From Gluconobacter albidus (GTDB lineage Bacteria > Pseudomonadota > Alphaproteobacteria > Acetobacterales > Acetobacteraceae): 64,000 nucleotides of DNA. This document shows, one piece after another, positions 1 through 64,000 of the stretch. Under the pieces are notes generated by a model. That model searched no databases and was not told the DNA's origin. It was given only the letters and a program-made list of their open reading frames with translations. Position 1 is the first letter of the stretch, and each line of letters begins with the position of its first letter. Position numbers and translations under genes: made by a program. The DNA is taken from NCBI RefSeq assembly GCF_002723915.1, contig NZ_BEWL01000002.1, positions 248,001-312,000 of the forward strand, read 5' to 3'.

Positions 1-92
1 CCTCGAGTGGGCCAGTGGCACGTGCGTTGCTGCGTGAGGCGGGCATATGGGACCAAATGCCCCGTCGTGCAACCGCTAATTTTGCATTGTGA
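1..92 (+). CDS. 3' end of an unidentified gene (partial, uncertain)
   Basis: A reading frame is open from base 3 and ends at TGA 90-92, giving about 29 residues that include ARALLREAGIWDQM. The codons are G/C rich at third positions, as in real genes of this window. The pattern 'A..LL...G.W' faintly resembles the segment of molybdate-binding ModA proteins that precedes their conserved 'NV' motif, but ModA would continue beyond this point, so either the resemblance is accidental or the gene is truncated. The rest lies outside the window. Bases 93-239 hold nothing clear. Confidence 0.3.
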   Translation, partial: SSGPVARALLREAGIWDQMPRRATANFAL

Positions 93-239
93 TGCTTTTG
101 CCAATATTGGTGTGGTGAATCTGGGCGAATTCGGAACGCTGAAGGCATCTTCCGCGTAGGTACATGGCTCATGTCGTTCGATCCGGACTGTCATGAGCGC
201 GACCGCTGCCCCAACAGGACACTGCCGAGGAAACCCTGC

Positions 240-1289
240 GTGAGTTTGACACCCGAATCTGCGACCCTTTCCGGCTCCCGGGTCGTGCCGGAACAAGCCG
301 TATCTTCGGAGTCGGGACAATCACCTGCTGTCACGGATGCCGCTGATCCGAATGCCGCATCATCGCAGAACAGACTGCATCATGCCGCCTGGCGGGTCAT
401 CGCCAAGCATCTCTTTGCGGAAGTCGGCTCCAGCCAGACTTCGCTCTCTGCGGCGGGATGCGCGTTTTACGCCACGCTGTCGCTTTTTCCAGCCATCTCC
501 AGCCTGATTTCCCTTTATGGTCTGGCCTTTGATCTCCAGTCAGTCGAGCCCCAGCTCGAAGTGCTGAGGCATCTCCTGCCGCCATCGGCCTATGCCCTGA
601 TTGGTGACCGGATTCACGAACTGATTTCCCAGCCTCACTCGTCGCTGACAATCGGCCTGATCTTCTCGCTTGCGGTGGCCCTGTGGTCCGCTTCGGCAAG
701 CACGAAGTCGATCCTCTCCGCGTTGAACATGGCCTATAATGCGCAGGAAACGCGGAGTTTCCTGAAATTTCAGGCTGTCGCGCTGTCAACCACGCTGACG
801 GCTATCGTGGGCGCTGCGCTCACTCTGGCGCTGATGGTGGCAGCACCCGCTCTCGTGGATTACCTGCCGCGCCACGTCAGTTTCCTCAGCGATCCGCCAT
901 TTCCGGTGAATTTTCTGCTGTCCTACGGTGCACCGATGATCGTGCATACGCTTGCGCCGGTTCTGATGCTGCTGTTCGTCTTTATTGCTGTGACGCTGCT
1001 GTACCGCTTTGCGCCGTGCCGCGTGCATACAGAGTGGCGCTGGATTTTTCCGGGCTCGATCCTCGCGACGATCCTGTGGGTGGCAACGTCTCTGGGCTTC
1101 TCATGGTATGTCGCGCATTTCGCCAGCTATGGCGCAACATATGGACCCCTCGGCGCTGTCGCAGCCATCATGATGTGGCTTTTCGTGAGCGCATATGTGG
1201 TGCTGTTCGGAGCGGAACTGAACGCCAGCCTTGAGGCCCGGGCTGGTAAAAGTCAGGCCGTGCCGCCGGAAGGAACAAGTCTGGCCTGA
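240..1289 (+). CDS. YihY/BrkB-family inner membrane protein
   Basis: This encodes a 349-residue integral membrane protein of the YihY/BrkB (formerly 'ribonuclease BN') family, whose function is not established. After a polar N-terminal stretch of about 60 residues comes the family signature 'SLSAAGCAFYATLSLFPAI', then several hydrophobic segments and a C-terminal 'YGATYGPLGAVAAIMMWLF' segment that is very typical of the family. A GTG start at 240 is preferred because GAGGA (227-231) lies 8 nt upstream. An in-frame ATG at 171 would add 23 residues but has no clear ribosome binding site. The gene is convergent with rlpA, with only 22 nt between the stops. Confidence 0.9.
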   Translation: MSLTPESATLSGSRVVPEQAVSSESGQSPAVTDAADPNAASSQNRLHHAAWRVIAKHLFAEVGSSQTSLSAAGCAFYATLSLFPAISSLISLYGLAFDLQSVEPQLEVLRHLLPPSAYALIGDRIHELISQPHSSLTIGLIFSLAVALWSASASTKSILSALNMAYNAQETRSFLKFQAVALSTTLTAIVGAALTLALMVAAPALVDYLPRHVSFLSDPPFPVNFLLSYGAPMIVHTLAPVLMLLFVFIAVTLLYRFAPCRVHTEWRWIFPGSILATILWVATSLGFSWYVAHFASYGATYGPLGAVAAIMMWLFVSAYVVLFGAELNASLEARAGKSQAVPPEGTSLA

Positions 1290-1311
1290 GGATCAGGCCA
1301 GTTGTTCAGCG

Positions 1312-1962
1312 TTAGTGATGATGGTGCGGGATGCGTGGTGATGTGCTGCCCCGCGGAGAGGTAGGGGCTGTATTGGTGCCTGCGGCTTCAATTGCCTGTG
1401 CGCTGGTGTCCGAAGGATCGGCTTCCGCCACTTCAGGCTCGGAGCCCGCCTGCATGGACGGTGCCACTTCCGTCATTTTCGCGATGGTGACATGCGCTGT
1501 ACCCGCGCCCAGCATCCCGATTTTTGCGGCCGCAGCGTGGGACAGGTCGATGATGCGGCTGTTGAAAGGACCACGGTCGTTGACGGTTACCACGACTGAT
1601 CGCCCCGTGTCCTGTGACGTCACCAGAAGCTTTGTCCCGATCGGCAGGGACGGGTGCGCGGCGGTCAGGTCATTGGTGTTGAAGGTGGCGCCGCTTGCGG
1701 TGCGCCGTCCGTGGAAATGCCGTCCATACCAGCTCGCCATGCCATGCTGGGACCAGGCATGTGCGGCCTGATGGGCCCGGTTGGAGAGTGCGGCCCGAAC
1801 GGAGTCTGCCCAGTTTGTTCTCGGCGTTCCATCAATGGCGGACTCGTCACTCGCGTGAGCGGTGTGATGACCGGCCAGACCAGCAAGCGCTACGGCAAAT
1901 GTCATGCTGCGCAGGGGGATGAAGCCTAGGGGATTGCGAAGGACAGACAGGTTGAAGCGCAC
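1312..1962 (-). CDS. rlpA: RlpA-like double-psi beta-barrel protein (septal ring lytic transglycosylase family)
   Basis: The 216-residue product carries the RlpA double-psi beta-barrel core: 'GMASWYGRHFHGRRTASG', then 'AHPSLPIGTKLLV', 'VNDRGPF' and 'IIDLSHAAAAKIGM'. In characterised homologues RlpA acts in the envelope on peptidoglycan, often at the septum. The N-terminus looks like a signal peptide (basic start, hydrophobic 'MTFAVALAGLAG', cleavage near AHA). I chose the GTG at 1962, which has GGAG about 14 nt upstream; longer frames to 2064 add non-signal-like residues. No SPOR domain follows the barrel. The C-terminus is a low-complexity Ser/Thr/Pro tail ending in four histidines. The gene is divergent from aroQ. 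Confidence 0.88.
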   Translation of the reverse strand: MRFNLSVLRNPLGFIPLRSMTFAVALAGLAGHHTAHASDESAIDGTPRTNWADSVRAALSNRAHQAAHAWSQHGMASWYGRHFHGRRTASGATFNTNDLTAAHPSLPIGTKLLVTSQDTGRSVVVTVNDRGPFNSRIIDLSHAAAAKIGMLGAGTAHVTIAKMTEVAPSMQAGSEPEVAEADPSDTSAQAIEAAGTNTAPTSPRGSTSPRIPHHHH

Positions 1963-2115
1963 TATATCAGGTTCTTCTCCAGTGGACGGGACGGGCTCAG
2001 ATTGGTCCTGATAGCACAAAAATGCGGCCCTGTCGCCTTTTGGACACCCTGAAGACGGCAGCAATAGGGCAATGACGCTTTCATGACAGCTTCGAAAGTG
2101 CTATCGCGCGGCCAG

Positions 2116-2565
2116 ATGAAACGCCCTCTGATCACCGTTCTCAACGGTCCGAATCTCAATATGCTGGGTCTTCGCCAGCCCGGAATCTACGGTCACGCCA
2201 CGCTCGACGATGTCGAACAGGTGTGCATTCAGGCTGCCGAACGGCTTGATGTCGCCATTGATTTCCGCCAGACGAACGGAGAGGGTGAACTTGTGTCCTG
2301 GGTTCAGGAATGTCGCGGCCGTGCAGACGGAATCGTGATCAATCCCGCAGCCTACGGGCACACCTCGATTGCCCTGCTCGACGCGCTTCTGGCGGTCGAG
2401 CTGCCGGTGGTTGAGGTTCATATTTCCAATATTCATCGCAGGGAGCCGTTCCGTCATCACACCTACGTCTCGCAGGCCGCCATCGGCGTGATCTGTGGCC
2501 TCGGCGTCAGGGGATATGCGCACGCGCTTCAGGCAATAACCGACATGATCGAAGACGAAGGATGA
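2116..2565 (+). CDS. aroQ: 3-dehydroquinate dehydratase, type II
   Basis: AroQ converts 3-dehydroquinate to 3-dehydroshikimate in the cytoplasmic shikimate pathway. The sequence shows the family opening 'ITVLNGPNLNMLGLRQPGIYG' (catalytic Tyr in GIYG), 'RQTNGEGELVSWVQ', 'INPAAYGHTSIALLDAL' and 'EVHISNIHRREPFRHHTYVS'. The length from ATG 2116 (149 residues) is normal for type II enzymes; ATG 2083 would add 11 residues. Its last codons overlap the start of accB in an ATGA arrangement at 2562-2565, so the two are probably translationally coupled. This aroQ-accB-accC order is common in alphaproteobacteria. Confidence 0.95.
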   Translation: MKRPLITVLNGPNLNMLGLRQPGIYGHATLDDVEQVCIQAAERLDVAIDFRQTNGEGELVSWVQECRGRADGIVINPAAYGHTSIALLDALLAVELPVVEVHISNIHRREPFRHHTYVSQAAIGVICGLGVRGYAHALQAITDMIEDEG

Positions 2566-3014
2566 GCCGTATGCTCGTGGACAAGGATGCCATCCGGGCA
2601 TTGGCCGATATTCTGACCGAAACCGGCCTGACCGAAATCGAGATTTCCGAAGCGGACAGCCGTATCCGCGTGGCGCGCAACGTCAACGTGGTTCAGGCTG
2701 CTGCTCCTGTGCAGGCCGCCGCAGCACCTGCGGCTCCGGCAGTCGCCGCCGTTGCGGCTCCGGCTGATCCGGCCAAGCATCCGGGCATGGTGCCGAGCCC
2801 GATGGTCGGCGTTGCCTATCTGACGCCCGATCCGGCTTCTCCGCCGTTCGCAGTCGAAGGACAGCCGGTTACCGCGGGTCAGACGATCATGCTCATCGAA
2901 GCCATGAAGACCTTCAACCAGATCAAGGCTCCCCGCGCCGGCACGCTGACGAAGTTCCTTGTCGAATCCGGCCAGCCGGTCGAGTTCGGCGAAGCCCTAG
3001 CGATCATCGAGTAA
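2562..3014 (+). CDS. accB: Biotin carboxyl carrier protein of acetyl-CoA carboxylase
   Basis: This 150-residue protein carries the biotin that shuttles CO2 between biotin carboxylase and the carboxyltransferase in fatty acid synthesis. The N-terminal 45 residues form the AccB dimer/partner region, followed by an Ala/Pro-rich linker (about 46-72) and a biotinyl domain beginning near '[12 protein letters not shown]' with the biotinylation motif EAMK at 113-116 (Lys116 is the acceptor). The start codon ATG overlaps the aroQ stop. A second in-frame ATG at 2571 is possible. The accC ATG overlaps the accB stop, so AccB and AccC synthesis is coupled. Confidence 0.95.
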
Positions 3015-4366
3015 TGATTTCCAAGGTCCTCATTGCCAACCGGGGTGAGATCGCGCTGCGAATTCAGCGCGCCTGCCGCGAGATGGGCATCAAAACCGTT
3101 GCCGTGCATTCAACGGCAGACGCCGATGCGATGCATGTGCGCCTTGCGGACGAAGCCGTCTGCATCGGTCCGCCGAGTGCGCGCGACTCCTATCTGAACG
3201 TTGCGGCCATTCTTTCCGCAGCAACGATCACGGGGGCGGACGCCATTCACCCCGGCTACGGCTTCCTGTCGGAAAATGCCGAGTTCGCCGAAACCGTGGA
3301 AGAACACGGTCTCGCGTTCATCGGCCCGACCGCCGAGCATATCCGCACGATGGGCGACAAGATCGCCGCCAAGACCACGATGCGCGCGCTTGGCGTGCCG
3401 CTGGTGCCGGGGTCCGATGGCGGTCTGGCCGATTTGCAGGCGGCCCGCGAAGTCGCGGAAAAAGTCGGCTATCCGGTCCTCATCAAGGCTGCTGCCGGTG
3501 GCGGCGGGCGCGGCATGAAGGTCGCAATGACGGCGGACGACCTTGAGGAAGCCTGGTCGGTCGCCCGTGCCGAAGCCCGTGCGGCTTTCGGCAACGACGA
3601 GGTCTATCTCGAGAAGTATCTCAATCGCCCGCGTCACATTGAGCTTCAGATCCTTGGCGATGCGCATGGCAATGTCGTGCATTTCGGTGAGCGTGACTGC
3701 TCGCTCCAGCGCCGTCACCAGAAGCTTCTGGAAGAAGCCGGTTCGCCGGCCCTGACGGATGCCGAGCGTGAGGAAATCGGCCGCACCGCGACCGAGGCCC
3801 TCTCACGCATGGGCTATCGCAACGCTGGCACGCTCGAGTTCCTGTATCAGGACGGTCAGTTCTGCTTCATCGAGATGAACACGCGTCTTCAGGTCGAGCA
3901 TCCAGTGACCGAGATGGTCTGCAGTGTGGATCTCGTTCGCGAGCAGATCCGTATCGCATCGGGTGAGCCGCTTGGTTACACGCAGTCGGATATCAAAATG
4001 TCCGGGCATGCGATCGAGTGCCGCATCAATGCGGAAGATCCGGAAACCTTCATGCCGAGTCCCGGTACGATCAAGGTCTTCCATGCTCCGGGTGGGCTGG
4101 GCGTTCGTATGGACAGCGCCATTTACGCTGGCTATCGCATCCCGCCTTACTATGACAGCATGATCGCCAAGCTGATTGTGCATGCCCCCACGCGCGCTGA
4201 AGCCATTGCCCGCATGCAGCGTGCTCTGGACGAATGTGTAGTGGATGGTGTGAAGACGGTCATTCCGCTTCACCAGAAAATTCTGGCCGACCCTTCTTTC
4301 CAGAAGGGGGACTATACCATTCATTGGCTGGAAAATTTTGTTGCTGCCCGGCAGGCAGGAAAATAA
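3014..4366 (+). CDS. accC: Biotin carboxylase subunit of acetyl-CoA carboxylase
   Basis: AccC uses ATP and bicarbonate to carboxylate the biotin on AccB. The 450 residues match the usual length. Visible features are the biotin carboxylase opening '[20 protein letters not shown]', '[16 protein letters not shown]', the ATP-grasp glycine loop '[13 protein letters not shown]', the '[19 protein letters not shown]' segment, and the catalytic '[18 protein letters not shown]' motif. The ATG at 3014 overlaps the accB stop (TAATG). The gene is followed after 14 nt by a NIPSNAP-domain gene on the same strand. Confidence 0.97.
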
Positions 4367-4380
4367 CCCGGAGTCAGCCC

Positions 4381-4950
4381 ATGAGTTATGCAGAAACCAT
4401 TATCCTTGATGTCCGGATCGGGCAGGTCCCAGTAGTGGTTTCTGCGCTCACGGGGCGTGACGGCCTCGCCGTGTGGGTGAGCGAAATTGGCGTGCTCAAC
4501 CGGATTATCCTGTTCCGGACAGCCGACACCTATGCTGGTCTGCTCGACGGACGACCTAAACTTCTGGCTGCAATCCCCAAAGACTCCATCCAGAGCGTTG
4601 ATGTCACAAGCTGGCGCATCATTTCGCCTCTGCTTCCCGCGGGAGCCTATGGCAGCGTCTATGAATGGCGCTGCTACGAGTTGAAGCTGGGGCAGGTGGG
4701 GGATGTGGAGGAAGCTTTTGCGGCGTCCCTCCCGCCACGCCTGGAACTGTCCGAGCTGGTCTGCGGGATGATTTCTCTCGAAGGCACGCCGCGCCTGGCC
4801 CATATTTGGCCCTACGCAGACATGAACGCTCGTATGGAGATCAGGGCACAGGCCGTAGCGAGCGGGGTCTGGCCGCCTAAGGTCGCAAGCTATCTGAGCA
4901 TTATGGAAAATGCGATTTTGCTTCCAGCTCCCGATTCCGCCTGGCGTTAA
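4381..4950 (+). CDS. NIPSNAP-domain protein
   Basis: The 189-residue product has a C-terminal NIPSNAP-like ferredoxin-fold region, seen in 'YEWRCYELKLGQVGD', 'SELVCGMISLEGTPRLAHIW' and 'YADMNARMEIRAQAV..GVWPPK', which follow the family pattern of R-x-Y, a G-x-W/L-NQ-like strand and Y-x-D-x-x-x-R. The first half looks like a second, diverged copy of the same fold ('NRIILFRTADTYAGLLDGR'). The molecular function of bacterial NIPSNAP proteins is largely unknown. ATG 4381 is preceded by GGAG in the 14-nt gap after accC, so it is probably in the acc operon. A strong terminator follows. Confidence 0.75.
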   Translation: MSYAETIILDVRIGQVPVVVSALTGRDGLAVWVSEIGVLNRIILFRTADTYAGLLDGRPKLLAAIPKDSIQSVDVTSWRIISPLLPAGAYGSVYEWRCYELKLGQVGDVEEAFAASLPPRLELSELVCGMISLEGTPRLAHIWPYADMNARMEIRAQAVASGVWPPKVASYLSIMENAILLPAPDSAWR

Positions 4951-4971
4951 GGCGTTCTGAATCATGGACAG

Positions 4972-5010
4972 AAAAGAGCGGTGAGGCTTCGGCCTTCACC
5001 GCTCTTTTTT
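4972..5010. terminator. Rho-independent terminator, possibly bidirectional
   Basis: GAGCGGTGAGGC, a TTCG tetraloop and GCCTTCACCGCTC form a stable stem, flanked by AAAA on the left and TTTTTT on the right. It sits between the NIPSNAP gene and the convergent YfdX-family gene, so it can serve both. Confidence 0.9.
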
Positions 5011-5034
5011 ATGCCTGAACCCGTGTCTGAAAAA

Positions 5035-5718
5035 TTACTTCTTGGCGGGAGCCGGGGCGGCAGGCGCCAATGTTTCGATTGTGCTTTCAGAAACGAACAC
5101 CACCGAATTCAGAGCCTGGTTCAGGGCAGCTACAGCTTCCTGCGGATTATGCCCTTCGGTAAAGACGGTTGCCCGATAGACCGCACCCTGCACCGGCGTG
5201 ACGGGTGCGAGCGCCATAATGAAGTCCGCATCTGCTCCCACGACCTTCATGGTCTCGGCAGCCTGATCCGTGTTGCCGGACTTCAGCTGGGCATTCGCAG
5301 AGACGATCGCGGCTTTCTTTTCGGGGGCCAGGGTCTCGCTCAGGATGAACTCACCGCCGACCGGAAGCCAGTCCGTCTGGCCAACGACAGGCTGGTGGTT
5401 GGCGATAACAGGATGCTGTGGGACAGGATGGAGATCGTTTTCGGCAGCCTGAAATTTTTTGTCAGCCTTTTCCGCAGCAGCAAGGCGCTTCTGGGCATCG
5501 TACAGGGCCGGAATGGCGGCTTCGGTCTTGCCTGTCGTCTGGAGAATGTCCCGAGCCTTCAAAATATCCTGAAAAGCACGCTGCCCGTCGGCAGAAAGAT
5601 GATGAAACGCACGGTGTGCCTTAAATTTTTCCCAGTGTGTGTGCAGTGAATCGGCACTGGCAAACGGGGTTGCGCAAAGAATGGATGAAATTGCAGCCAT
5701 GGCTGGAATAAATTTCAT
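5035..5718 (-). CDS. YfdX-family secreted protein
   Basis: The 227-residue product starts with a clear signal peptide (MKFIPAMAAISSILCATPFASA) and then shows the YfdX-type helical body: 'AFQDILKARDILQTTGKTEAA', 'LYDAQKRLAAAEK', 'WLPVGGEFILSETLAPEKKAAI', and a C-terminal 'EAVAALNQALNSVVFVSE'. YfdX proteins of enterobacteria are periplasmic, tetrameric and linked to acid or stress response, but their activity is not settled. The gene is monocistronic, convergent with the acc operon and divergent from edd. Its upstream region (5719-6010) is A+T rich and likely carries promoters for both directions; I could not assign a convincing -35/-10 pair there. Confidence 0.8.
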   Translation of the reverse strand: MKFIPAMAAISSILCATPFASADSLHTHWEKFKAHRAFHHLSADGQRAFQDILKARDILQTTGKTEAAIPALYDAQKRLAAAEKADKKFQAAENDLHPVPQHPVIANHQPVVGQTDWLPVGGEFILSETLAPEKKAAIVSANAQLKSGNTDQAAETMKVVGADADFIMALAPVTPVQGAVYRATVFTEGHNPQEAVAALNQALNSVVFVSESTIETLAPAAPAPAKK

Positions 5719-6010
5719 GATATTATCTCCGTGAATATTCTGTTCTGACCCCTATCGGTATTTCATGATGGTAGTTCAGACAAATTACCGATCATTTAAT
5801 GGCTGTCGGTCCATTTTTGGATTTTCCGAGTGGTACTCTGGCGAGCGGCATTTCCTTGAGGATTGTGACTAACAGATGCAATTCTTTTTGTTGCGTCCTG
5901 AATGTGATTTTTGGAACTTATCGACGATATGAAATGATTTATTGAAATAAAAATGAGGATATTGAGGTTTTCATTTGGGGAACGGCTTGCCCTGAAGGAG
6001 GGGTTTCCGT

Positions 6011-6094
6011 ATGAACGGGGCCTCAATCACGATACCGTGCCTTGCGCCGGAAAGTCGGCCTTTCCGGAGCGCATTGCAGGCATCAGCCGAGTAG
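6011..6094 (+). CDS. Small upstream open frame in the edd leader (27 codons)
   Basis: ATG 6011 is preceded by AAGGAGGGG (5995-6003) at a spacing of about 7 nt, a better Shine-Dalgarno match than the one in front of edd itself. The frame runs 27 codons to TAG at 6092-6094 and ends 13 nt before the edd ATG. The predicted peptide begins MNGASITIPCLAPE and has no run of a regulatory amino acid. It may be a leader peptide coupling translation into edd, or chance. Confidence 0.4.
   Translation: MNGASITIPCLAPESRPFRSALQASAE
6047..6067 (+). promoter_or_regulatory. Hairpin in the edd leader
   Basis: CCGGAAAG (6047-6054), a 5-nt loop and CTTTCCGG (6060-6067) form a perfect 8-bp stem within the small upstream frame and 41 nt before edd. 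No T-run follows, so it is more likely a translational or RNA-stability element than a terminator. Confidence 0.45.
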
Positions 6095-6107
6095 CGAGTA
6101 TTTCCAG

Positions 6108-7955
6108 ATGTCTCTGAATCCTGTCGTCGAGAGTGTGACTGCCCGTATCATCGAGCGTTCGAAAATCTCCCGGCGCCGGTATCTCGCCCTGATGGAGCGC
6201 AACCGGGCCAAAGGTGTGCTCCGGCCCAGACTCGCCTGCGGAAATCTGGCTCATGCGATCGCGGCTTCCAGCCCCGACAAGCCGGAACTGATGCGTCCCA
6301 CCGGGACCAATATCGGTATCATCACAACCTATAACGACATGCTCTCGGCGCATCAGCCTTATGGCCGCTATCCCGAGCAGATCAAGCTGTTTGCCCGTGA
6401 GGTCGGGGCGACGGCCCAGGTTGCAGGCGGCGCACCTGCCATGTGTGACGGTGTGACGCAGGGGCAGGAGGGGATGGAACTGTCCCTGTTCTCCCGCGAC
6501 GTGATCGCCATGTCCACGGCGGTCGGTCTGAGCCACGGCATGTTCGAAAGCGTGGCGCTGCTCGGGATCTGCGACAAGATCGTACCGGGGCTTCTGATGG
6601 GCGCCCTGCGCTTTGGTCATCTGCCGACCATGCTGATTCCGGCCGGTCCGATGCCGTCCGGTCTTCCAAACAAGGAAAAGCAGCGCATCCGGCAGCTTTA
6701 TGTGCAGGGCAAGGTCGGGCAGGCCGAATTGATGGAAGCGGAAAACGCCTCCTATCACAGTGCCGGAACCTGCACGTTCTATGGAACGGCCAATACGAAC
6801 CAGATGATGGTCGAGATCATGGGTCTGATGATGCCGGACTCGGCGTTCATCAATCCCAACACGAAGCTGCGTCAGGCCATGACGCGCTCGGGAATCCATC
6901 GTCTGGCAGAGATCGGCCTGAATGGAGAAGATGCGCGCCCGCTCGCGCAGTGCGTCGATGAAAAGGCTATCGTGAACGCTGCTGTCGGACTGCTGGCAAC
7001 GGGTGGGTCGACCAACCATGCAATCCATCTTCCCGCCATCGCCCGCGCTGCAGGCATTCTGATCGACTGGGAAGACATCAGCCGCCTGTCTTCCGCTGTT
7101 CCGCTGATTACCCGCGTCTATCCGAGCGGTTCGGAAGACGTGAATGCGTTCAATCGCGTGGGGGGGATGCCAACGGTCATCGCCGAACTGTCGAGCGCCG
7201 GAATGCTGCATCAGGATATCCTGACGGTCTCGCGCGGCGGCTTTTCCGATTATGCACGCCGCGCTTCGCTTGAAGGCGACGACCTCGTCTACAGCCGCGC
7301 AAAATCTTCCACCGACACCGACATCCTGCGTGACGTTGCAACGCCTTTCCGTCCGGATGGCGGCATGCGCCTGATGACGGGCAATCTGGGGCGTGCGATT
7401 TACAAGAGCAGCGCCATTGCAGCGGAACACCTGACGGTCGAAGCGCCTGCACGGGTGTTTCAGGACCAGCATGACGTCATCACGGCCTATCAGAATGGCG
7501 AACTTGAGCGTGATGTCGTCGTGGTCGTGCGTTTTCAGGGGCCGGAAGCCAATGGCATGCCGGAACTGCACAAGCTGACCCCGACGCTGGGCGTGCTGCA
7601 GGACCGCGGCTTCAAGGTGGCCCTTCTGACGGATGGTCGTATGTCGGGCGCCAGCGGAAAGGTGCCGGCGGCCATTCATGTCGGCCCCGAAGCGCAGGTT
7701 GGCGGTCCGATCGCCCGCGTTCGGGACGGTGACATGATCCGCGTCTGCGCCGTGAGCGGCCAGATCGAGGTGCTGGTGGATGCCGCCGAATGGGACAGCC
7801 GCACGCCGGTCGCCCCGCCGCTCCCGGCATTGGGAACGGGTCGGGAGCTGTTCGCGCTGCTGCGTTCGGTGCATGATCCGGCCGAAGCGGGCGGGTCTGC
7901 GATGCTGGCCCAGATGGATCGCGTGATCGAAGCCGTCGGCGACGATATTCACTAA
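6108..7955 (+). CDS. edd: 6-phosphogluconate dehydratase
   Basis: Edd dehydrates 6-phosphogluconate to 2-keto-3-deoxy-6-phosphogluconate (KDPG), the first committed step of the Entner-Doudoroff pathway. The 615-residue product belongs to the IlvD/Edd iron-sulfur dehydratases: '[19 protein letters not shown]', '[20 protein letters not shown]' and '[16 protein letters not shown]' carry the cluster-binding cysteines, followed by '[16 protein letters not shown]', '[19 protein letters not shown]' and '[20 protein letters not shown]'. The start at 6108 gives the family N-terminus [10 protein letters not shown]; its ribosome binding site is weak. The eda gene follows after 12 nt and forms an operon with it. 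Confidence 0.97.
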
Positions 7956-7967
7956 GGAAGATTTCGC

Positions 7968-8591
7968 ATGATCGATACTGCCAAACTTGATGCCGTCATG
8001 AGCCGCTGTCCGGTCATGCCGGTGCTGGTGGTCAATGACGTGGCGCAGGCCCGTCCGATGGCCGAGGCTCTGGTGGCGGGTGGCCTGTCCACGCTTGAAG
8101 TCACGTTGCGGACGCCCTGTGCGCTCGAAGTCATTGAGGAAATGTCCAAGGTGCCGGGTGCGCTCGTCGGTGCGGGGACCGTTCTGAACCCGTCCGATAT
8201 GGACCGTGCCGTGAAAGCGGGTGCGCGCTTCATCGTCAGCCCGGGCCTGACCGATGCCCTCGTCAAGGCTTCCGTCGCGCATGACGTTCCGTTCCTGCCG
8301 GGCGTTGCCAATGCGGGTGACATCATGCGCGGTCTCGATCTGGGCCTGTCGCGCTTCAAGTTCTTCCCGGCCGTGACGAATGGCGGCATTCCCGCGCTGA
8401 AGAGCCTTGCCAGTGTTTTCGGCAGCAATGTCCGTTTTTGCCCGACGGGTGGCATTACGGAAGAAAGCGCCCCGGAATGGCTGGCCCTTCCGACCGTTTC
8501 CTGTGTCGGTGGCTCCTGGGTTACGGCGGGCGCCTTCGACGCGGACAAGGTTCGTCAGCGCGCAACGGCCGCAGCCCTCCTGAAGGTCTGA
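7968..8591 (+). CDS. eda: KDPG/KHG aldolase
   Basis: Eda cleaves KDPG to pyruvate and glyceraldehyde 3-phosphate. The 207-residue protein has the class I aldolase TIM barrel, with the general base Glu44 in 'LEVTLRT' and the Schiff-base Lys131 in 'RFKFFPA', plus 'GAGTVLN', 'VSPGLTDALV', 'FLPGVANAGDIM' and the phosphate-binding 'FCPTGGI' and 'VGGSW'. AAGGAAG precedes ATG 7968. Together with edd it forms the complete lower Entner-Doudoroff pair. Confidence 0.97.
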   Translation: MIDTAKLDAVMSRCPVMPVLVVNDVAQARPMAEALVAGGLSTLEVTLRTPCALEVIEEMSKVPGALVGAGTVLNPSDMDRAVKAGARFIVSPGLTDALVKASVAHDVPFLPGVANAGDIMRGLDLGLSRFKFFPAVTNGGIPALKSLASVFGSNVRFCPTGGITEESAPEWLALPTVSCVGGSWVTAGAFDADKVRQRATAAALLKV

Positions 8592-8609
8592 GCGCACCGC
8601 CACGGACGC

Positions 8610-8645
8610 TTCACGGGGCCTGCATCACGTCGTGGTCCCCGTGAA
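8610..8645 (+). terminator. Possible terminator after eda
   Basis: TTCACGGGG and CCCCGTGAA form a 9-bp stem around an 18-nt loop, followed by CGTTTTATG. The loop is long and the T-run short, so termination is plausible but not certain. Confidence 0.45.
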
Positions 8646-8698
8646 CGTTTTATGAACAAATGGTTTGCGGGACGAGATGAAGCAGATCATAAGGGCGC

Positions 8699-9262
8699 GT
8701 GACTGGACGTTCCCATCTGTTGATCGGCGGCTTTGCCGTATTGTGTGCCATGCGCTGGCATGTGCTATCCCCTGAGCCACTTTCCGTCTGTACGGGCCTG
8801 CTGGGCAGTCTTCTGCCCGACATTGATACCGAGCGCTCCATGCTTGGAAGCCGGGTGAAGATCCTCTCCCGCTTTCTGGCGAAAGCCTTCGGCCATCGTG
8901 GCCTGACGCATTCGGGCCTGATGCTGCTCGTTGCTGCGGCTGTCATGAATGGTCTGATGGGCCCTGAAAGTCTTCGCGGACCGTGGGGTGCCCTGCTGCT
9001 TGGCGCTGCGACCCATATCGCCGCCGATCTCCCGACAGGAGGCTGTCAGGTTTTCGCCCCCCTCAGCCGTTCGCGACTTTCACTCTGGCCCTATGTCCGG
9101 ACTGGCGGCATCGGGGAAATCATGCTTCTTGTGCCCATCCTCTGCCTTCTGGGCTGGGCAGGATTTTCCGGTAATGGCCCTGTTCCGGGTCATCATCCCC
9201 CCTCTGCGCATCACTCGCGGTTGCGCGGACATGTTTTGAAGGATATTTCATTCTCATCATGA
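8699..9262 (+). CDS. YdjM-like membrane-bound metal-dependent hydrolase
   Basis: The 187-residue membrane protein shows the YdjM/DUF457 pattern of conserved metal-ligand motifs: 'SHLLIGG' near the N-terminus, '[16 protein letters not shown]', '[10 protein letters not shown]' and '[12 protein letters not shown]', set among hydrophobic segments. E. coli YdjM is a LexA-regulated membrane protein of unclear role. The GTG start at 8699 is preceded by AAGGG. The last codons overlap the purH start (ATGA at 9259-9262). The C-terminal 30 residues are polar and lack a recognisable domain. Confidence 0.8.
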
Positions 9263-10836
9263 CACAGACCCGACTCCCCGTCCGCCGCGCTCTTCTCTCC
9301 GTTTCTGACAAAACGGGACTGATCGAACTGGGGCGTGCGCTTGCAGCCCACGGTGCGGAACTTCTTTCGACCGGGGGGTCCGCCAAGGCTCTTCGTGACG
9401 CCGGTCTGACCGTCAAGGATGTCTCGGACCATACCGGTTTTCCGGAAATTCTGGACGGGCGGGTCAAGACCCTCGTGCCTCAGGTTCATGGTGGCATTCT
9501 CGGACGCCGCGATCTCGCCGATCATGTTGCGCAGATGGCGAAGCATGACATCGCTCCGATTGATCTGGTCTGTGTAAATCTCTATCCGTTCGCCGCAACC
9601 GTTGCATCGGGTGCAGGGGACGAAGACTGCATCGAGAATATTGATATCGGTGGCCCCGCCATGATCCGCGCGGCTGCCAAAAACTTCGATCACGTCGCGA
9701 TCCTGACGGATCCGCAGCAATATGGGGCGGTCATCGCGTCACTGGAGCAGGGCGGTACGGTGCTGGTCGAACGACGGGGCTACGCGGCCTCCGCCTACGC
9801 CCACACAGCTGCCTATGACAGCATGATCTCCCGCTGGTTTGCCAAACAGGCCGGCGAAATCCTGCCTCCCGTCCTGACCCTGAGCGGAACACGGGACGAT
9901 CTGCTGCGTTACGGCGAAAACCCGCATCAGAAGGCGGCTTTCTATCGTGACGGCAGCCAGCGCCCCGGTGTAGCGAGCGCGCGGCAGCTTCAGGGCAAGG
10001 CGCTGAGCTACAACAACATCAATGACACGGATGCGGCGTTCGAGGCTGTCGCCGAGTTTGATGAACCGACTGTGGTGATCGTCAAGCATGCCAATCCATG
10101 CGGCGTGGCGTCTGCAGCAACGCTGGAGCAGGCCTGGATTGCGGCTCTGCGCTGCGACCCCGTTTCGGCTTTCGGCGGTATCGTCGCCCTCAACCGGACG
10201 CTGGATGGTGCCACGGCCCAGAGGATCAGCAAGATCTTCACGGAGGTGATCGTGGCTCCCGATGCCGATGCGGATGCCGTCGAGGTCCTTGCAAAGAAAA
10301 AGAACCTGCGTCTGCTGCTCACGCAGGGCGTGCCTGATCCGACCGCTGAAGGGCTGTCATTCCGCTCGGTCGCAGGTGGTTTTCTGGCCCAGAGTCGCGA
10401 TGCCGGTCGGGTAACGCAAGCCGACCTCAGGGTCGTGACCAAGCGGGCGCCGACGGATCAGGAAATGAAGGATCTGCTGTTCGCGTTCCGCGTCGCAAAG
10501 CATGTGAAATCAAACGCCGTCATCTATGTCCGCAATGGCGCCACGGTTGGCATTGGTGCCGGGCAGATGTCACGGGTAGACAGCGCGCGGATTGCAGCGC
10601 GCAAGAGCGAAGATGCCGCAAAGGAAGCCGGAGAGCAGGCCCCGCTGACAATCGGATCGGTTGCAGCTTCGGATGCGTTCTTCCCCTTCGCGGATGGTCT
10701 TGAGAGCGTCGTTGCGGCGGGTGCCGTGGCTGTCATTCAGCCGGGTGGCTCCATCCGCGATCAGGAGGTGATCGATGCGGCAGATGCGGCCGGGATCGCC
10801 ATGGTATTCACCGGCATGAGGCATTTCAGACATTGA
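9259..10836 (+). CDS. purH: Bifunctional AICAR transformylase / IMP cyclohydrolase
   Basis: PurH catalyses the last two steps of IMP synthesis. The 525 residues are normal. The N-terminal methylglyoxal-synthase-like cyclohydrolase domain starts with '[18 protein letters not shown]' and includes '[17 protein letters not shown]' and '[11 protein letters not shown]'. The C-terminal transformylase domain includes '[16 protein letters not shown]', '[16 protein letters not shown]', '[13 protein letters not shown]', '[11 protein letters not shown]' and '[16 protein letters not shown]'. The ATG overlaps the stop of the preceding membrane protein gene. Confidence 0.97.
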
Positions 10837-11183
10837 AAAAGCTTGCTTGCGCCAGCCTGGTTCTGGCTCTGTCCTTCTCCACAGCGGAAGCTGCTCCCTG
10901 TGTCTATGACATGACGCCACTTCCTGTGATCAAGGGGGTTGTCGCTGACATTACGCCTACTGGCGTACAGCTTAGCGATGGGACAGCTGTCATTCTGCCA
11001 CAGGAGTTTCTGGCGCATATCCATCTGAACCAGAAGCTGGCCGTCAGAGGACTGATTTCGGTGGCAACCCATACGGTACAGGCTCTGGCACTTGATGGTA
11101 ATCCTCCCATCTGCCCGAGCACGCCGGCGATCCCGCATGGCGCCTTTCCAGGATCGCCGGCATACGACACGATCCATCCCTGA
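10833..11183 (+). CDS. Small secreted protein of unknown function
   Basis: This 116-residue protein has an obvious signal peptide ([21 protein letters not shown]) followed by a mature domain that begins [14 protein letters not shown] and resembles a small beta-barrel or OB-like fold ('[22 protein letters not shown]'). Two cysteines in the mature part could form a disulfide. I do not recognise a family. The TTG start at 10833 overlaps the purH stop (TTGA), so expression is probably coupled to purH. The roughly 100 nt that follow lead into the flagellar genes. Confidence 0.65.
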
Positions 11184-11282
11184 CCTCTATAGTATTAGGC
11201 AGTAGTTAAACGCTTTCTTTACGGTTCTTGTGCAAAAATTTCCCGGATTTACCGATGCTGGCGGATCCGGAGGCGCAAGTTT

Positions 11283-12569
11283 TTGTCACATGTCACGACA
11301 TCCGCAGTTATGTCGACCACGGGCCTCGGGCGCACTGATATTGCTCCCGGGGCACAACTGGCCTCCAATGAGCGGTTCCACGATTTTCTGGCAAGCTATG
11401 TGCACCCGGAAACTCCCAGGCACTCTGAAACCAGCCAAAAAACCTCAATAGTCAAATCCCAGTCTGCAACAAAAGCAGAGCCTCTCGCATCCGAACGGAC
11501 AGCTCAGAGACAGTTTCCAAAAGCCGAGACTTCAACGACGTCCCCTGTGCGACCAGCCGCAGTCTCACATCTGGAAGAACATATTGTCCTTTCGAAACCC
11601 GCAGCTGCTCCTCAAAGTCAGACCCTTCCAACTGCCGTACAGAAGGGCGCCTCTGATGGCAGTAAAGAACAGCCACAGGATAGTAGCGTTCAGAATAAAT
11701 CGCCCCAATCCGTTGCGCAAAAAAGCAGCGATAAATCTTTGCCGAAGGATGGTCTGAGCCCAGCAGAAAATGAGTCATCTCAAACGGAGGGAGATGATTT
11801 CGTTGATAACAATACGCCGTCTCTTCCTGTGAAGGAAACAAGCTCTGCGGCGGACGGTAAGGGAGAGTCTGTTTCAAATAAAACAAATCAGATCAGTGAT
11901 CTTATTGGAAATAATAATTCAAGAGTTATTTCTGATAATGGAATATTGGATAAAGATAAAAAAGAACAAAATATAGAATTCAATAAATCTGAAAATTCTA
12001 TAAAAATAGAAAACAACTCTTTTATTGACTCAGATTCGATTGCTTCGGAGAAAATACTGCCTGAAGTATTGAATGAGACAACTCCTGAGACACAGGCAGA
12101 AAATACCACTGCACCCCCCGGTGATGAAGAGAAAATCTCCCGGCATGCTGATCCGCATGTTCAGCTTTATCAAGAAGAAAGTATTGGAAATAATATAACT
12201 CATATCGAAATGAATGTTGGAGAAAACGAAAAAATACATATAAAAATTAATGGAACTATCAGTAAAGAGCATAGGATTCATATTAATACGGATAATCCGG
12301 AGGTTTACCAGTCGCTTAAAGAAGACAAAAGTACACTAATTGAAGCACTGTCTGATAATTCATCTTTTGTTTCTGGCGCGCAGTCCACAGTGAAAGCAGA
12401 TATCCAGATCAGTCTTTCGCTGCCAGCTTTTCTTGACATGTCGTCTCGTGATGAGCGGCAGGAGGGCAACACCCGCTCATCAGGTTCATTACGGGGCGAT
12501 ACGCCTGAAGCTTCAACTTCTGTCGCTGAACGCCGATTTCTCCGCGGCGTCGTCGATCTCACAGTCTAA
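11283..12569 (+). CDS. fliK: FliK-like flagellar hook-length control protein (probable)
   Basis: The 428-residue product is low in complexity, rich in Ser, Gln, Glu, Asn and Lys, with no signal peptide. Its position directly upstream of flgD, its length and its disordered character suit FliK, the secreted ruler that sets hook length. The C-terminal third ('NITHIEMNVGENEKIHIKI' and 'HRIHINTDNPEVYQSLKED') loosely matches the FliK C-domain pattern of paired beta strands. The TTG start at 11283 has an excellent GGAGG (11269-11273) 9 nt upstream; ATG 11310 has none. Base composition falls sharply in the middle of the gene (about 11.87-12.36 kb). Identification rests mainly on context. Confidence 0.6.
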   Translation: MSHVTTSAVMSTTGLGRTDIAPGAQLASNERFHDFLASYVHPETPRHSETSQKTSIVKSQSATKAEPLASERTAQRQFPKAETSTTSPVRPAAVSHLEEHIVLSKPAAAPQSQTLPTAVQKGASDGSKEQPQDSSVQNKSPQSVAQKSSDKSLPKDGLSPAENESSQTEGDDFVDNNTPSLPVKETSSAADGKGESVSNKTNQISDLIGNNNSRVISDNGILDKDKKEQNIEFNKSENSIKIENNSFIDSDSIASEKILPEVLNETTPETQAENTTAPPGDEEKISRHADPHVQLYQEESIGNNITHIEMNVGENEKIHIKINGTISKEHRIHINTDNPEVYQSLKEDKSTLIEALSDNSSFVSGAQSTVKADIQISLSLPAFLDMSSRDERQEGNTRSSGSLRGDTPEASTSVAERRFLRGVVDLTV

Positions 12570-12585
12570 AAATAGGATTGAAATC

Positions 12586-13320
12586 ATGGTCTCTTCAGTT
12601 GGCACAACAACAGGCAGTACATCTCTTTTAAGTCAGGCAATAAGCGCAGCCAAAAGTAATGCCGCCACAAATGCCGCTGCGTCGTCCAGCACCGCAACGA
12701 GCAGTTCAAGCAGTTCCTCCTTGTCTTCTCTGGGCGGAAACTTTAATCAGTTTCTCACACTGTTAACGACGCAGTTGCAGCATCAGGATCCCAGCAATCC
12801 GACAAGTACTGATTCATTTACTGCGGAATTGGCCCAGTTTGCCGGTGTGCAACAGCAGGTGCAAACCAATACAAACCTGACGAGCTTGATTTCAGCCACG
12901 CAGGATAACCAGATGGCTTCTGCTGTCAGTCTTATCGGAAAAACAACGACAGCCAGTACTTCCAGTCTCCCATTGCAAAGTGGGACGGCCTCTTTGTCTT
13001 TTACCGCACCTCAGGCTGGAGATGTCGCGATTGCTATAACGGATAGTACGGGGGCTGTCGTTAAATCCGAGACAATTGATGCTTCAGTCGGAACAAATAC
13101 CTGGACATGGGATGGTAAAAATAACAGTGGGATACAGCTAAGCAATGGCGCTTATACTGTGGCAGTAGAAGGGAGTTCAACAGACGGGACCAGCGTTGCG
13201 CTTCCGACTACGGTAACAGGAACGGTTACAGGCGTTTCAAAGGGAAGCGCGGGGGTTAATATTGATATGGGTAGTGCCACCATCAACATGAGCGACCTAA
13301 CCGGCTTTTCAAGTACCTGA
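12586..13320 (+). CDS. flgD: Flagellar hook capping protein FlgD
   Basis: FlgD caps the growing hook and helps assemble FlgE. The 244-residue product has a Ser/Ala/Thr-rich N-terminus, the conserved 'FNQFLTLLTTQLQHQDPSNP' and 'FTAELAQFAGVQQQVQTNTN' segments, then a FlgD Ig-like/Tudor region with 'TWTWDGKNNSGIQLSNGAY', the family's W-D-G-x-x-x-x-G signature. ATG 12586 is preceded by AGGA. It lies 16 nt after the fliK-like gene. Confidence 0.93.
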   Translation: MVSSVGTTTGSTSLLSQAISAAKSNAATNAAASSSTATSSSSSSSLSSLGGNFNQFLTLLTTQLQHQDPSNPTSTDSFTAELAQFAGVQQQVQTNTNLTSLISATQDNQMASAVSLIGKTTTASTSSLPLQSGTASLSFTAPQAGDVAIAITDSTGAVVKSETIDASVGTNTWTWDGKNNSGIQLSNGAYTVAVEGSSTDGTSVALPTTVTGTVTGVSKGSAGVNIDMGSATINMSDLTGFSST

Positions 13321-13447
13321 TTTCAGGGGCCTCCGAGATCGATTGTTAGTCATGTATTAACCTTTTTGCCCCACAATGGAGTTTGTCGAAAAGTAAAGTT
13401 TTAGGAACAGATTCGCATGTGGGCAGGGCAGGGAGGTTTTTCTGACA

Positions 13448-13464
13448 GTAATCGCAACGATTAC
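13448..13464. promoter_or_regulatory. Perfect palindrome upstream of fliF
   Basis: GTAATCG, CAA and CGATTAC form 7-bp arms around a 3-nt centre, 32 nt before the preferred fliF start. It could be an operator or a small hairpin in the fliF leader; I know of no named regulator for this site. Confidence 0.4.
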
Positions 13465-13496
13465 GATTCTCTGAAAAATTGGAAAGAGAGCAATCA

Positions 13497-15176
13497 GTGA
13501 AAGCTCTTCTGGAAAACCTCAAGCAGCTCGGCCTCCCACGTCTGGCAGCTCTTGGTGGCGTTGGCGTCTCAATGCTGATCCTGTTGGGCGTGTTGGTCAT
13601 GCATGGCATCAATGCCACTAATGGTCTCTTGTATCGTGATCTGGAGCCCCATGAAGCTGGTGAAATTGTAGACCAACTCTCAAAAGCCCATATCAAATAT
13701 CGTCTTCAGGATCAGGGTAGTACGATCATGGTACCTGATGATGATGTCGCGCGTGCCAGGCTACTTCTCGCTAAGGGAGGTTTACCGTCTGGAGGTTCAG
13801 TTGGATATGAGATTTTTGACAAGGGTAACAGCTTCACCGCAACTCAATTCGAACAGACTATTAATGAAACCCGCGCCCTTGAAGGAGAGCTGGAAAGATC
13901 CATTCGCCTTATTCATGGGGTGCAGAATGCCAGAGTGCACCTTGTATTGCGTCATAGGGAACTTTTTTCAACAGATGAGCAGAACGCTCAGGCGAGCGTA
14001 CTTCTTTCCATGGATGGCGGCCGCCGCCTTGAGGAAGAAAATATTGCCGCAGTTGTTAACCTCGTTGCCGCCGCAGTTCCCGGATTGGATGCACACAATA
14101 TCTCGTTGATCGATAATCGTGGCCACGTCCTGCTCAAGCAAGGAGAAGGAAGCGTAAATGGTGGTCAGTCCTTAGAAGAGCAGCGTCAGGTATTTGAACA
14201 GCGCATCGCACACGAAGTTGAGGATCTGTTGGGATCATCGCTTGGCCCTGGGCACGTTCGTGTAGAAGCGAATGTTACCATGAACAATGATCACGTTCGG
14301 GAAACACAGGAAAATTACGATCCTGATCAGCAGGTTTTACGCTCTCAGCAAACTAAAAGCGAAAAGAATATTAATACTCAGGGCTCCGCTAATACGACAG
14401 TTTCAAATAATCTTCCTAATGCGAATGCAGGACAGCAGCAGAACGGGAGCCAGAGCAATAGGCAGGAGCAGACAAACAATTATGAGATTGGTAAAACAGT
14501 ACGTACTTTAATTCAGGACCAACCTCGTATTGCACGTATCAGCATGGCAGTGATGGTCGATGGCATCACTCAAGCTGATGGAAAAGGTCATTCGTCTTGG
14601 CAGCCGCGCAATGAAGAAGAGCTGGCTCGTCTAACAGCGTTGACTAAAAGCGCAGTTGGCTTCGATCAGGGGCGCGGGGACGTGGTAACTGTCATGTCCA
14701 TGAAATTTACCGATATGGAAACTGAAATGCGGCCCGAGGTTTTCAGATGGGGAAAATTTTTCACTCACTCAAATCAAATGGAAGCCGTAAGATTTAGTCT
14801 ATTCGCTTTTTGTCTTGTAATGGTATTATTTTTTGTTGTTCGACCTTTATTGAAACCAGTCGGGGATAATAAGCCTGAAAGGCTTCTTGCCCCTTCAATT
14901 TCTGGGGCTGGGTCCCAATCTCTATCCTCAACCTCCCAAGCCGCGCTTTACCTCCCCGATAATCAGTCGGATAGACAAAAATTACCACTGCTTGCAGTTT
15001 CCGATGGGGAAAGAGACTTGGTTGATGAAGAAACTGTTTCTGTTAATGGAGTGCAAGGCAGAATTAGAGCATCATCCGTACAAAAAGTCATAGATCTCGT
15101 AGAAACACACCCTGCAGAAAGTATTTCTTTAGTGAGAGGCTGGTTAATGCCTGCCCAGGAAGGAGCATCGAGATAA
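13497..15176 (+). CDS. fliF: Flagellar MS-ring protein FliF
   Basis: FliF forms the membrane/supramembrane ring of the flagellar basal body. About 559 residues are encoded from GTG 13497, which has GGAAAGAGAG just upstream; a TTG at 13479 would add 6 residues. One transmembrane segment lies near residues 16-38 and a second near residue 430 ('FSLFAFCLVMVLFFVV'). Between them is the YscJ/FliF domain ('GLLYRDLEPHEAGEIVDQL', 'SVGYEIFDKGNSFTATQFEQ', 'ELERSIRLIHGVQNARVHLV'). The acidic C-terminal tail that binds FliG ('MPAQEG') is present. The stop overlaps the fliG ATG. Confidence 0.96.
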   Translation: MKALLENLKQLGLPRLAALGGVGVSMLILLGVLVMHGINATNGLLYRDLEPHEAGEIVDQLSKAHIKYRLQDQGSTIMVPDDDVARARLLLAKGGLPSGGSVGYEIFDKGNSFTATQFEQTINETRALEGELERSIRLIHGVQNARVHLVLRHRELFSTDEQNAQASVLLSMDGGRRLEEENIAAVVNLVAAAVPGLDAHNISLIDNRGHVLLKQGEGSVNGGQSLEEQRQVFEQRIAHEVEDLLGSSLGPGHVRVEANVTMNNDHVRETQENYDPDQQVLRSQQTKSEKNINTQGSANTTVSNNLPNANAGQQQNGSQSNRQEQTNNYEIGKTVRTLIQDQPRIARISMAVMVDGITQADGKGHSSWQPRNEEELARLTALTKSAVGFDQGRGDVVTVMSMKFTDMETEMRPEVFRWGKFFTHSNQMEAVRFSLFAFCLVMVLFFVVRPLLKPVGDNKPERLLAPSISGAGSQSLSSTSQAALYLPDNQSDRQKLPLLAVSDGERDLVDEETVSVNGVQGRIRASSVQKVIDLVETHPAESISLVRGWLMPAQEGASR

Positions 15177-16186
15177 TGGATATGGAAAAAAATATCTCAG
15201 GTGTGCAGAAGGCTGCCATCTTGATGATGGCGCTGGGTGAAGAAAATTGCTCTAGGTTATTTGAACAAATGCATGAGGAAGAAATCAGAGAAGTTTCTTC
15301 AGCAATGGCTCAGCTTGGTATTATATCATCAAATATCGTGGAAAAAGTATGTCATGAATTCAGCCAAGGTTTAGGAACTGCTGAAGGAGTGGTTGGGGAT
15401 CTTGAAAGTACAGAAAAACTTCTCAAGAATGCGCTTCCCGCCAATAGAGCAGCGGCGATTATGGAAGAAATTCGCGGTCCTGCGGGCCGGACAATGTGGG
15501 ATAAATTAGGGAATGTACCAGAAGCTGTACTTGCTAATTACTTAAAAAACGAATATCCGCAAACAGTATCGGTCATCTTGAGTAGAATAAAACCTTCTCA
15601 TTCAGCTAAAGTGTTGGCACTTTTTCCGGAAGAATTCTCTCTAGATATTATGATGAGAATGCTAAAAACAGAAACGATACAAAAAAGCGTAATCCAGAGC
15701 ATCGAAAAAACTTTGAGGTTAGAATTCGTTTCTAACCTGCCTCGAGGGGTAAATCGTAATAGCCACGAAGTATTAGCTGATATATTTAATAATTTTGATA
15801 GAAGGCTCGAAAATCGTTTTATGACTGCTTTGGAGCAACGTAGCCAAGAAGATGCTGAACAAATTAAGAGCCTCATGTTTACGTTTGAAGAACTTGTGAA
15901 TCTGTCTGGAGAGGGTTTGATAACGTTGTTGAATCAAATTCCTCGGGAAAGTCTGCCATTAGCACTGAAAGGTGCAAGTGATAGGCTGCGTCAAGCATTT
16001 CTGGCATCTATGTCTGATCGGGCAGGGCGTATTCTGTTGGATGAAATTGAAGATCTTGGTCCTGTCCGAGTGAAGGACGTTGATATAGCACAAAATGAAA
16101 TTCTCATCGTTGCTAAAGATTTGGTGGATCGTGGAGAGATCGATCTGATTGATCAAGAACAGCCAGGAAATGAAATGATCGTTTGA
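15176..16186 (+). CDS. fliG: Flagellar motor switch protein FliG
   Basis: FliG is the rotor protein that contacts MotA and couples ion flow to torque. The 336 residues match the family: 'GVQKAAILMMALGEENCSRLF', 'LGNVPEAVLANYLKNEYPQT', the EHPQR-like hinge region, and a C-terminal domain ('MFTFEELVNLSGEGLITLL', 'LPLALKGASDRLRQAFLASM', 'GPVRVKDVDIAQNEI'). ATG 15176 overlaps the fliF stop and is preceded by AAGGAG. Codon use is more A+T rich than in the genes before the flagellar block. Confidence 0.96.
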   Translation: MDMEKNISGVQKAAILMMALGEENCSRLFEQMHEEEIREVSSAMAQLGIISSNIVEKVCHEFSQGLGTAEGVVGDLESTEKLLKNALPANRAAAIMEEIRGPAGRTMWDKLGNVPEAVLANYLKNEYPQTVSVILSRIKPSHSAKVLALFPEEFSLDIMMRMLKTETIQKSVIQSIEKTLRLEFVSNLPRGVNRNSHEVLADIFNNFDRRLENRFMTALEQRSQEDAEQIKSLMFTFEELVNLSGEGLITLLNQIPRESLPLALKGASDRLRQAFLASMSDRAGRILLDEIEDLGPVRVKDVDIAQNEILIVAKDLVDRGEIDLIDQEQPGNEMIV

Positions 16187-16863
16187 TGGCTAAGCAATCT
16201 TTGGAAACGCAAAAAAAAATAGGAAATTTATATGCTGAGGATTTTGAAGAAATAGAAAATAAAAAAAATAATACGTTAGAGGATCAATCTATATCTCCAG
16301 TTTTAGAAAAAGAAAATGTAATTTCTCAAGATATTTTAAATGAATACTATAATAAAGGCTTTCAGGATGGATTAAAGAAAGGAAAAAAAGAATACGATAT
16401 AGAAAAAGAAAAAATTAACACAGAAAAGGAATTAAAAAATTATTTCATATCCGAAATTTCATCCATAGAGAAGAAAATTCAAAATCAAGAAAACAAATTT
16501 TATCATGAAGTAGCATTTGCAGTGCTGACCTGTATACAAGCTGTGTTTCCTAATTTATTCGTTAAATATGGAATGGAGGAATCGGAAATTATTTTACAAA
16601 AATTGTATCCACTAATAAATAAAAATAATAATTTTAAATTAAGTTCTTCTAAAGAATTTTTCATTAAAATAGAAAAGTTATTGCCGGATTTCTTTAAAGA
16701 AAGATTAAATTTTAGATTAGATGAAACATTGGAAAATGGAGATTTTGAGATTTATTGGGATTTTGGGGCGTTGTCGCGGAATGCAAATAAATATATGGAA
16801 AAAATAACTTCTGAAATCATGCTTGCTTGTCAGAAAGGGAATAGAAAAAATGCTGGAGAATGA
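16186..16863 (+). CDS. fliH: FliH-like flagellar export ATPase regulator (probable)
   Basis: The 225-residue product lies between fliG and fliN, where FliH (FlbE in Caulobacter) is expected. It is highly charged and helical, with a coiled-coil-like N-terminal half, a glycine-spaced motif 'GFQDGLKKGKKEY' typical of FliH, and a C-terminal 'ALSRNANKYMEKI' segment. FliH binds and restrains the FliI ATPase in the export apparatus; fliI is not in this window. ATG 16186 overlaps the fliG stop (TGATG). Composition is extreme: the 60-base block at 16381 has 12 G/C and that at 16621 only 7, whereas a typical block in eda has about 40. Confidence 0.7.
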   Translation: MAKQSLETQKKIGNLYAEDFEEIENKKNNTLEDQSISPVLEKENVISQDILNEYYNKGFQDGLKKGKKEYDIEKEKINTEKELKNYFISEISSIEKKIQNQENKFYHEVAFAVLTCIQAVFPNLFVKYGMEESEIILQKLYPLINKNNNFKLSSSKEFFIKIEKLLPDFFKERLNFRLDETLENGDFEIYWDFGALSRNANKYMEKITSEIMLACQKGNRKNAGE

Positions 16864-17173
16864 TAAAAAAAACTTTGAGATGGAAGGAGAAGACTTTTTC
16901 TCTCCTGATGTTTCCGAAGTTAAATTACCTAATGACTTAGAGGCTATTTACGATGTTCCGGTAGCTATAAGCGTAGTGTTGGGTAGGTCCGCAATGCCTA
17001 TAAACCAGCTATTGAGATTGGGACGTGGAGCAGTTGTCGAGTTGGATCGTAAAATTGGTGATCCCATTGATATACTTGTTAATAACCGTCTAATTGCAAG
17101 AGGAGAAGTGGTCATGGTAGATGAAACGCGTTTAGGCGTTACAATGACTGAAATTGTTAAGTCAGAAAAATAA
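16850..17173 (+). CDS. fliN: Flagellar motor switch protein FliN
   Basis: FliN is a C-ring component related to SpoA/YscQ proteins. The 107-residue product has a short acidic N-terminus followed by the canonical SpoA domain: 'YDVPVAISVVLGRSAMPI', 'LLRLGRGAVVELDRKIGDP', 'ILVNNRLIARGEVVMVD' and 'RLGVTMTEIV'. ATG 16850 lies inside the end of fliH (stop 16861-16863), so the two are coupled; an earlier in-frame start at 16823 is less likely. Confidence 0.94.
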   Translation: MLENDKKNFEMEGEDFFSPDVSEVKLPNDLEAIYDVPVAISVVLGRSAMPINQLLRLGRGAVVELDRKIGDPIDILVNNRLIARGEVVMVDETRLGVTMTEIVKSEK

Positions 17174-17211
17174 AATTGTAATCGTCTTTATTTTTGGAAA
17201 CTTAGAAGAAA

Positions 17212-19347
17212 ATGAATAGTATTAATTATAATTTTTCTTCTGCATTGAAGGATATTTTTGATAAATTTAATATAAATTCGAAATTATCCTCTTTTAAGAG
17301 ATTTTTCCCCGGATCTGATGTCGGTCTGGCACTGTCTGTTGCGGCATTGCTTTCTATACTTGTTTTGCCGTTACCTACATTTGTTTTGGATATTGGATTA
17401 TCTCTCTCAGTTACATCATCAATATTGGTTTTGATGGTGGCATTATTTTTAAATAAGCCTTTAGATTTTACGTCCTTCCCAACCTTGTTGCTGCTGACAA
17501 CATTGCTGCGTCTTTCTTTGGAAGTGGCAACAACACGTCTGATTTTGAGTCACGGCTATGAAGGAACATATGCTGCAGGTCATGTCGTTGCAGCTTTTGG
17601 CGGATTTCTCATGGGGGGAGATGTCGCTATCGGCGCTATATTATTTTCTATTCTTCTTGTTGTTAACTTTATGGTTATTACAAAGGGATCAGGAAGAATT
17701 GCGGAGGTAGCGGCTCGATTCTCTTTGGACTCCATGCCTGGAAAACAAATGGCAATTGACGCCGAGTTGTCTTCAGGAGCCATCACTGATGTTGTTGCTA
17801 GAAAAAAACGAAAAGAACTTGAAGAAGAAAGCGGTTTTTACGGAGCAATGGATGGAGCCGCGAAATTTGTTCGTGGAGATGCTATCGCCAGTTTGATAAT
17901 AACAGCTATTAATATTGTTGGCGGGTTAACAATAGGCATTATTCGTCATGGTATGTCTATATCAGATGCCGCTACCGCATTTACAACATTAACGATCGGT
18001 GATGGGCTAGTGTCCCAGATACCAGCGCTTTTGGTCTCTACGGCCTCCGGTATTGTAGTAACAAAAGGAGGGACTGAGGGGGGGGCAGATGTTGCTCTTG
18101 TCAGGCAATTAGGCGGAAATCCTAAGCCACTTGCTTTAGCTGCCGGTTGTTCATTGGTTTTAGCGCTGATGCCCGGATTGCCAACCTTTCCGTTTCTTTT
18201 CCTTGCAGTTTTATCAGCAATGGGAGCGTGGTTCAGGTATAATTCCCCTATTTCTAATAGCGATACAGAGGCGGACGCTATTGTAGTGCCTGAGACTACT
18301 GTTCAATCTGACGCACCAATTTCGGAAAGCCTTAAGGTTGATTTATTAAGATTGGAATTGGGCTTTAATTTGTTGGCGATAGCCAATGGAGAAAGCGCTC
18401 GTCTAACCGAAAAAATTAAAATATTACGAAGGAATATTGCTAGTGATATGGGCTTTGTACTGCCGCCCGTTCGCATTCAAGATAATTTAATTTTACCTCC
18501 TGATTATTATTCAGTTTGTATCAAAGAAATAGAAGTGGGGCGGGGTGAAATTAAAATTAACAAACTTTTGGCTATGAATCCTCAAGGAGGAGCGCCTAAT
18601 ATTGAAGGTGAAAAAACCAAAGAACCTGCCTTTGGCTTACCTGCATTGTGGATAGATCAAAATTTACGTGAAAATGCCATAATTCAAGGATATACTGTCG
18701 TAGATCCAGCAAGTGTTATTATTACTCATTTAACCGAGCTGGTTAAAGAGAACATGGCAGACCTTTTATCCTATTCTGAGACGCAAAAATTACTGGATGG
18801 CATGCCTAGAGATCAGCAGAAATTAGTCGCTGATCTTGTTCCTTCGCAGGTTTCTGTGAGTATTATTCAAAGAGTGTTACAGTCTCTTCTTGATGAAAAA
18901 GTTTCTATTAGAGACTTAACGGGTATCTTGGAGGCGATTCAAGAAGGTTACGGTCAAGGATTCAAAACAGTTGCAGCACTGGTCGCGCATGTTCGAATTA
19001 GATTGGCGCGTCAAATCAGCTCATCTGTGATGAATGCCCAAGGGTATATACCAGTGTTATCTCTTAGTCCCGAGTGGGAATTGGCTGCCTATGAGAGTTT
19101 GTCTGCTTCGATCGAAGAAAAACAAATTAATTTCTCGCCTTCCCAGATGCAAAGATTTGTTTCAAGTTTGAAGTATTCTTTTGAGTCCTCTTCGAAAGAA
19201 GGAAGGATACCAGTAATATTAACGTCTCGTAATCTTAGGCTTCCTCTGAGGCGTATAGTAGAGAGAATTCAGCCTGCCGTTAGTGTTTTATCTCAAGAAG
19301 AACTGTTTTCTAGGGCTAAAATCATAAATTCCGGGACTATATTGTAG
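17212..19347 (+). CDS. flhA: Flagellar type III export gate protein FlhA
   Basis: FlhA is the large gate protein of the flagellar export apparatus. The 711 residues match the family. The N-terminal half has about eight membrane segments starting near 'DVGLALSVAALLSILVLPLP' and includes 'FPTLLLLTTLLRLSLEVATT' and the highly conserved cytoplasmic FHIPEP loop ('RFSLDSMPGKQMAIDAELSS', 'FYGAMDGAAKFVRGDA'). The C-terminal cytoplasmic domain includes 'GLPALWIDQNLRENA' and 'VDPASVIITHL'. The 38-nt gap from fliN suggests the same operon. The gene is A+T rich compared with flanking regions. Confidence 0.97.
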   Translation: MNSINYNFSSALKDIFDKFNINSKLSSFKRFFPGSDVGLALSVAALLSILVLPLPTFVLDIGLSLSVTSSILVLMVALFLNKPLDFTSFPTLLLLTTLLRLSLEVATTRLILSHGYEGTYAAGHVVAAFGGFLMGGDVAIGAILFSILLVVNFMVITKGSGRIAEVAARFSLDSMPGKQMAIDAELSSGAITDVVARKKRKELEEESGFYGAMDGAAKFVRGDAIASLIITAINIVGGLTIGIIRHGMSISDAATAFTTLTIGDGLVSQIPALLVSTASGIVVTKGGTEGGADVALVRQLGGNPKPLALAAGCSLVLALMPGLPTFPFLFLAVLSAMGAWFRYNSPISNSDTEADAIVVPETTVQSDAPISESLKVDLLRLELGFNLLAIANGESARLTEKIKILRRNIASDMGFVLPPVRIQDNLILPPDYYSVCIKEIEVGRGEIKINKLLAMNPQGGAPNIEGEKTKEPAFGLPALWIDQNLRENAIIQGYTVVDPASVIITHLTELVKENMADLLSYSETQKLLDGMPRDQQKLVADLVPSQVSVSIIQRVLQSLLDEKVSIRDLTGILEAIQEGYGQGFKTVAALVAHVRIRLARQISSSVMNAQGYIPVLSLSPEWELAAYESLSASIEEKQINFSPSQMQRFVSSLKYSFESSSKEGRIPVILTSRNLRLPLRRIVERIQPAVSVLSQEELFSRAKIINSGTIL

Positions 19348-19592
19348 TATAATTTAAGTTTATATTGTTTGCGAATGATTATATTTTATTTTTATTGGAT
19401 TATTTTTACAATATAACTTTGGTATATTTTTTCTTGTCACATATTAATTTCTAAAAATTCCTGCTTCCCAGTGTTGAATGCCTTCTTGAGTTAGCTGAGT
19501 GCGGCGCCTGCTTCTCTCACTCCCATTTGGAAGCAAGAACCTGCTAAACTCTTTGCTGATGCGAGAGTGTTCCTAGCGGAAACCAGATTGAT
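19348..19592. other. A+T-rich spacer between flhA and nadK
   Basis: The first 100 bases after flhA are almost all A and T; composition then returns towards normal before nadK. I see no gene, no clear hairpin terminator and no convincing promoter, though the nadK promoter should lie in the second half. Confidence 0.6.
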
Positions 19593-20363
19593 ATGACTGC
19601 GAGTATGAAAATTCATTTTGTTGCCTCCTCTAACGACACTGCTCAGTTAGCTCTAGAGCGGCTTTCGCAGAGATATGGAAATTCCCAGATTCATAACGCT
19701 GATTTTGTTGTTTGTCTGGGGGGGGATGGCTTCATGCTTGAAGCGCTTCATAAGGTTCTGGATAGAAGTATTGCCATCTATGGAATGAATTACGGGACTG
19801 TTGGTTTTTTGATGAATGCTGCCAATGAAGAGGACCTGTTGCGTCGTCTTGAAAATGCTCAGCCTTCAGTTCTTCATCCTTTACACATGACTGCTACGAC
19901 CGCTTCCGGGGCGGTTAGAAGCGCATTGGCGTTTAATGATGTTTTTCTTTTCAGACAAACGAGACAGACGTCCCGTATAAAAATTGAAATCGATGGCCGA
20001 ACGCGTCTTGAAGAACTGATTTGCGATGGAATTATTGTTTCCACTCCTGCAGGTTCTACGGCCTATAATCTTTCTGCTCATGGACCTATTGTGCCGTTGA
20101 GCTCCAATATCCTTCCTCTCACGCCAATTTCCGCTTTTCGTCCCCGACGCTGGCGGGGGGCTCTTTTGCCGTCGACTGCTGTCGTAAAGCTCACACTTCT
20201 GGATACGGAAAAACGATCGACCGCGGCCGTAGCAGATTTCACAGAAATTCGGGATGTGGCCGAGGTCGTGGTGCGGGAAGACCGCAGCCGGAAGGCTACG
20301 ATCCTGTTCGATCCTGATCACGGCCTTTCAGAGCGGATCATTGCCGAACAGTTTGTAGCTTGA
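19593..20363 (+). CDS. nadK: NAD kinase
   Basis: NadK phosphorylates NAD to NADP. The 256 residues fit the short alphaproteobacterial form. Key motifs are the phosphate-binding 'CLGGDGFMLEAL' (GGDG at 43-46), 'YGMNYGTVGFLMN', 'ALAFNDVFLFRQ' and 'CDGIIVSTPAGSTAYNLSAHG'. The start may be at 19593 or at the in-frame ATG 19605. The gene is less G/C rich than most metabolic genes here, forming the right edge of the compositional dip. Its stop is 2 nt from that of the convergent dehydrogenase gene. Confidence 0.95.
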   Translation: MTASMKIHFVASSNDTAQLALERLSQRYGNSQIHNADFVVCLGGDGFMLEALHKVLDRSIAIYGMNYGTVGFLMNAANEEDLLRRLENAQPSVLHPLHMTATTASGAVRSALAFNDVFLFRQTRQTSRIKIEIDGRTRLEELICDGIIVSTPAGSTAYNLSAHGPIVPLSSNILPLTPISAFRPRRWRGALLPSTAVVKLTLLDTEKRSTAAVADFTEIRDVAEVVVREDRSRKATILFDPDHGLSERIIAEQFVA

Positions 20364-20365
20364 GC

Positions 20366-21298
20366 TCAAATGACGGGAGTCAGGAGCTTTCCATCAGTGA
20401 AATAGGCGATCAGGTTCTCGACAACCAGATTGCCCATTGCTGTCCGGGTTTCTACGGTCGCTGAGGCTTGATGGGCTTGCAGAACAGTGTTCGGAAGAGC
20501 GAAAAAAGCAGGGTTGATGTTGGGTTCGTTCTGAAAAACGTCCAGACCGGCGCCAGCAATCCTTTTTTCCTTCAAGGCTACCAGAAGTGCTTCTTCATCT
20601 ACTACTGTGCCTCGGGCGATATTGATCAGGACCCCATTTTTGCCCAAGCATGTCAGGACGTCGCCATTGATCATGTTTGCAGAACGTGGCCCTCCTGAGA
20701 CTGCCAGGATCAGGACATCACACCACTCTGCAAGTGCTTTCAGATCTGGCTCGAAACGGTAAGCGGTTTCAGGTTTTGCATGGGAATTGAAATAGGCCAC
20801 TTCCATGCCGAAAGCCGAGACACGTTTAGCAATGGCCTGTCCTATGTGGCCAAACCCAGCGATGCCAGCCTTTTTCTTTGTAAGACTACGGCTCAGGGGA
20901 AGGGGCGAATTGGGCCAGTTTCCCGCCCGGACGAACCGGTCATTGTTCACGACATCCCGCATCACCGTCATCATCAGAACAACGGCCATATCAGCTACAT
21001 CATCTGTCAGGGTGCCCTGGGTCGTGGCAACGCGGATGTTTCTACGCTTTGCTTCCTGAAGATCAATGCGATCGGTCCCTACGCCATTGACAGAAACGAC
21101 TTCAAGATTGGGCAGGGCGTTCATGATGGCGGCAGGAACACCTGAACCGCCTCCTGTCGTGATCCCGCGAATGACTGGAGCAACAACTTTCAGCTCTTCA
21201 AGTGACGTGTATGGATGGAGGTCAAAAAACTGTTCCAGCCGTTCTTTCATAAACGGGAGAATCGGATCAATTGTCAGAATGCCGGGTCTGGATGACAT
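20366..21298 (-). CDS. D-isomer-specific 2-hydroxyacid dehydrogenase (2-ketoaldonate/glyoxylate/hydroxypyruvate reductase type)
   Basis: The 310-residue enzyme has the two-domain architecture of D-2-hydroxyacid dehydrogenases: 'GVGTDRIDLQEAKRRNI', the nucleotide loop 'AGFGHIGQAIAKRVSAFG', then 'INIARGTVVDEEALL' (substrate Arg), 'GLDVFQNEPN' (Glu) and a His in 'QAHQASA'. After the glycine-rich loop the strand ends in 'FNSHAKPE' rather than an acidic residue, which favours NADPH. In Gluconobacter a close homologue has been described, as I recall, as an NADPH-dependent 2-ketogluconate reductase, which would suit cytoplasmic ketogluconate assimilation; glyoxylate or hydroxypyruvate are alternatives. 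It heads a three-gene stretch on the minus strand with different upstream neighbours. Confidence 0.88.
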   Translation of the reverse strand: MSSRPGILTIDPILPFMKERLEQFFDLHPYTSLEELKVVAPVIRGITTGGGSGVPAAIMNALPNLEVVSVNGVGTDRIDLQEAKRRNIRVATTQGTLTDDVADMAVVLMMTVMRDVVNNDRFVRAGNWPNSPLPLSRSLTKKKAGIAGFGHIGQAIAKRVSAFGMEVAYFNSHAKPETAYRFEPDLKALAEWCDVLILAVSGGPRSANMINGDVLTCLGKNGVLINIARGTVVDEEALLVALKEKRIAGAGLDVFQNEPNINPAFFALPNTVLQAHQASATVETRTAMGNLVVENLIAYFTDGKLLTPVI

Positions 21299-21328
21299 GA
21301 AATTCTCCGTTATTGATTTGCCGCACCA

Positions 21329-21802
21329 TCAATCTTTGGGGTGCGGTCCTAGAGTAGCGTTTGCAAGTGCGACACAGGCGGCCTCGACGTCTTCCCAGGT
21401 TCGGATGAAGCCTTCTTCAGGTCCATAATAAGGATCAAGAACGTCCTGTCCGATTCGATTGGGAAGGTGGTCCAGCATCAGTGAAAGACGGGCCTTTGAA
21501 TGACGCGGCTGCATTTTTCTGAGAGCTGTGAGGTGGGAACGGTCCAAGGCAATAATATGATCAAAACGGCTGAAATCCTGCTCTGTCACGAGGCGCGCGC
21601 GGAGCGGAGATGCGTCCAGCCCTTTCAGGGTCGCTATCGCACAGGCACGTGGATCCGGAGCCTCGCCCAGATTCCAGTGTCCTGTCCCCGCAGAGTCGAT
21701 ATCGAGGTTCAAGCCGCGTTCCCGCGCTTCCCGGCGCATGACGAGTTCAGCGAGAGGAGAGCGGCAGATGTTGCCCGTACAGACAAAAAGAAAACTGTTC
21801 AT
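21329..21802 (-). CDS. Low-molecular-weight protein-tyrosine phosphatase
   Basis: The 157-residue protein opens with the catalytic P-loop 'FVCTGNICRSPLAE' (Cys8-x5-Arg14) at the position diagnostic for this family and carries 'SAGTGHWNLGEAPDPRA' and the general-acid 'VLDPYYGPEEGF' near the C-terminus. It dephosphorylates phosphotyrosine in vitro in related proteins; its physiological substrate cannot be read from sequence. I chose the ATG at 21802, which overlaps the stop of the upstream transporter gene (ATGA), implying translational coupling. Confidence 0.93.
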   Translation of the reverse strand: MNSFLFVCTGNICRSPLAELVMRREARERGLNLDIDSAGTGHWNLGEAPDPRACAIATLKGLDASPLRARLVTEQDFSRFDHIIALDRSHLTALRKMQPRHSKARLSLMLDHLPNRIGQDVLDPYYGPEEGFIRTWEDVEAACVALANATLGPHPKD

Positions 21803-22779
21803 GCACCTGTCAGCCAAATGAAAAACGCCATGGTGAAGATTGAAGATAACGTCCCGAAGAACAGAACGGATGCAATTTCACGTTCCAGAACATGATATCG
21901 CATGGCGAGGATAACATTGATGGAGGCGCTGGGAATGGCCATCGTCAGGACGCTCTCCTGCAGTGCAGGCAGGGGCAGATGCCATAGCCGGGCCAGTGCA
22001 TAAATGATGCCGGGAATGACAACGTTCCGGACACTGACAATGACCCCCACCAGAGGGCTGAACTTTACCTGACGGGTGAAAAGAACCACACCTGAGGCGA
22101 AGAGCGCCGCACCGCCTGTCGTACGTCCAAGAAGCTGAAGCGAGCCTTTGAGAAACTGGGGCAGGAAAGCCCCTGCACTGACTAGAACAAGAGCCATCAT
22201 GGGCACCCACACCACGGGTTCGCGGCATGAATGTATCAGATGTCCGAACAGTTCGCGGAAATCATTGCGGGCTTCGCTGTCATTTCCAACGCGGTGGTTG
22301 CTGCCTCGGTCATGCCCCATCAGGATCAGTGTGATCGGGAGCTGAACCAGATTCATGGCCAAAGATGCGATTGAAATCGGCACGGAACTGGCAGGACCGA
22401 AAATCTGACCCAGAACGGGAATGCCAATGAAAGGGACGGATGGACCGGTTATGGTCATTGCGATCAGTGCCGCTTCCCCGAGGCGGCGTTTCAGGAGGCC
22501 GCGCAGGATGGCAAAGATCAGCCCATAGCCCCCAACCATGGCCAGCAGGATCAGGGCGGCAACGGGTCCTGCCGCCAGAACCTGGCCGCGCGGCGTGCTG
22601 AGGATGGAAACCAGCAGTTCCAGCGGAAGTGCATACAGCATGACCAGACGTGTCAGAACACCAGCCTGCTGGGCGTCAAAATCTTTTCGGTATGCCGCGA
22701 AATAGCCAAAGCCCAATGTCACGAGAATCGGGAGAATGGACTGAACGATCGTCAGCAGCAGGGCAGGCGAATTCGTCAT
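21799..22779 (-). CDS. AEC-family (auxin efflux carrier-like) transporter
   Basis: The 326-residue protein has about ten hydrophobic segments in two halves, the pattern of AEC transporters: an N-terminal 'ILPILVTLGFGYFAAYRKDFD', a central hydrophilic loop (near residue 165, 'GHDRGSNHRVGNDSEARND'), and a C-terminal half with 'SVRNVVIPGIIYALARLW'. Bacterial members move small organic acids such as malate or malonate; the substrate here is unknown. It is the first gene of the pair with the phosphatase, and its upstream region (22780-22890) is shared with a divergent small membrane protein gene. Confidence 0.88.
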   Translation of the reverse strand: MTNSPALLLTIVQSILPILVTLGFGYFAAYRKDFDAQQAGVLTRLVMLYALPLELLVSILSTPRGQVLAAGPVAALILLAMVGGYGLIFAILRGLLKRRLGEAALIAMTITGPSVPFIGIPVLGQIFGPASSVPISIASLAMNLVQLPITLILMGHDRGSNHRVGNDSEARNDFRELFGHLIHSCREPVVWVPMMALVLVSAGAFLPQFLKGSLQLLGRTTGGAALFASGVVLFTRQVKFSPLVGVIVSVRNVVIPGIIYALARLWHLPLPALQESVLTMAIPSASINVILAMRYHVLEREIASVLFFGTLSSIFTMAFFIWLTGA

Positions 22780-22890
22780 AATTGACTCATGAAATCAGAA
22801 ATCCGGTCAGGAAAAGATCACCTTTCGTAACGGTCACCCTCACATTCGTCTATCCCTGCTGCAGATGACAGTTGACCAAAGCCGCGGAGA

Positions 22891-23253
22891 ATGGCTTTGT
22901 GGAGTGATCTTGTCCTCTTTCTGTCGGTGCTAGATTACGTGATGCAATCCATACTCGATACGTTGTGGGGTCTGATCCTTGGCCTGCTGGGCGTTGTGGT
23001 GGCCGGCGTGGCCATCATCGAGGTCATGGCCCGTTCCGTGCTGGGCAGTCTTGGAATACAGGGGCAGGTCCAGACGGTTCTGCTGTTTCTGCTTCTGGGT
23101 GGATTGATCCTGGGGGCGTTCCGAGTTTTTGGAAAACTGTTTGCCGTTCTGCTGGTGGCCGCGTTTTCCGTCTATTTCATGCATGTTGTCTTCGGCGTTC
23201 TGAGCGATGCGCTCATCCCGGTTCAGACATCGAGTGCAACGACTGATGTCTGA
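22891..23253 (+). CDS. Small membrane protein of unknown function
   Basis: This 120-residue protein is mostly hydrophobic with about three membrane segments ('LGLLGVVVAGVAIIEVMA', 'VQTVLLFLLLGGLILGAF', 'LFAVLLVAAFSVYFMHVVF'). No family is recognised. The start is uncertain: ATG 22891 has GGAG too close to be ideal, and ATG 22942 is an alternative. The stop lies 20 nt from that of the convergent acs gene. Confidence 0.6.
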   Translation: MALWSDLVLFLSVLDYVMQSILDTLWGLILGLLGVVVAGVAIIEVMARSVLGSLGIQGQVQTVLLFLLLGGLILGAFRVFGKLFAVLLVAAFSVYFMHVVFGVLSDALIPVQTSSATTDV

Positions 23254-23273
23254 ACCCCGCCAGTTCTGAACAG

Positions 23274-25181
23274 TCAGTCTTGGGGCGTCTGGATGATGCG
23301 GATCAGTGCTTCCACGATCTCGGGATCGGCGAGAGTGGACAGATCGCCAAACCCTTCAGTCTCGCCACAGGCGATCTTGCGGAGAAGACGCCGGACGCTT
23401 TTCCCCGAACGGGTCTTGGGAAGGTCCGGCACGACATGGATCCGCTCGGGCGCCGCATAGCGACCCACTTTCGACGTAATCGCTTTCGCCGCCCGGATGT
23501 GAAGATCGTCGGGCGCGTTATCGCGCGGGACGACGTAAACAACAATCCCCTGTCCTTTGAGGTCATGCGGGATGCCGATTGCAGCACTCTCCGCAATGGT
23601 CACTTCAGTCGCCAGCGCATCTTCGATTTCAGCAGAGCCGATCCGGTGTCCCGAGACATTGATGACGTCATCCACCCGCCCGGTAATCCAGTAATACCCG
23701 TCTTCGTCACGGCGTGCGCCGTCACCCGTGAAATAGTATCCCGGATAAGGCTGAAGATAGGTGCGCTCGAAAAGACCATCATCGTTCCAGATGGAGAGGG
23801 CGCGTCCAGGCCACGAACCCTTGAGGCAAAGCACGCCCTCTGTGGCGCCTTCCCGCAGCGTACCCTTTTCGTCCAGAAGAACAGGATGCACGCCGGGGAG
23901 GGGGAGCGTTGCTGAGGCAGGTTTTTCACGAACGGCCCCCGGAACGGGAGAAATCATGATGCCGCCGCTTTCAGTCTGCCACCAGGTGTCAACGAAAGCG
24001 CAGCGCCCGCCACCGACATGGTCATTGAACCAGGACCAAGCTTCCTGGCTGATCGGCTCGCCCACAGTCCCCAGAACACGTAGCGAAGACAGGTCGTAAC
24101 GCTGCACGACAGCATCGCCTTCCCGCATAAGCGCACGGATGGCTGTCGGAGACGTATAGAACGTCGTGACCTTGTGATCCTGAATCACATTCCACCAGCG
24201 ACCTGGCGCCGGAGAGGACGGCATGCCCTCGAACAACAGAACCGTCCCGCCGTTCAGCAAGGGCCCGTAAACGCCGTAAGTGTGGCCCGTGATCCAGCCG
24301 ATATCGGCCGTGCACCAGAAAATGTCTCCGTCCTGATGATCAAACACCAGTTCATGCGTGTAGGATGCCCACACCAGATAACCACCGGTGCCATGCACGA
24401 CGCCCTTGGGCTTGCCGGTGCTTCCCGAAGTGTAAAGCAGGAACAGCGGAGCCGAGGATGGCATGTTCTGAGGCGCGCAGTCAGGTGCGGCCTTTTCAAG
24501 AAGGGAGGCAAGCCATCTGTCCCGCCCAGGTTTCATACCGACCTCGTCGTCCGTCACGCCTACTACCAGGACAGCGTTGACGGCAAGGGTTTCCGGCCGG
24601 AGGTCGAGGGCCGCATCCAGTGTGGCCTTGAACGGAATCCTTTTGGCGCCCCGTCGCCCGACATTGGCTGTGATCACCAGAGCAGCACCGCTGTCAGCCA
24701 ATCTGTCAGCAATGGCTTCGGGAGAAAACCCGCCGAAGAGAACCACATGGATCGCGCCAATCCGGGCACAGGCGAGCATGGCGATCAGGCCTTCAGGAAC
24801 GGAAGGCAGATGAATGGCAACACGATCGCCTGCCTGAATGCCCTGATCCCGCAGGACATTCGCCATCCGGCAGACATGTTCGTAAAGGGTCTTATACGTG
24901 AAAGTCAGCACGCGTCCGGCGTCCTCAGCCTGCCAGACCAAGGCCTTCTGATCGCCGCGGGTTTCGAGGTGGCGGTCCAGGCAGTTGACGCTTGCATTGA
25001 GCATCCCACCGGCAAACCAGCTCTGCTTCTCGCACTGGGCGTGCGTCGGCGCGGTGTTCCAGGACAGTCTCTCGCTTTCACGCTTCCAGTAAAGTTCGGG
25101 CCCGGCAGTCGCCCGTTCCACCAGAGCGCTATAATCCGTCGGTGTCAGGCGGAACGAATGAGAGTGAGAAGAGGAGGGCAT
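23274..25181 (-). CDS. acs: Acetyl-CoA synthetase (AMP-forming)
   Basis: Acs activates acetate to acetyl-CoA through an acetyl-AMP intermediate. The 635 residues show the adenylate-forming motifs 'LLYTSGSTGKPKGVVHGTGG', 'CTADIGWITGHTYGVYGPL', 'FVDTWWQTESGG' (the second Trp matches the residue that restricts the pocket to acetate), 'YYFTGDGARRDEDGYYWITG' and the C-terminal 'KTRSGKSVRR', where Lys594 is the catalytic and potentially acetylated lysine. In acetic acid bacteria such enzymes reassimilate acetate. The gene is downstream of the tRNA-Arg gene on the same strand but separated by about 120 nt. Confidence 0.95.
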   Translation of the reverse strand: MPSSSHSHSFRLTPTDYSALVERATAGPELYWKRESERLSWNTAPTHAQCEKQSWFAGGMLNASVNCLDRHLETRGDQKALVWQAEDAGRVLTFTYKTLYEHVCRMANVLRDQGIQAGDRVAIHLPSVPEGLIAMLACARIGAIHVVLFGGFSPEAIADRLADSGAALVITANVGRRGAKRIPFKATLDAALDLRPETLAVNAVLVVGVTDDEVGMKPGRDRWLASLLEKAAPDCAPQNMPSSAPLFLLYTSGSTGKPKGVVHGTGGYLVWASYTHELVFDHQDGDIFWCTADIGWITGHTYGVYGPLLNGGTVLLFEGMPSSPAPGRWWNVIQDHKVTTFYTSPTAIRALMREGDAVVQRYDLSSLRVLGTVGEPISQEAWSWFNDHVGGGRCAFVDTWWQTESGGIMISPVPGAVREKPASATLPLPGVHPVLLDEKGTLREGATEGVLCLKGSWPGRALSIWNDDGLFERTYLQPYPGYYFTGDGARRDEDGYYWITGRVDDVINVSGHRIGSAEIEDALATEVTIAESAAIGIPHDLKGQGIVVYVVPRDNAPDDLHIRAAKAITSKVGRYAAPERIHVVPDLPKTRSGKSVRRLLRKIACGETEGFGDLSTLADPEIVEALIRIIQTPQD

Positions 25182-25268
25182 GAACCTGAAACCTTACGCA
25201 CAAAAAGCAGATGCCACAGAGCAGGCTGCTGTTATATATTTGGCTTACAGGTTCTAAAACAGGGAGAA

Positions 25269-25288
25269 TTTCTGCCTTCTTGCAGAAA
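25269..25288 (-). terminator. Possible terminator after tRNA-Arg
   Basis: TTTCTGC and GCAGAAA form 7-bp arms around a 6-nt loop, 17 nt past the second CCA of the tRNA gene. On the minus strand only a short T-containing tract follows, so the call is tentative. Confidence 0.35.
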
Positions 25289-25304
25289 AGCCCCCAAGGG
25301 ATGG

Positions 25305-25617
25305 TGGTGTCCGCGAGAGGATTCGAACCTCCGGCCCCAGGATTCTTACCACTTCGGCTTTCACCGCCATGCCGCGAAGCATGTTCGTGGTCTGGACTGT
25401 CTCTTCACCACGACTGCGGAAACCGCAGCCAAGGTGTTGCCCGTACAGTCTCTACACCTTCGTTCCAGCGCACCGGAACGCTTGGCTCGGGATTGGCACG
25501 ATCGAGACGATCAGAGCGTTCCCCGAATTTGAGCAAATCCACCATGCGGTTTCCCATCATGGCGCCCAATTCAAAACCTTAGGAATCCTGTGCTCTATCC
25601 TGCTGAGCTACGCGGAC
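25305..25617 (-). tRNA. tRNA-Arg(CCU), split by a group I intron
   Basis: The 5' exon (25617 down to 25581, 37 nt) gives acceptor strand GTCCGCG, D-stem GCTC/GAGC, anticodon-stem strand CAGGA and loop TTCCT ending in anticodon CCT. The 3' exon (25344 down to 25305) begins AATCCTG, completing the 7-nt loop TTCCTAA and the stem CAGGA/TCCTG, then a 5-nt variable loop, T-arm GGAGG-TTCGAAT-CCTCT, acceptor strand CGCGGAC, discriminator A and an encoded CCA (repeated as CCACCA). It decodes AGG arginine codons. The 236 nt between the exons interrupt the gene exactly after the last anticodon base. Confidence 0.93.
25345..25580 (-). ncRNA. Group I intron in tRNA-Arg(CCU)
   Basis: The intron is 236 nt. 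The 5' exon ends in U and the intron ends in G, as group I splicing requires. Exon bases UUCCU can pair with GGGAA (25555-25551 on the minus strand) to form P1 with a U.G pair at the splice site. GTGTAGAGACTGTACGGGC (minus strand, near 25457-25439) and AAGAGACAGTCC (25405-25394) match the conserved R and S elements, and their GACTGT/ACAGTC pairing gives P7. GGCTGCGG/CCGCAGTC forms P8 between them. Size and motifs suit subgroup IC3, as in other bacterial tRNA introns. There is no open frame for a homing endonuclease. Confidence 0.88.
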
Positions 25618-25628
25618 AAACCATCAAA

Positions 25629-25657
25629 ATCATATAGTGGGTATGCTGTTTCTGCAA
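25629..25657 (-). promoter_or_regulatory. Sigma-70-type promoter of the tRNA-Arg gene
   Basis: Read on the minus strand, TTGCAG (25657-25652), a 17-nt spacer and TATGAT (25634-25629) form a good promoter. The -10 element lies 11 nt upstream of the mature tRNA 5' end. Confidence 0.7.
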
Positions 25658-26068
25658 CCATGTCTGTTTTATCTTCAGGGAAGAAGTATCATCACGACCC
25701 CCCTCAGCGATGCGTTATGAGAGGCTGGACAATCGGAGCGGTCATGAGATTGGTGTGCGGTTAAAGAGAGAATGACGGCGTTTGTTTAGGCTATCTAAAC
25801 CTTTTGCGGGTATTCTTGGAGGCGGTGCTTCTGCTACGGCCTTGCACCATGCCTCTTTCCTGCCAAGGGGGAGGGGATCCGTTTTTTCTGGTAGTCCAAA
25901 TCCTGGGTAGGATAGAGCGCATCCGCGTCTGGCATCCTACAGATATCTCTCTTGACTAAGGGGTTGTGCAGGTTTGACAGGTTTAAGAATGGCCATGATC
26001 TGCGTTGCTTGCGGCGATATATTGAAGCGGTTTGATGGTTCTGTGCTTTCGGCAACGGGGCGCTGACC
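25658..26068. other. Intergenic region between tRNA-Arg and the BTAD regulator
   Basis: No convincing gene is seen in these 411 bases. A small inverted repeat GTTTAG-GCTAT-CTAAAC lies at 25784-25800. Two TTGAC(T/A) hexamers occur at 25952-25957 and 25974-25979 and may belong to a promoter for the downstream regulator, but no matching -10 is clear. Confidence 0.5.
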
Positions 26069-28192
26069 GTGGGGATGATGAAGATGATGGACAGCTCGGC
26101 CCGTCATGCCCGAGAGGCTGACCCTACCCTCCTGCGGCTGAAGCTGATCGGCCAGATGGAGGCGAAAACCCTGACGGGGGAGAGCGTGCTGCCTGTTGGG
26201 GGCAAAACGCGCGCCCTTCTGGCCATTCTTGCTCTTTCCGACCGAAAGCCTGTTTTGCGTTCCCGGCTGGCTGAACTGTTGTGGAGCCAGCGTCCCGAAG
26301 ACATGGCCCGCGCCTCCCTGAGGCAGGAAATCCATCGTCTTCTGGAGGCCTTGAATCCCTTGGGCGTGGACGTCATCGACGTTCAGCGACATGCCCTCGC
26401 CCTGAAGCCTGCACTGACCTCCGTGGATGCGGAAAGGCTTCTGACAGCCAGTCTTCGGACGATCGACAGTGTGGCTTTGCCAGACGAACCGCTGCTTGGC
26501 GAACTGGTAGGCGTGGATCCCGCGCTCGATGAGTGGATCAACCAGCAGAGGGAGCGTCTGACCGCTCATCTTCAACAGCTTTATGAAGGCGCTGTCAGGG
26601 AACTGACTGATCCAGATCAGGTTGCAGAGATGGCTGAACGCCTTCTGCGGTTCGACAGTCTCAATGAGGTCGCCTGGCGAGCCAGAGTACAGACTGCCCT
26701 TCGTCGTGGAGATCAGGCACGCGCAGCGGCGCTTGCAGATCAGATGGTGTGCATCTTCGGCGGCCTCGAAGGGCATGTTCTTGCCCCGGCAACCCAGACG
26801 CTGATCAATGGTATCGGCACTGAGAGTTCCAGTAGCGAACTCCTGAAGACCTCATCCCAGACGGCCGTGTCCACACCCGGTCCGGATACGTCCGTTTCCA
26901 TTCCCATGCAGCGACCAGATCCAATGCTGGTCCTCCCATTGCATTATGCTTCCTCGCATGGCCCTGCGGGAGAGCCGCGAAAGATTTCTCTGGTTTTTCT
27001 GGCGCCCTCATGTGCCGATGAAAAGCTTCTGCAGCATGGAGAAGTTTTGCGGGATCAACTGGAACTCATGTTCGTAAATATGGGAACCTTTGATATTGTT
27101 TCGTCTCCCGGGCTGCCCCCGTCTGACACTGCCAACGCCGCGATGATGTATCAGGCGCTCGGCGCGGACTATATTATCTCCGGAAATCTGCGCGGAGGGG
27201 CTGAGGGGGCTGAGAGCCGTCTTATCCTGCGCGTGCTGGATGCCCGACGCTACGGTGTCATCATCTGGGGAACGCATTATGACTTCCCGTCTTTGGCTCC
27301 AGAGCAGGCCCAAAGCAGCATCATGGCTCCTGCGCAGGCCATGCAGTGGAGTATTTTCGTTGCGGAGGCCCGGCGTATTGCGGGGCGCCCGGACAGCGAA
27401 CTGTCTCCACTGGGTATGGCGCTGAGAGCTTTCACACTGTTGCTGCGGCATGATTCTTCGCTCTTCGGGCGGATTGATTCTCTTCTGGAATGCGCTGTCG
27501 ATCTTGAAAAGGATGATGGGACAATCGCTCTTATTGATGCGATGTACTGTTATATCCGCTTCCAGAACGAATGGGGTGTGGAAGCTGACGCCATTTTCAC
27601 CCGTGGATTGCGAAGTGTGCGTGCGGCTGTCGCGCTGATGCCAGACTTGCATGCGGTTGAAGTCCTGCTGGCCGCATACCTCATGTATGACCCCGCCAAA
27701 CATTCCATGGCTGTATCAGTCGTTCAGAACGCAATGGCGGGTATCGCTCGCAACGACAGAAATCATCTGGATTCTCCTGACATCCTGATGGCGGGTGTCG
27801 TCATGAATCTTCTGCAGGGAGACATCAAATCAGCAAACTGCAGCGTGAAGGTCCTCCTGGAGAATGGATGCCGTTCTCAGTTCCTTGAACTTCTGCGGCC
27901 TGTTTTCATGATGGTTCTGCTGTTGGGTGAAGAGTATCAGGACGTCATTGCAATGGGGCGTTTGATCTCCGGCCTGTATCCGTCCTGCCCGAGCGCTCTG
28001 GTGTACTATCTTATCGCCTTGACTGAAGTGGGGACTTTCCCCGAAGAGGCCCAACAGGTCTGCCGTCACCTTCTTCGTCTGGTGCCTGACCTGACGATTT
28101 CCAAAGTTGTCAGCCGCTTTACGTTTGCAAAACCTGTGCAGCAGACGAGACTGGCTGAGATACTGCGTCAGGCAGGTGTGGTCGCAGGCTAG
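26069..28192 (+). CDS. Large transcriptional regulator: OmpR-like wHTH, BTAD domain and C-terminal TPR-like region
   Basis: The 707-residue protein begins with a SARP-type arrangement. Residues about 20-100 form a winged helix ('GGKTRALLAILALSDRKPVL', 'RLAELLWSQRPEDMARASLR'), and residues about 130-255 form a bacterial transcriptional activator domain ('LDEWINQQRERLTAHLQQLY', 'DSLNEVAWRARVQTALRRGD'). After a linker, residues about 310-420 resemble the TolB-N/FlgO-like segment found in CadC- and cyclase-linked regulators ('ALGADYIISGNLRGG', 'RLILRVLDARRYGVIIWGTH'). The rest is helical and TPR-like. There is no membrane segment. Several in-frame starts lie close together (GTG 26069, ATG 26075, 26078, 26084, 26087). 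Its targets are unknown. Confidence 0.8.
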   Translation: MGMMKMMDSSARHAREADPTLLRLKLIGQMEAKTLTGESVLPVGGKTRALLAILALSDRKPVLRSRLAELLWSQRPEDMARASLRQEIHRLLEALNPLGVDVIDVQRHALALKPALTSVDAERLLTASLRTIDSVALPDEPLLGELVGVDPALDEWINQQRERLTAHLQQLYEGAVRELTDPDQVAEMAERLLRFDSLNEVAWRARVQTALRRGDQARAAALADQMVCIFGGLEGHVLAPATQTLINGIGTESSSSELLKTSSQTAVSTPGPDTSVSIPMQRPDPMLVLPLHYASSHGPAGEPRKISLVFLAPSCADEKLLQHGEVLRDQLELMFVNMGTFDIVSSPGLPPSDTANAAMMYQALGADYIISGNLRGGAEGAESRLILRVLDARRYGVIIWGTHYDFPSLAPEQAQSSIMAPAQAMQWSIFVAEARRIAGRPDSELSPLGMALRAFTLLLRHDSSLFGRIDSLLECAVDLEKDDGTIALIDAMYCYIRFQNEWGVEADAIFTRGLRSVRAAVALMPDLHAVEVLLAAYLMYDPAKHSMAVSVVQNAMAGIARNDRNHLDSPDILMAGVVMNLLQGDIKSANCSVKVLLENGCRSQFLELLRPVFMMVLLLGEEYQDVIAMGRLISGLYPSCPSALVYYLIALTEVGTFPEEAQQVCRHLLRLVPDLTISKVVSRFTFAKPVQQTRLAEILRQAGVVAG

Positions 28193-28324
28193 GGACATCT
28201 TCTCTCAGGTGCTTGGCCTTATGGCGCCGTCGCGATATGAACACTCAAGAAGTTGCCGGCTACAGGCCTCGCCAGTCTGTATCCTTGCTCGTGACCGGCC
28301 CTGGCGCGGCCCGCAGGACCACCC

Positions 28325-28843
28325 ATGATGTCTCGCATCCAGTTGACCGTTCTTCGACCCTTTCACAGACCAGCGGCCCGCTTTGCCCTTGGATGTCTGG
28401 CTCTTACCGCACTTTCCGCATGCGGTGGTGGACGTGATCCCAGCTCCCTGACCGCCCCGCGCAATCATCTTCTGGGCGTGGACCGGGGAGCTGAGGGCGG
28501 CGCCGACGAGCTTCGCGGCGGGGTTAATGCCTATCTGTGGCGCGGCGCGATTGATACGCTGTCGTTTATGCCACTGGCATCTGCCGATGCCGTGGGTGGC
28601 GTCATTCTGACGGACTGGTATCAGCCTTCCGCCAGTCAGAACGAGCGTTTCAAGATTGCGGCCTACGTCCTGGACCGGCGCCTGCGTTCGGATGCCCTGC
28701 GGGTTTCCGTCTTCCGGCAGGTTCTTCAGGATGGACAGTGGGAAGACACCCCCGTTTCCGCTACCACAACCTCCGATATCACCACCCGTATCCTGACGCG
28801 TGCACGTCAGCTGCGTGCCGAAAATGGCGAGCGGGACAACTGA
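28325..28843 (+). CDS. DUF3576-family lipoprotein
   Basis: The 172-residue protein has a lipoprotein signal ending in LSAC (Cys33) followed by the DUF3576 domain: '[20 protein letters not shown]', '[20 protein letters not shown]', '[18 protein letters not shown]' and 'ILTRARQLR'. The function is unknown, but in many alphaproteobacteria this gene is found next to leuS and lptE, as here, which hints at an outer-membrane role. Start ATG 28325 or 28328. The preceding 132 bases hold no gene. Confidence 0.85.
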
Positions 28844-28850
28844 GCCAGAC

Positions 28851-31448
28851 ATGAACGATACCCCAGCCCCCGCATTCGATTTCCAGAACCGCGAACCCTT
28901 CTGGCAGAATGAATGGAAGCGCCGGAATACTTTTGCAGTTCCTGATGTTCCTCCCGCCGATCGTCCGAAGTACTATGTGCTGGAGATGTTCCCGTATCCA
29001 TCCGGGCAGCTTCACGTGGGGCATGTCCGGAACTATACGCTTGGCGACGTAGTCGCACGCTACAAGCGGGCCCGCGGATTTGCTGTCATGCATCCGATGG
29101 GCTGGGACGCCTTCGGCCTTCCCGCGGAAAATGCTGCGCGTGAGCGCAATGTTCATCCCGGGAAATGGACGATGGACAACATCGCAACCATGCGGGGCAC
29201 ACTTCAGCGTCTCGGTTTTTCTCTGGACTGGGACCGTGAAATCGCGACCTGTCTTCCCGAGTATTACGGCAAACAGCAGAAGCTGTTCGTCGACATGCTG
29301 GCGGCCGGGTTGGTTGAACGCCGGGACTCACTGGTCAACTGGGATCCGGTCGATGAGACGGTTCTTGCAAATGAACAGGTCGTTGAGGGCCGGGGCTGGC
29401 GCTCGGGAGCTCTGATCGAGAAAAAAAAGCTCTCCCAGTGGTTCCTGAAGATTACGAAATTTGCCCAGCCTCTGCTGGATGACCTTAAAACGCTGGACCG
29501 CTGGCCCGAGCGTGTCCGGACAATGCAGGAGCGCTGGATCGGACGTTCCGAGGGCGCACGGGTGCGTTTTGCTCTTCATCAGCCTCCCGTCGGCTATGAC
29601 GCGGATCTCGACAGCATCGAGGTCTTCACCACGCGCCCTGACACCCTGTTCGGTCTGAGCTTTGTCGGTATTTCGGCTGAGCATCCGCTTGCTCGCAATG
29701 TTGCAGAAACCAACCCGCAGGCCGCCGCCTTTATTGAGGAGTGCCGTCGTCTCGGGACCTCGGAAGAGGTGATCGAAGCTGCTGAAAAACGTGGCTTTGA
29801 TACCGGACTGCGCGTTGCCAATCCTCTCGATCCCGAAAAGACGGCTCCCGTCTGGATCGCCAATTTCGTCCTGATGGATTACGGGACTGGCGCGGTTTTC
29901 GGCTGTCCCTGTGGCGATCAGCGCGACCTTGATTTTGCCCGTAAATACGACCTGCCGGTTCCGCAGGTCCTGTTGCCTGCCGGACAGGATGCCGAAACCT
30001 TTGTTCTGGGCAAAAAGGCCGTTTCGGGCGATGCAACCCTGTTCAATTCAGGCTTCCTGGATGGACTGGACCCCGCAGCAGCGCGTACGAAAGTTATTGA
30101 ACGCCTTGAAGGTCTGGGGGCCGGAAAGGGCGTCGTGAACTGGCGTCTGCGCGACTGGGGCATTTCACGTCAGCGCTACTGGGGTTGCCCGATCCCCATC
30201 ATTCACTGCGAGACCTGTGGTCCGGTTCCCGTTCCCGACGATCAGCTTCCCGTCATCCTGCCCGAAGACGTGACCTTTGACCGTCCGGGGAATCCGCTCG
30301 ACCATCATCCGACCTGGAAGCATGTGAGCTGCCCGCATTGCGGAAAGGCGGCTGTCCGGGAAACGGATACATTCGATACCTTCGTTGATAGCTCGTGGTA
30401 TTTCGCCCGCTTCACCAGCCCTCATGCCGAGACCCCAACAGTGCCGGCGGCAGCGAACGGATGGCTCCCCGTTGATCAGTATATCGGCGGTATCGAACAC
30501 GCGATCCTGCATCTGCTCTACGCACGGTTCTTCACCCGGGCCATGCATGAAACCGGCCATCTGGATGTGGACGAACCGTTTGCCGGTCTTTTCACGCAAG
30601 GCATGGTGACGCATGAGAGCTACCGCGACGAGAGCGGCTGGCTATATCCCGAGGAAGTCGAACGTCGTGGTGACACGGTGGTGCGGCGGGATACCGGAGC
30701 GCCGGTGCAGATCGGCCGCTCTGAAAAAATGTCCAAATCCAAGCGCAATACGGTGTCGCCCGTCGATATCATTGAGCACTATGGCGCCGACACGGCCCGC
30801 TGGTTTGTTCTGTCCGATAGCCCGCCCGAGAGGGATATGGAGTGGACAGCTTCCGGCGTCGCGGCTGCTGCCCGTTTCGGTCAGAGATTGCATCGTCTTG
30901 TCGCCTCGGTCGCGGCTCGCGATGCCGCCGAGAGCGTCCACGGTGCGACCGGTGAAGACCTGCGCCGCATCACGCATCGGACAATCGCTGCGGTTGGTGA
31001 AGCTCTTGAGGCTTTTACACCAAATGTTGCTGTGGCGCGCCTGCATGAACTCACCTCGGCGCTGGCGGAGGCCGAGCGTCTCGAAGGAGACGGCATTGCG
31101 GCGGCCCGTCGTGAGGCAGCGCGTGTTCTGTGTCTGCTGACCGCACCGATGATGCCGCATCTTGCCGAAGACATGATGGCAGTTCTCGAGCCGGGAAGTG
31201 CGCTGGTTGTGGACCGCCCCTGGCCTGAAGCCGAGGACCAGTGGCTTGCCGTCCAGAGTGTGACGATCGGTGTACAGATCCTCGGCAAGCTGCGTGGGAC
31301 CATTGAGGTTCCGCCGGATGCACCGAAGGACGATGTGCTTGCTGCTGCCAAACGCGAGCCGAACGTGGCCCGTCTTTTGCAAGGGAAGCGTCTGGTGAAG
31401 GAAATCCATGTTCCGAACCGGATCGTCAACTTCGTGGTGGCCGGGTGA
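28851..31448 (+). CDS. leuS: Leucyl-tRNA synthetase
   Basis: LeuS charges tRNA-Leu. The 865-residue class I synthetase has the HIGH-type signature '[16 protein letters not shown]', the CP1 editing domain with '[10 protein letters not shown]' and '[18 protein letters not shown]', the 'DSSWYFARF' segment, the '[10 protein letters not shown]' loop that completes the active site, and an anticodon-binding C-terminal region. The start at 28851 gives the expected N-terminus [10 protein letters not shown]; it is 7 nt from the DUF3576 stop. Its stop overlaps the lptE start. Confidence 0.97.
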
Positions 31449-32119
31449 TGTCAGACCGGCGCGGCACTTTTCTGCTCACGGCTTTTCTTCTGCTGGGGGG
31501 GTGTGGTTTCTCACCCCTCTACGGAAAGCTGACCCCGAAATCCGACATGTCGGAAGAGTTGGCCCAGGTTTATGTGGACAACATTCCGGGGCGTTACGGC
31601 CAGCTGCTGCGTCTGGCCTTGCAGAAAAACCTGGCAGGCGCCGGGCCGGAAGATCCTCATAAATACATGCTGAAAGTCTATTCCGGCATGAATGAGGAAG
31701 CAGTCGACATCCACCAGGACAATACGTCAGGCCGGACGCGAAGCACGGGCTCGGCGCATTGGGTTCTCATCACGGTGGAGCAGAACCCGCGCATGCTGGC
31801 GCAGGGCGATGCGACGACGCTGGATGGTTTCAATACGAGCTTCGAGCAGTATTTCGCCCAGACCCTGAATGATGAAACCCTTCAGGCGCGTGTTTCCGAC
31901 ACGCTGGCACAGACCGTGACGCAGCAGCTGGCGATCTGGTTCCGCAGTCACAACATGCCAGAGAAAGCGGCGCCTGATGAACTGCCGCGTTATCTGAACA
32001 CCGACCGTATGCCTGACGACAACGGGAATGCGGCTACGGACCGGACTGGCGTTGACGGCTTCCCCGCCTCTGCCACTGGCCGTCTGTCCCGTAGCACGAC
32101 CAGTACATCCGCCCAGTAA
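31448..32119 (+). CDS. lptE: LPS-assembly lipoprotein LptE
   Basis: LptE plugs and supports the LptD barrel that inserts lipopolysaccharide into the outer membrane. The 223-residue product has a signal peptide with lipobox LGGC (Cys19) followed by 'GFSPLYGKL', the usual LptE opening in alphaproteobacteria, and an LptE-like body ('YVDNIPGRYGQLLRLALQKN', 'TLAQTVTQQLAIWF'). A Ser/Thr-rich tail of about 45 residues extends beyond the core. ATG 31448 overlaps the leuS stop. Confidence 0.88.
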   Translation: MSDRRGTFLLTAFLLLGGCGFSPLYGKLTPKSDMSEELAQVYVDNIPGRYGQLLRLALQKNLAGAGPEDPHKYMLKVYSGMNEEAVDIHQDNTSGRTRSTGSAHWVLITVEQNPRMLAQGDATTLDGFNTSFEQYFAQTLNDETLQARVSDTLAQTVTQQLAIWFRSHNMPEKAAPDELPRYLNTDRMPDDNGNAATDRTGVDGFPASATGRLSRSTTSTSAQ

Positions 32120-33124
32120 GTGGTGAAAATCGACGCACGGAATATCGGGCGGACACTGGACGATGCCGGCTCATGGCGGGCTATCGTGCTTCATGGAGAC
32201 GATACCGGCCTCATCCGGGAGCGGGCTGCGCAGGCGGTCAGGCTGGTTGCCGGAACGACAGATGATCCGTTTCAGGTGGCGCAACTTGATCGGGAAACGC
32301 AGGATCGTCTTGAAGAAGAAGCCACTGCGCTCTCCCTGATCGGGGGGCGACGCGTCGTCTGGGTGCGGGACGGGCAGGACAGCCTCGCTCCCCTGTTCAA
32401 GCGGGTATTGGACGCCAGTACGGATGCTCTGGTCGTTATCGAGGCTCCGGGAGTGACGGCGCGCTCGAAGCTGCGTGCTCTGGCGGAGGCCCACAAACAG
32501 GTGGCGTCCATTGCCTGCTATCCGGAAGAGGGGCGGGCCCTTTCCCAGACCGTGACGGAAGCGCTCGCTCAGGCGGGCGTTACTATCGACCGTGATGCCC
32601 TCATCTGGCTTCTGGGCGTACTGGGGGCCGACCGGAGCGGGGTGCGAGGCGAAGTCGAAAAACTTCTGCTGTATGCCGGTCCGAATGGCCGTCTTGATCT
32701 GCCGGCCGTTCAGGACTGTGTTGGCGATGCCGGGGGAAATTCACTGGAAGATGCAGCGTTTTCAGCTTTATGCGGAAATCGCATGATGGCCGATCAGGCC
32801 CTCGAGCGGGCATTGGCTGACGGCGCAAACCCCGTTGCGGTGGCGCGAACGGTTCTGGGTGTGCTGGTACGGCTTCAGAAAGTCGCGCAGGCTGTGCAGG
32901 ATGGTCAGGGACGGGCCGAAGCCATGAAATCCCTGAAGCCGCCTGTATTCTTCAAACGTACAGCGACTTTCGGTCAGGCACTGGATCGCTGGTCGCTCCC
33001 GGCGCTCACACTGGCAGCACGGGAAACGCAGGCTTTCGAACTGGCATGCAAACAGAGTGCTTCGCCTGATCTGGCACTATGCAGACGCCATATCGCGTCG
33101 CTTTGTACGGTGCGGAAAGCCTGA
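32120..33124 (+). CDS. holA: DNA polymerase III subunit delta
   Basis: HolA is the clamp-loader subunit that opens the beta clamp. The 334-residue product has the HolA pattern: 'LHGDDTGLIRERAAQAVRL', 'SLIGGRRVVWVRDGQDSL', 'LVVIEAPGVTARSKLRALAE', 'WLLGVLGADRSGVRGEVEKL' and 'FFKRTATFGQALDRWSLPAL'. It begins with GTG immediately after the lptE stop (a second GTG is at 32123). The leuS-lptE-holA order is common in alphaproteobacteria. Confidence 0.93.
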   Translation: MVKIDARNIGRTLDDAGSWRAIVLHGDDTGLIRERAAQAVRLVAGTTDDPFQVAQLDRETQDRLEEEATALSLIGGRRVVWVRDGQDSLAPLFKRVLDASTDALVVIEAPGVTARSKLRALAEAHKQVASIACYPEEGRALSQTVTEALAQAGVTIDRDALIWLLGVLGADRSGVRGEVEKLLLYAGPNGRLDLPAVQDCVGDAGGNSLEDAAFSALCGNRMMADQALERALADGANPVAVARTVLGVLVRLQKVAQAVQDGQGRAEAMKSLKPPVFFKRTATFGQALDRWSLPALTLAARETQAFELACKQSASPDLALCRRHIASLCTVRKA

Positions 33125-33139
33125 TTTAGGTATTGGATC

Positions 33140-33169
33140 GGGGAATGCGGCATTCTTTCCGCATTCCCC
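33140..33169. terminator. Strong hairpin between convergent holA and the TonB receptor gene
   Basis: GGGGAATGCGG (33140-33150) and CCGCATTCCCC (33159-33169) pair perfectly around an 8-nt loop. No long T-run follows on either strand, but its place between two convergent stops fits a transcription terminator or mRNA 3' end. Confidence 0.65.
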
Positions 33170-33177
33170 CGACCTGC

Positions 33178-35697
33178 TCAGAAGCGTGCTGAAACGTCCA
33201 GATAATAATACCCGCCATTCATGCCGAGCTGCGACGTGCTCATGTAGTACTTGGGCACGCCGAGATAGCGGTTTCCTTCAGGAACAACCGACGGGAACTT
33301 GGCGAAAATGTTGTTCCCCCCGATCGTGGCGCTCCATTTGGGACTGATATTGTAGGTCACGGAGGCGTTCGTCGTCCATTTCGGCACATTCTGGAACTCC
33401 AGGTAGTGGCTCGTGGAGTAGGTATACGGCCCGGTATAATAGGTGAGCTGAGACGTCGTCTCGCCATAACGGATCTCATGGACGGAAACCGCCCATTTGT
33501 TGCGCGCGGAATGCCAGGTACCGCCGAAGATGATCTTGCTACGTGGGTACGCGGTGGTGATGTAAGCGATATACTGCGCGGTCAGAAGCGGCGCTCCGGT
33601 CGTGCTGGTTGCCTGATGGCGCAGGCGCGTCCGGTTCAGATTGATCGCAACATCCCAGTCCGCATGGCCATAACGCCCGAAATTGGTCGGATAAGTCGCC
33701 GTCAGGTCAAGTCCCTGCGTCCGCGTATTGGCGACATTGGCAAACCAGTGCGTGGCAAGCTGGCTGCCCGTCCAGTTTTCAGATCCCGGGGGCAGATTGA
33801 ACCCGTCCATTTCAAGCGCGCTATGAGCCTGAGATCCGTAGATGGACCCACCCGGCATAATCCGGTCCCGCAGGTCGATCTGGTACACATCGACAGTGAC
33901 GTGCAGCTTCTTGACCGGCTCGACAATGATGCCGCCTTCGGCGCTCGTGGAGGATTCCGATTTCAATGCTGATGCGCCGTTGGCGAGTGCGCCAGGAGAG
34001 TTTGCCGCGATGATGCCACTGGCAGCGGTCGGCGAGACAGACAGCGCGGAATAATGTTCCTGCGCCAGCGTCGGGGCATGGAAGCCATTGCTGAATGTGC
34101 CGCGGATCGCAAAGCGTGGGCTGAAATCGTAACGGGTAGAGACCTTGCCAGTCTTGGTGTTGCCGACATCCGTGTAATGCTCGAGGCGTCCGGCCAGATC
34201 GACCTGCCAGTGTTTCATCAGGTTGGTGGAGATGTCGAGATAGCCCGCCGCAACATCACGGGACCATTTCCCGGCATTGGCCGGGTTGGTGCCGGGAAAA
34301 CCGTCCGAACTGGAATAGTTGTAGCTGGCCGGAGAGCCGGTTCCGATCGCATAGGCTTCATAGCGATAGGACGCGCCGCCCGCGACATTGATGGCATACG
34401 GCCAGAACGACGTGTGGAACTTGCGGCTGAGGTCGACGCTGTTTGTCCACTGCGTGTTGTTAAAGGACTGTGCAGCGAACGACGTTGGTGTCTCGCCCGT
34501 GGCTGTGTATAGCCCCACATTCGTGGTGCTTTCGGCATTCACGGCATCATAGTCCCGACCAAAGACCGACGACACGTCCCAGTGCCAGCCCGCCAGCGTG
34601 CCTTTCAGACCAGCCGTGAGTTCGTAATCGTCTTCTTCCAGAGCCTCGATGGGCGAATAGCCATAAGGATAGATCGCCGCATAGCCGGGATATTTGGCGA
34701 GCGAGGAAGGCAGGCGGTAGTTCTGGTAGGATTCCGCATGACGATGCGCATAGGTCGCACCGGCATAGGCCTGAACATTATCGGTAATGTCATAGCCCGC
34801 ATTGACGGCGACGCTCTCGCGTGTCTGTTCGGGCTGTCCCAGAAGCTGGTTGACGTCGGTGTGGGTGCGGTTGTCATTCCCGGACCGGAAGGTGTGGTCC
34901 TGATGGACGAAATCGCCACCGATATGAACAAAACCGCGATTGTTCAGGTTCAGGCCGCCATCAATGAACACGCCCTGCTGGAAACCGTCGCCTTCGCTCG
35001 TGATCCCGGTGTTCGAACGCATGGTCAGACCATGATTCTGCTTCTTGAGGATGATGTTGACCACCCCCGCAATGGCGTCGGAGCCATACTGGGCAGACGC
35101 ACCGTCGCGCAGGACTTCGATATGGTCGATCATGGCCATGGGGATCATGTCGATATCGACAGGTGTGGACCCCTGCGCCGGTCCGCCATCTGCGTAGATA
35201 TTGGCCGTGGTGTGTCGCCGCTTGCCATCCACGAGGACGAGCGTCTCGTTGGGGTTGAGGCCACGCAGCGAAATGCTGTCGGTCAAGGCACCGGCATCGA
35301 AGCCCCCTGTCGGAACGGTCAGGGAAGGTAGCAGCAGCGCCAGGGAGTCACGCAGCGTGGGCTGACCCGTCCCCGTCAACTGACGGTTCGTCACAATATC
35401 GACCGGGGCGATCGAATCCCGCGCCTTTTTGCCGAACTCGCGCGTTCCCGTCACAACGACCGCTTCCGTACCCCCCGCAACCTCGGTTTCAGGCCGTGGG
35501 GTCTGGGCAGGCTTCGCTTTTCTGGTCACCGGAGTGGCGCGGACCGGCTTGTGCGCGCTCGGAGCAGAATGCGCCGGGGCCGGCTGCGGCGTGGCAGCAC
35601 GGCTTTCAGAAGTGACGAGAAGGAACGTAGAGCCGAGAAGGGAGGTCCCCAGAAGGGTCAGATGACGAAGGGAAAGCTGGGTCAGCACTTTTACCAC
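33178..35697 (-). CDS. TonB-dependent outer membrane receptor
   Basis: The 839-residue protein has an N-terminal signal sequence, a Pro/Ala-rich stretch, a TonB-box-like 'EAVVVTGTRE' and a plug domain ('PVDIVTNRQLTGTGQPTLRD', 'ISLRGLNPNETLVLVDGKRR', 'MIDHIEVLRDGASAQYGSDA', 'AGVVNIILKK'), followed by a long beta barrel ending in the outer-membrane motif 'YYYLDVSARF' with a terminal Phe. Such receptors import siderophores, vitamin B12, sugars or other bulky ligands; the barrel is related to a broad 'TonB-dependent receptor' group and the ligand cannot be assigned. The start codon is GTG 35697, with GTG 35688 possible, and no clear ribosome binding site. It is divergent from a yellow/MRJP-family gene. 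Confidence 0.92.
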   Translation of the reverse strand: MVKVLTQLSLRHLTLLGTSLLGSTFLLVTSESRAATPQPAPAHSAPSAHKPVRATPVTRKAKPAQTPRPETEVAGGTEAVVVTGTREFGKKARDSIAPVDIVTNRQLTGTGQPTLRDSLALLLPSLTVPTGGFDAGALTDSISLRGLNPNETLVLVDGKRRHTTANIYADGGPAQGSTPVDIDMIPMAMIDHIEVLRDGASAQYGSDAIAGVVNIILKKQNHGLTMRSNTGITSEGDGFQQGVFIDGGLNLNNRGFVHIGGDFVHQDHTFRSGNDNRTHTDVNQLLGQPEQTRESVAVNAGYDITDNVQAYAGATYAHRHAESYQNYRLPSSLAKYPGYAAIYPYGYSPIEALEEDDYELTAGLKGTLAGWHWDVSSVFGRDYDAVNAESTTNVGLYTATGETPTSFAAQSFNNTQWTNSVDLSRKFHTSFWPYAINVAGGASYRYEAYAIGTGSPASYNYSSSDGFPGTNPANAGKWSRDVAAGYLDISTNLMKHWQVDLAGRLEHYTDVGNTKTGKVSTRYDFSPRFAIRGTFSNGFHAPTLAQEHYSALSVSPTAASGIIAANSPGALANGASALKSESSTSAEGGIIVEPVKKLHVTVDVYQIDLRDRIMPGGSIYGSQAHSALEMDGFNLPPGSENWTGSQLATHWFANVANTRTQGLDLTATYPTNFGRYGHADWDVAINLNRTRLRHQATSTTGAPLLTAQYIAYITTAYPRSKIIFGGTWHSARNKWAVSVHEIRYGETTSQLTYYTGPYTYSTSHYLEFQNVPKWTTNASVTYNISPKWSATIGGNNIFAKFPSVVPEGNRYLGVPKYYMSTSQLGMNGGYYYLDVSARF

Positions 35698-35760
35698 GCA
35701 ATAAGTTAGTATTTTATATGAGCCACAAAATTGGTTCGTATTTGCGCAAGGTCAACATAA

Positions 35761-35778
35761 TTTTCCGGTTCCGGAAAA
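35761..35778. promoter_or_regulatory. Perfect 18-bp palindrome between divergent genes
   Basis: TTTTCCGG-TT-CCGGAAAA has 8-bp arms around a 2-nt centre. It lies 64 nt upstream of the receptor gene and 96 nt upstream of the yellow/MRJP-family gene, the place expected for a shared operator. Confidence 0.5.
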
Positions 35779-35873
35779 ATTCCGATCACATTTTGCAAGG
35801 CCTGTGGCGTTCCTTACACGGTTCGGGCGTTATGGAAACGGTTTGTTTTGAAAATGAATTTCGGAGAGTACGC

Positions 35874-37070
35874 ATGAAACGACGTCATTTCCTGCGGGCA
35901 GCTTCGGCAGCCCCAGCGTCTCTTGCGGTTTCGGCGGCCCTGCCGGCTGCTCAGGCACAGGCGGCCGGAAACGAGGACAACGGAACCGGCCCCTACGGAG
36001 AACTCGACATTGTGGCCAGGTTCGATGGCCCCGGTCCGTCCGGGATCGTGGTGCTTCCGGACGGCCGGACCTTTGTCGGCTTTCCCCGCCACGCCGTGGA
36101 TCACAAGGGTGCCACGCTCGGCGAACTGGTGGACGGAAAGGTCGTGCCTTATCCAAGTCCCGAGATGAGCCTTCCGGGGGCCGTTCCGGCAAAGTGCCTT
36201 GTTTCTGTCCACGGCATGACGACAGACCGTCAGGGACGGCTCTGGGTGATTGATGACGGCAAGCGCGCCGGACATCCACTGCAGCCCGGAGCTGCCAAGA
36301 TCGTCTGTATTGACCCGACGACAAACCGGATCGCTCACAACATCCTCCTCAAGACGCCCGCCCTGCTGCCGGACAGTCACATGAACGACCTGCGGGTCTC
36401 ACTGTCGCACGGCGTTCAGGGGACCGTTTTCGTGACGGACTCGTCTTTCGGCACAAAACCTGCCCTCGTAATCGTTGATGTCGCCACCCAGCAGGCGCGG
36501 CGGGTTCTGACCACCCATCCTGCCATTCTTCCGGAAGCCGGGTTCATGGCCATTGTCGAGGGCGAGCCGCGCCGTTACCTCCCCGGACATCCGCAACTGG
36601 TCTCTGGAGGCGTGGACGGCATTGCCCTGACAAAAGACGAAAAAAATCTCTATTTCTCGCCCCTGACCAGCCGTCGGCTCTACAGCCTGCCTGTGGACCT
36701 TCTGGCAGACCCGACGTCAGACGATACCGTCCTGGCGCCTGCCATCCGCGACGAAGGCGAAAAAGGAGTGGCGGACGGACTGGCGCTGGATGACTATGAC
36801 CGTCTTTACACGACCAATTACGAACATGACTGCATCCTGAGACGCGATCAGGATGGCTCTTTCACAATGATGCTCCGTGATCCACGCGCCCTGTCACCGG
36901 ACGGAATTTTCGCAACGGCGGATCATGTCTATTGCACGTTCGGGCAGTGGAACCGTCTGGCGTCGTTCAATGGCGGCAAGGATCGCCGGGTCACGCCCTA
37001 CCTGCTGGTCCGCTTCCCGATCGAACAGCCGCAGCCCTATGATGCGGTTCCAAAAGGGCAGAAAGCCTGA
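35874..37070 (+). CDS. Tat-exported yellow/MRJP-family beta-propeller protein
   Basis: The 398-residue product starts with a twin-arginine-type signal (MKRRHFLRAASAAPA then a hydrophobic Ala-rich core and AQA). The body matches the major royal jelly/yellow family, six-bladed propellers related to gluconolactonases: 'VVLPDGRTFVGFPRH', 'CLVSVHGMTTDRQGRLWVID', 'HMNDLRVSLSHGVQGTVFVT', 'VDGIALTKDEKNLYFSPLTS' and 'GVADGLALDDYDRLYTTNYE'. Bacterial members are poorly characterised. A lactonase role is conceivable in a sugar-oxidising organism but not proven. ATG 35874 has CGGAGAG upstream; longer frames lack a signal peptide at the start. It is divergent from the TonB receptor. Confidence 0.85.
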   Translation: MKRRHFLRAASAAPASLAVSAALPAAQAQAAGNEDNGTGPYGELDIVARFDGPGPSGIVVLPDGRTFVGFPRHAVDHKGATLGELVDGKVVPYPSPEMSLPGAVPAKCLVSVHGMTTDRQGRLWVIDDGKRAGHPLQPGAAKIVCIDPTTNRIAHNILLKTPALLPDSHMNDLRVSLSHGVQGTVFVTDSSFGTKPALVIVDVATQQARRVLTTHPAILPEAGFMAIVEGEPRRYLPGHPQLVSGGVDGIALTKDEKNLYFSPLTSRRLYSLPVDLLADPTSDDTVLAPAIRDEGEKGVADGLALDDYDRLYTTNYEHDCILRRDQDGSFTMMLRDPRALSPDGIFATADHVYCTFGQWNRLASFNGGKDRRVTPYLLVRFPIEQPQPYDAVPKGQKA

Positions 37071-37084
37071 ACCCGAAACGCAAA

Positions 37085-37115
37085 ACGCCCCGGCAGAATT
37101 CATCCACCGGGGCGT
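37085..37115 (-). terminator. Rho-independent terminator for the yidB side
   Basis: ACGCCCCGG and CCGGGGCGT pair around a 13-nt loop. Read on the minus strand the stem is followed by TTTT, so it terminates the yidB-direction transcript; for the plus strand it offers only the stem. Confidence 0.75.
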
Positions 37116-37143
37116 CTGCAGACCTGTATGTCTGAACCGGATA

Positions 37144-37503
37144 TCAGGCCGTTGTTGACGGTGCCTGACCTTCTGGAGTGTGCTTGTCCACGGCAGCCGG
37201 GAGAAGCTGTGCCAGCGCAGGAAGGATTGTCCCGGCGGGCAGGCCCGTCTTGGCCACGATCGTCTGGATCTGCTGGTCCGTCAGAAGGCTGCGCAACTCG
37301 TCAGTGGTGATGGGCAGGTTCTCGCCATTGCCGATCCAGGAGTGGATCTTGTCGGTCAGCCCGGCGCTCTGGGCCTGGCTCAGCAGCATGTTAAGGCCGT
37401 CACCTTTGAGGAATTCGCCGATGCTGCCGCCGAATTTATCGCCAAGCTGGCCGCCGATCGCGCCCACAGCCTGGTTCATGAGGTTTCCAAGAAAGCCGCT
37501 CAT
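37144..37503 (-). CDS. YidB-family protein
   Basis: The 119-residue protein matches YidB/DUF937: glycine-rich N-terminus 'MSGFLGNLMNQAVGAIGGQL', 'GLTDKIHSWIGNGENLPIT' and the conserved 'ELRSLLTDQQIQTIVAKTGL' with 'ILPALAQLLPAAVDKHTPEG'. The function is unknown. It is 54 nt downstream of minE on the same strand and ends in front of a terminator, so it may belong to the minDE transcript. Confidence 0.9.
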   Translation of the reverse strand: MSGFLGNLMNQAVGAIGGQLGDKFGGSIGEFLKGDGLNMLLSQAQSAGLTDKIHSWIGNGENLPITTDELRSLLTDQQIQTIVAKTGLPAGTILPALAQLLPAAVDKHTPEGQAPSTTA

Positions 37504-37557
37504 CCGTGTTGTTCCGTTCTTTCAGGCGCGGCGTTTCGGGCCGCAGTTGGTCCAGTG

Positions 37558-37839
37558 TTAGGAAGTCCGCTTGCCGCTGAGTTCCTGCGGAACCTCGACG
37601 TCGATTTCGAGCATGGAGCAGCCACTGCCACGATCAACCTTGATCTGGACCTTGTCCTGATCGACGGCGACATGGCGCGCGATGACTTCCATGATTTCCT
37701 TGTGAAGCTGACGGATCAGGTCGGACTCACCGCTTTCTCCCCCCGAACTGCGTTCATGAGCGAGCAGGATCTGGAGCCGATCCTTGGCGACGCTGCTGGA
37801 CTGCTGGCGTCGTGCGAAAATATTTGCGAGAAAACTCAT
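37558..37839 (-). CDS. minE: Cell division topological specificity factor MinE
   Basis: MinE stimulates the MinD ATPase and drives the pole-to-pole oscillation that places the septum. The 93-residue product has the membrane-binding start '[11 protein letters not shown]', the anti-MinCD helix region '[15 protein letters not shown]', then '[20 protein letters not shown]' and the dimerising beta domain. The chosen ATG lies 4 nt after the minD stop; an in-frame ATG 11 codons earlier is within minD. Confidence 0.95.
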
Positions 37840-37843
37840 GAAC

Positions 37844-38656
37844 TCATGCGTCCCTCTTGAAAAGCCAGTCAAGGAAACCGCGCTTTTCGACTGGAACCGA
37901 GACTTCGAGCTTCTCGCCGCTCAGGCGACGGGCTGCTTCGAAATAGGCGCGGGCAGGAAGGCTCGTGGGCGCAGCCAGAGTGACAGGTGCGCCGACATTG
38001 GAGGATTTCAACACATCCTCGCTTTCCGGAACAATGCCCAGTAGCGGGATGGACAGGATTTCGAGCACGTCTTCGACGCTCAGCATTTCCTTGCGCGCAG
38101 CGCGGGCCGGGTCGTAGCGGGTCAGAAGCAGGTGCTTGTCGACCTTCTCGCCCTGTTCGGCCTTTTTGGTCTTGCTGTCGAGCAGGCCGATGATCCGGTC
38201 GGAGTCACGCACCGAGCTGACTTCGGGATTGGTGACGATCACGGCCATATCGGCATGATACATGGCAAGCTGTGCGCCACGTTCGATGCCGGCCGGGCTG
38301 TCGCAGATCACCCAGTCGAACTTCTCGCGAAGCTCGTCCATCACGCGGGCCACGCCCTCGGAGGTCAGAGCGTCCTTGTCCCGGGTCTGGGAGGCCGGAA
38401 GGATCGACAGCGTCTCACAACGCTTGTCGCGGATCAGCGCCTGCGACAGGCGGGCATCGCCCTGTACGACGTTGATGAGATCGAAAACCACCCGGCGCTC
38501 GGCGCCCATGACCAGGTCAAGGTTCCGCAGCCCGACATCGAAATCAACCACCACCACATTCTGCCCGCTCTGAGCGAGAGCGGCGCCGAGCGCGGCGGTT
38601 GATGTCGTCTTGCCGACGCCACCCTTGCCGGAAGTGACAACCAGAACCTTGGACAT
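37844..38656 (-). CDS. minD: Septum site-determining ATPase MinD
   Basis: MinD is the membrane-cycling ATPase of the Min system. The 270 residues show the deviant Walker A '[17 protein letters not shown]', '[19 protein letters not shown]', '[18 protein letters not shown]', and a C-terminal amphipathic membrane-targeting helix '[13 protein letters not shown]'. It lies between minC and minE in the standard order. A gap of 149 nt separates it from minC, so a separate promoter is possible. Confidence 0.97.
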
Positions 38657-38805
38657 GAATACTCCAGAAAAACGTCTCTTCGGTCTGCGCCTGCCTGTAA
38701 CAGGTCAACGCGGGCCGATTTCTTATTCTATGAATGTTTTACACCCCGCGGCAACCTGCGAATAGGGGTGCTTTCATGGCAGCCTACGTCACGTTATTGC
38801 CCGGA

Positions 38806-39534
38806 TCACGCAGGCAGCGGCAGCACGCGGACCCGGTCCTCATCCAGAGCGGCCTGCGCAGCGTGCCCCAGAAGCGCGGGATCAATGTCTTCCGTAACGG
38901 CATAATAGCCATCAAGAGCCAGCAACTCGGCCTGCATGCGGCTTGCGAAAATACGGCTCTGGGACTGCCCGCCCACGCCCGCAATCGCTCGTCCACGCAG
39001 GGTTCCGTAAACGTGGATTGAACCCGCAGCCACGATTTCAGCGCCAGAAGACACCGATCCGAGGATAATCACATCGCCCTGCATATGCTGGATGCTCTGA
39101 CCCGACCGCACAGTCTGGTCGATAATGAGGGTCCCGCCGCCTGAAACCGGCCCCGCTGCACTGGTAGAAGGATCTTCCGGAATCTCGACTTCCCCGGCCG
39201 GCCGGCCACCATCCAGCATTTCCGGCCAGTCCCAGTGCGCGACAGCCGGCCAGTGCCGGCTTCCACCCTCAAGACCGATAATCCGGACACCCCGGCCCCG
39301 GATATCGTCCAGAAGCGTGCCCAGACCCGGCGTGTTTTCGTTGAGGAGGCCGAGATCCAGAATGATCGGTTTTCCGGTGAACAGTCCGCCGGATCGGGCG
39401 ACCTGATAGTCGAGGCCGTTCAGCCAGAGGGGGAGGGGCGCCTCGGGGGACAGGACGAGCGCGAGGAAGGAGCGGCCGCGTGCGCGGATGCGCATGGGGG
39501 CAGTCGAAGAGGGTGCGGAAACGGGATCGGGCAT
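38806..39534 (-). CDS. minC: Septum site-determining protein MinC
   Basis: MinC inhibits FtsZ away from midcell. The 242-residue product has an N-terminal FtsZ-interacting domain ('RGRSFLALVLSPEAPLPLWL') and a C-terminal MinD-binding beta-helix with 'TVRSGQSIQHMQGDVIILGS', 'GAEIVAAGSIHVYGTLRGRA' and 'ARIFASRMQAELLALDGYYA'-like sequence. I placed the start at ATG 39534; longer frames reach 39636 and overlap the divergent gene. The ribosome binding site is weak. Confidence 0.93.
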   Translation of the reverse strand: MPDPVSAPSSTAPMRIRARGRSFLALVLSPEAPLPLWLNGLDYQVARSGGLFTGKPIILDLGLLNENTPGLGTLLDDIRGRGVRIIGLEGGSRHWPAVAHWDWPEMLDGGRPAGEVEIPEDPSTSAAGPVSGGGTLIIDQTVRSGQSIQHMQGDVIILGSVSSGAEIVAAGSIHVYGTLRGRAIAGVGGQSQSRIFASRMQAELLALDGYYAVTEDIDPALLGHAAQAALDEDRVRVLPLPA

Positions 39535-39611
39535 CGTGAAAATCGTCGGACCTGTGTCGGGCAGTCGGTGAGGCTCTTGTGAGCGGGTATCGGCTGACTT
39601 AGAAAGTGGCA

Positions 39612-40280
39612 ATGCGTATCCTGCATCACCTTCCACTTTCTCCGCAATGCCGTCTTGTGAGGCTTGCCCTCACCGAGAAGCGACTCCCGTTCGAACCCGT
39701 CATCGAGCGGGTGTGGGAGCAGCGCGAGGAATTCCTCCGTCTCAATCCGGCAGGCGAAGTGCCTGTGCTGGTTGAGGAAAATGGTCTTGCCGTGCCTGGC
39801 GGACGTGTCATCTGCGAATATCTGGAAGACGCCTATCCCGATACGCCGCTTCTGGGGCGCACCTTTGCCGAGCGGGTCGAGACCCGGCGGCTCGTGGACT
39901 GGTTCGACACCCGTTTTGCGCAGGAAGTCACCCGGAACCTTCTGGGCGAGAAGGTGGACAAGCGCCAGTTCGGGCGGGGCCATCCAGACGGCAATGCGCT
40001 GCGGGCGGGTTACGCGAACATGCGCTTTCATCTCGATTATATCGGCTGGCTTGCGGAAACGCGGTCCTGGCTGGCCGGGCCTGCGCTGTCGCTCGCGGAT
40101 TTCGCAGCCGCGGCCCATCTGTCGGCGCTCGATTTCATCGGCGACGTGAACTGGTCCAAGGCGCCCGCGGCAAAGGATTGGTATGCCCGGGTGAAATCCC
40201 GGCCCTGTTTCCGGGGTCTGCTGTCTGATAAGGTCAGTGGCATCACGCCGCCCGCGCATTACGCCAATCTGGATTTTTGA
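39612..40280 (+). CDS. Glutathione S-transferase family protein
   Basis: The 222-residue protein has an N-terminal thioredoxin-like GST domain ('PLSPQCRLVRLALTEKRLPF', the cis-Pro segment 'NPAGEVPVLVEENG' and 'VICEYLEDAYP') and an all-helical C-terminal domain ('WLAGPALSLADFAAAAHLSA', containing the N-capping Asp). The first-domain 'PLSPQCR' offers a Ser and Cys near the glutathione site. The substrate is unknown. The start is ATG 39612 (GTG 39606 is possible). The next gene begins 8 nt after its stop. Confidence 0.92.
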   Translation: MRILHHLPLSPQCRLVRLALTEKRLPFEPVIERVWEQREEFLRLNPAGEVPVLVEENGLAVPGGRVICEYLEDAYPDTPLLGRTFAERVETRRLVDWFDTRFAQEVTRNLLGEKVDKRQFGRGHPDGNALRAGYANMRFHLDYIGWLAETRSWLAGPALSLADFAAAAHLSALDFIGDVNWSKAPAAKDWYARVKSRPCFRGLLSDKVSGITPPAHYANLDF

Positions 40281-40288
40281 GGCCTGTG

Positions 40289-41467
40289 ATGATGAATCCC
40301 GATGTGATTGTGCTTGGAGCAGGTGCAGCGGGGCTGATGGCGGCGGCTGTCTCAGGGCAGAACGGTGCACGGGTTCTGGTTCTGGATCACGGGCCGGAGC
40401 CGGGACGCAAGATCCTGATTTCGGGGGGCGGACGCTGCAATTTCACGCATCTTGAAACCGGCCCCAACTGTTTCATTTCCCAGAACCGACATTTCGCCCG
40501 CTCGGCGCTGGCGCGGTATACGCCGCAGGATTTCCTCAAGCTCGTGAACCGCTATGGCATTGCCTGGCACGAGAAGGCGCGCGGGCAGCTTTTCTGTGAT
40601 GGCTCGGCTGGGCAGATCGTGGACATGCTGGTTTCGGAGGGTCGGGCGGCTGGCTGCGAATTCCGAATGCAGACGCGGATTCTGGATGTCCGCCGGGCAG
40701 AGCACGGATTTATTGTCGTCACGGATGGCGGCGAGATCCGCACGGGCTCTGTGATCCTTGCGACTGGTGGGCTGTCCATTCCCAAGCTCGGGGCGTCAGA
40801 CCTGTCGCTGCGGCTGGCGCGGAAATTCGGACTGCGCGTGGTGCCGACGGCCCCGGCGCTCGTGCCGCTGGTTCTGGGAGATGCCGATCCGGAACTTGCA
40901 GGCGTTTCGCTGCCGATCGTGGCGCGGGTGGGCAAAAAAGGCCCGCGGTTCGAGGATGGGATGGTCTTCACCCATCGCGGCGTGTCAGGCCCGGCAATTT
41001 TGCAGATTTCGTCCTATCTTGAGAGCGGCGATGCGGCGCAGATTGACCTGCTGCCGGGACAGAATGCGCTGAACGTGCTGCTGAAGGTGAAGAAAGACCG
41101 ACCGAAAGCCCTCCCGCCGAGCCTGCTGGAAGCGCTGCCCCAGCGGCTGGCGCGTGTTCTGGCGGCGGGAATGGGCGATACGATGCTGGCGAACCAGCCG
41201 GACCGCGCAATCAAGGCGCTGGCCGAGCGGATTTCGAACTGGCAGCTCCGTCCCGCCGGGACCGAGGGTTATGCCAAGGCGGAAGTCATGCGCGGCGGGA
41301 TCGACACGCGGGACCTGTCATCCCAGACGCTGGAGGCCCGGGAAATTCCCGGACTTTACGCGATCGGGGAAGCCGTGGACGTGACGGGCTGGCTTGGTGG
41401 GCACAATTTTCAGTGGGCCTGGGCAAGTGGTGTGGCGGCAGGGCAGGCGGCAGGCGGGCATCGCTGA
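40289..41467 (+). CDS. YhiN/HI0933-family FAD-dependent oxidoreductase
   Basis: The 392-residue flavoprotein has the FAD-binding 'VIVLGAGAAGLMAAAVSGQN', the family's 'GRKILISGGGRCNFTH' motif, 'GSVILATGGLSIPKLGASD', 'FTHRGVSGPAILQISSYL' and the C-terminal 'GLYAIGEAVDVTGWLGGHNF'. The family is conserved but its reaction is undefined. The ATG at 40289 follows GAGG; it is likely cotranscribed with the GST gene. Confidence 0.92.
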   Translation: MMNPDVIVLGAGAAGLMAAAVSGQNGARVLVLDHGPEPGRKILISGGGRCNFTHLETGPNCFISQNRHFARSALARYTPQDFLKLVNRYGIAWHEKARGQLFCDGSAGQIVDMLVSEGRAAGCEFRMQTRILDVRRAEHGFIVVTDGGEIRTGSVILATGGLSIPKLGASDLSLRLARKFGLRVVPTAPALVPLVLGDADPELAGVSLPIVARVGKKGPRFEDGMVFTHRGVSGPAILQISSYLESGDAAQIDLLPGQNALNVLLKVKKDRPKALPPSLLEALPQRLARVLAAGMGDTMLANQPDRAIKALAERISNWQLRPAGTEGYAKAEVMRGGIDTRDLSSQTLEAREIPGLYAIGEAVDVTGWLGGHNFQWAWASGVAAGQAAGGHR

Positions 41468-41590
41468 GGGGGCATTGCCACAGGATTGCCATGCTGGCGT
41501 TCGATCAGGCGGAAACCGATGACGCGGCGATCCGTTTGCGTTTCTCTGATGTCCGGTTTTCAATCCGGTCGATTTAAGGACACATCCATT

Positions 41591-41836
41591 ATGTCTCGTT
41601 CCGTTTTCCGTCATGTTCTGCGTACTGCGGCAGGTCTGTCTTTTCTGGGGCTGGGAGCGTGTGTCGGGACGGCGGCGCCGGGGCCGATTCCGCCGGGCAC
41701 GCCCATTGCCGGCTATGGTTATACCTGCAAGGCCGGGATCTATACCTGCAAAATGCCGACACAGGTTCCGCTCGGGGCGCCGTGTTCGTGCCCGGGTCTG
41801 GGAGCGGCGTCTTACGGAAATATCCACCAGCCGTAA
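41591..41836 (+). CDS. Small Cys-rich lipoprotein of unknown function
   Basis: The 81-residue product has a signal peptide with lipobox LGAC (Cys24). The mature part is Gly/Pro rich and contains two near-repeats, YTCKAG and YTCKMP, and a 'PCSCPG' segment, giving four cysteines after the lipid-modified one. I recognise no family. ATG 41591 has AAGGA upstream. The preceding 123 bases after the flavoprotein gene hold no other gene. Confidence 0.7.
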   Translation: MSRSVFRHVLRTAAGLSFLGLGACVGTAAPGPIPPGTPIAGYGYTCKAGIYTCKMPTQVPLGAPCSCPGLGAASYGNIHQP

Positions 41837-41883
41837 GACGCGTGGCATTGGCCGTATTGCGTTGAACGGGTAGGACATGCGCC

Positions 41884-43116
41884 ATGCAGGAGAATATTTC
41901 CGGAATGGCGCAGTTTTTCCCCTGGATTGTTGCGGCGGTCGCGCTGGTGGTTGCTCTGCTGGCGATCCTGCGGGGCGGCAGCGGGGGCGGGCAGCTCGAG
42001 CGGCTTCTTGAGCGTGAGGCTCAGGAGCGCTCGCAGGACGTTGAATACCATCGGGCCCATCTGTCGGAAGTCGAGCGCGTCCTGTCGGGGCGGCTGGACC
42101 AGTTCCGGCTGGAAACCAGCGAGCGGCTGAGTACGCTGGCCCGTAATCTGGGGCAGGATCAGGCCGAAGGGCGTCTCCTGCTATCGGATGCACTGCGGGA
42201 GATGGCGCAGAGCCAGAATGAACAGATCGAGCGCATCCGGGCGACCGTGAATGAGCAGCTTCACGGTGCTGTGGAAAAGCAGATGCAGACCAGTTTCCAG
42301 CGCGTGGTGGAGCAGTTCAGCGCCATGCAGAAGGCGCTGGGCGAGGTCACGAGTGTGACGGCGCAGATCGGTGACCTGAAGCGGCTGTTCTCGAATGTGA
42401 AGACACGCGGGGGGTGGGGCGAGGCGCAGTGCCGCTCAATTCTGGACGATATTCTTCCTGAGGGCAGCTATGATACCAATTTCCGCCTCGGAACGGCAGG
42501 TGAGAACGTCGAATTTGCGGTGAAGATGCCGGTGCGGGGCACGGAGACGCCGCCACGGCTGGCGATTGACAGCAAATTCCCGACCGAAGCCTATGAAAGG
42601 CTGCTGAATGCCTCGGATGCCGGGGATGCGCTGGCGGAACGTCAGGCGCGGCGCGAACTGGAAAACGTGATCCGGTTTGAGGCAAAGAAAATTGCCTCCA
42701 AATATATCCTTCCGCCCGTGACCGTTGAATTTGCCGTGCTGTATCTGCCGACTGACGGGCTTTATGCCGAAATCGCCCGGATGCCTGGCGTGATTGACGA
42801 AATCGGGCGCCTGCACCGTGTAATGGTGATGGGGCCATCGCTTCTGCCGGCGATGCTCCGGACCGTGCATCTTGGATATGTCACGCTGACGCTTGAAGAA
42901 CGGACAGAGGCGATTGCCGGGCTTCTGGGGGCGACGCGACAGGAGATGCTGCGGATGGACCAGGTGTTAGAAAAGCTGCACCGCAACGCCGGGACGATGG
43001 GCAATACGATCGAAGAAGCCCGCCGGCGGACGCGCGTGCTCGGGAGGCGTCTGCGGGCGCTGGACGGAACGACGGACGACATCGAAGAGGCGCTGGACGA
43101 ACCGCCTTCTTCCTGA
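41884..43116 (+). CDS. rmuC: DNA recombination protein RmuC
   Basis: RmuC proteins limit DNA inversions and contain a PD-(D/E)XK nuclease-like core. The 410 residues show an N-terminal membrane anchor ('FFPWIVAAVALVVALLAIL'), a long coiled coil (about residues 40-150), and the RmuC core 'RGGWGEAQCRSILDDILPEG', 'RLAIDSKFPTEAYERLLNA', 'YILPPVTVEFAVLYLPTDGL' and 'VMVMGPSLLPAMLRTVHLGY'. ATG 41884 starts the protein; 47 nt separate it from the lipoprotein gene. Confidence 0.94.
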   Translation: MQENISGMAQFFPWIVAAVALVVALLAILRGGSGGGQLERLLEREAQERSQDVEYHRAHLSEVERVLSGRLDQFRLETSERLSTLARNLGQDQAEGRLLLSDALREMAQSQNEQIERIRATVNEQLHGAVEKQMQTSFQRVVEQFSAMQKALGEVTSVTAQIGDLKRLFSNVKTRGGWGEAQCRSILDDILPEGSYDTNFRLGTAGENVEFAVKMPVRGTETPPRLAIDSKFPTEAYERLLNASDAGDALAERQARRELENVIRFEAKKIASKYILPPVTVEFAVLYLPTDGLYAEIARMPGVIDEIGRLHRVMVMGPSLLPAMLRTVHLGYVTLTLEERTEAIAGLLGATRQEMLRMDQVLEKLHRNAGTMGNTIEEARRRTRVLGRRLRALDGTTDDIEEALDEPPSS

Positions 43117-43171
43117 GGCTCCGGCCTTAAGACCGATTTTAATTGGATGACATGGTGGGCTGCCCCATGTG

Positions 43172-43909
43172 ATGATGATGACCATGACGTCCGCACATGA
43201 CTCCGGGGCGCCTGAGCGCCTTTCCGAACCTTCTCCCCGGCTTCTGCTGATCGAGGACGACGACAGCATTGCGGCCGAGGTCGTGGAGGAACTCACGACG
43301 CGCGGCTATGACGTCACCCGGGCTGCGACGGGTGTCGAGGGGCTGGACCATGCCTGTACCGGGCAGTTCGATCTGATGATCGTAGACCGGATGCTGCCGG
43401 AACTGGACGGCCTGACGGTGATCGAGAGCGTGCGTGCGCAGCGGATCACCATTCCCGTCCTGGTGCTTTCGGCGCTTTCAGCCGTGGATGACCGCGTTAG
43501 CGGCCTCAAGGCGGGGGGGGATGATTACCTGACCAAACCCTTCGCCATGGAAGAACTCGCTGCCCGTCTGGAGGCTCTGCTGAGGCGTCCGACGGACAGT
43601 CGTGTGACGGTGCTCCGCGTTGGTCCGCTTGAGATGGATCTGATCGAGCGCCGGGTGTTCCGGAACGCGCAGGAAATTGATCTGCTTCCGCGGGAATTCC
43701 GTCTTCTGGAATACATGATGCGCCGTCCGGATACGGTGCTGACACGGACGATGCTGCTGGAGGATGTGTGGAATTACCGTTTCGTTCCGCAGACGAATCT
43801 GGTGGATGTCCATATCGGAAAACTGCGTCGCAAGATTGATCTGCCCGGCGAGCCGCCGCTCATTCACAGTATTCGCGGCGCCGGGTTCAGTCTGCGTGTC
43901 ACGGGCTGA
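43172..43909 (+). CDS. OmpR-family response regulator
   Basis: The 245-residue protein has a receiver domain with the acidic pocket 'LLIEDDDS', phospho-acceptor Asp72 in 'LMIVDRMLPELDG', a switch Ser in 'VLVLSALSAVDD' and Lys in 'DDYLTKPF', followed by an OmpR-type winged helix ('PREFRLLEYMMRRPDTVLTR', 'VDVHIGKLRRKID', 'IRGAGFSL'). A run of possible starts (GTG 43169, ATG 43172/43175/43178) precedes it. Its stop is overlapped by the kinase gene start, so the pair is coupled. It probably regulates the downstream efflux operon. Confidence 0.93.
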   Translation: MMMTMTSAHDSGAPERLSEPSPRLLLIEDDDSIAAEVVEELTTRGYDVTRAATGVEGLDHACTGQFDLMIVDRMLPELDGLTVIESVRAQRITIPVLVLSALSAVDDRVSGLKAGGDDYLTKPFAMEELAARLEALLRRPTDSRVTVLRVGPLEMDLIERRVFRNAQEIDLLPREFRLLEYMMRRPDTVLTRTMLLEDVWNYRFVPQTNLVDVHIGKLRRKIDLPGEPPLIHSIRGAGFSLRVTG

Positions 43910-45326
43910 GCTGCGCTTTTCCGAACTGTTCCGGGCTGATCTTTTCCGGACGGCGACGTTCCGACTGACGCTGGCCTTCGTTGTGGCGATCATCGCCGCA
44001 ATGGCGTTGCAGTTCGGGCTCGTCTACGGTCAGATGAACGGATACGAGCAGCAGCGCTCGACAGATCTGCTTCAGCGTGAAGCCGATCAGCTTCTTCAGG
44101 AAAGTCCGGCCCAGCTTGAATATGAGGTTCGCGAGCGCAGCAAGACTGATCTGCGCGTGATCCTCAACGGGGCTGCGCTGTTCGACATGAACCGTAACCG
44201 GATTGCGGGCGATATCAAGAAATGGCCCGTCGGGCTGGAGGTCTCGCCCAGAACGCAGCGTCTATGGGACGCGCCTCCCGGTGATACGCCCTATGAAATG
44301 CGCTATCTGGCCGTTGAGGTAGAGGGCGCGCAGGGAAACCGGGACCGCATTCTCGTTCTGGCGCGTTCGCTGCATATGGCCAATGAACTGCGCTACATCA
44401 CCAAGCGTGCGGCGCTGATGTCTGTGGTGCCGATCGTAGTGTTTGCCCTAATGGCGGGAATTTTTCTGAGCCATCGGGCGCTGGGGCGCGTCAAGGATAT
44501 GCATGAGGCGATCGACCGCATCATGGACGGAGACCTGCACGAACGTCTGCCGACCGGACGCGAACGCGACGATATCGAGCGACTTGCGGTATCGGTCAAC
44601 CGGATGCTTGACCGGCTGGAGCATCTGCTCGACGAGATCCGGGACGTGGGCAACGACATTGCCCATGATCTGAGGACGCCTCTGGCACGGGTAAAGGCCC
44701 GGCTGGAGCGGGTGTCGTCGATTACGAATGATCCCGCAGCGCTTCAGGGCGCGATAGAGCGCGCCACGCTGGATCTGGAACAGTGTTTCTCCGTCATTAC
44801 GGCCCTGCTGCGGATCGGTGAAATCGAGAACGGGCGGCGTCGGGCCGGGTTTGCAATGCTTGATCTGCGTGAACTGCTGGCCGGGGTGGTGGATCTGTAC
44901 GAACCGATTGCCGAGACGGAGGGCATTCTCCTTGAGGTCGTGGACTCGGATAAAGCGGTTCCGCTGTTTGGAGACATGGACCTGCTGAACGAGGTTCTGG
45001 CCAATCTCGTGGATAATGCGATCAAGTTCACGCCCGCGCCGGGAACGGTCCGGCTGAGTGCGGGGCTGGGAGCTGACGGATCGAGCTGGCTGCGTGTCAG
45101 CGATACGGGAATCGGTATTGCAGAAGAAGAGCGCAAGGCCGTCATGGGACGCTTTTACCGTTCGGATAAAAGTCGTCATGTTCCGGGAAGTGGGCTGGGG
45201 CTGAGCCTCGTGTCAGCAATCCTGCGGCTGCATGGAGCATCGGTGGATATCGTGTCCGCAAGGCCCGGTCATACGCTGCCTGGAGCTGTTTTCACCATTC
45301 ATTTCGCGCCAGCGACACCTGTCTGA
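43896..45326 (+). CDS. Sensor histidine kinase
   Basis: The 476-residue kinase has a first membrane segment near residues 20-42, a periplasmic region of about 120 residues, a second membrane segment ('LMSVVPIVVFALMAGIFL'), a HAMP-like linker, a HisKA domain with His257 in 'DIAHDLRTPLARVK', and the ATP-binding boxes 'NLVDNAIKFTP', 'DTGIGIAEEE' and 'GSGLGLSLV'. The GTG start at 43896 overlaps the end of the response regulator gene; no ATG is suitable. The periplasmic region suggests it senses an envelope or antibiotic-like signal. Confidence 0.93.
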   Translation: MSRAELRFSELFRADLFRTATFRLTLAFVVAIIAAMALQFGLVYGQMNGYEQQRSTDLLQREADQLLQESPAQLEYEVRERSKTDLRVILNGAALFDMNRNRIAGDIKKWPVGLEVSPRTQRLWDAPPGDTPYEMRYLAVEVEGAQGNRDRILVLARSLHMANELRYITKRAALMSVVPIVVFALMAGIFLSHRALGRVKDMHEAIDRIMDGDLHERLPTGRERDDIERLAVSVNRMLDRLEHLLDEIRDVGNDIAHDLRTPLARVKARLERVSSITNDPAALQGAIERATLDLEQCFSVITALLRIGEIENGRRRAGFAMLDLRELLAGVVDLYEPIAETEGILLEVVDSDKAVPLFGDMDLLNEVLANLVDNAIKFTPAPGTVRLSAGLGADGSSWLRVSDTGIGIAEEERKAVMGRFYRSDKSRHVPGSGLGLSLVSAILRLHGASVDIVSARPGHTLPGAVFTIHFAPATPV

Positions 45327-45394
45327 AAAGGCACGAAATGTTGCATAACGTGTCAATATTTACCGCGTGTCTTGATATTTAAACAGAATTTTCC

Positions 45395-45422
45395 TTGTCG
45401 TCTGAGTCTCGATGGATATGAC
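45395..45422 (+). promoter_or_regulatory. Candidate promoter of the RND operon
   Basis: TTGTCG (45395-45400), a 16-nt spacer and TATGAC (45417-45422) lie in the 158-nt gap between the kinase and the efflux permease. The match is moderate. Confidence 0.35.
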
Positions 45423-45496
45423 TCGGATCAATTTGCAAGGGGACACCCGTTGAGAATGACCGGACCAGGAAGAGCCCCAAGGGGTTGTCTGACCGC

Positions 45497-48400
45497 ATGA
45501 ATGCCATTGTCGTTACCGCGCTGAAGCGGCCTTACACTTTCGTTGTCCTGTCGATCATGATCCTGATCTTCGGGGTCCGGGCCATCGTTTCCACGCCCAC
45601 GGATGTCTTTCCTTCAATCAAGATTCCGATCGTGGCTGTCATCTGGTCCTATACGGGCCTGATGCCTGAGGACATGTCGGGGCGTATCGTTTATTATTAC
45701 GAACGTTCCCTGACGGCGACGGTCAGCAACATCGAACATATCGAAAGCTCGTCCTATTACGGGCGTGGCATCGTGAAGGTGTTCTTCCAGCCGGGAACCA
45801 ATACGGCGGTGGCGCAGACGCAGATCACGTCGGTGTCCCAGACGGTCATCAAACAGTTGCCGAACGGTTCGACCCCACCGCTGATTCTGGCAATGGATGC
45901 GTCGTCGGTTCCGGTTCTGACGTTGCAGGTCAACAATCCGACCATGTCCGGGTCGGAAATCTACAACATGGCGTCCAACCTGATCCGGCCGGAACTGATT
46001 TCCGTGCCCGGGGCCGCGATCCCCAATCCCTATGGTGGTCTGGCTCCGGACATCATGGTGGATATCGACCCGATCAAGCTGCTGGCGCACAGACTGTCTC
46101 CAGAAGACGTGGCGACAGCGCTGAACCTGCAGAATATCGTTCTTCCGGCAGGCGATCAGCGGATCGGCCAGCTTGACTGGATGGTGAAGACGAACTCGAC
46201 GCCCCTTGATCTGGAAGTCTTCAACAAGATGCCGATCAAGCAGGTCGGCAATTCCGTGATCTATCTGCGTGACGTTGCCTGGGTGCATCGGGGAGGGCCT
46301 CCGCAGATCAACGCAGTCCTTGTGAAAGGGCAGCAGGCGGTCCTGATTGTCATCCTCAAAAGTGGTGATGCTTCCACGCTGTCCGTCGTAAGCGGCATCA
46401 AGAAGCTCCTGCCGCAGGTCGAGGCAACGCTGCCAGCCGGAACGACAGTGAATGTCCTGACCGATGCGTCGAGCTTTGTGAAGGAATCGGTCGTGGACGT
46501 GGTGCGTGAGATGATCACGGCCGCGATCCTGACCAGCCTGACGGTTCTGCTGTTCCTTGGCTCGTGGCGTTCGACCATCATCGTGGCGACGTCCATTCCG
46601 CTGGCAATGCTGTGTTCGATCATCGGGCTGAGCATCGCCGGGCAGTCCATCAATGTGATGACGCTGGGCGGTCTGGCGCTGGCGGTTGGTATTCTCGTCG
46701 ATGACGCGACAGTCATGATCGAAAACATCGACGCGCATCTCGAAACCGGGAAGGAACTGGAAGACGCCATCATTGATGCCGCCAACCAGATCGTCATCCC
46801 GACCTTCGTGTCCACGACCTGTATCTGCATCGTGTGGCTGCCGCTGTTCGAACTGACGGGGATTTCGGGCTGGCTGTTCATGCCGATGGCCGAAGCCATC
46901 ATCTTTGCCATGATCGCTTCTTTCATCCTGTCGCGGACGCTGGTGCCGACGATGGCGAACTGGATGCTGGCGGCTCAGGTGCGGATGCATCGTGATCCTG
47001 AATGGCACCATCGCAAGCCCGGAATTTTCGGGCGTTTCCAGCGGGGATTTGAGGCGCGATTCTCCAGTTTCCGCGAGCATTACAAGGTCATCCTTGAAAC
47101 CCTGATTGCGATTCGCGGTCGTTTCGTGATGCTGTTCCTGCTGGCGGCCGTATCGTCCATGGCGCTCCTGCTGTTCATCGGTCAGGACTTCTTCCCTGAG
47201 ATCAAGTCCGGAACGTTGCAGATGCACATGCGTGCCCCGATCGGCACGCGCCTAGAAGAGACCGGCAAGATTGCAGGGTTGGCGGAACGCAAGATCCGGA
47301 GCCTGTTGCCGGGTCAGGTGGTCAATATTGTCAATAACTGCGGTCTGCCGTTCAGTCAGCTGAACCAGGCAATGATTCCGTCCCCGACCGTGGGATCACA
47401 GGACTGCGACATCACCATCCAGCTGCGAAACTCCGAAAGCCCGATCCCGGAATACCGCCGCAGGCTGCGCAAGGGTCTGACGAACGATTTTCCGGGAACG
47501 GTCTTCACGTTTCAGCCGGGCGATCTGACGGCGAAGATCCTGAACTTCGGTCTGCCATCTCCGATCGACGTGCAGATCGTGGGCCGCGATCTGAGCGAAA
47601 ACTTCAAATTCGCGACACAGATTGCCCAGAAACTGCGGCATATTCCGGGAATCGCGGATGTCTCCATTCAGGAGCCGATGACGCAGCCGACGATCCTAGT
47701 GAACAACCGACGCAGCTTTGCGCTGGGAACGGGTATTACCGAGCGGGACGTGGCCCTGAATGCTCTTGTGACGCTGTCCGGTAGCGGGCAGGTCGGCCAG
47801 ACCTACTACCTGAACGCGCAGGGCACGTCGCAGCTCATTGATGTGCAGACCCCCGCGAATTATCTGCAGACCATGAACGATCTGGAAATTCTCCCGATCG
47901 ACAAGGGGGACGGTAACCCGACAAACCAGACGCCGCAGCTTCTGGGAGGGCTGAGTGCTCTAGTGCAGACCGGGACTCCAGCAGAAGTCGCGCATTACAA
48001 CATCATGCCCGTGTTCGACATCTATGCTGCGCCGGAGGACATGGATCTGGGAACGGTTTCAAGAGCCGTGAACCGGATCGTGGAGGAAGAACGCAAGCTG
48101 CTGCCGCATGGCTCGACCATGGTGGTCCGTGGACAGGCTGTGACGATGAACGATGCGTATGTCCAGCTCGCAGGTGGCCTCGCGCTGTCGATCGTGCTGG
48201 TTTACCTGATCATTGTCGTCAACTTTCAGTCCTGGCTTGATCCGTTCGTTATCATCTCGGCGCTGCCAGGGGCTCTGGGCGGTATCTCGTGGAGCCTCTT
48301 CCTGACGCATACATCCATGTCGGTACCGGCACTGACGGGGGCGATCATGTGCATGGGTACGGCTACGGCCAACGCCATTCTCGTGGTAGCGTTTGCCCGT

Positions 48401-48664
48401 GAGCGGATGGACGAGCATGGTGATGCCATTCTCGCGGCTCTGGAAGCGGGCTACGAACGTATCCGTCCCGTTATGATGACGGCGCTTGCAATGATCATCG
48501 GCATGATCCCGATGTCCATCAGCAATTCCGACAATGCGCCGCTGGGCAAGGCAGTGATCGGTGGTCTGCTGGTTGCGACCGTTGCCACCCTGCTTTTTGT
48601 TCCCTGCGTTTTTGCCCTTATTCATTACAAGCGGCCTGCTGGGCCTGAAGGAGACCGCGCGTGA
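45497..48664 (+). CDS. RND efflux transporter permease
   Basis: The roughly 1055-residue protein is an RND permease of the hydrophobe/amphiphile efflux type. It shows the N-terminal 'RPYTFVVLSIMILIFGV' segment and 'STPTDVFPSIKIPIV', the proton-relay motif 'GILVDDATVMIENI' (two Asp at about 402-403) in TM4, large periplasmic loops, and a second half with 'VYLIIVVNFQSWLDPFVIIS' and 'PVMMTALAMIIGMIPMS'. ATG 45497 is preferred; TTG 45485 is an alternative but sits directly on the AAGGGG. It is the first gene of the operon, before the adaptor, which is the reverse of the acrAB order. The substrate is unknown. Confidence 0.94.
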   Translation: MNAIVVTALKRPYTFVVLSIMILIFGVRAIVSTPTDVFPSIKIPIVAVIWSYTGLMPEDMSGRIVYYYERSLTATVSNIEHIESSSYYGRGIVKVFFQPGTNTAVAQTQITSVSQTVIKQLPNGSTPPLILAMDASSVPVLTLQVNNPTMSGSEIYNMASNLIRPELISVPGAAIPNPYGGLAPDIMVDIDPIKLLAHRLSPEDVATALNLQNIVLPAGDQRIGQLDWMVKTNSTPLDLEVFNKMPIKQVGNSVIYLRDVAWVHRGGPPQINAVLVKGQQAVLIVILKSGDASTLSVVSGIKKLLPQVEATLPAGTTVNVLTDASSFVKESVVDVVREMITAAILTSLTVLLFLGSWRSTIIVATSIPLAMLCSIIGLSIAGQSINVMTLGGLALAVGILVDDATVMIENIDAHLETGKELEDAIIDAANQIVIPTFVSTTCICIVWLPLFELTGISGWLFMPMAEAIIFAMIASFILSRTLVPTMANWMLAAQVRMHRDPEWHHRKPGIFGRFQRGFEARFSSFREHYKVILETLIAIRGRFVMLFLLAAVSSMALLLFIGQDFFPEIKSGTLQMHMRAPIGTRLEETGKIAGLAERKIRSLLPGQVVNIVNNCGLPFSQLNQAMIPSPTVGSQDCDITIQLRNSESPIPEYRRRLRKGLTNDFPGTVFTFQPGDLTAKILNFGLPSPIDVQIVGRDLSENFKFATQIAQKLRHIPGIADVSIQEPMTQPTILVNNRRSFALGTGITERDVALNALVTLSGSGQVGQTYYLNAQGTSQLIDVQTPANYLQTMNDLEILPIDKGDGNPTNQTPQLLGGLSALVQTGTPAEVAHYNIMPVFDIYAAPEDMDLGTVSRAVNRIVEEERKLLPHGSTMVVRGQAVTMNDAYVQLAGGLALSIVLVYLIIVVNFQSWLDPFVIISALPGALGGISWSLFLTHTSMSVPALTGAIMCMGTATANAILVVAFARERMDEHGDAILAALEAGYERIRPVMMTALAMIIGMIPMSISNSDNAPLGKAVIGGLLVATVATLLFVPCVFALIHYKRPAGPEGDRA

Positions 48665-49953
48665 GCCATTCTACGGATCAGGGGCAGGTGCCTCCGACAA
48701 ACCATCAGGCCCGTACGGGCTCAGGCGCGCGCGGCAAGCTCATTCTGCTGGTGGTGATCCTGCTGGCGATTGCACTCGCGGCATGGGGAATCGTGCAGCG
48801 GGGCACGCATTATCACTCCCTGCGTGGCGCGACCGAAGAGGCGGCCATTCCGCCCGTTACGCTGATTACACCGCAGCCGGGACCGAAGACACGACAGGTC
48901 GATCTGCCTGCCAATCTTGCCGCATGGTACGAGGCGCCGATCTACGCGCAGGTCTCGGGCTATGTGAAAATGTGGTACAAGGACTACGGCGCACATGTGA
49001 AGCGCGGGGATGTTCTGGCGGAAATCAGCACGCCGAGCATCGACGCCCAGTTCGAGGCTGCCAAGGCGCATTACAACGTCATTCTGGCGCGTTATAATCT
49101 GGCCGTCATCACCACACAGCGCTGGACGGCGCTGAAGGGGACGCAGGCCGTATCACGTCAGGAAGTGGACGTGCAGGCCGCAAATGCTGCCGCGCAGAAA
49201 GCCGAACTGGAAGCCGCGCGCCATGATGTGGACCGCTTTCAGGCGCTTGAGGATTTCAAGAAGATCGTCGCACCCTTTGATGGAATCGTGACGTCCCGTC
49301 TGGTGAACGTGGGTGATTACGTGAATGCGGGCGGTGGCAATGTGAATTCCCGCGGTGCGGCATCCGAGCTGTTTTCGGTGGCCGACGTTCACCGGATGCG
49401 CGTGTTCGTTTCGGTGCCGCAGGATTTTGCGAGTGTGATTTCGCCGAAGATCGAAGCCGAACTGACGGTGCCGCAATATCCGGGAAGTCATTTCCGGGCG
49501 ACCTTCCTTGCGACGGCCAATGCCTTCAACGCCGCGACCCGTACGGTGACGACCGAACTGACACTGGATAATGACGACAATCTGCTGTGGCCGAATTCCT
49601 ATGCGACAGCGCATATCTCGGCCCCCGGAAACCCGAATATTCTGATCCTGCCGGAAGGTGCGATCATTTACCGGGCCGAAGGGACGCAGGTCGCGAAGGT
49701 CATCAACAACCACGCGCATCTGGTGAACGTCACCGTCGGGATCAATTTCGGGACGACAGTTCAGGTGCTTAGCGGTATTACAAAAGACGACCGCGTGGTT
49801 GCCAACCCTACGGCTGATCTGCTGGAAGGGGACGAAGTCAGGATCGTCCCGACCACACCGGGATACAACACGCCAGGCAAGGCGCTGCAGGATGCGGATC
49901 AGCAGCCTGTCCGCCAGCATGACGCAAACCCCGAAGAGGCCGGATCGCGCTGA
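48661..49953 (+). CDS. RND efflux periplasmic adaptor (MFP/HlyD type)
   Basis: The 430-residue adaptor has one N-terminal membrane anchor ('GKLILLVVILLAIALAAWGI'), then the lipoyl/barrel-sandwich halves ('IYAQVSGYVKMWYKDYGAHV' and 'DFKKIVAPFDGIVTSRLVNV') flanking a helical hairpin, and beta-barrel regions ending 'GINFGTTVQVLSGI'. It bridges the permease and the outer-membrane factor. The GTG start overlaps the permease stop and its own stop overlaps the next start. Confidence 0.94.
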   Translation: MSHSTDQGQVPPTNHQARTGSGARGKLILLVVILLAIALAAWGIVQRGTHYHSLRGATEEAAIPPVTLITPQPGPKTRQVDLPANLAAWYEAPIYAQVSGYVKMWYKDYGAHVKRGDVLAEISTPSIDAQFEAAKAHYNVILARYNLAVITTQRWTALKGTQAVSRQEVDVQAANAAAQKAELEAARHDVDRFQALEDFKKIVAPFDGIVTSRLVNVGDYVNAGGGNVNSRGAASELFSVADVHRMRVFVSVPQDFASVISPKIEAELTVPQYPGSHFRATFLATANAFNAATRTVTTELTLDNDDNLLWPNSYATAHISAPGNPNILILPEGAIIYRAEGTQVAKVINNHAHLVNVTVGINFGTTVQVLSGITKDDRVVANPTADLLEGDEVRIVPTTPGYNTPGKALQDADQQPVRQHDANPEEAGSR

Positions 49954-51608
49954 TGAAACCGGAAAGTTCCCAGTCATCTCCCTCCCGGAAGAGCGCATCA
50001 ACCCGCAAGCGTTCCATCTGGCGTCTTACGACGGCTCTGGGCGGCGTTCTGTCCATCGGGCTTGCCTCCTGCGATCTGGCCCCGGAGTATCATCCGCAGA
50101 AATTCCTTTACCCTGAAGGATGGGAAGGGAAGGGGCTGATGGTCAACGCGCAGCCTGCGGATGGTGCCGTCCGGAGTGACTGGTGGACCATGTTCAACGA
50201 TCCCATTCTCAATGGGCTCGAACAGCGCATGCTCGCCGTCAATCCAGATCTGCAGGCGGAGGCAGAGACGTTCACCCAGGCCCGCGATGTTGCTCGTGAG
50301 ACGGAAAGTCGCCTGTATCCGCAGGTGACAGGCTCCGCGCATATGAGTGACAATAAAGGCTCGGTCGGGAGGCTGTACAACAATCCGGCCCGCAGCAGCA
50401 GCCTCGTTTATGAATCCAACCAGGCCTATAGCGGCGCTGCCACGTGGGAGCCGGATTTCTGGAATTCCATTCGCAATACGACGCGGATGCAGAAAAACCT
50501 CGCTCAGGCTTCTGCCGGACAATACGCGCTGGCAAGGCTCAGTCTGGAAGCGGAGCTGGCATCGGATTACGTCGCCCTGCGCGGTCTGGATGCCCAGAAT
50601 GCGGTTTATGATGATTCCATCCGCTACTTCCGCGCAGCTGTAGAAATTACCGAACTGCGTCAGGCAGGGTCGATCGGTGCGGGGCTGGACGTCTCGCGTG
50701 CCGAGACCCAGCTCTATTCGGCGCAGGCTGCAAAAAGCAATCTGATTGCCCGCCGCAATGTCATGGAACATGCCATCGCAGTCTTGCTGAACACGGCCCC
50801 GGCAGGCTTTCACATCGCGCCTGTCAAGGACGTGAAGATGCATTTCGGCGTGGTGAAGATCAACGCCGGACTGCCTGCATCCCTGCTGGAGCGTCGCCCT
50901 GACATCGCGATTGCCGAACGCCAGATGGCGGCTTCCGCACGTGCGATCGGTGTGTCTCGTGCGGCATTCTATCCGCACATCACCTTCAGCGCGGAAGGCG
51001 GATTCGAGGATGGTGGTTTCGATCTGGCCAGTATCTCCCGCGCCTTCTGGAAAATTGCCGTGCAGGCGGTCGAACCGGCCTTTACGGGTGGCCTGAGACG
51101 CGCAGCGTTGCAGCGCTCGTGGTCACAGTACCGCGGAATGGTGGACAATTACCGTTCTGTCGTCCTGTCCGCGTTTCAGGATGTCGAGGATGGTCTGACC
51201 CAGACGCGGCAGTTCAAGATTGCCCAGGATCAGCAGCAGAAAGCCGTTGAGGCTGCGCTGCGGACGCAGAACATGACGATGGCGCTCTATACGGGCGGAC
51301 TGTCCAACTATCTTGATGCGCTCGTGGCGCAGCAGGATGCGCTTCAGGCGCGTCTGGCGGAAGTCGAGGCGCAGACGGCGCAGGTGCAGTCCTCCGTGCG
51401 TCTGGTGCGCGCTCTGGGCGGCGGCTGGAGTGCCAGCGACCTGCCGGGCGTCAAGCAGATCGATCCTTTCGGCCCGCTTCAGTACAAGGATTTGCGGACT
51501 CCGAAGCCGGTCAGTGGCATCGACAGTCATGCGTCCCCGCTGGACAACGATCTGCGGGGCGATCAGCCCCCGGTCAATGTTTCGCAGGGCTTGACGGGGC
51601 GCCCCTAA
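49953..51608 (+). CDS. Outer membrane efflux lipoprotein (NodT/OprM type)
   Basis: The 551-residue protein has a lipoprotein signal with Cys40 in 'GLASCDLAPEY', followed by two TolC-like repeats: 'WWTMFNDPILNGLEQRML..NPDLQAEA' and 'SLLERRPDIAIAERQMAASA', 'AFYPHITFSAEGGFED', and the helical 'QDVEDGLTQTRQF'. A C-terminal tail of about 60 residues extends past the barrel region. ATG 49953 overlaps the adaptor stop (TGATG). It completes a tripartite pump. Confidence 0.93.
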   Translation: MKPESSQSSPSRKSASTRKRSIWRLTTALGGVLSIGLASCDLAPEYHPQKFLYPEGWEGKGLMVNAQPADGAVRSDWWTMFNDPILNGLEQRMLAVNPDLQAEAETFTQARDVARETESRLYPQVTGSAHMSDNKGSVGRLYNNPARSSSLVYESNQAYSGAATWEPDFWNSIRNTTRMQKNLAQASAGQYALARLSLEAELASDYVALRGLDAQNAVYDDSIRYFRAAVEITELRQAGSIGAGLDVSRAETQLYSAQAAKSNLIARRNVMEHAIAVLLNTAPAGFHIAPVKDVKMHFGVVKINAGLPASLLERRPDIAIAERQMAASARAIGVSRAAFYPHITFSAEGGFEDGGFDLASISRAFWKIAVQAVEPAFTGGLRRAALQRSWSQYRGMVDNYRSVVLSAFQDVEDGLTQTRQFKIAQDQQQKAVEAALRTQNMTMALYTGGLSNYLDALVAQQDALQARLAEVEAQTAQVQSSVRLVRALGGGWSASDLPGVKQIDPFGPLQYKDLRTPKPVSGIDSHASPLDNDLRGDQPPVNVSQGLTGRP

Positions 51609-51633
51609 CTGGTCTAGGGGTCCGCCTCACTTC

Positions 51634-51679
51634 GAACGCGGGAGGAGGAGGCGTGGCCGACTCCGTTGAACCGCGGTTC
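51634..51679 (+). promoter_or_regulatory. Candidate L1-binding leader of the rplK-rplA mRNA
   Basis: GAACGCGG (51634-51641) pairs with CCGCGGTTC (51671-51679) with one bulge, and an inner GGAG/CTCC stem follows. The enclosed GGGAGG next to the stem and GAACCGCGG at its far side resemble the L1-binding site that in other bacteria lets L1 repress its own operon. This is inference from the fold and position. Confidence 0.5.
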
Positions 51680-51707
51680 GGGAACGACAAACAGGGGAGT
51701 CCCGGAT

Positions 51708-52142
51708 ATGGCCAAAAAAGTTGTTGGCTACATCAAGCTTCAGATCCCGGCTGGTAAAGCCAATCCTTCTCCGCCGGTTGGTCCGGCTCTGGGTCAGCGC
51801 GGCCTGAACATCATGCAGTTCTGCAAGGAGTTCAACGCCAAGACCCAGCAGCTCGAGCCCGGCATGCCGATCCCGGTGGTCATCACCGCCTATGCGGATC
51901 GCACGTTCTCCTTTATCACGAAGACGCCGCCGAACACGTACTTCCTGCTGAAGGCTGCCAAGATTTCCAAGGGCAGCCAGACGGTCGGCAAGTCCGCTGC
52001 GGTTGGTTCCGTGACGACGGCTCAGCTTCGCGAGATCGCTGAGACGAAGTTCAAGGACATGAACGCCAACGACATTGATGGCGCCGTGCGCATGCTCGCC
52101 GGTTCCGCCAAGTCGATGGGCCTGAACGTGGTGGAGGGCTGA
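51708..52142 (+). CDS. rplK: 50S ribosomal protein L11
   Basis: L11 forms the GTPase-associated centre with 23S rRNA. The 144-residue protein has the expected N-terminus '[20 protein letters not shown]' with '[20 protein letters not shown]' and a C-terminal RNA-binding domain ('[19 protein letters not shown]'). ATG 51708 follows CAGGGGAG. Upstream is an efflux operon rather than the usual secE-nusG pair. Confidence 0.97.
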
Positions 52143-52146
52143 TCCT

Positions 52147-52839
52147 ATGGCCAAGAACAAGCGTCTGAACGCCGCACAGGCAACTGTCGAGCGTAACAAG
52201 CCGTACGGCCTGACCGAGGCTGTCGCTCTCGTGAAGAGCAACGCCAATGCAAAGTTCGACGAGACGATCGAAATCTCGCTGAACCTCGGCATCGATCCGC
52301 GTCACGCTGACCAGATGGTCCGAGGTCTGATCTCCCTGCCGAACGGCACGGGCAAGACCCTGCGCGTTGGCGTGTTCGCCCGCGGCCCGAAGGCTGAAGA
52401 AGCCCTGGCTGCTGGTGCGGAAGTCGTCGGTGCAGAAGATCTGGCTGAAAAGATCCAGGCTGGCGAAATCAACTTCGACCGCTGCATCGCGACGCCGGAC
52501 ATGATGGCTCTCGTGGGTCGTCTGGGTAAGATCCTCGGCTCGCGCGGCCTGATGCCGAACCCGCGTCTCGGTACGGTAACCATGGATGTCAAGGGTGCCA
52601 TCACGGCAGCCAAGTCCGGTCAGGTCGAGTATCGTGCCGAAAAGGCCGGTATCATTCATGCCGGCGTTGGCAAGGCTTCCTTTGATGAAGCCAAGCTGGT
52701 CGAGAACATCAACGCTCTGGTCGATGCCGTGCAGAAGGCTCGTCCGACGGGTGCCAAGGGTACGTATCTGAAGAAGGCAGCCCTGTCTTCCACGATGGGT
52801 CCGGGCGTTCGCGTTGACGTTTCGAGCTTCGAAGCCTGA
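52147..52839 (+). CDS. rplA: 50S ribosomal protein L1
   Basis: L1 forms the mobile stalk at the ribosomal E site and is a translational repressor of its own operon in other bacteria. The 230 residues show '[20 protein letters not shown]', '[20 protein letters not shown]', '[20 protein letters not shown]' and '[13 protein letters not shown]'. It starts 4 nt after the rplK stop. Confidence 0.97.
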
Positions 52840-53144
52840 TTGACAGGTGGTCTTCCTTCTGGGAAAGACCACCACGAAATGACGTCACGCCCTCGGGTGT
52901 GATGGCTGAGGGGTGGCCTGCTTGCAGGTCGCTTCCAAACCTGTCCAAGACCGCACGTGGACCTTCGGGGCCTTAAGGATCTTTCGGGATCGCGGGCGTC
53001 AGACGGGGCGACAGTATTCAGTGGCGCTGCTGCGATGTGCTGGGTTCGCTCACTTCTGTGGACAGGCGAGCGGAGCTGCTTCGAAAGAGGCGGCTCCATG
53101 GGTAACCTGGTCTGGCGAAAGCTGGACTGACGAGGAGACAGGTT
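52840..53144 (+). promoter_or_regulatory. rplJ-rplL leader region with hairpin, probable L10 leader
   Basis: This 305-nt non-coding stretch begins with a hairpin (52846-52873, GGTGGTCTT pairing with AAGACCACC), which may attenuate read-through from rplA. It then carries several G/C-rich complementary segments, including 'CCAAGACCGCACGTGGACC' near 52943-52961, where the L10(L12)4-binding leader is expected upstream of rplJ. No gene is seen in it. Confidence 0.5.
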
Positions 53145-53669
53145 TTGGACCGTACGGAAAAACGGGCCTTTGTTGAGTTCCTCGCCGATGTGTTTGGCAG
53201 CACGTCCATGGTTGTCGTCACCCAGAACAAGGGTCTGACGGTTGCCGATGTGACGGAACTGCGTCGACGCATTCGTGCGGCAGGGGCGACATACAAGGTT
53301 GCGAAGAACCGGCTGGCCAGCCGTGCTCTGGATGGGACCCAATTCGACGGCATCGCGCCGCTGCTCAAGGGACCGACCGCGCTTGCGTGGTCTGAAGACC
53401 CGGCATCAGTAGCGAAGGTGATCGTCGAGTTCGCCAAGACGAATGACAAACTGGTGGTGCTTGGTGGCGCCCTGGGTTCCCAGACGCTTGGCGTCGACGG
53501 AGTCAAGGCCCTCGCCGAGCTGCCGTCGCTGGACGAGCTGCGTGCGAAGCTGGTGGGTATGATCAATACCCCCGCAACGCGTATCGCAGGCGTTGTCCAG
53601 GCGCCGGCTGGCCAGCTTGCTCGCGTCTTTGGTGCCTATGCCAAGGCCGGCGAAGCAGAAGCCGCCTGA
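53145..53669 (+). CDS. rplJ: 50S ribosomal protein L10
   Basis: L10 is the base of the L7/L12 stalk. The 174 residues show '[20 protein letters not shown]', '[20 protein letters not shown]', '[13 protein letters not shown]' and an Ala-rich C-terminal helix ('[17 protein letters not shown]') that holds L7/L12 dimers. The start is TTG, which is unusual for a highly expressed gene; GAGGAG at 53132-53137 lies 7 nt upstream and no in-frame ATG is near. Confidence 0.96.
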
Positions 53670-53736
53670 GAATGAAGGCCCGCGCTGCGGCGTAGGCCTG
53701 AACCTGATCAACAGTACATCAATTTAGGATAAGACC

Positions 53737-54108
<372 letters not shown>

Positions 54109-54164
54109 TCTACTGATTTCGGGTTGCTTCGTTCGCGTCGCAGCCACTGCCTGGCAGACAGATG

Positions 54165-54224
54165 GGGCGGGGATCGCATGCGGTTCCCGCCCGATTTGCC
54201 GTTGGAGTAGAACGGGCGTATAGT
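54165..54224 (+). promoter_or_regulatory. Hairpin and candidate promoter upstream of rpoB
   Basis: GGGCGGGGA (54165-54173) and TTCCCGCCC (54184-54192) form a stable stem that may attenuate transcription between rplL and rpoB. Immediately after it, TTTGCC (54195-54200), an 18-nt spacer and TATAGT (54219-54224) resemble a promoter. The whole 54109-54347 gap has no gene. Confidence 0.45.
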
Positions 54225-54347
54225 GCGCGGCTCGCCACGTACTGAAAATTTCATAACGGCCGGTCGTTCCGGTCGTCCGCAATGCAGGGACCTGTTCTCG
54301 GCACGGTTTGCGGGCGACTCGAAGGTCTGGTGCAGAGGGCAGAAGAG

Positions 54348-57300
54348 ATGAACGCGATCACCAAATCGTTCACGGGACGCAAAAGGATCCGCAAAAGTTT
54401 CGGGCGTATTCCCGAAATTGCGCCGATGCCCAATTTGATCGACGTGCAGCGCGCCTCCTATGAGGCATTCCTGCAGATGAACGTAAGTCCTGACAGCCGG
54501 CAGGACGCCGGTCTTCAGGAAGTCTTCCGTTCGGTGTTTCCGATCAACGATTTTGCGGGTCGCGGTCGTCTGGACTTCATGTCCTACGAATTCGAAGATC
54601 CGAAATATGATGTCGAGGAATGCATTCAGCGCGGTCTGACCTATGCGGCGCCGCTGAAGGTTATTCTTCGTCTGACGACGTGGGATATCGACGAGGACAC
54701 CGGTTCACGTTCGATTCACGACATGAAGGAACAGCCGGTTTACATGGGCGACATGCCGCTCATGACTGATAACGGCACCTTTATCATCAATGGCACAGAG
54801 CGCGTCATTGTCTCCCAGATGCATCGTAGCCCGGGCGTGTTCTTCGATCACGACAAAGGCAAGACGCATTCTTCGGGCAAGTACCTCTTTGCCGCCCGCG
54901 TTATTCCGTATCGTGGTTCCTGGCTCGACTTCGAGTTTGATGCCAAGGACCTGATCTATGTCCGTATCGACCGCAAGCGCAAGCTGCCGGTTACAACTCT
55001 TCTTTATGCGCTTGAAGGTGCAAACTATCTCGCGCAGCGTGAGCGGAAGATTGCTGACGGCGGTGACGTAGACGGCCTCGATATCCGTGGAATGGATCAG
55101 GATGAAATCCTGTCCTACTTCTACCAGACTGTTCCCTTCACCCGTCTGGGCGGTGAATGGGCCCGCCCTTTCGATCCCGATGCATTCCGTGGCCTGAAGC
55201 TGCTCAGCCCGCTGGTTGATGCTGATACGGGTGAGGTGGTTGCCGAAGCCGACGCCAAGCTGACTGCGCGTATGGTCCGTAAGATCGCGGAAAAAACCCG
55301 CGTCGTGCAGGTTGGTCGTCTCGATATCCTCGGACGCTTCCTTGCCTATGATCTCGTGAATGAGAATACAGGTGAGATTTACGGCGAAGCTGGCGAAGAG
55401 CTGACGGAAGACCGTCTGGCGACGCTTGAGGAAATGGGCATCACGGAGCTTCCGCTTCTGTCTGTTGACGGCTCGCACGGTCCCTGGATCCGCAACACGC
55501 TGGCTGCTGACAAGAACAGCAGCCGTGATGAGGCCCTGATCGACATCTATCGTATCATGCGTCCGGGTGAACCGCCGACCAAGGAAACGGCGGAAGCCAT
55601 GTTCCATGGTCTGTTCTTCGACCAGGGTCGCTATGATCTTTCTGCGGTTGGCCGTGTAAAGATGAACATGCGTCTTGATGTGGACGCACCAGATACCCTG
55701 CGCGTTCTGCGTAAGGAAGACATCCTGCGCACGATCAAGATTATGTGTGAACTGAAGGATGGCCGCGGCCAGATCGACGATATCGACAACCTTGGTAACC
55801 GTCGTGTCCGCTCTGTCGGCGAACTGATGGAAAACCAGTATCGCGTTGGCCTGCTCCGCATGGAACGTGCCATCCGCGAGCGTATGGGTTCCGTCGACAT
55901 CGATACAGTCATGCCGCATGACCTGATCAATGCGAAGCCTGCCGCGGCTGCTGTGCGCGAATTCTTTGGTTCCTCGCAGCTCAGCCAGTTCATGGATCAG
56001 ACGAATCCACTTTCCGAAGTGACGCACAAGCGTCGTCTTTCGGCGCTTGGTCCGGGCGGCCTGACCCGTGAGCGCGCAGGCTTCGAAGTTCGTGACGTTC
56101 ACCCGACGCATTACGGCCGTATCTGCCCGATCGAGACGCCGGAAGGCCCGAACATCGGTCTGATCAACTCGCTGTCGACCTATGCCAAGGTGAACAAGTA
56201 CGGCTTTATCGAGACGCCTTATCGTCTGGTGGAAGAAGGCGTTCTTCAGGATGGCTGGAAATATCTTTCCGCCATGGAAGAAGAAAAGCTCGTTGTTGCC
56301 CAGGCTGATGCCAAGCAGGACGATCAGGGTCGTCTGACGGATGAACTTGTTTCCGTTCGTCGTTCGGGTGACTTCCGCGTTGTCCCGCCGGAGCAGGTCA
56401 CGGCCTGCGACGTTTCGCCGAAGCAGCTTGTGTCTGTCGCTGCCGCGCTCATTCCTTTCCTTGAGAACGATGACGCCAACCGCGCACTGATGGGCGCGAA
56501 CATGCAGCGTCAGGCTGTCCCGCTGGTGAAGGCTGACGCCCCGCTGGTCGGTACCGGTATGGAAGCCGCTGTTGCGCATGACTCCGGTGCCACCATCGTG
56601 GCCAAGCGCCGTGGTGTGATCGACCAGATCGACGGTGCCCGTATCGTGGTTCGTGCCACGGACGAGGCTGGTGCAACGCAGGGCGTGGATATCTATCGTC
56701 TGCGCAAGTACATGCGCTCCAACCAGTCCGCCTGCATCAACCAGCGTCCGCTGGTGAAGGTTGGTGACACTGTTCATGCTGGTGACATCATTGCCGATGG
56801 TCCGTCCACCGAGCTTGGTGAACTGGCTCTGGGTCGTAACGTGCTCGTCGCGTTCATGCCCTGGAACGGTTACAACTTCGAAGATTCGATTCTGATCTCC
56901 GAACGTATTGCCCGTGACGACGTCTTCACTTCGATCCATATCGAAGAATTCGAAGTCATGGCCCGCGATACGAAACTGGGTCAGGAAGAAATCACGCGCG
57001 ACATTCCCAATGTCGGCGAGGAAGCCCTGCGCAACCTCGACGAAGCTGGCATTGTGTATGTTGGTGCGGAAGTGAACCCGGGTGATATTCTCGTTGGTAA
57101 GGTGACGCCGAAGGGTGAAAGCCCGATGACGCCGGAAGAAAAGCTTCTGCGCGCCATCTTCGGTGAAAAGGCTTCCGACGTCCGTGATACGTCCCTGAAG
57201 CTGCCACCCGGCACGACTGGCACGATTGTCGACGTTCGCGTCTTCTCCCGCCGTGGCGTGGACAAGGACGAGCGCGCCATGGCGATCGAGCGCGCCGAGA

Positions 57301-58520
57301 TCGAGCGTCTCACGAAGGATCGTGATGACGAGCGCGGCATTCAGGAGCGCAGCTTTTATAACCGTCTCCGTGAACGTCTGGTGGGCCAGACGGCCGGTGC
57401 CGGGTTCAAGGGCCTCCGTTCGGGCACGCCGATCACGGAAGAGGTTCTGGACGAGCATCATCGCGCGACCTGGGCCAGCATTACGGTCACGTCCGACGAC
57501 GTCATGGCGGAGCTTGAAAAGCTGCGCGGTGAGTTCAAGGAAGCGACGCGCCGGATTGATGCGCGTTTCGACAGCAAGGTCGAGAAGCTCCAGCGCGGTG
57601 ACGAACTGCCGCCTGGTGTGATGAAGATGGTCAAGGTCTTCGTTGCCGTGAAGCGCAAGCTTCAGCCGGGTGACAAGATGGCCGGTCGTCACGGTAACAA
57701 GGGTGTCGTCTCCCGCGTTGTTCCCGTCGAGGACATGCCGTTCCTTGAGAACGGTCAGGCCGTCGACATCGTGCTGAACCCGCTGGGTGTGCCGTCGCGC
57801 ATGAACATCGGTCAGATCCTCGAAACCCATCTGGGCTGGGCCTGTGCCAATATCGGCGCCAGCATTGGCGAGATGGTGGACGAGTATCAGCGGACGGGTG
57901 AGCGCAAGCAGGAACTGCTGGATCGTCTGCATGACGTCTATGGAGACGTGGTCTTCAATGACGACATCGCGACGCTGCCGAATGAGCAGCTGATCGAGCT
58001 TGCGAACAACCTTCGCAAGGGTCTGCCGATTGCAACGCCGGTGTTCGATGGCGCTTCCATTCCTGACATCGAAGAGATGCTCGAGAAGGCAGGCGTGAAC
58101 AAGTCCGGCCAGTCGCAGCTGATTGACGGTCGTACGGGTGAGCTGTTCGAGCGTCAGACAACGGTCGGCTACATCTACATGCTGAAGCTGCATCACCTTG
58201 TCGACGACAAGATCCATGCCCGTTCGATCGGTCCTTACTCGCTCGTCACGCAGCAGCCGCTGGGTGGTAAGGCGCAGTTCGGTGGTCAGCGCTTTGGTGA
58301 AATGGAAGTGTGGGCCCTTGAAGCATATGGTGCAGCTTACACGCTGCAGGAAATGCTGACGGTGAAGTCGGATGACGTTTCCGGCCGTACCAAGGTCTAT
58401 GAAGCAATCGTTCGCGAACAGGACGATTTCGAAGCCGGCATTCCGGAGAGCTTCAACGTTCTGATCAAGGAACTGAAGTCACTCGGCCTGAATGTCGAAC
58501 TCGAGCAGAGCGGGCTTTAA
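54348..58520 (+). CDS. rpoB: RNA polymerase beta subunit
   Basis: RpoB forms half of the RNA polymerase active-site cleft. The 1390 residues are normal for alphaproteobacteria. Conserved parts include '[19 protein letters not shown]', the rifampicin region '[18 protein letters not shown]' with '[13 protein letters not shown]' near residue 540, '[18 protein letters not shown]', '[18 protein letters not shown]', '[14 protein letters not shown]' and the C-terminal '[20 protein letters not shown]'. The residues equivalent to E. coli Asp516, His526 and Ser531 are wild type. ATG 54348 gives the family start [10 protein letters not shown]; a frame to 54282 is open but not supported. Confidence 0.98.
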
Positions 58521-58600
58521 TTGCCCGCTCCCTCCTTCTCGCTACGGTTCATTTTTAAGGTGTCCGCGGTACGCCGCGGAACACATTGGGGTTTCGGCGC

Positions 58601-61600
58601 ATGAACGAACTCATGAAGATCCTGGGTCAGACCGGCCAGTCGGTGACCTTCGACCAGATCAAGATCCAGCTCGCATCCAGCGAGCAGGTGCGGTCATGGT
58701 CTTACGGCGAAATCAAGAAGCCGGAGACCATCAACTATCGTACGTTCAAGCCTGAGCGTGACGGCCTGTTCTGTGCGCGTATCTTTGGCCCGATCAAGGA
58801 TTACGAATGCCTGTGCGGCAAGTACAAGCGGATGAAGTTCCGCGGTATTGTCTGCGAAAAATGCGGCGTTGAAGTCACGCTGGCCAAGGTGCGCCGCGAG
58901 CGTATGGGCCATATCGAGCTGGCATCACCTGTCGCGCATATCTGGTTCCTGAAGTCGCTGCCGAGCCGTATCGCGACCATGCTGGATCTGCCGCTCAAGG
59001 ACGTTGAACCGGTTCTGTATTTCGAGAAATTCCTGATTCTCGATAAGGGCGTCTGTGAATCCGATCAGATCGACTCCTACAAGAACGGCAAGAAGCGCGA
59101 TCAGTATCTGCTGGACGAAATCCGCTGCGAAGACCTTCTGGATGAATATCCCGACGCCGGTATCGACGTCGGAATCGGTGCGGAAGCCATCAAGCGCGCG
59201 CTCTCCAGCTATGACTGGGGTATTCCGAACGACCAGGAACGCGACCTGAGCCTTGCGGCAAAGGAAAAGGGCCTGCCGGATCCGTTCGACTATGACGCTG
59301 AAGTCATGGAAGGCGATTCCGAGAAGACCATGATGCGCAAGAAGCTGCGCAAGGCGACCTCGGAAGCTGCCCGCAAGAAGCTCGTCAAGCGTCTGAAGCT
59401 GGTCGAGGCCTTCGTAGAGAGCGGCTCGCGTCCGGACTGGATGATCATGGATATCGTTCCGGTCATTCCGCCGGAACTGCGTCCGCTGGTGCCGCTCGAT
59501 GGTGGCCGTTTCGCAACGTCCGATCTGAACGACCTGTACCGTCGCGTCATCAACCGTAACAACCGTTTGAAGCGGCTGATCGAGCTGCGTGCGCCGGACA
59601 TTATTGTCCGTAATGAAAAGCGCATGCTGCAGGAAGCTGTAGACGCCTTGTTCGATAACGGACGTCGTGGCCGCGCCATCACGGGTGCGAACAAGCGCCC
59701 GCTGAAGTCGCTGTCCGACATGCTGAAGGGCAAGCAGGGACGTTTCCGTCAGAACCTGCTCGGAAAGCGTGTCGATTACTCTGGCCGTTCGGTCATCGTG
59801 GTTGGTCCGGAGCTGAAGCTGCATCAGTGCGGTCTTCCCAAGAAGATGGCGCTCGAACTGTTCAAGCCGTTCATCTACTCGAAGCTCGAGAAGTACGGCC
59901 ACGCCACCACCATCAAGGCTGCAAAGCGCATGGTGGAAAAAGAGCGTCCGGAAGTCTGGGATATCCTCGAAGAGGTGATCCGCGAGCATCCAGTCATGCT
60001 GAACCGTGCTCCGACGCTTCACCGTCTGGGTATCCAGGCGTTCGAGCCGACGCTGATCGAAGGCAAGGCCATCCAGCTTCACCCGCTGGTCTGCACCGCG
60101 TTCAATGCCGACTTCGATGGCGATCAGATGGCCGTTCACGTGCCGCTGTCGCTGGAAGCCCAGCTTGAAGCCCGCGTTCTGATGATGTCCACGAACAACA
60201 TCCTCAGCCCCGCGAACGGCAAGCCGATCATCGTTCCGTCCCAGGATATCGTTCTGGGCCTGTATTACCTGAGCCTTGAAGTTCCTGAATACCGCGAAAC
60301 GCCGGACGAGGCTGTCATCAAGGATGGCAAGGTCGTCACGGCTGCTCCGCCGGCCTATTCGGATGTGGCCGAGATCGAAAGCGCCATGCTTTCGGGCTCG
60401 CTCAAGCTGCATGACAAGATCCGCCTGCGTCTGGCGACGATTGACGCTGACGGCAAGTCCGTCCGTCAGACGATCGTCACGACGCCGGGTCGCGCCCTGA
60501 TCGCGCAGATCCTGCCGAAGCATCAGGCCATCCCGTTCAGCCTGATCAACAAGCAGCTGACGAAGAAGAACGTATCCGACGTGATCGACACGGTCTATCG
60601 TCACTGTGGTCAGAAGGAAGCGGTGATTTTCTGCGACCGCCTGATGGGGCTTGGTTTCCGTCACGCTGCCCGCGCCGGTATCTCCTTCGGTAAGGATGAC
60701 ATGATCATTCCGGACGCCAAGGCAACGCTGGTTGGCAAGACGTCGGAAGAGGTCAAGGAATTCGAGCAGCAGTATCAGGACGGTCTGATCACGGCCGGCG
60801 AGCGCTACAACAAGGTGGTCGACGCCTGGTCACGCTGCACGGACGAAGTCCAGGCCGCGATGCTCAAGGAGATCTCCAAGCAGGTCATCGGCAAGCCGAC
60901 GAATTCGGTCTGGATGATGAGCCACTCCGGTGCCCGTGGGTCGCCGGCACAGATGAAGCAGCTCGCCGGTATGCGCGGCCTGATGGTGAAGCCTTCGGGC
61001 GAGATCATCGAGCAGCCGATCATCGCGAACTTCAAAGAAGGCCTCTCGGTTCTCGATTACTTCACGTCCAGCCACGGTGCCCGTAAGGGGCTTGCGGATA
61101 CAGCGCTGAAGACGGCGAACTCGGGTTACCTGACCCGTCGTCTGGTCGACGTGGCGCAGGACTGCATCATCGTCGAGCCGGATTGCGGTACGGAACGCGG
61201 TCTGACGGTTCGCGCCGTCATGGATAGCGGTGAAGTCGTGTCTTCCCTGTCCGAGCGTATTCTGGGTCGTACCCTGTCCAAGGATGTGCTGCATCCGGTC
61301 AGCCAGGATATCATCCTGCCGCGCAACACGCTGATCGAGGAAGCTGAAGCAGAGCTCATCGAAAAGGCGGGCGTGGAGAGCGTTGATATCCGCTCCGTTC
61401 TGACCTGTGACAGCCGCGTTGGAATCTGTGGCCACTGCTATGGTCGCGATCTGGCACGTGGCACGCCAGTCAATATCGGCGAGGCTGTCGGCGTTATTGC
61501 GGCACAGTCGATCGGTGAGCCGGGCACCCAGCTGACGATGCGTACCTTCCATATTGGTGGTGCGGCAACGCGTGGCGCCGAGCAGTCGATGGTCGAAGCG

Positions 61601-62920
61601 TCCCGCGATGGTATCGTGACGATCAAGAACCGGAACGTCGTCGAGAACTCGCAGAAGGTTCTGGTGGTGATGTCGCGTAACTGCGAAATCCTGCTGACCG
61701 ACGAGAACGGTGTGGAACGTGCCCGCTATCGTGTGCCTTACGGTGCGCGTCTGATGGTCTCGGAAGGGGAAGCGGTGACGCGGACCCAGAAGATGGCCGA
61801 GTGGGACCCGTACACCCTGCCGATCATCACCGAGCAGGCGGGTACCGTCGAGTATCTCGACCTGATTGACAGCATCACGCTTGTTGAGCGTATGGATGAA
61901 GTCACCGGTCTGAGCTCGAAGGTTGTCGTTGACTACAAGCAGGCCGCCAAGGGCGTTGATCTGCGTCCGCGTCTGCAGCTCAAGGATGCTTCCGGAAACG
62001 TCGTCAAGCTCGCCAACGGCAACGATGCCCGCTACTTCCTCTCGCCTGACAGTATTCTGTCGGTTGAGAACGGAGCAGAGGTCAATGCCGGTGACGTGCT
62101 GGCCCGTATTCCGCGCGAAGGATCCAAGACACGTGACATCACGGGTGGTCTGCCGCGTGTGGCCGAACTGTTCGAAGCGCGTCGTCCGAAGGATCATGCA
62201 ATCATCGCCGAAGGCGAGGGACGCATTGAATTCGGTAAGGACTACAAGTCCAAGCGCTGCGTTATCGTCAAGAACGACGATACGGGTGAAGAGACGCAGT
62301 ATCTTATCCCGAAGGGCAAGCACGTTTCCGTTCAGGAAGGCGATTTTGTCCAGAAGGGCGATCCGCTGGTCGATGGTCCGCGCGTGCCGCATGACATTCT
62401 CAAGGTCATGGGTGTCGAGGCTCTGTCCGACTATCTCGTTAATGAGATCCAGGACGTCTATCGACTGCAGGGCGTGAAGATCAATGACAAGCATATCGAA
62501 GTCATTGTTCGTCAGATGCTGCAGAAGGTGGAAATCCTCGAGCCGGGTGATTCGACCTATCTGATCGGTGAGACGGTGGACCGTATCGAGTACGAGGGCG
62601 AGAACCAGCGTCTGACCCAGAACGGTGATACGCCTGCCCGGGCCATGCCGGTTCTGCAGGGCATCACCAAGGCGTCCCTGCAGACGCAGTCCTTCATCTC
62701 GGCGGCCTCCTTCCAGGAGACCACACGTGTCCTCACGGATGCGGCAACGTCGGGCAAGGTGGATACCCTCAACGGTCTCAAGGAGAACGTGATTGTCGGG
62801 CGTCTGATCCCGGCAGGAACGGGCAGCGTGATGAACCGTCTGCGGGGCATTGCTGCCACTCAGGACCGTCAGCGTGTTGGTGGAACGTCGCAGGCAGCTG
62901 TCGAAGACGCAGCGGAGTGA
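58601..62920 (+). CDS. rpoC: RNA polymerase beta' subunit
   Basis: RpoC provides the catalytic magnesium site. The 1439 residues show the N-terminal zinc motif '[20 protein letters not shown]', the '[20 protein letters not shown]' segment, the catalytic '[12 protein letters not shown]' near residue 502, the trigger-loop region '[19 protein letters not shown]', the second cysteine set '[13 protein letters not shown]' and the C-terminal '[15 protein letters not shown]'-like '[16 protein letters not shown]'. ATG 58601 is used; TTG 58586 would add 5 residues. It lies 80 nt after rpoB. Confidence 0.98.
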
Positions 62921-62930
62921 AAAGAGGATC

Positions 62931-62951
62931 CCCGCTTTTGAAAAAGGCGGG
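62931..62951 (+). terminator. Hairpin after rpoC, probable terminator
   Basis: CCCGCTTTT pairs with AAAAGGCGGG with one bulge around a short loop, 10 nt after the rpoC stop. The following T content is low (AATCTTCCT), so strength is uncertain. The rest of the 62921-63299 gap holds the promoter described below and no gene. Confidence 0.55.
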
Positions 62952-63013
62952 AATCTTCCTGTCCCGATTCTGGAAACTTTCAGCGAAGAATCGGGCCATT
63001 TCAGCTGAACCAC

Positions 63014-63042
63014 TTGACTTGACGTCGAACCCTTCGTAGGTT
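63014..63042 (+). promoter_or_regulatory. Sigma-70-type promoter of the str operon
   Basis: TTGACT (63014-63019), a spacer of exactly 17 nt and TAGGTT (63037-63042) form a good promoter about 250 nt upstream of rpsL, leaving a long leader. Confidence 0.6.
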
Positions 63043-63299
63043 CCGCGCCCTCGGCACATGCCTTCTCGGAAGGCTGAAAAAGCCGACGAAGTTTAAAGAA
63101 TCGCATGCGGTGCCGCTATTCTCCTTATCTGGAGAAAATGCCAAGGCCGCACGCTGGAGAGAGAAGGGAACAGTTCAGGCTGTTTCCTTTTCACGATGTG
63201 GAAATGGCAGGCGGTCCTACCGCATGTCGGTTGGAACAAATGTCACGACAGAAACAGCAATGTTGCTGTCTGAAATAGGACAAGGATTGGGAAGGGCGC

Positions 63300-63671
63300 A
63301 TGCCGACCATCAACCAGTTGATCGCGAACGGCCGTGAGCCGGCCGCAAAGCGGAACAAGGTCCCCGCACTGCAGGGCTGCCCGCAGAAGCGTGGCGTTTG
63401 CACGCGTGTGTATACCGTAACGCCAAAGAAGCCGAACTCCGCTCTGCGTAAGGTCGCCAAGGTGCGTCTGACCAACGGGTATGAGGTCGTGAGCTACATT
63501 CCGGGTGAAGGTCATAACCTTCAGGAACACAGTGTTGTTCTGATCCGTGGTGGCCGCGTGAAGGATCTTCCTGGCGTCCGTTATCACATCCTGCGTGGTG
63601 TGCTTGATACACAGGGTCTCGCCAAGCGTCGTCAGCGTCGTTCGCTGTATGGCGCGAAGCGTCCGAAGTAA
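63300..63671 (+). CDS. rpsL: 30S ribosomal protein S12
   Basis: S12 sits at the decoding centre. The 123 residues are standard: '[19 protein letters not shown]', '[20 protein letters not shown]', '[20 protein letters not shown]' and '[20 protein letters not shown]'. The lysines at the two classic streptomycin-resistance positions (in TPKKPNS and GRVKDLPG) are wild type. ATG 63300 follows GGGAAGGG. It heads the str operon with rpsG next. Confidence 0.98.
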
Positions 63672-63683
63672 GAGGTATTTGGA

Positions 63684-64000
63684 ATGAGTCGCCGTCACCG
63701 CGCTGTAAAGCGCGAGATCCTTCCCGATCCGAAGTTCGGAGACGTCGTCATTACGCGCTTCATGAATGCGCTGATGTACGATGGTAAGAAATCCACCGCC
63801 GAAGGTATCGTTTACGGTGCCCTCGAAGTCATGCGCCGCCGCGGCGGCACGACTGCAGATCCGGTGGCCATGTTCCACTCGGCTCTGGACAACGTGAAGC
63901 CTGCGGTTGAAGTCCGCTCGCGTCGCGTCGGTGGCGCAACCTATCAGGTTCCGGTTGAAGTCCGCGCCGAGCGTCGTCAGGCCCTCGCGATCCGCTGGCT
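63684..64000 (+). CDS. rpsG: 30S ribosomal protein S7 (5' part, cut by window end)
   Basis: The frame from ATG 63684 is open to the window edge, giving 105 residues of S7: '[20 protein letters not shown]', '[20 protein letters not shown]', '[20 protein letters not shown]' and '[19 protein letters not shown]'. S7 organises the 3' domain of 16S rRNA. It begins 12 nt after the rpsL stop with GAGG upstream. Confidence 0.97.

Follow-up and report, generated by a model that had tools for sequence, protein, structure and literature searches.

A tRNA-Arg(CCU) gene of Gluconobacter albidus split by a small group I intron that probably self-splices, and related introns in other alphaproteobacterial tRNA genes

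Structure of the split gene

The window, by which we mean the whole 64-kb stretch of Gluconobacter albidus DNA that was analysed, carries on its minus strand, from 25617 to 25305, a tRNA-Arg(CCU) gene in two exons separated by a group I intron (Table 1). The intron is inserted after anticodon base U36, between U36 and A37. With introns allowed, ARAGORN placed a 236-nt intron after nucleotide 37 of a gene that it labelled tRNA-Arg(cct), and the joined exons (25617-25581 plus 25344-25305) gave a full cloverleaf; the mature tRNA is 77 nt long, with its CCA encoded. A sequence-only reading of the window had proposed this gene, two minus-strand segments completing one cloverleaf around a 236-nt group I intron, and its coordinates and boundaries proved exact when examined by ARAGORN with introns, Rfam and covariation.

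The same reading had predicted that a standard tRNA scan may miss the gene, and this is the case. ARAGORN at default settings found 0 tRNA genes in the 64-kb window, and in an Rfam search of the whole window no family reached its gathering score; both overlook the split gene at default settings. That tRNA scans miss such intron-split genes is also stated in passages of PMC7717549 and PMC8450103. When the 501 bases surrounding the gene were searched, the Rfam Intron_gpI model (RF00028) matched 25373-25582 of the minus strand over its full model length, with 40.9 bits (E 4.3e-9) against a curated cut-off of 50, and in the whole genome this intron was the sole match up to E 10. As had been noted from the sequence, there is no protein-coding insert: 236 nt is too short to hold an endonuclease or transposase gene. 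A promoter and terminator scan gave no minus-strand prediction.

Table 1. Positions of the exons, intron helices and putative splicing elements in the window
Feature	Position	Strand	Evidence
tRNA-Arg(CCU) 5' exon	25581..25617	minus	anticodon CCU (25583-25581) at end; ARAGORN with introns, joined cloverleaf
Group I intron, 236 nt	25345..25580	minus	Rfam Intron_gpI match, helix covariation, intron-final G
tRNA-Arg(CCU) 3' exon, CCA encoded	25305..25344	minus	ARAGORN with introns
AUU before guide, predicted P10 with 3' exon AAU	25568..25570	minus	all three pairs in 34/41 rows
Predicted internal guide GGG, P1 with exon CCU, U.G at splice site	25565..25567	minus	3/3 pairs in 41/41 rows
P2 with GAAA-loop hairpin at tip	25540..25564	minus	P2 paired in 98.6% of cells, two-sided changes at 6/7 pairs
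P3	5' strand UUGCUC 25531..25536; 3' strand GGGCAA 25437-25442	minus	100% of cells paired, two-sided changes at 3/6 pairs
P4 enclosing P5	25487..25526 (P4 = 25521-25526 with 25487-25492)	minus	P4 invariant
P5	25496-25517	minus	two-sided changes at 8/8 pairs, 86.8% of cells paired
P6 and P6a	25456..25486	minus	P6 invariant; P6a two-sided changes at 8/8 pairs, 83.8% of cells paired
P7	5' strand GACTGT 25445..25450; 3' strand ACAGTC 25395-25400	minus	5/6 pairs never vary
P8 hairpin	25406..25436	minus	two-sided changes at 11/12 pairs, 71.0% of cells paired; weakest helix
P9 with P9a (25368-25383) and P9b (25355-25366, GAAA loop)	25348..25391	minus	alignment
Intron-terminal G (omega G)	25345	minus	G in 59/59 extracted copies

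The draft genome (3.29 Mb in 49 contigs, completeness 99.9) gave 43 tRNA matches, to each of which ARAGORN assigned an anticodon. The check for a second, intact tRNA-Arg(CCU), which would have lowered the importance of the split gene, found none among these 43 intact tRNAs. The set contains neither Ile nor Ala-UGC, and the draft tRNA complement is therefore incomplete. Default annotation of this genome would omit its only detected tRNA-Arg(CCU).

Distribution in the family and class

Of 200 family genomes searched by BLAST with the gene, that of the window among them, 73 gave full-length matches of 66-100% identity. The match in genome G093 was in two pieces, and other family genomes (G160, for example) have the exons contiguous, without the intron. 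Copies were extracted from 59 of the 73 full-length matches, that of the window included, and 14 were left out. All 59 have a 5' exon that ends in CCU, the same end as in the window, and an intron that ends in G, so that the U...G boundary pointed out earlier for the window, exon-final U and intron-final G, recurs in every copy. The intron measures 224-314 nt in 58 of the 59. The intron of one copy (L081, from G006) includes 10 consecutive N, so that its 213-nt length is uncertain. ARAGORN with introns labelled 46 copies Arg(cct) and 13 tRNA-His with a different junction; the latter were taken as Arg(CCU) because of their exon ends, GATTCCT and AATCCTGG.

Among the matches listed, all 26 genomes of the window's genus have the intron, and 48 match-free genomes stand outside that listing. 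Presence varies within some genera: of two genomes in one such genus, G020 matches over the full length and G111 gives no match. From its presence in all 26 listed genomes of the genus and its patchy occurrence in the family, we conclude that the intron has most likely been inherited here and gained or lost elsewhere. In flanks of mostly about 1.5 kb, the window itself is the only one of the 59 copies with its downstream acyl-CoA synthetase gene near the tRNA; its upstream 707-aa frame is found near the tRNA of 11 of the 59. With neighbouring genes so rarely kept, synteny says little. A 24-kb query from the window matched plasmids only partially and at conserved genes (22 records), and a phage search returned 6 records, each covering at most 23% of the query.

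Across the class, RF00028 detected introns in at least 31 of 385 genomes. It missed G056, which has the intron, and because of this miss we built a further model, R1, which matched in at least 46 of 372 class genomes and in at least 52 of 120 relatives. Filters were strict and few candidates were scored per genome, so the counts from both models are lower bounds. The window intron scores 253 bits with R1, whose alignment includes this intron, and the score is hence no independent test. The R1 matches in class genomes occupied 54 places, which reduced to 30 loci; 25 of these were used, the other five being repeated family copies. In a contig scan, the three of 8 matched stretches that were read (L184-L186) looked like coding sequence and chance matches, and the scan was not used.

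Intron structure and covariation

From the window intron sequence we wrote a structure with 79 pairs in 14 helices and scored it on an alignment of 41 of the 59 extracted copies, picked by hand; the other 18, and the two-piece copy of G093, lie outside it. Of the cells, 90.4% are paired, and 48 of the 79 pairs show two-sided changes. Shuffled controls had a mean of 79.6% pairing and 35.9 two-sided pairs, and on each of the five measures the observed value was reached by none of 500. Sliding the partners lowered pairing to 30-45%, in a comparison that favours the structure over its slid versions through its derivation from one aligned row.

The domains expected of a group I core, P3-P8 and P4-P6, were all present, together with P7 and the P3/P7 pseudoknot. 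The sequence-only reading had described a perfect GACTGT/ACAGTC P7 enclosing P8. This helix is indeed present in the window, but its sixth pair (T-A) is poorly kept in relatives, in 14 of the 40 rows having letters there. By analogy, P7 is the putative G-binding site. Elsewhere, the inner hairpin stem at the P2 tip is paired in 81.1% of cells, and two-sided changes occur at 2/5 pairs of P9, 4/5 of P9a and 4/4 of P9b. Folding energy of the bare intron was only moderately better than that of shuffled sequences (z -2.51, matched by 1 of 200 shuffles). The minimum-energy fold contains P4, P6a, P7, P8, P9a, P9b and 7/8 P5 pairs, and zero pairs of P2, P3, P6 and P9; the P3-P7 pseudoknot is beyond the folding program.

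Subgroup IC3 is defined by small introns with GAAA loops in P2 and P9. The IC3 introns of Azoarcus tRNA-Ile(CAU) and cyanobacterial tRNA-Leu(UAA) interrupt a different tRNA from the window's and have a different guide; they share with it an anticodon-loop site, a short guide and the GAAA loops in P2 and P9. The window intron is small, has GAAA loops in P2 and P9, and has no P5abc. Absence of P5(a-d) from IC3 introns is described in PMC11835236.

The guide sequence

GGGAA had been named in the sequence-only reading as the guide for exon UUCCU. We rejected this candidate. It is part of the P2 hairpin, whose tip with the GAAA loop is GGGAAACC, and the UUCCU/GGGAA pairing is complete in only 24 of the 41 aligned copies. 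The predicted guide is GGG in AUUGGGC: all 41 copies pair CCU completely with GGG, and each has U.G at the splice site. Among the 59 introns, TGGGC occurs in all and GGGAAAC within the first 110 nt in 33. The corrected guide matters to any splicing or retargeting test.

Proposed splicing and alternative explanations

We conclude, with a probability of about 0.96, that the locus is a tRNA-Arg(CCU) gene whose precursor carries a small self-splicing, IC3-like group I ribozyme. The gene structure, the splice-site signatures, the conserved or covarying helices and the guide-exon complementarity in relatives were all observed. Self-splicing itself, which the sequence-only reading thought likely, is very probable from group I chemistry and from a spliced homologue in Bartonella. 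The precursor of tRNA-Arg(CCU), the reader of AGG codons, would contain a small tRNA-type (IC3-like) group I ribozyme in which exon CCU would pair with the guide GGG, U.G marking the splice site. Guanosine bound in P7 would attack the 5' splice site; the freed U36 would then attack after the intron-terminal G, while AUU beside the guide would hold the 3' exon AAU (P10); and joining of the exons would yield an ordinary cloverleaf.

The homologue is BbgpI, the group I intron of tRNA-Arg(CCU) in Bartonella bacilliformis, which splices in vitro and in vivo according to PMC7717549. Like the window intron, it has tRNA-Arg(CCU) as its host, CCT at the boundary and group I stems P1-P9; its gene was unannotated, and tRNAscan-SE found it only with the intron removed (PMC7717549). 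The likeness is one of description. BbgpI belongs to a different alphaproteobacterial genus and was bench-tested, whereas the window intron is known from sequence.

It is very improbable that the intron is a decayed, non-catalytic remnant in a tRNA pseudogene, with AGG read by tRNA-Arg(UCU) through wobble. A tRNA-Arg(UCU) is present in the genome and could read AGG in this way, and AGG is uncommon: a mechanical selection of 31 long reading frames in the window has it at 67 of 17,230 codons. Against such decay, P3, P4, P6 and P7 are intact, both exons complete a tRNA, and the intron is kept in all 26 same-genus genomes among the matches listed. Still less credible is an unrelated insertion, for example an IStron or the remnant of a homing-endonuclease intron, that fell into the tRNA by chance. 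Nothing was found in its favour: an endonuclease or transposase gene would not fit into 236 nt, the splice sites are neat, the same site is occupied in family copies by introns of comparable length (224-314 nt in 58 of 59), and the Rfam match, the intron-final G in family copies and the helix covariation contradict it.

A different matter is whether the RNA acts alone. A host protein cofactor might be needed for a useful splicing rate in the cell, making splicing protein-assisted and not the work of an autonomous ribozyme. We regard this as doubtful. PMC7717549 notes a presumption that group I introns in vivo depend in part on protein cofactors; the same source describes self-splicing of the Bartonella homologue in vitro.

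A split tRNA-Arg(CCU) with a group I intron, the arrangement we favour here, is already known in kind, in host gene and in bacterial group, as follows from the reports of 1992 and 1999 and from those on Bartonella and on acetic acid bacteria. Introns of alphaproteobacterial tRNA-Arg(CCU) go back to Reinhold-Hurek and Shub 1992 and Paquin et al. 1999, as cited in PMC7717549. Those of Agrobacterium and other Alphaproteobacteria lie in the same tRNA as the window's, a likeness of description and not of sequence, and the 1999 paper speaks in its title of a sporadic distribution, which fits the patchy presence in the window's family. The suggestion that the present case newly extends the phenomenon to acetic acid bacteria did not survive. 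The footnote to Table 1 of PMC4596401 marks one tRNA (Arg) as interrupted by a group I-like sequence in five of the six acetic acid bacteria tabulated, representing Asaia, Acetobacter, Gluconobacter, Komagataeibacter and Gluconacetobacter, and this is very likely the same family and gene. That footnote gives no anatomy, guide or anticodon, whereas anatomy and a guide are described here for the window intron.

Related introns in other tRNAs

R1 was run on 100 loci preselected as intron finds of earlier searches, and all 100 matched. Read from the exon ends, the host tRNA was Arg-CCU at 64 loci and another tRNA at 36: Leu-UAA at 23, Thr-GGU at 6, Lys-UUU at 2, Thr-UGU, Lys-CUU and Arg-UCU at 1 each, and an unassigned tRNA with a long variable arm at 2. 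ARAGORN anticodons were mostly wrong for the copies in other tRNAs. Labels or junctions from an exon-matching script were overruled by exon-end reading for L160 (Arg-ACG), for L163, L164, L166, L172 and L064 (Leu-UAG), for L169 and L177 (Leu-CAA), for L178 (Arg-UCU), for L061 (Lys-CUU), and for L071 and L072 (Leu-UAA, low score); the script cut L174 and L182 at the wrong place, and their exons were read by eye. Related introns outside Arg(CCU), in Leu(UAA), Thr(GGU), Lys(UUU), Lys(CUU) and Arg(UCU) of Alphaproteobacteria, were seen at L063-L076, L163-L182 and L200-L204.

In Arg-CCU introns the triplet in the guide columns pairs with CCU in 64 of 64, and all have TGGG; in Leu-UAA introns it pairs with their own exon end CUU, not CCU, in 23 of 23. 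Since G.U counts as a pair, the three-pair test also scores the GGG of Arg-CCU introns as matching the exon ends of Leu-UAA, Lys-CUU and Arg-UCU. In the small groups the automatic test found own-exon pairing in 3/6 rows of Thr-GGU and in 0/1 each of Thr-UGU, Lys-CUU and Arg-UCU; we attribute the failed rows to shifted alignment columns, fitting guides having been read by eye. Guides of Lys-UUU and of the long-variable-arm tRNA were read by eye only, outside the automatic scoring. By eye, the small-group guides (Thr, Lys, Arg-UCU) apparently fit their own exon ends; here the retargeting reading is at its weakest.

In a tree made without exons and guide, from which a partial second match in L053 was left out, the host label needs 11 changes, the minimum possible being 7. 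Shuffled labels needed a mean of 33.4, and none of 200 shuffles was as low as 11; host labels are therefore strongly clustered. Starred branches force at least three changes for Arg-CCU, in quick trees most of whose branches are unstarred. A genome of the window's genus (G587) has a second intron, in a tRNA read as Lys(UUU).

We lean, at somewhat better than even odds, towards a single small, endonuclease-free lineage that moved among at least seven alphaproteobacterial tRNA species (Arg-CCU, Arg-UCU, Leu-UAA, Thr-GGU, Thr-UGU, Lys-CUU and Lys-UUU, plus the long-variable-arm tRNA), its guide of 3-4 nt being rewritten for each anticodon loop. The same reading, held at the same strength, includes several genomes with two introns in different tRNAs and a Leu-UAA copy travelling on enterobacterial resistance plasmids. 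If it is true, retargeting at the RNA level (reverse splicing into anticodon loops) would be directly testable. The wider interest is in the set of relatives, in which one ribozyme has a guide that differs with the host tRNA, a natural experiment on target change by group I introns. In cyanobacteria, tRNA-Arg, -Gly and -Lys are reported to contain group I introns (PMC5733544). Among the papers listed from the full-text literature searched, which excludes most subscription journals, we recognised no report of alphaproteobacterial Thr, Lys or Arg-UCU introns.

A 1.26-Mb plasmid record of Tritonibacter mobilis, which is unannotated, carries an apparent tRNA-Thr(UGU) with a related intron (L061:2897-3224). 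At L071 and L072, a long-variable-arm tRNA gene with the intron lies near tRNA-Leu(CAA); its joined anticodon loop is odd, 7 or 8 nt by eye and possibly UAG, and the tRNA is perhaps degenerate or unusual.

A Leu(UAA) copy near aac(3)-IId

A tRNA-Leu(UAA) gene with an intron of this lineage was found at L062:2925-3223, L205-L207:3001-3299 and L208:2947-3246. In all 5 records examined, about 2.5 kb or less separates it from aac(3)-IId, and the gene is 99.3-100% identical among them. Of 5426 complete E. coli genomes, 635 contain near-identical DNA, at 589 plasmid and 81 chromosomal places. Of 1293 matched plasmid records, 1280 have it at 90% identity or more, 1261 of them over at least 80% of the query. 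The intron gene may mark the source of the mobilised segment. No feature is annotated over it among the 20 E. coli and 30 plasmid matches listed; in one Acinetobacter match, a hypothetical protein is annotated over it.
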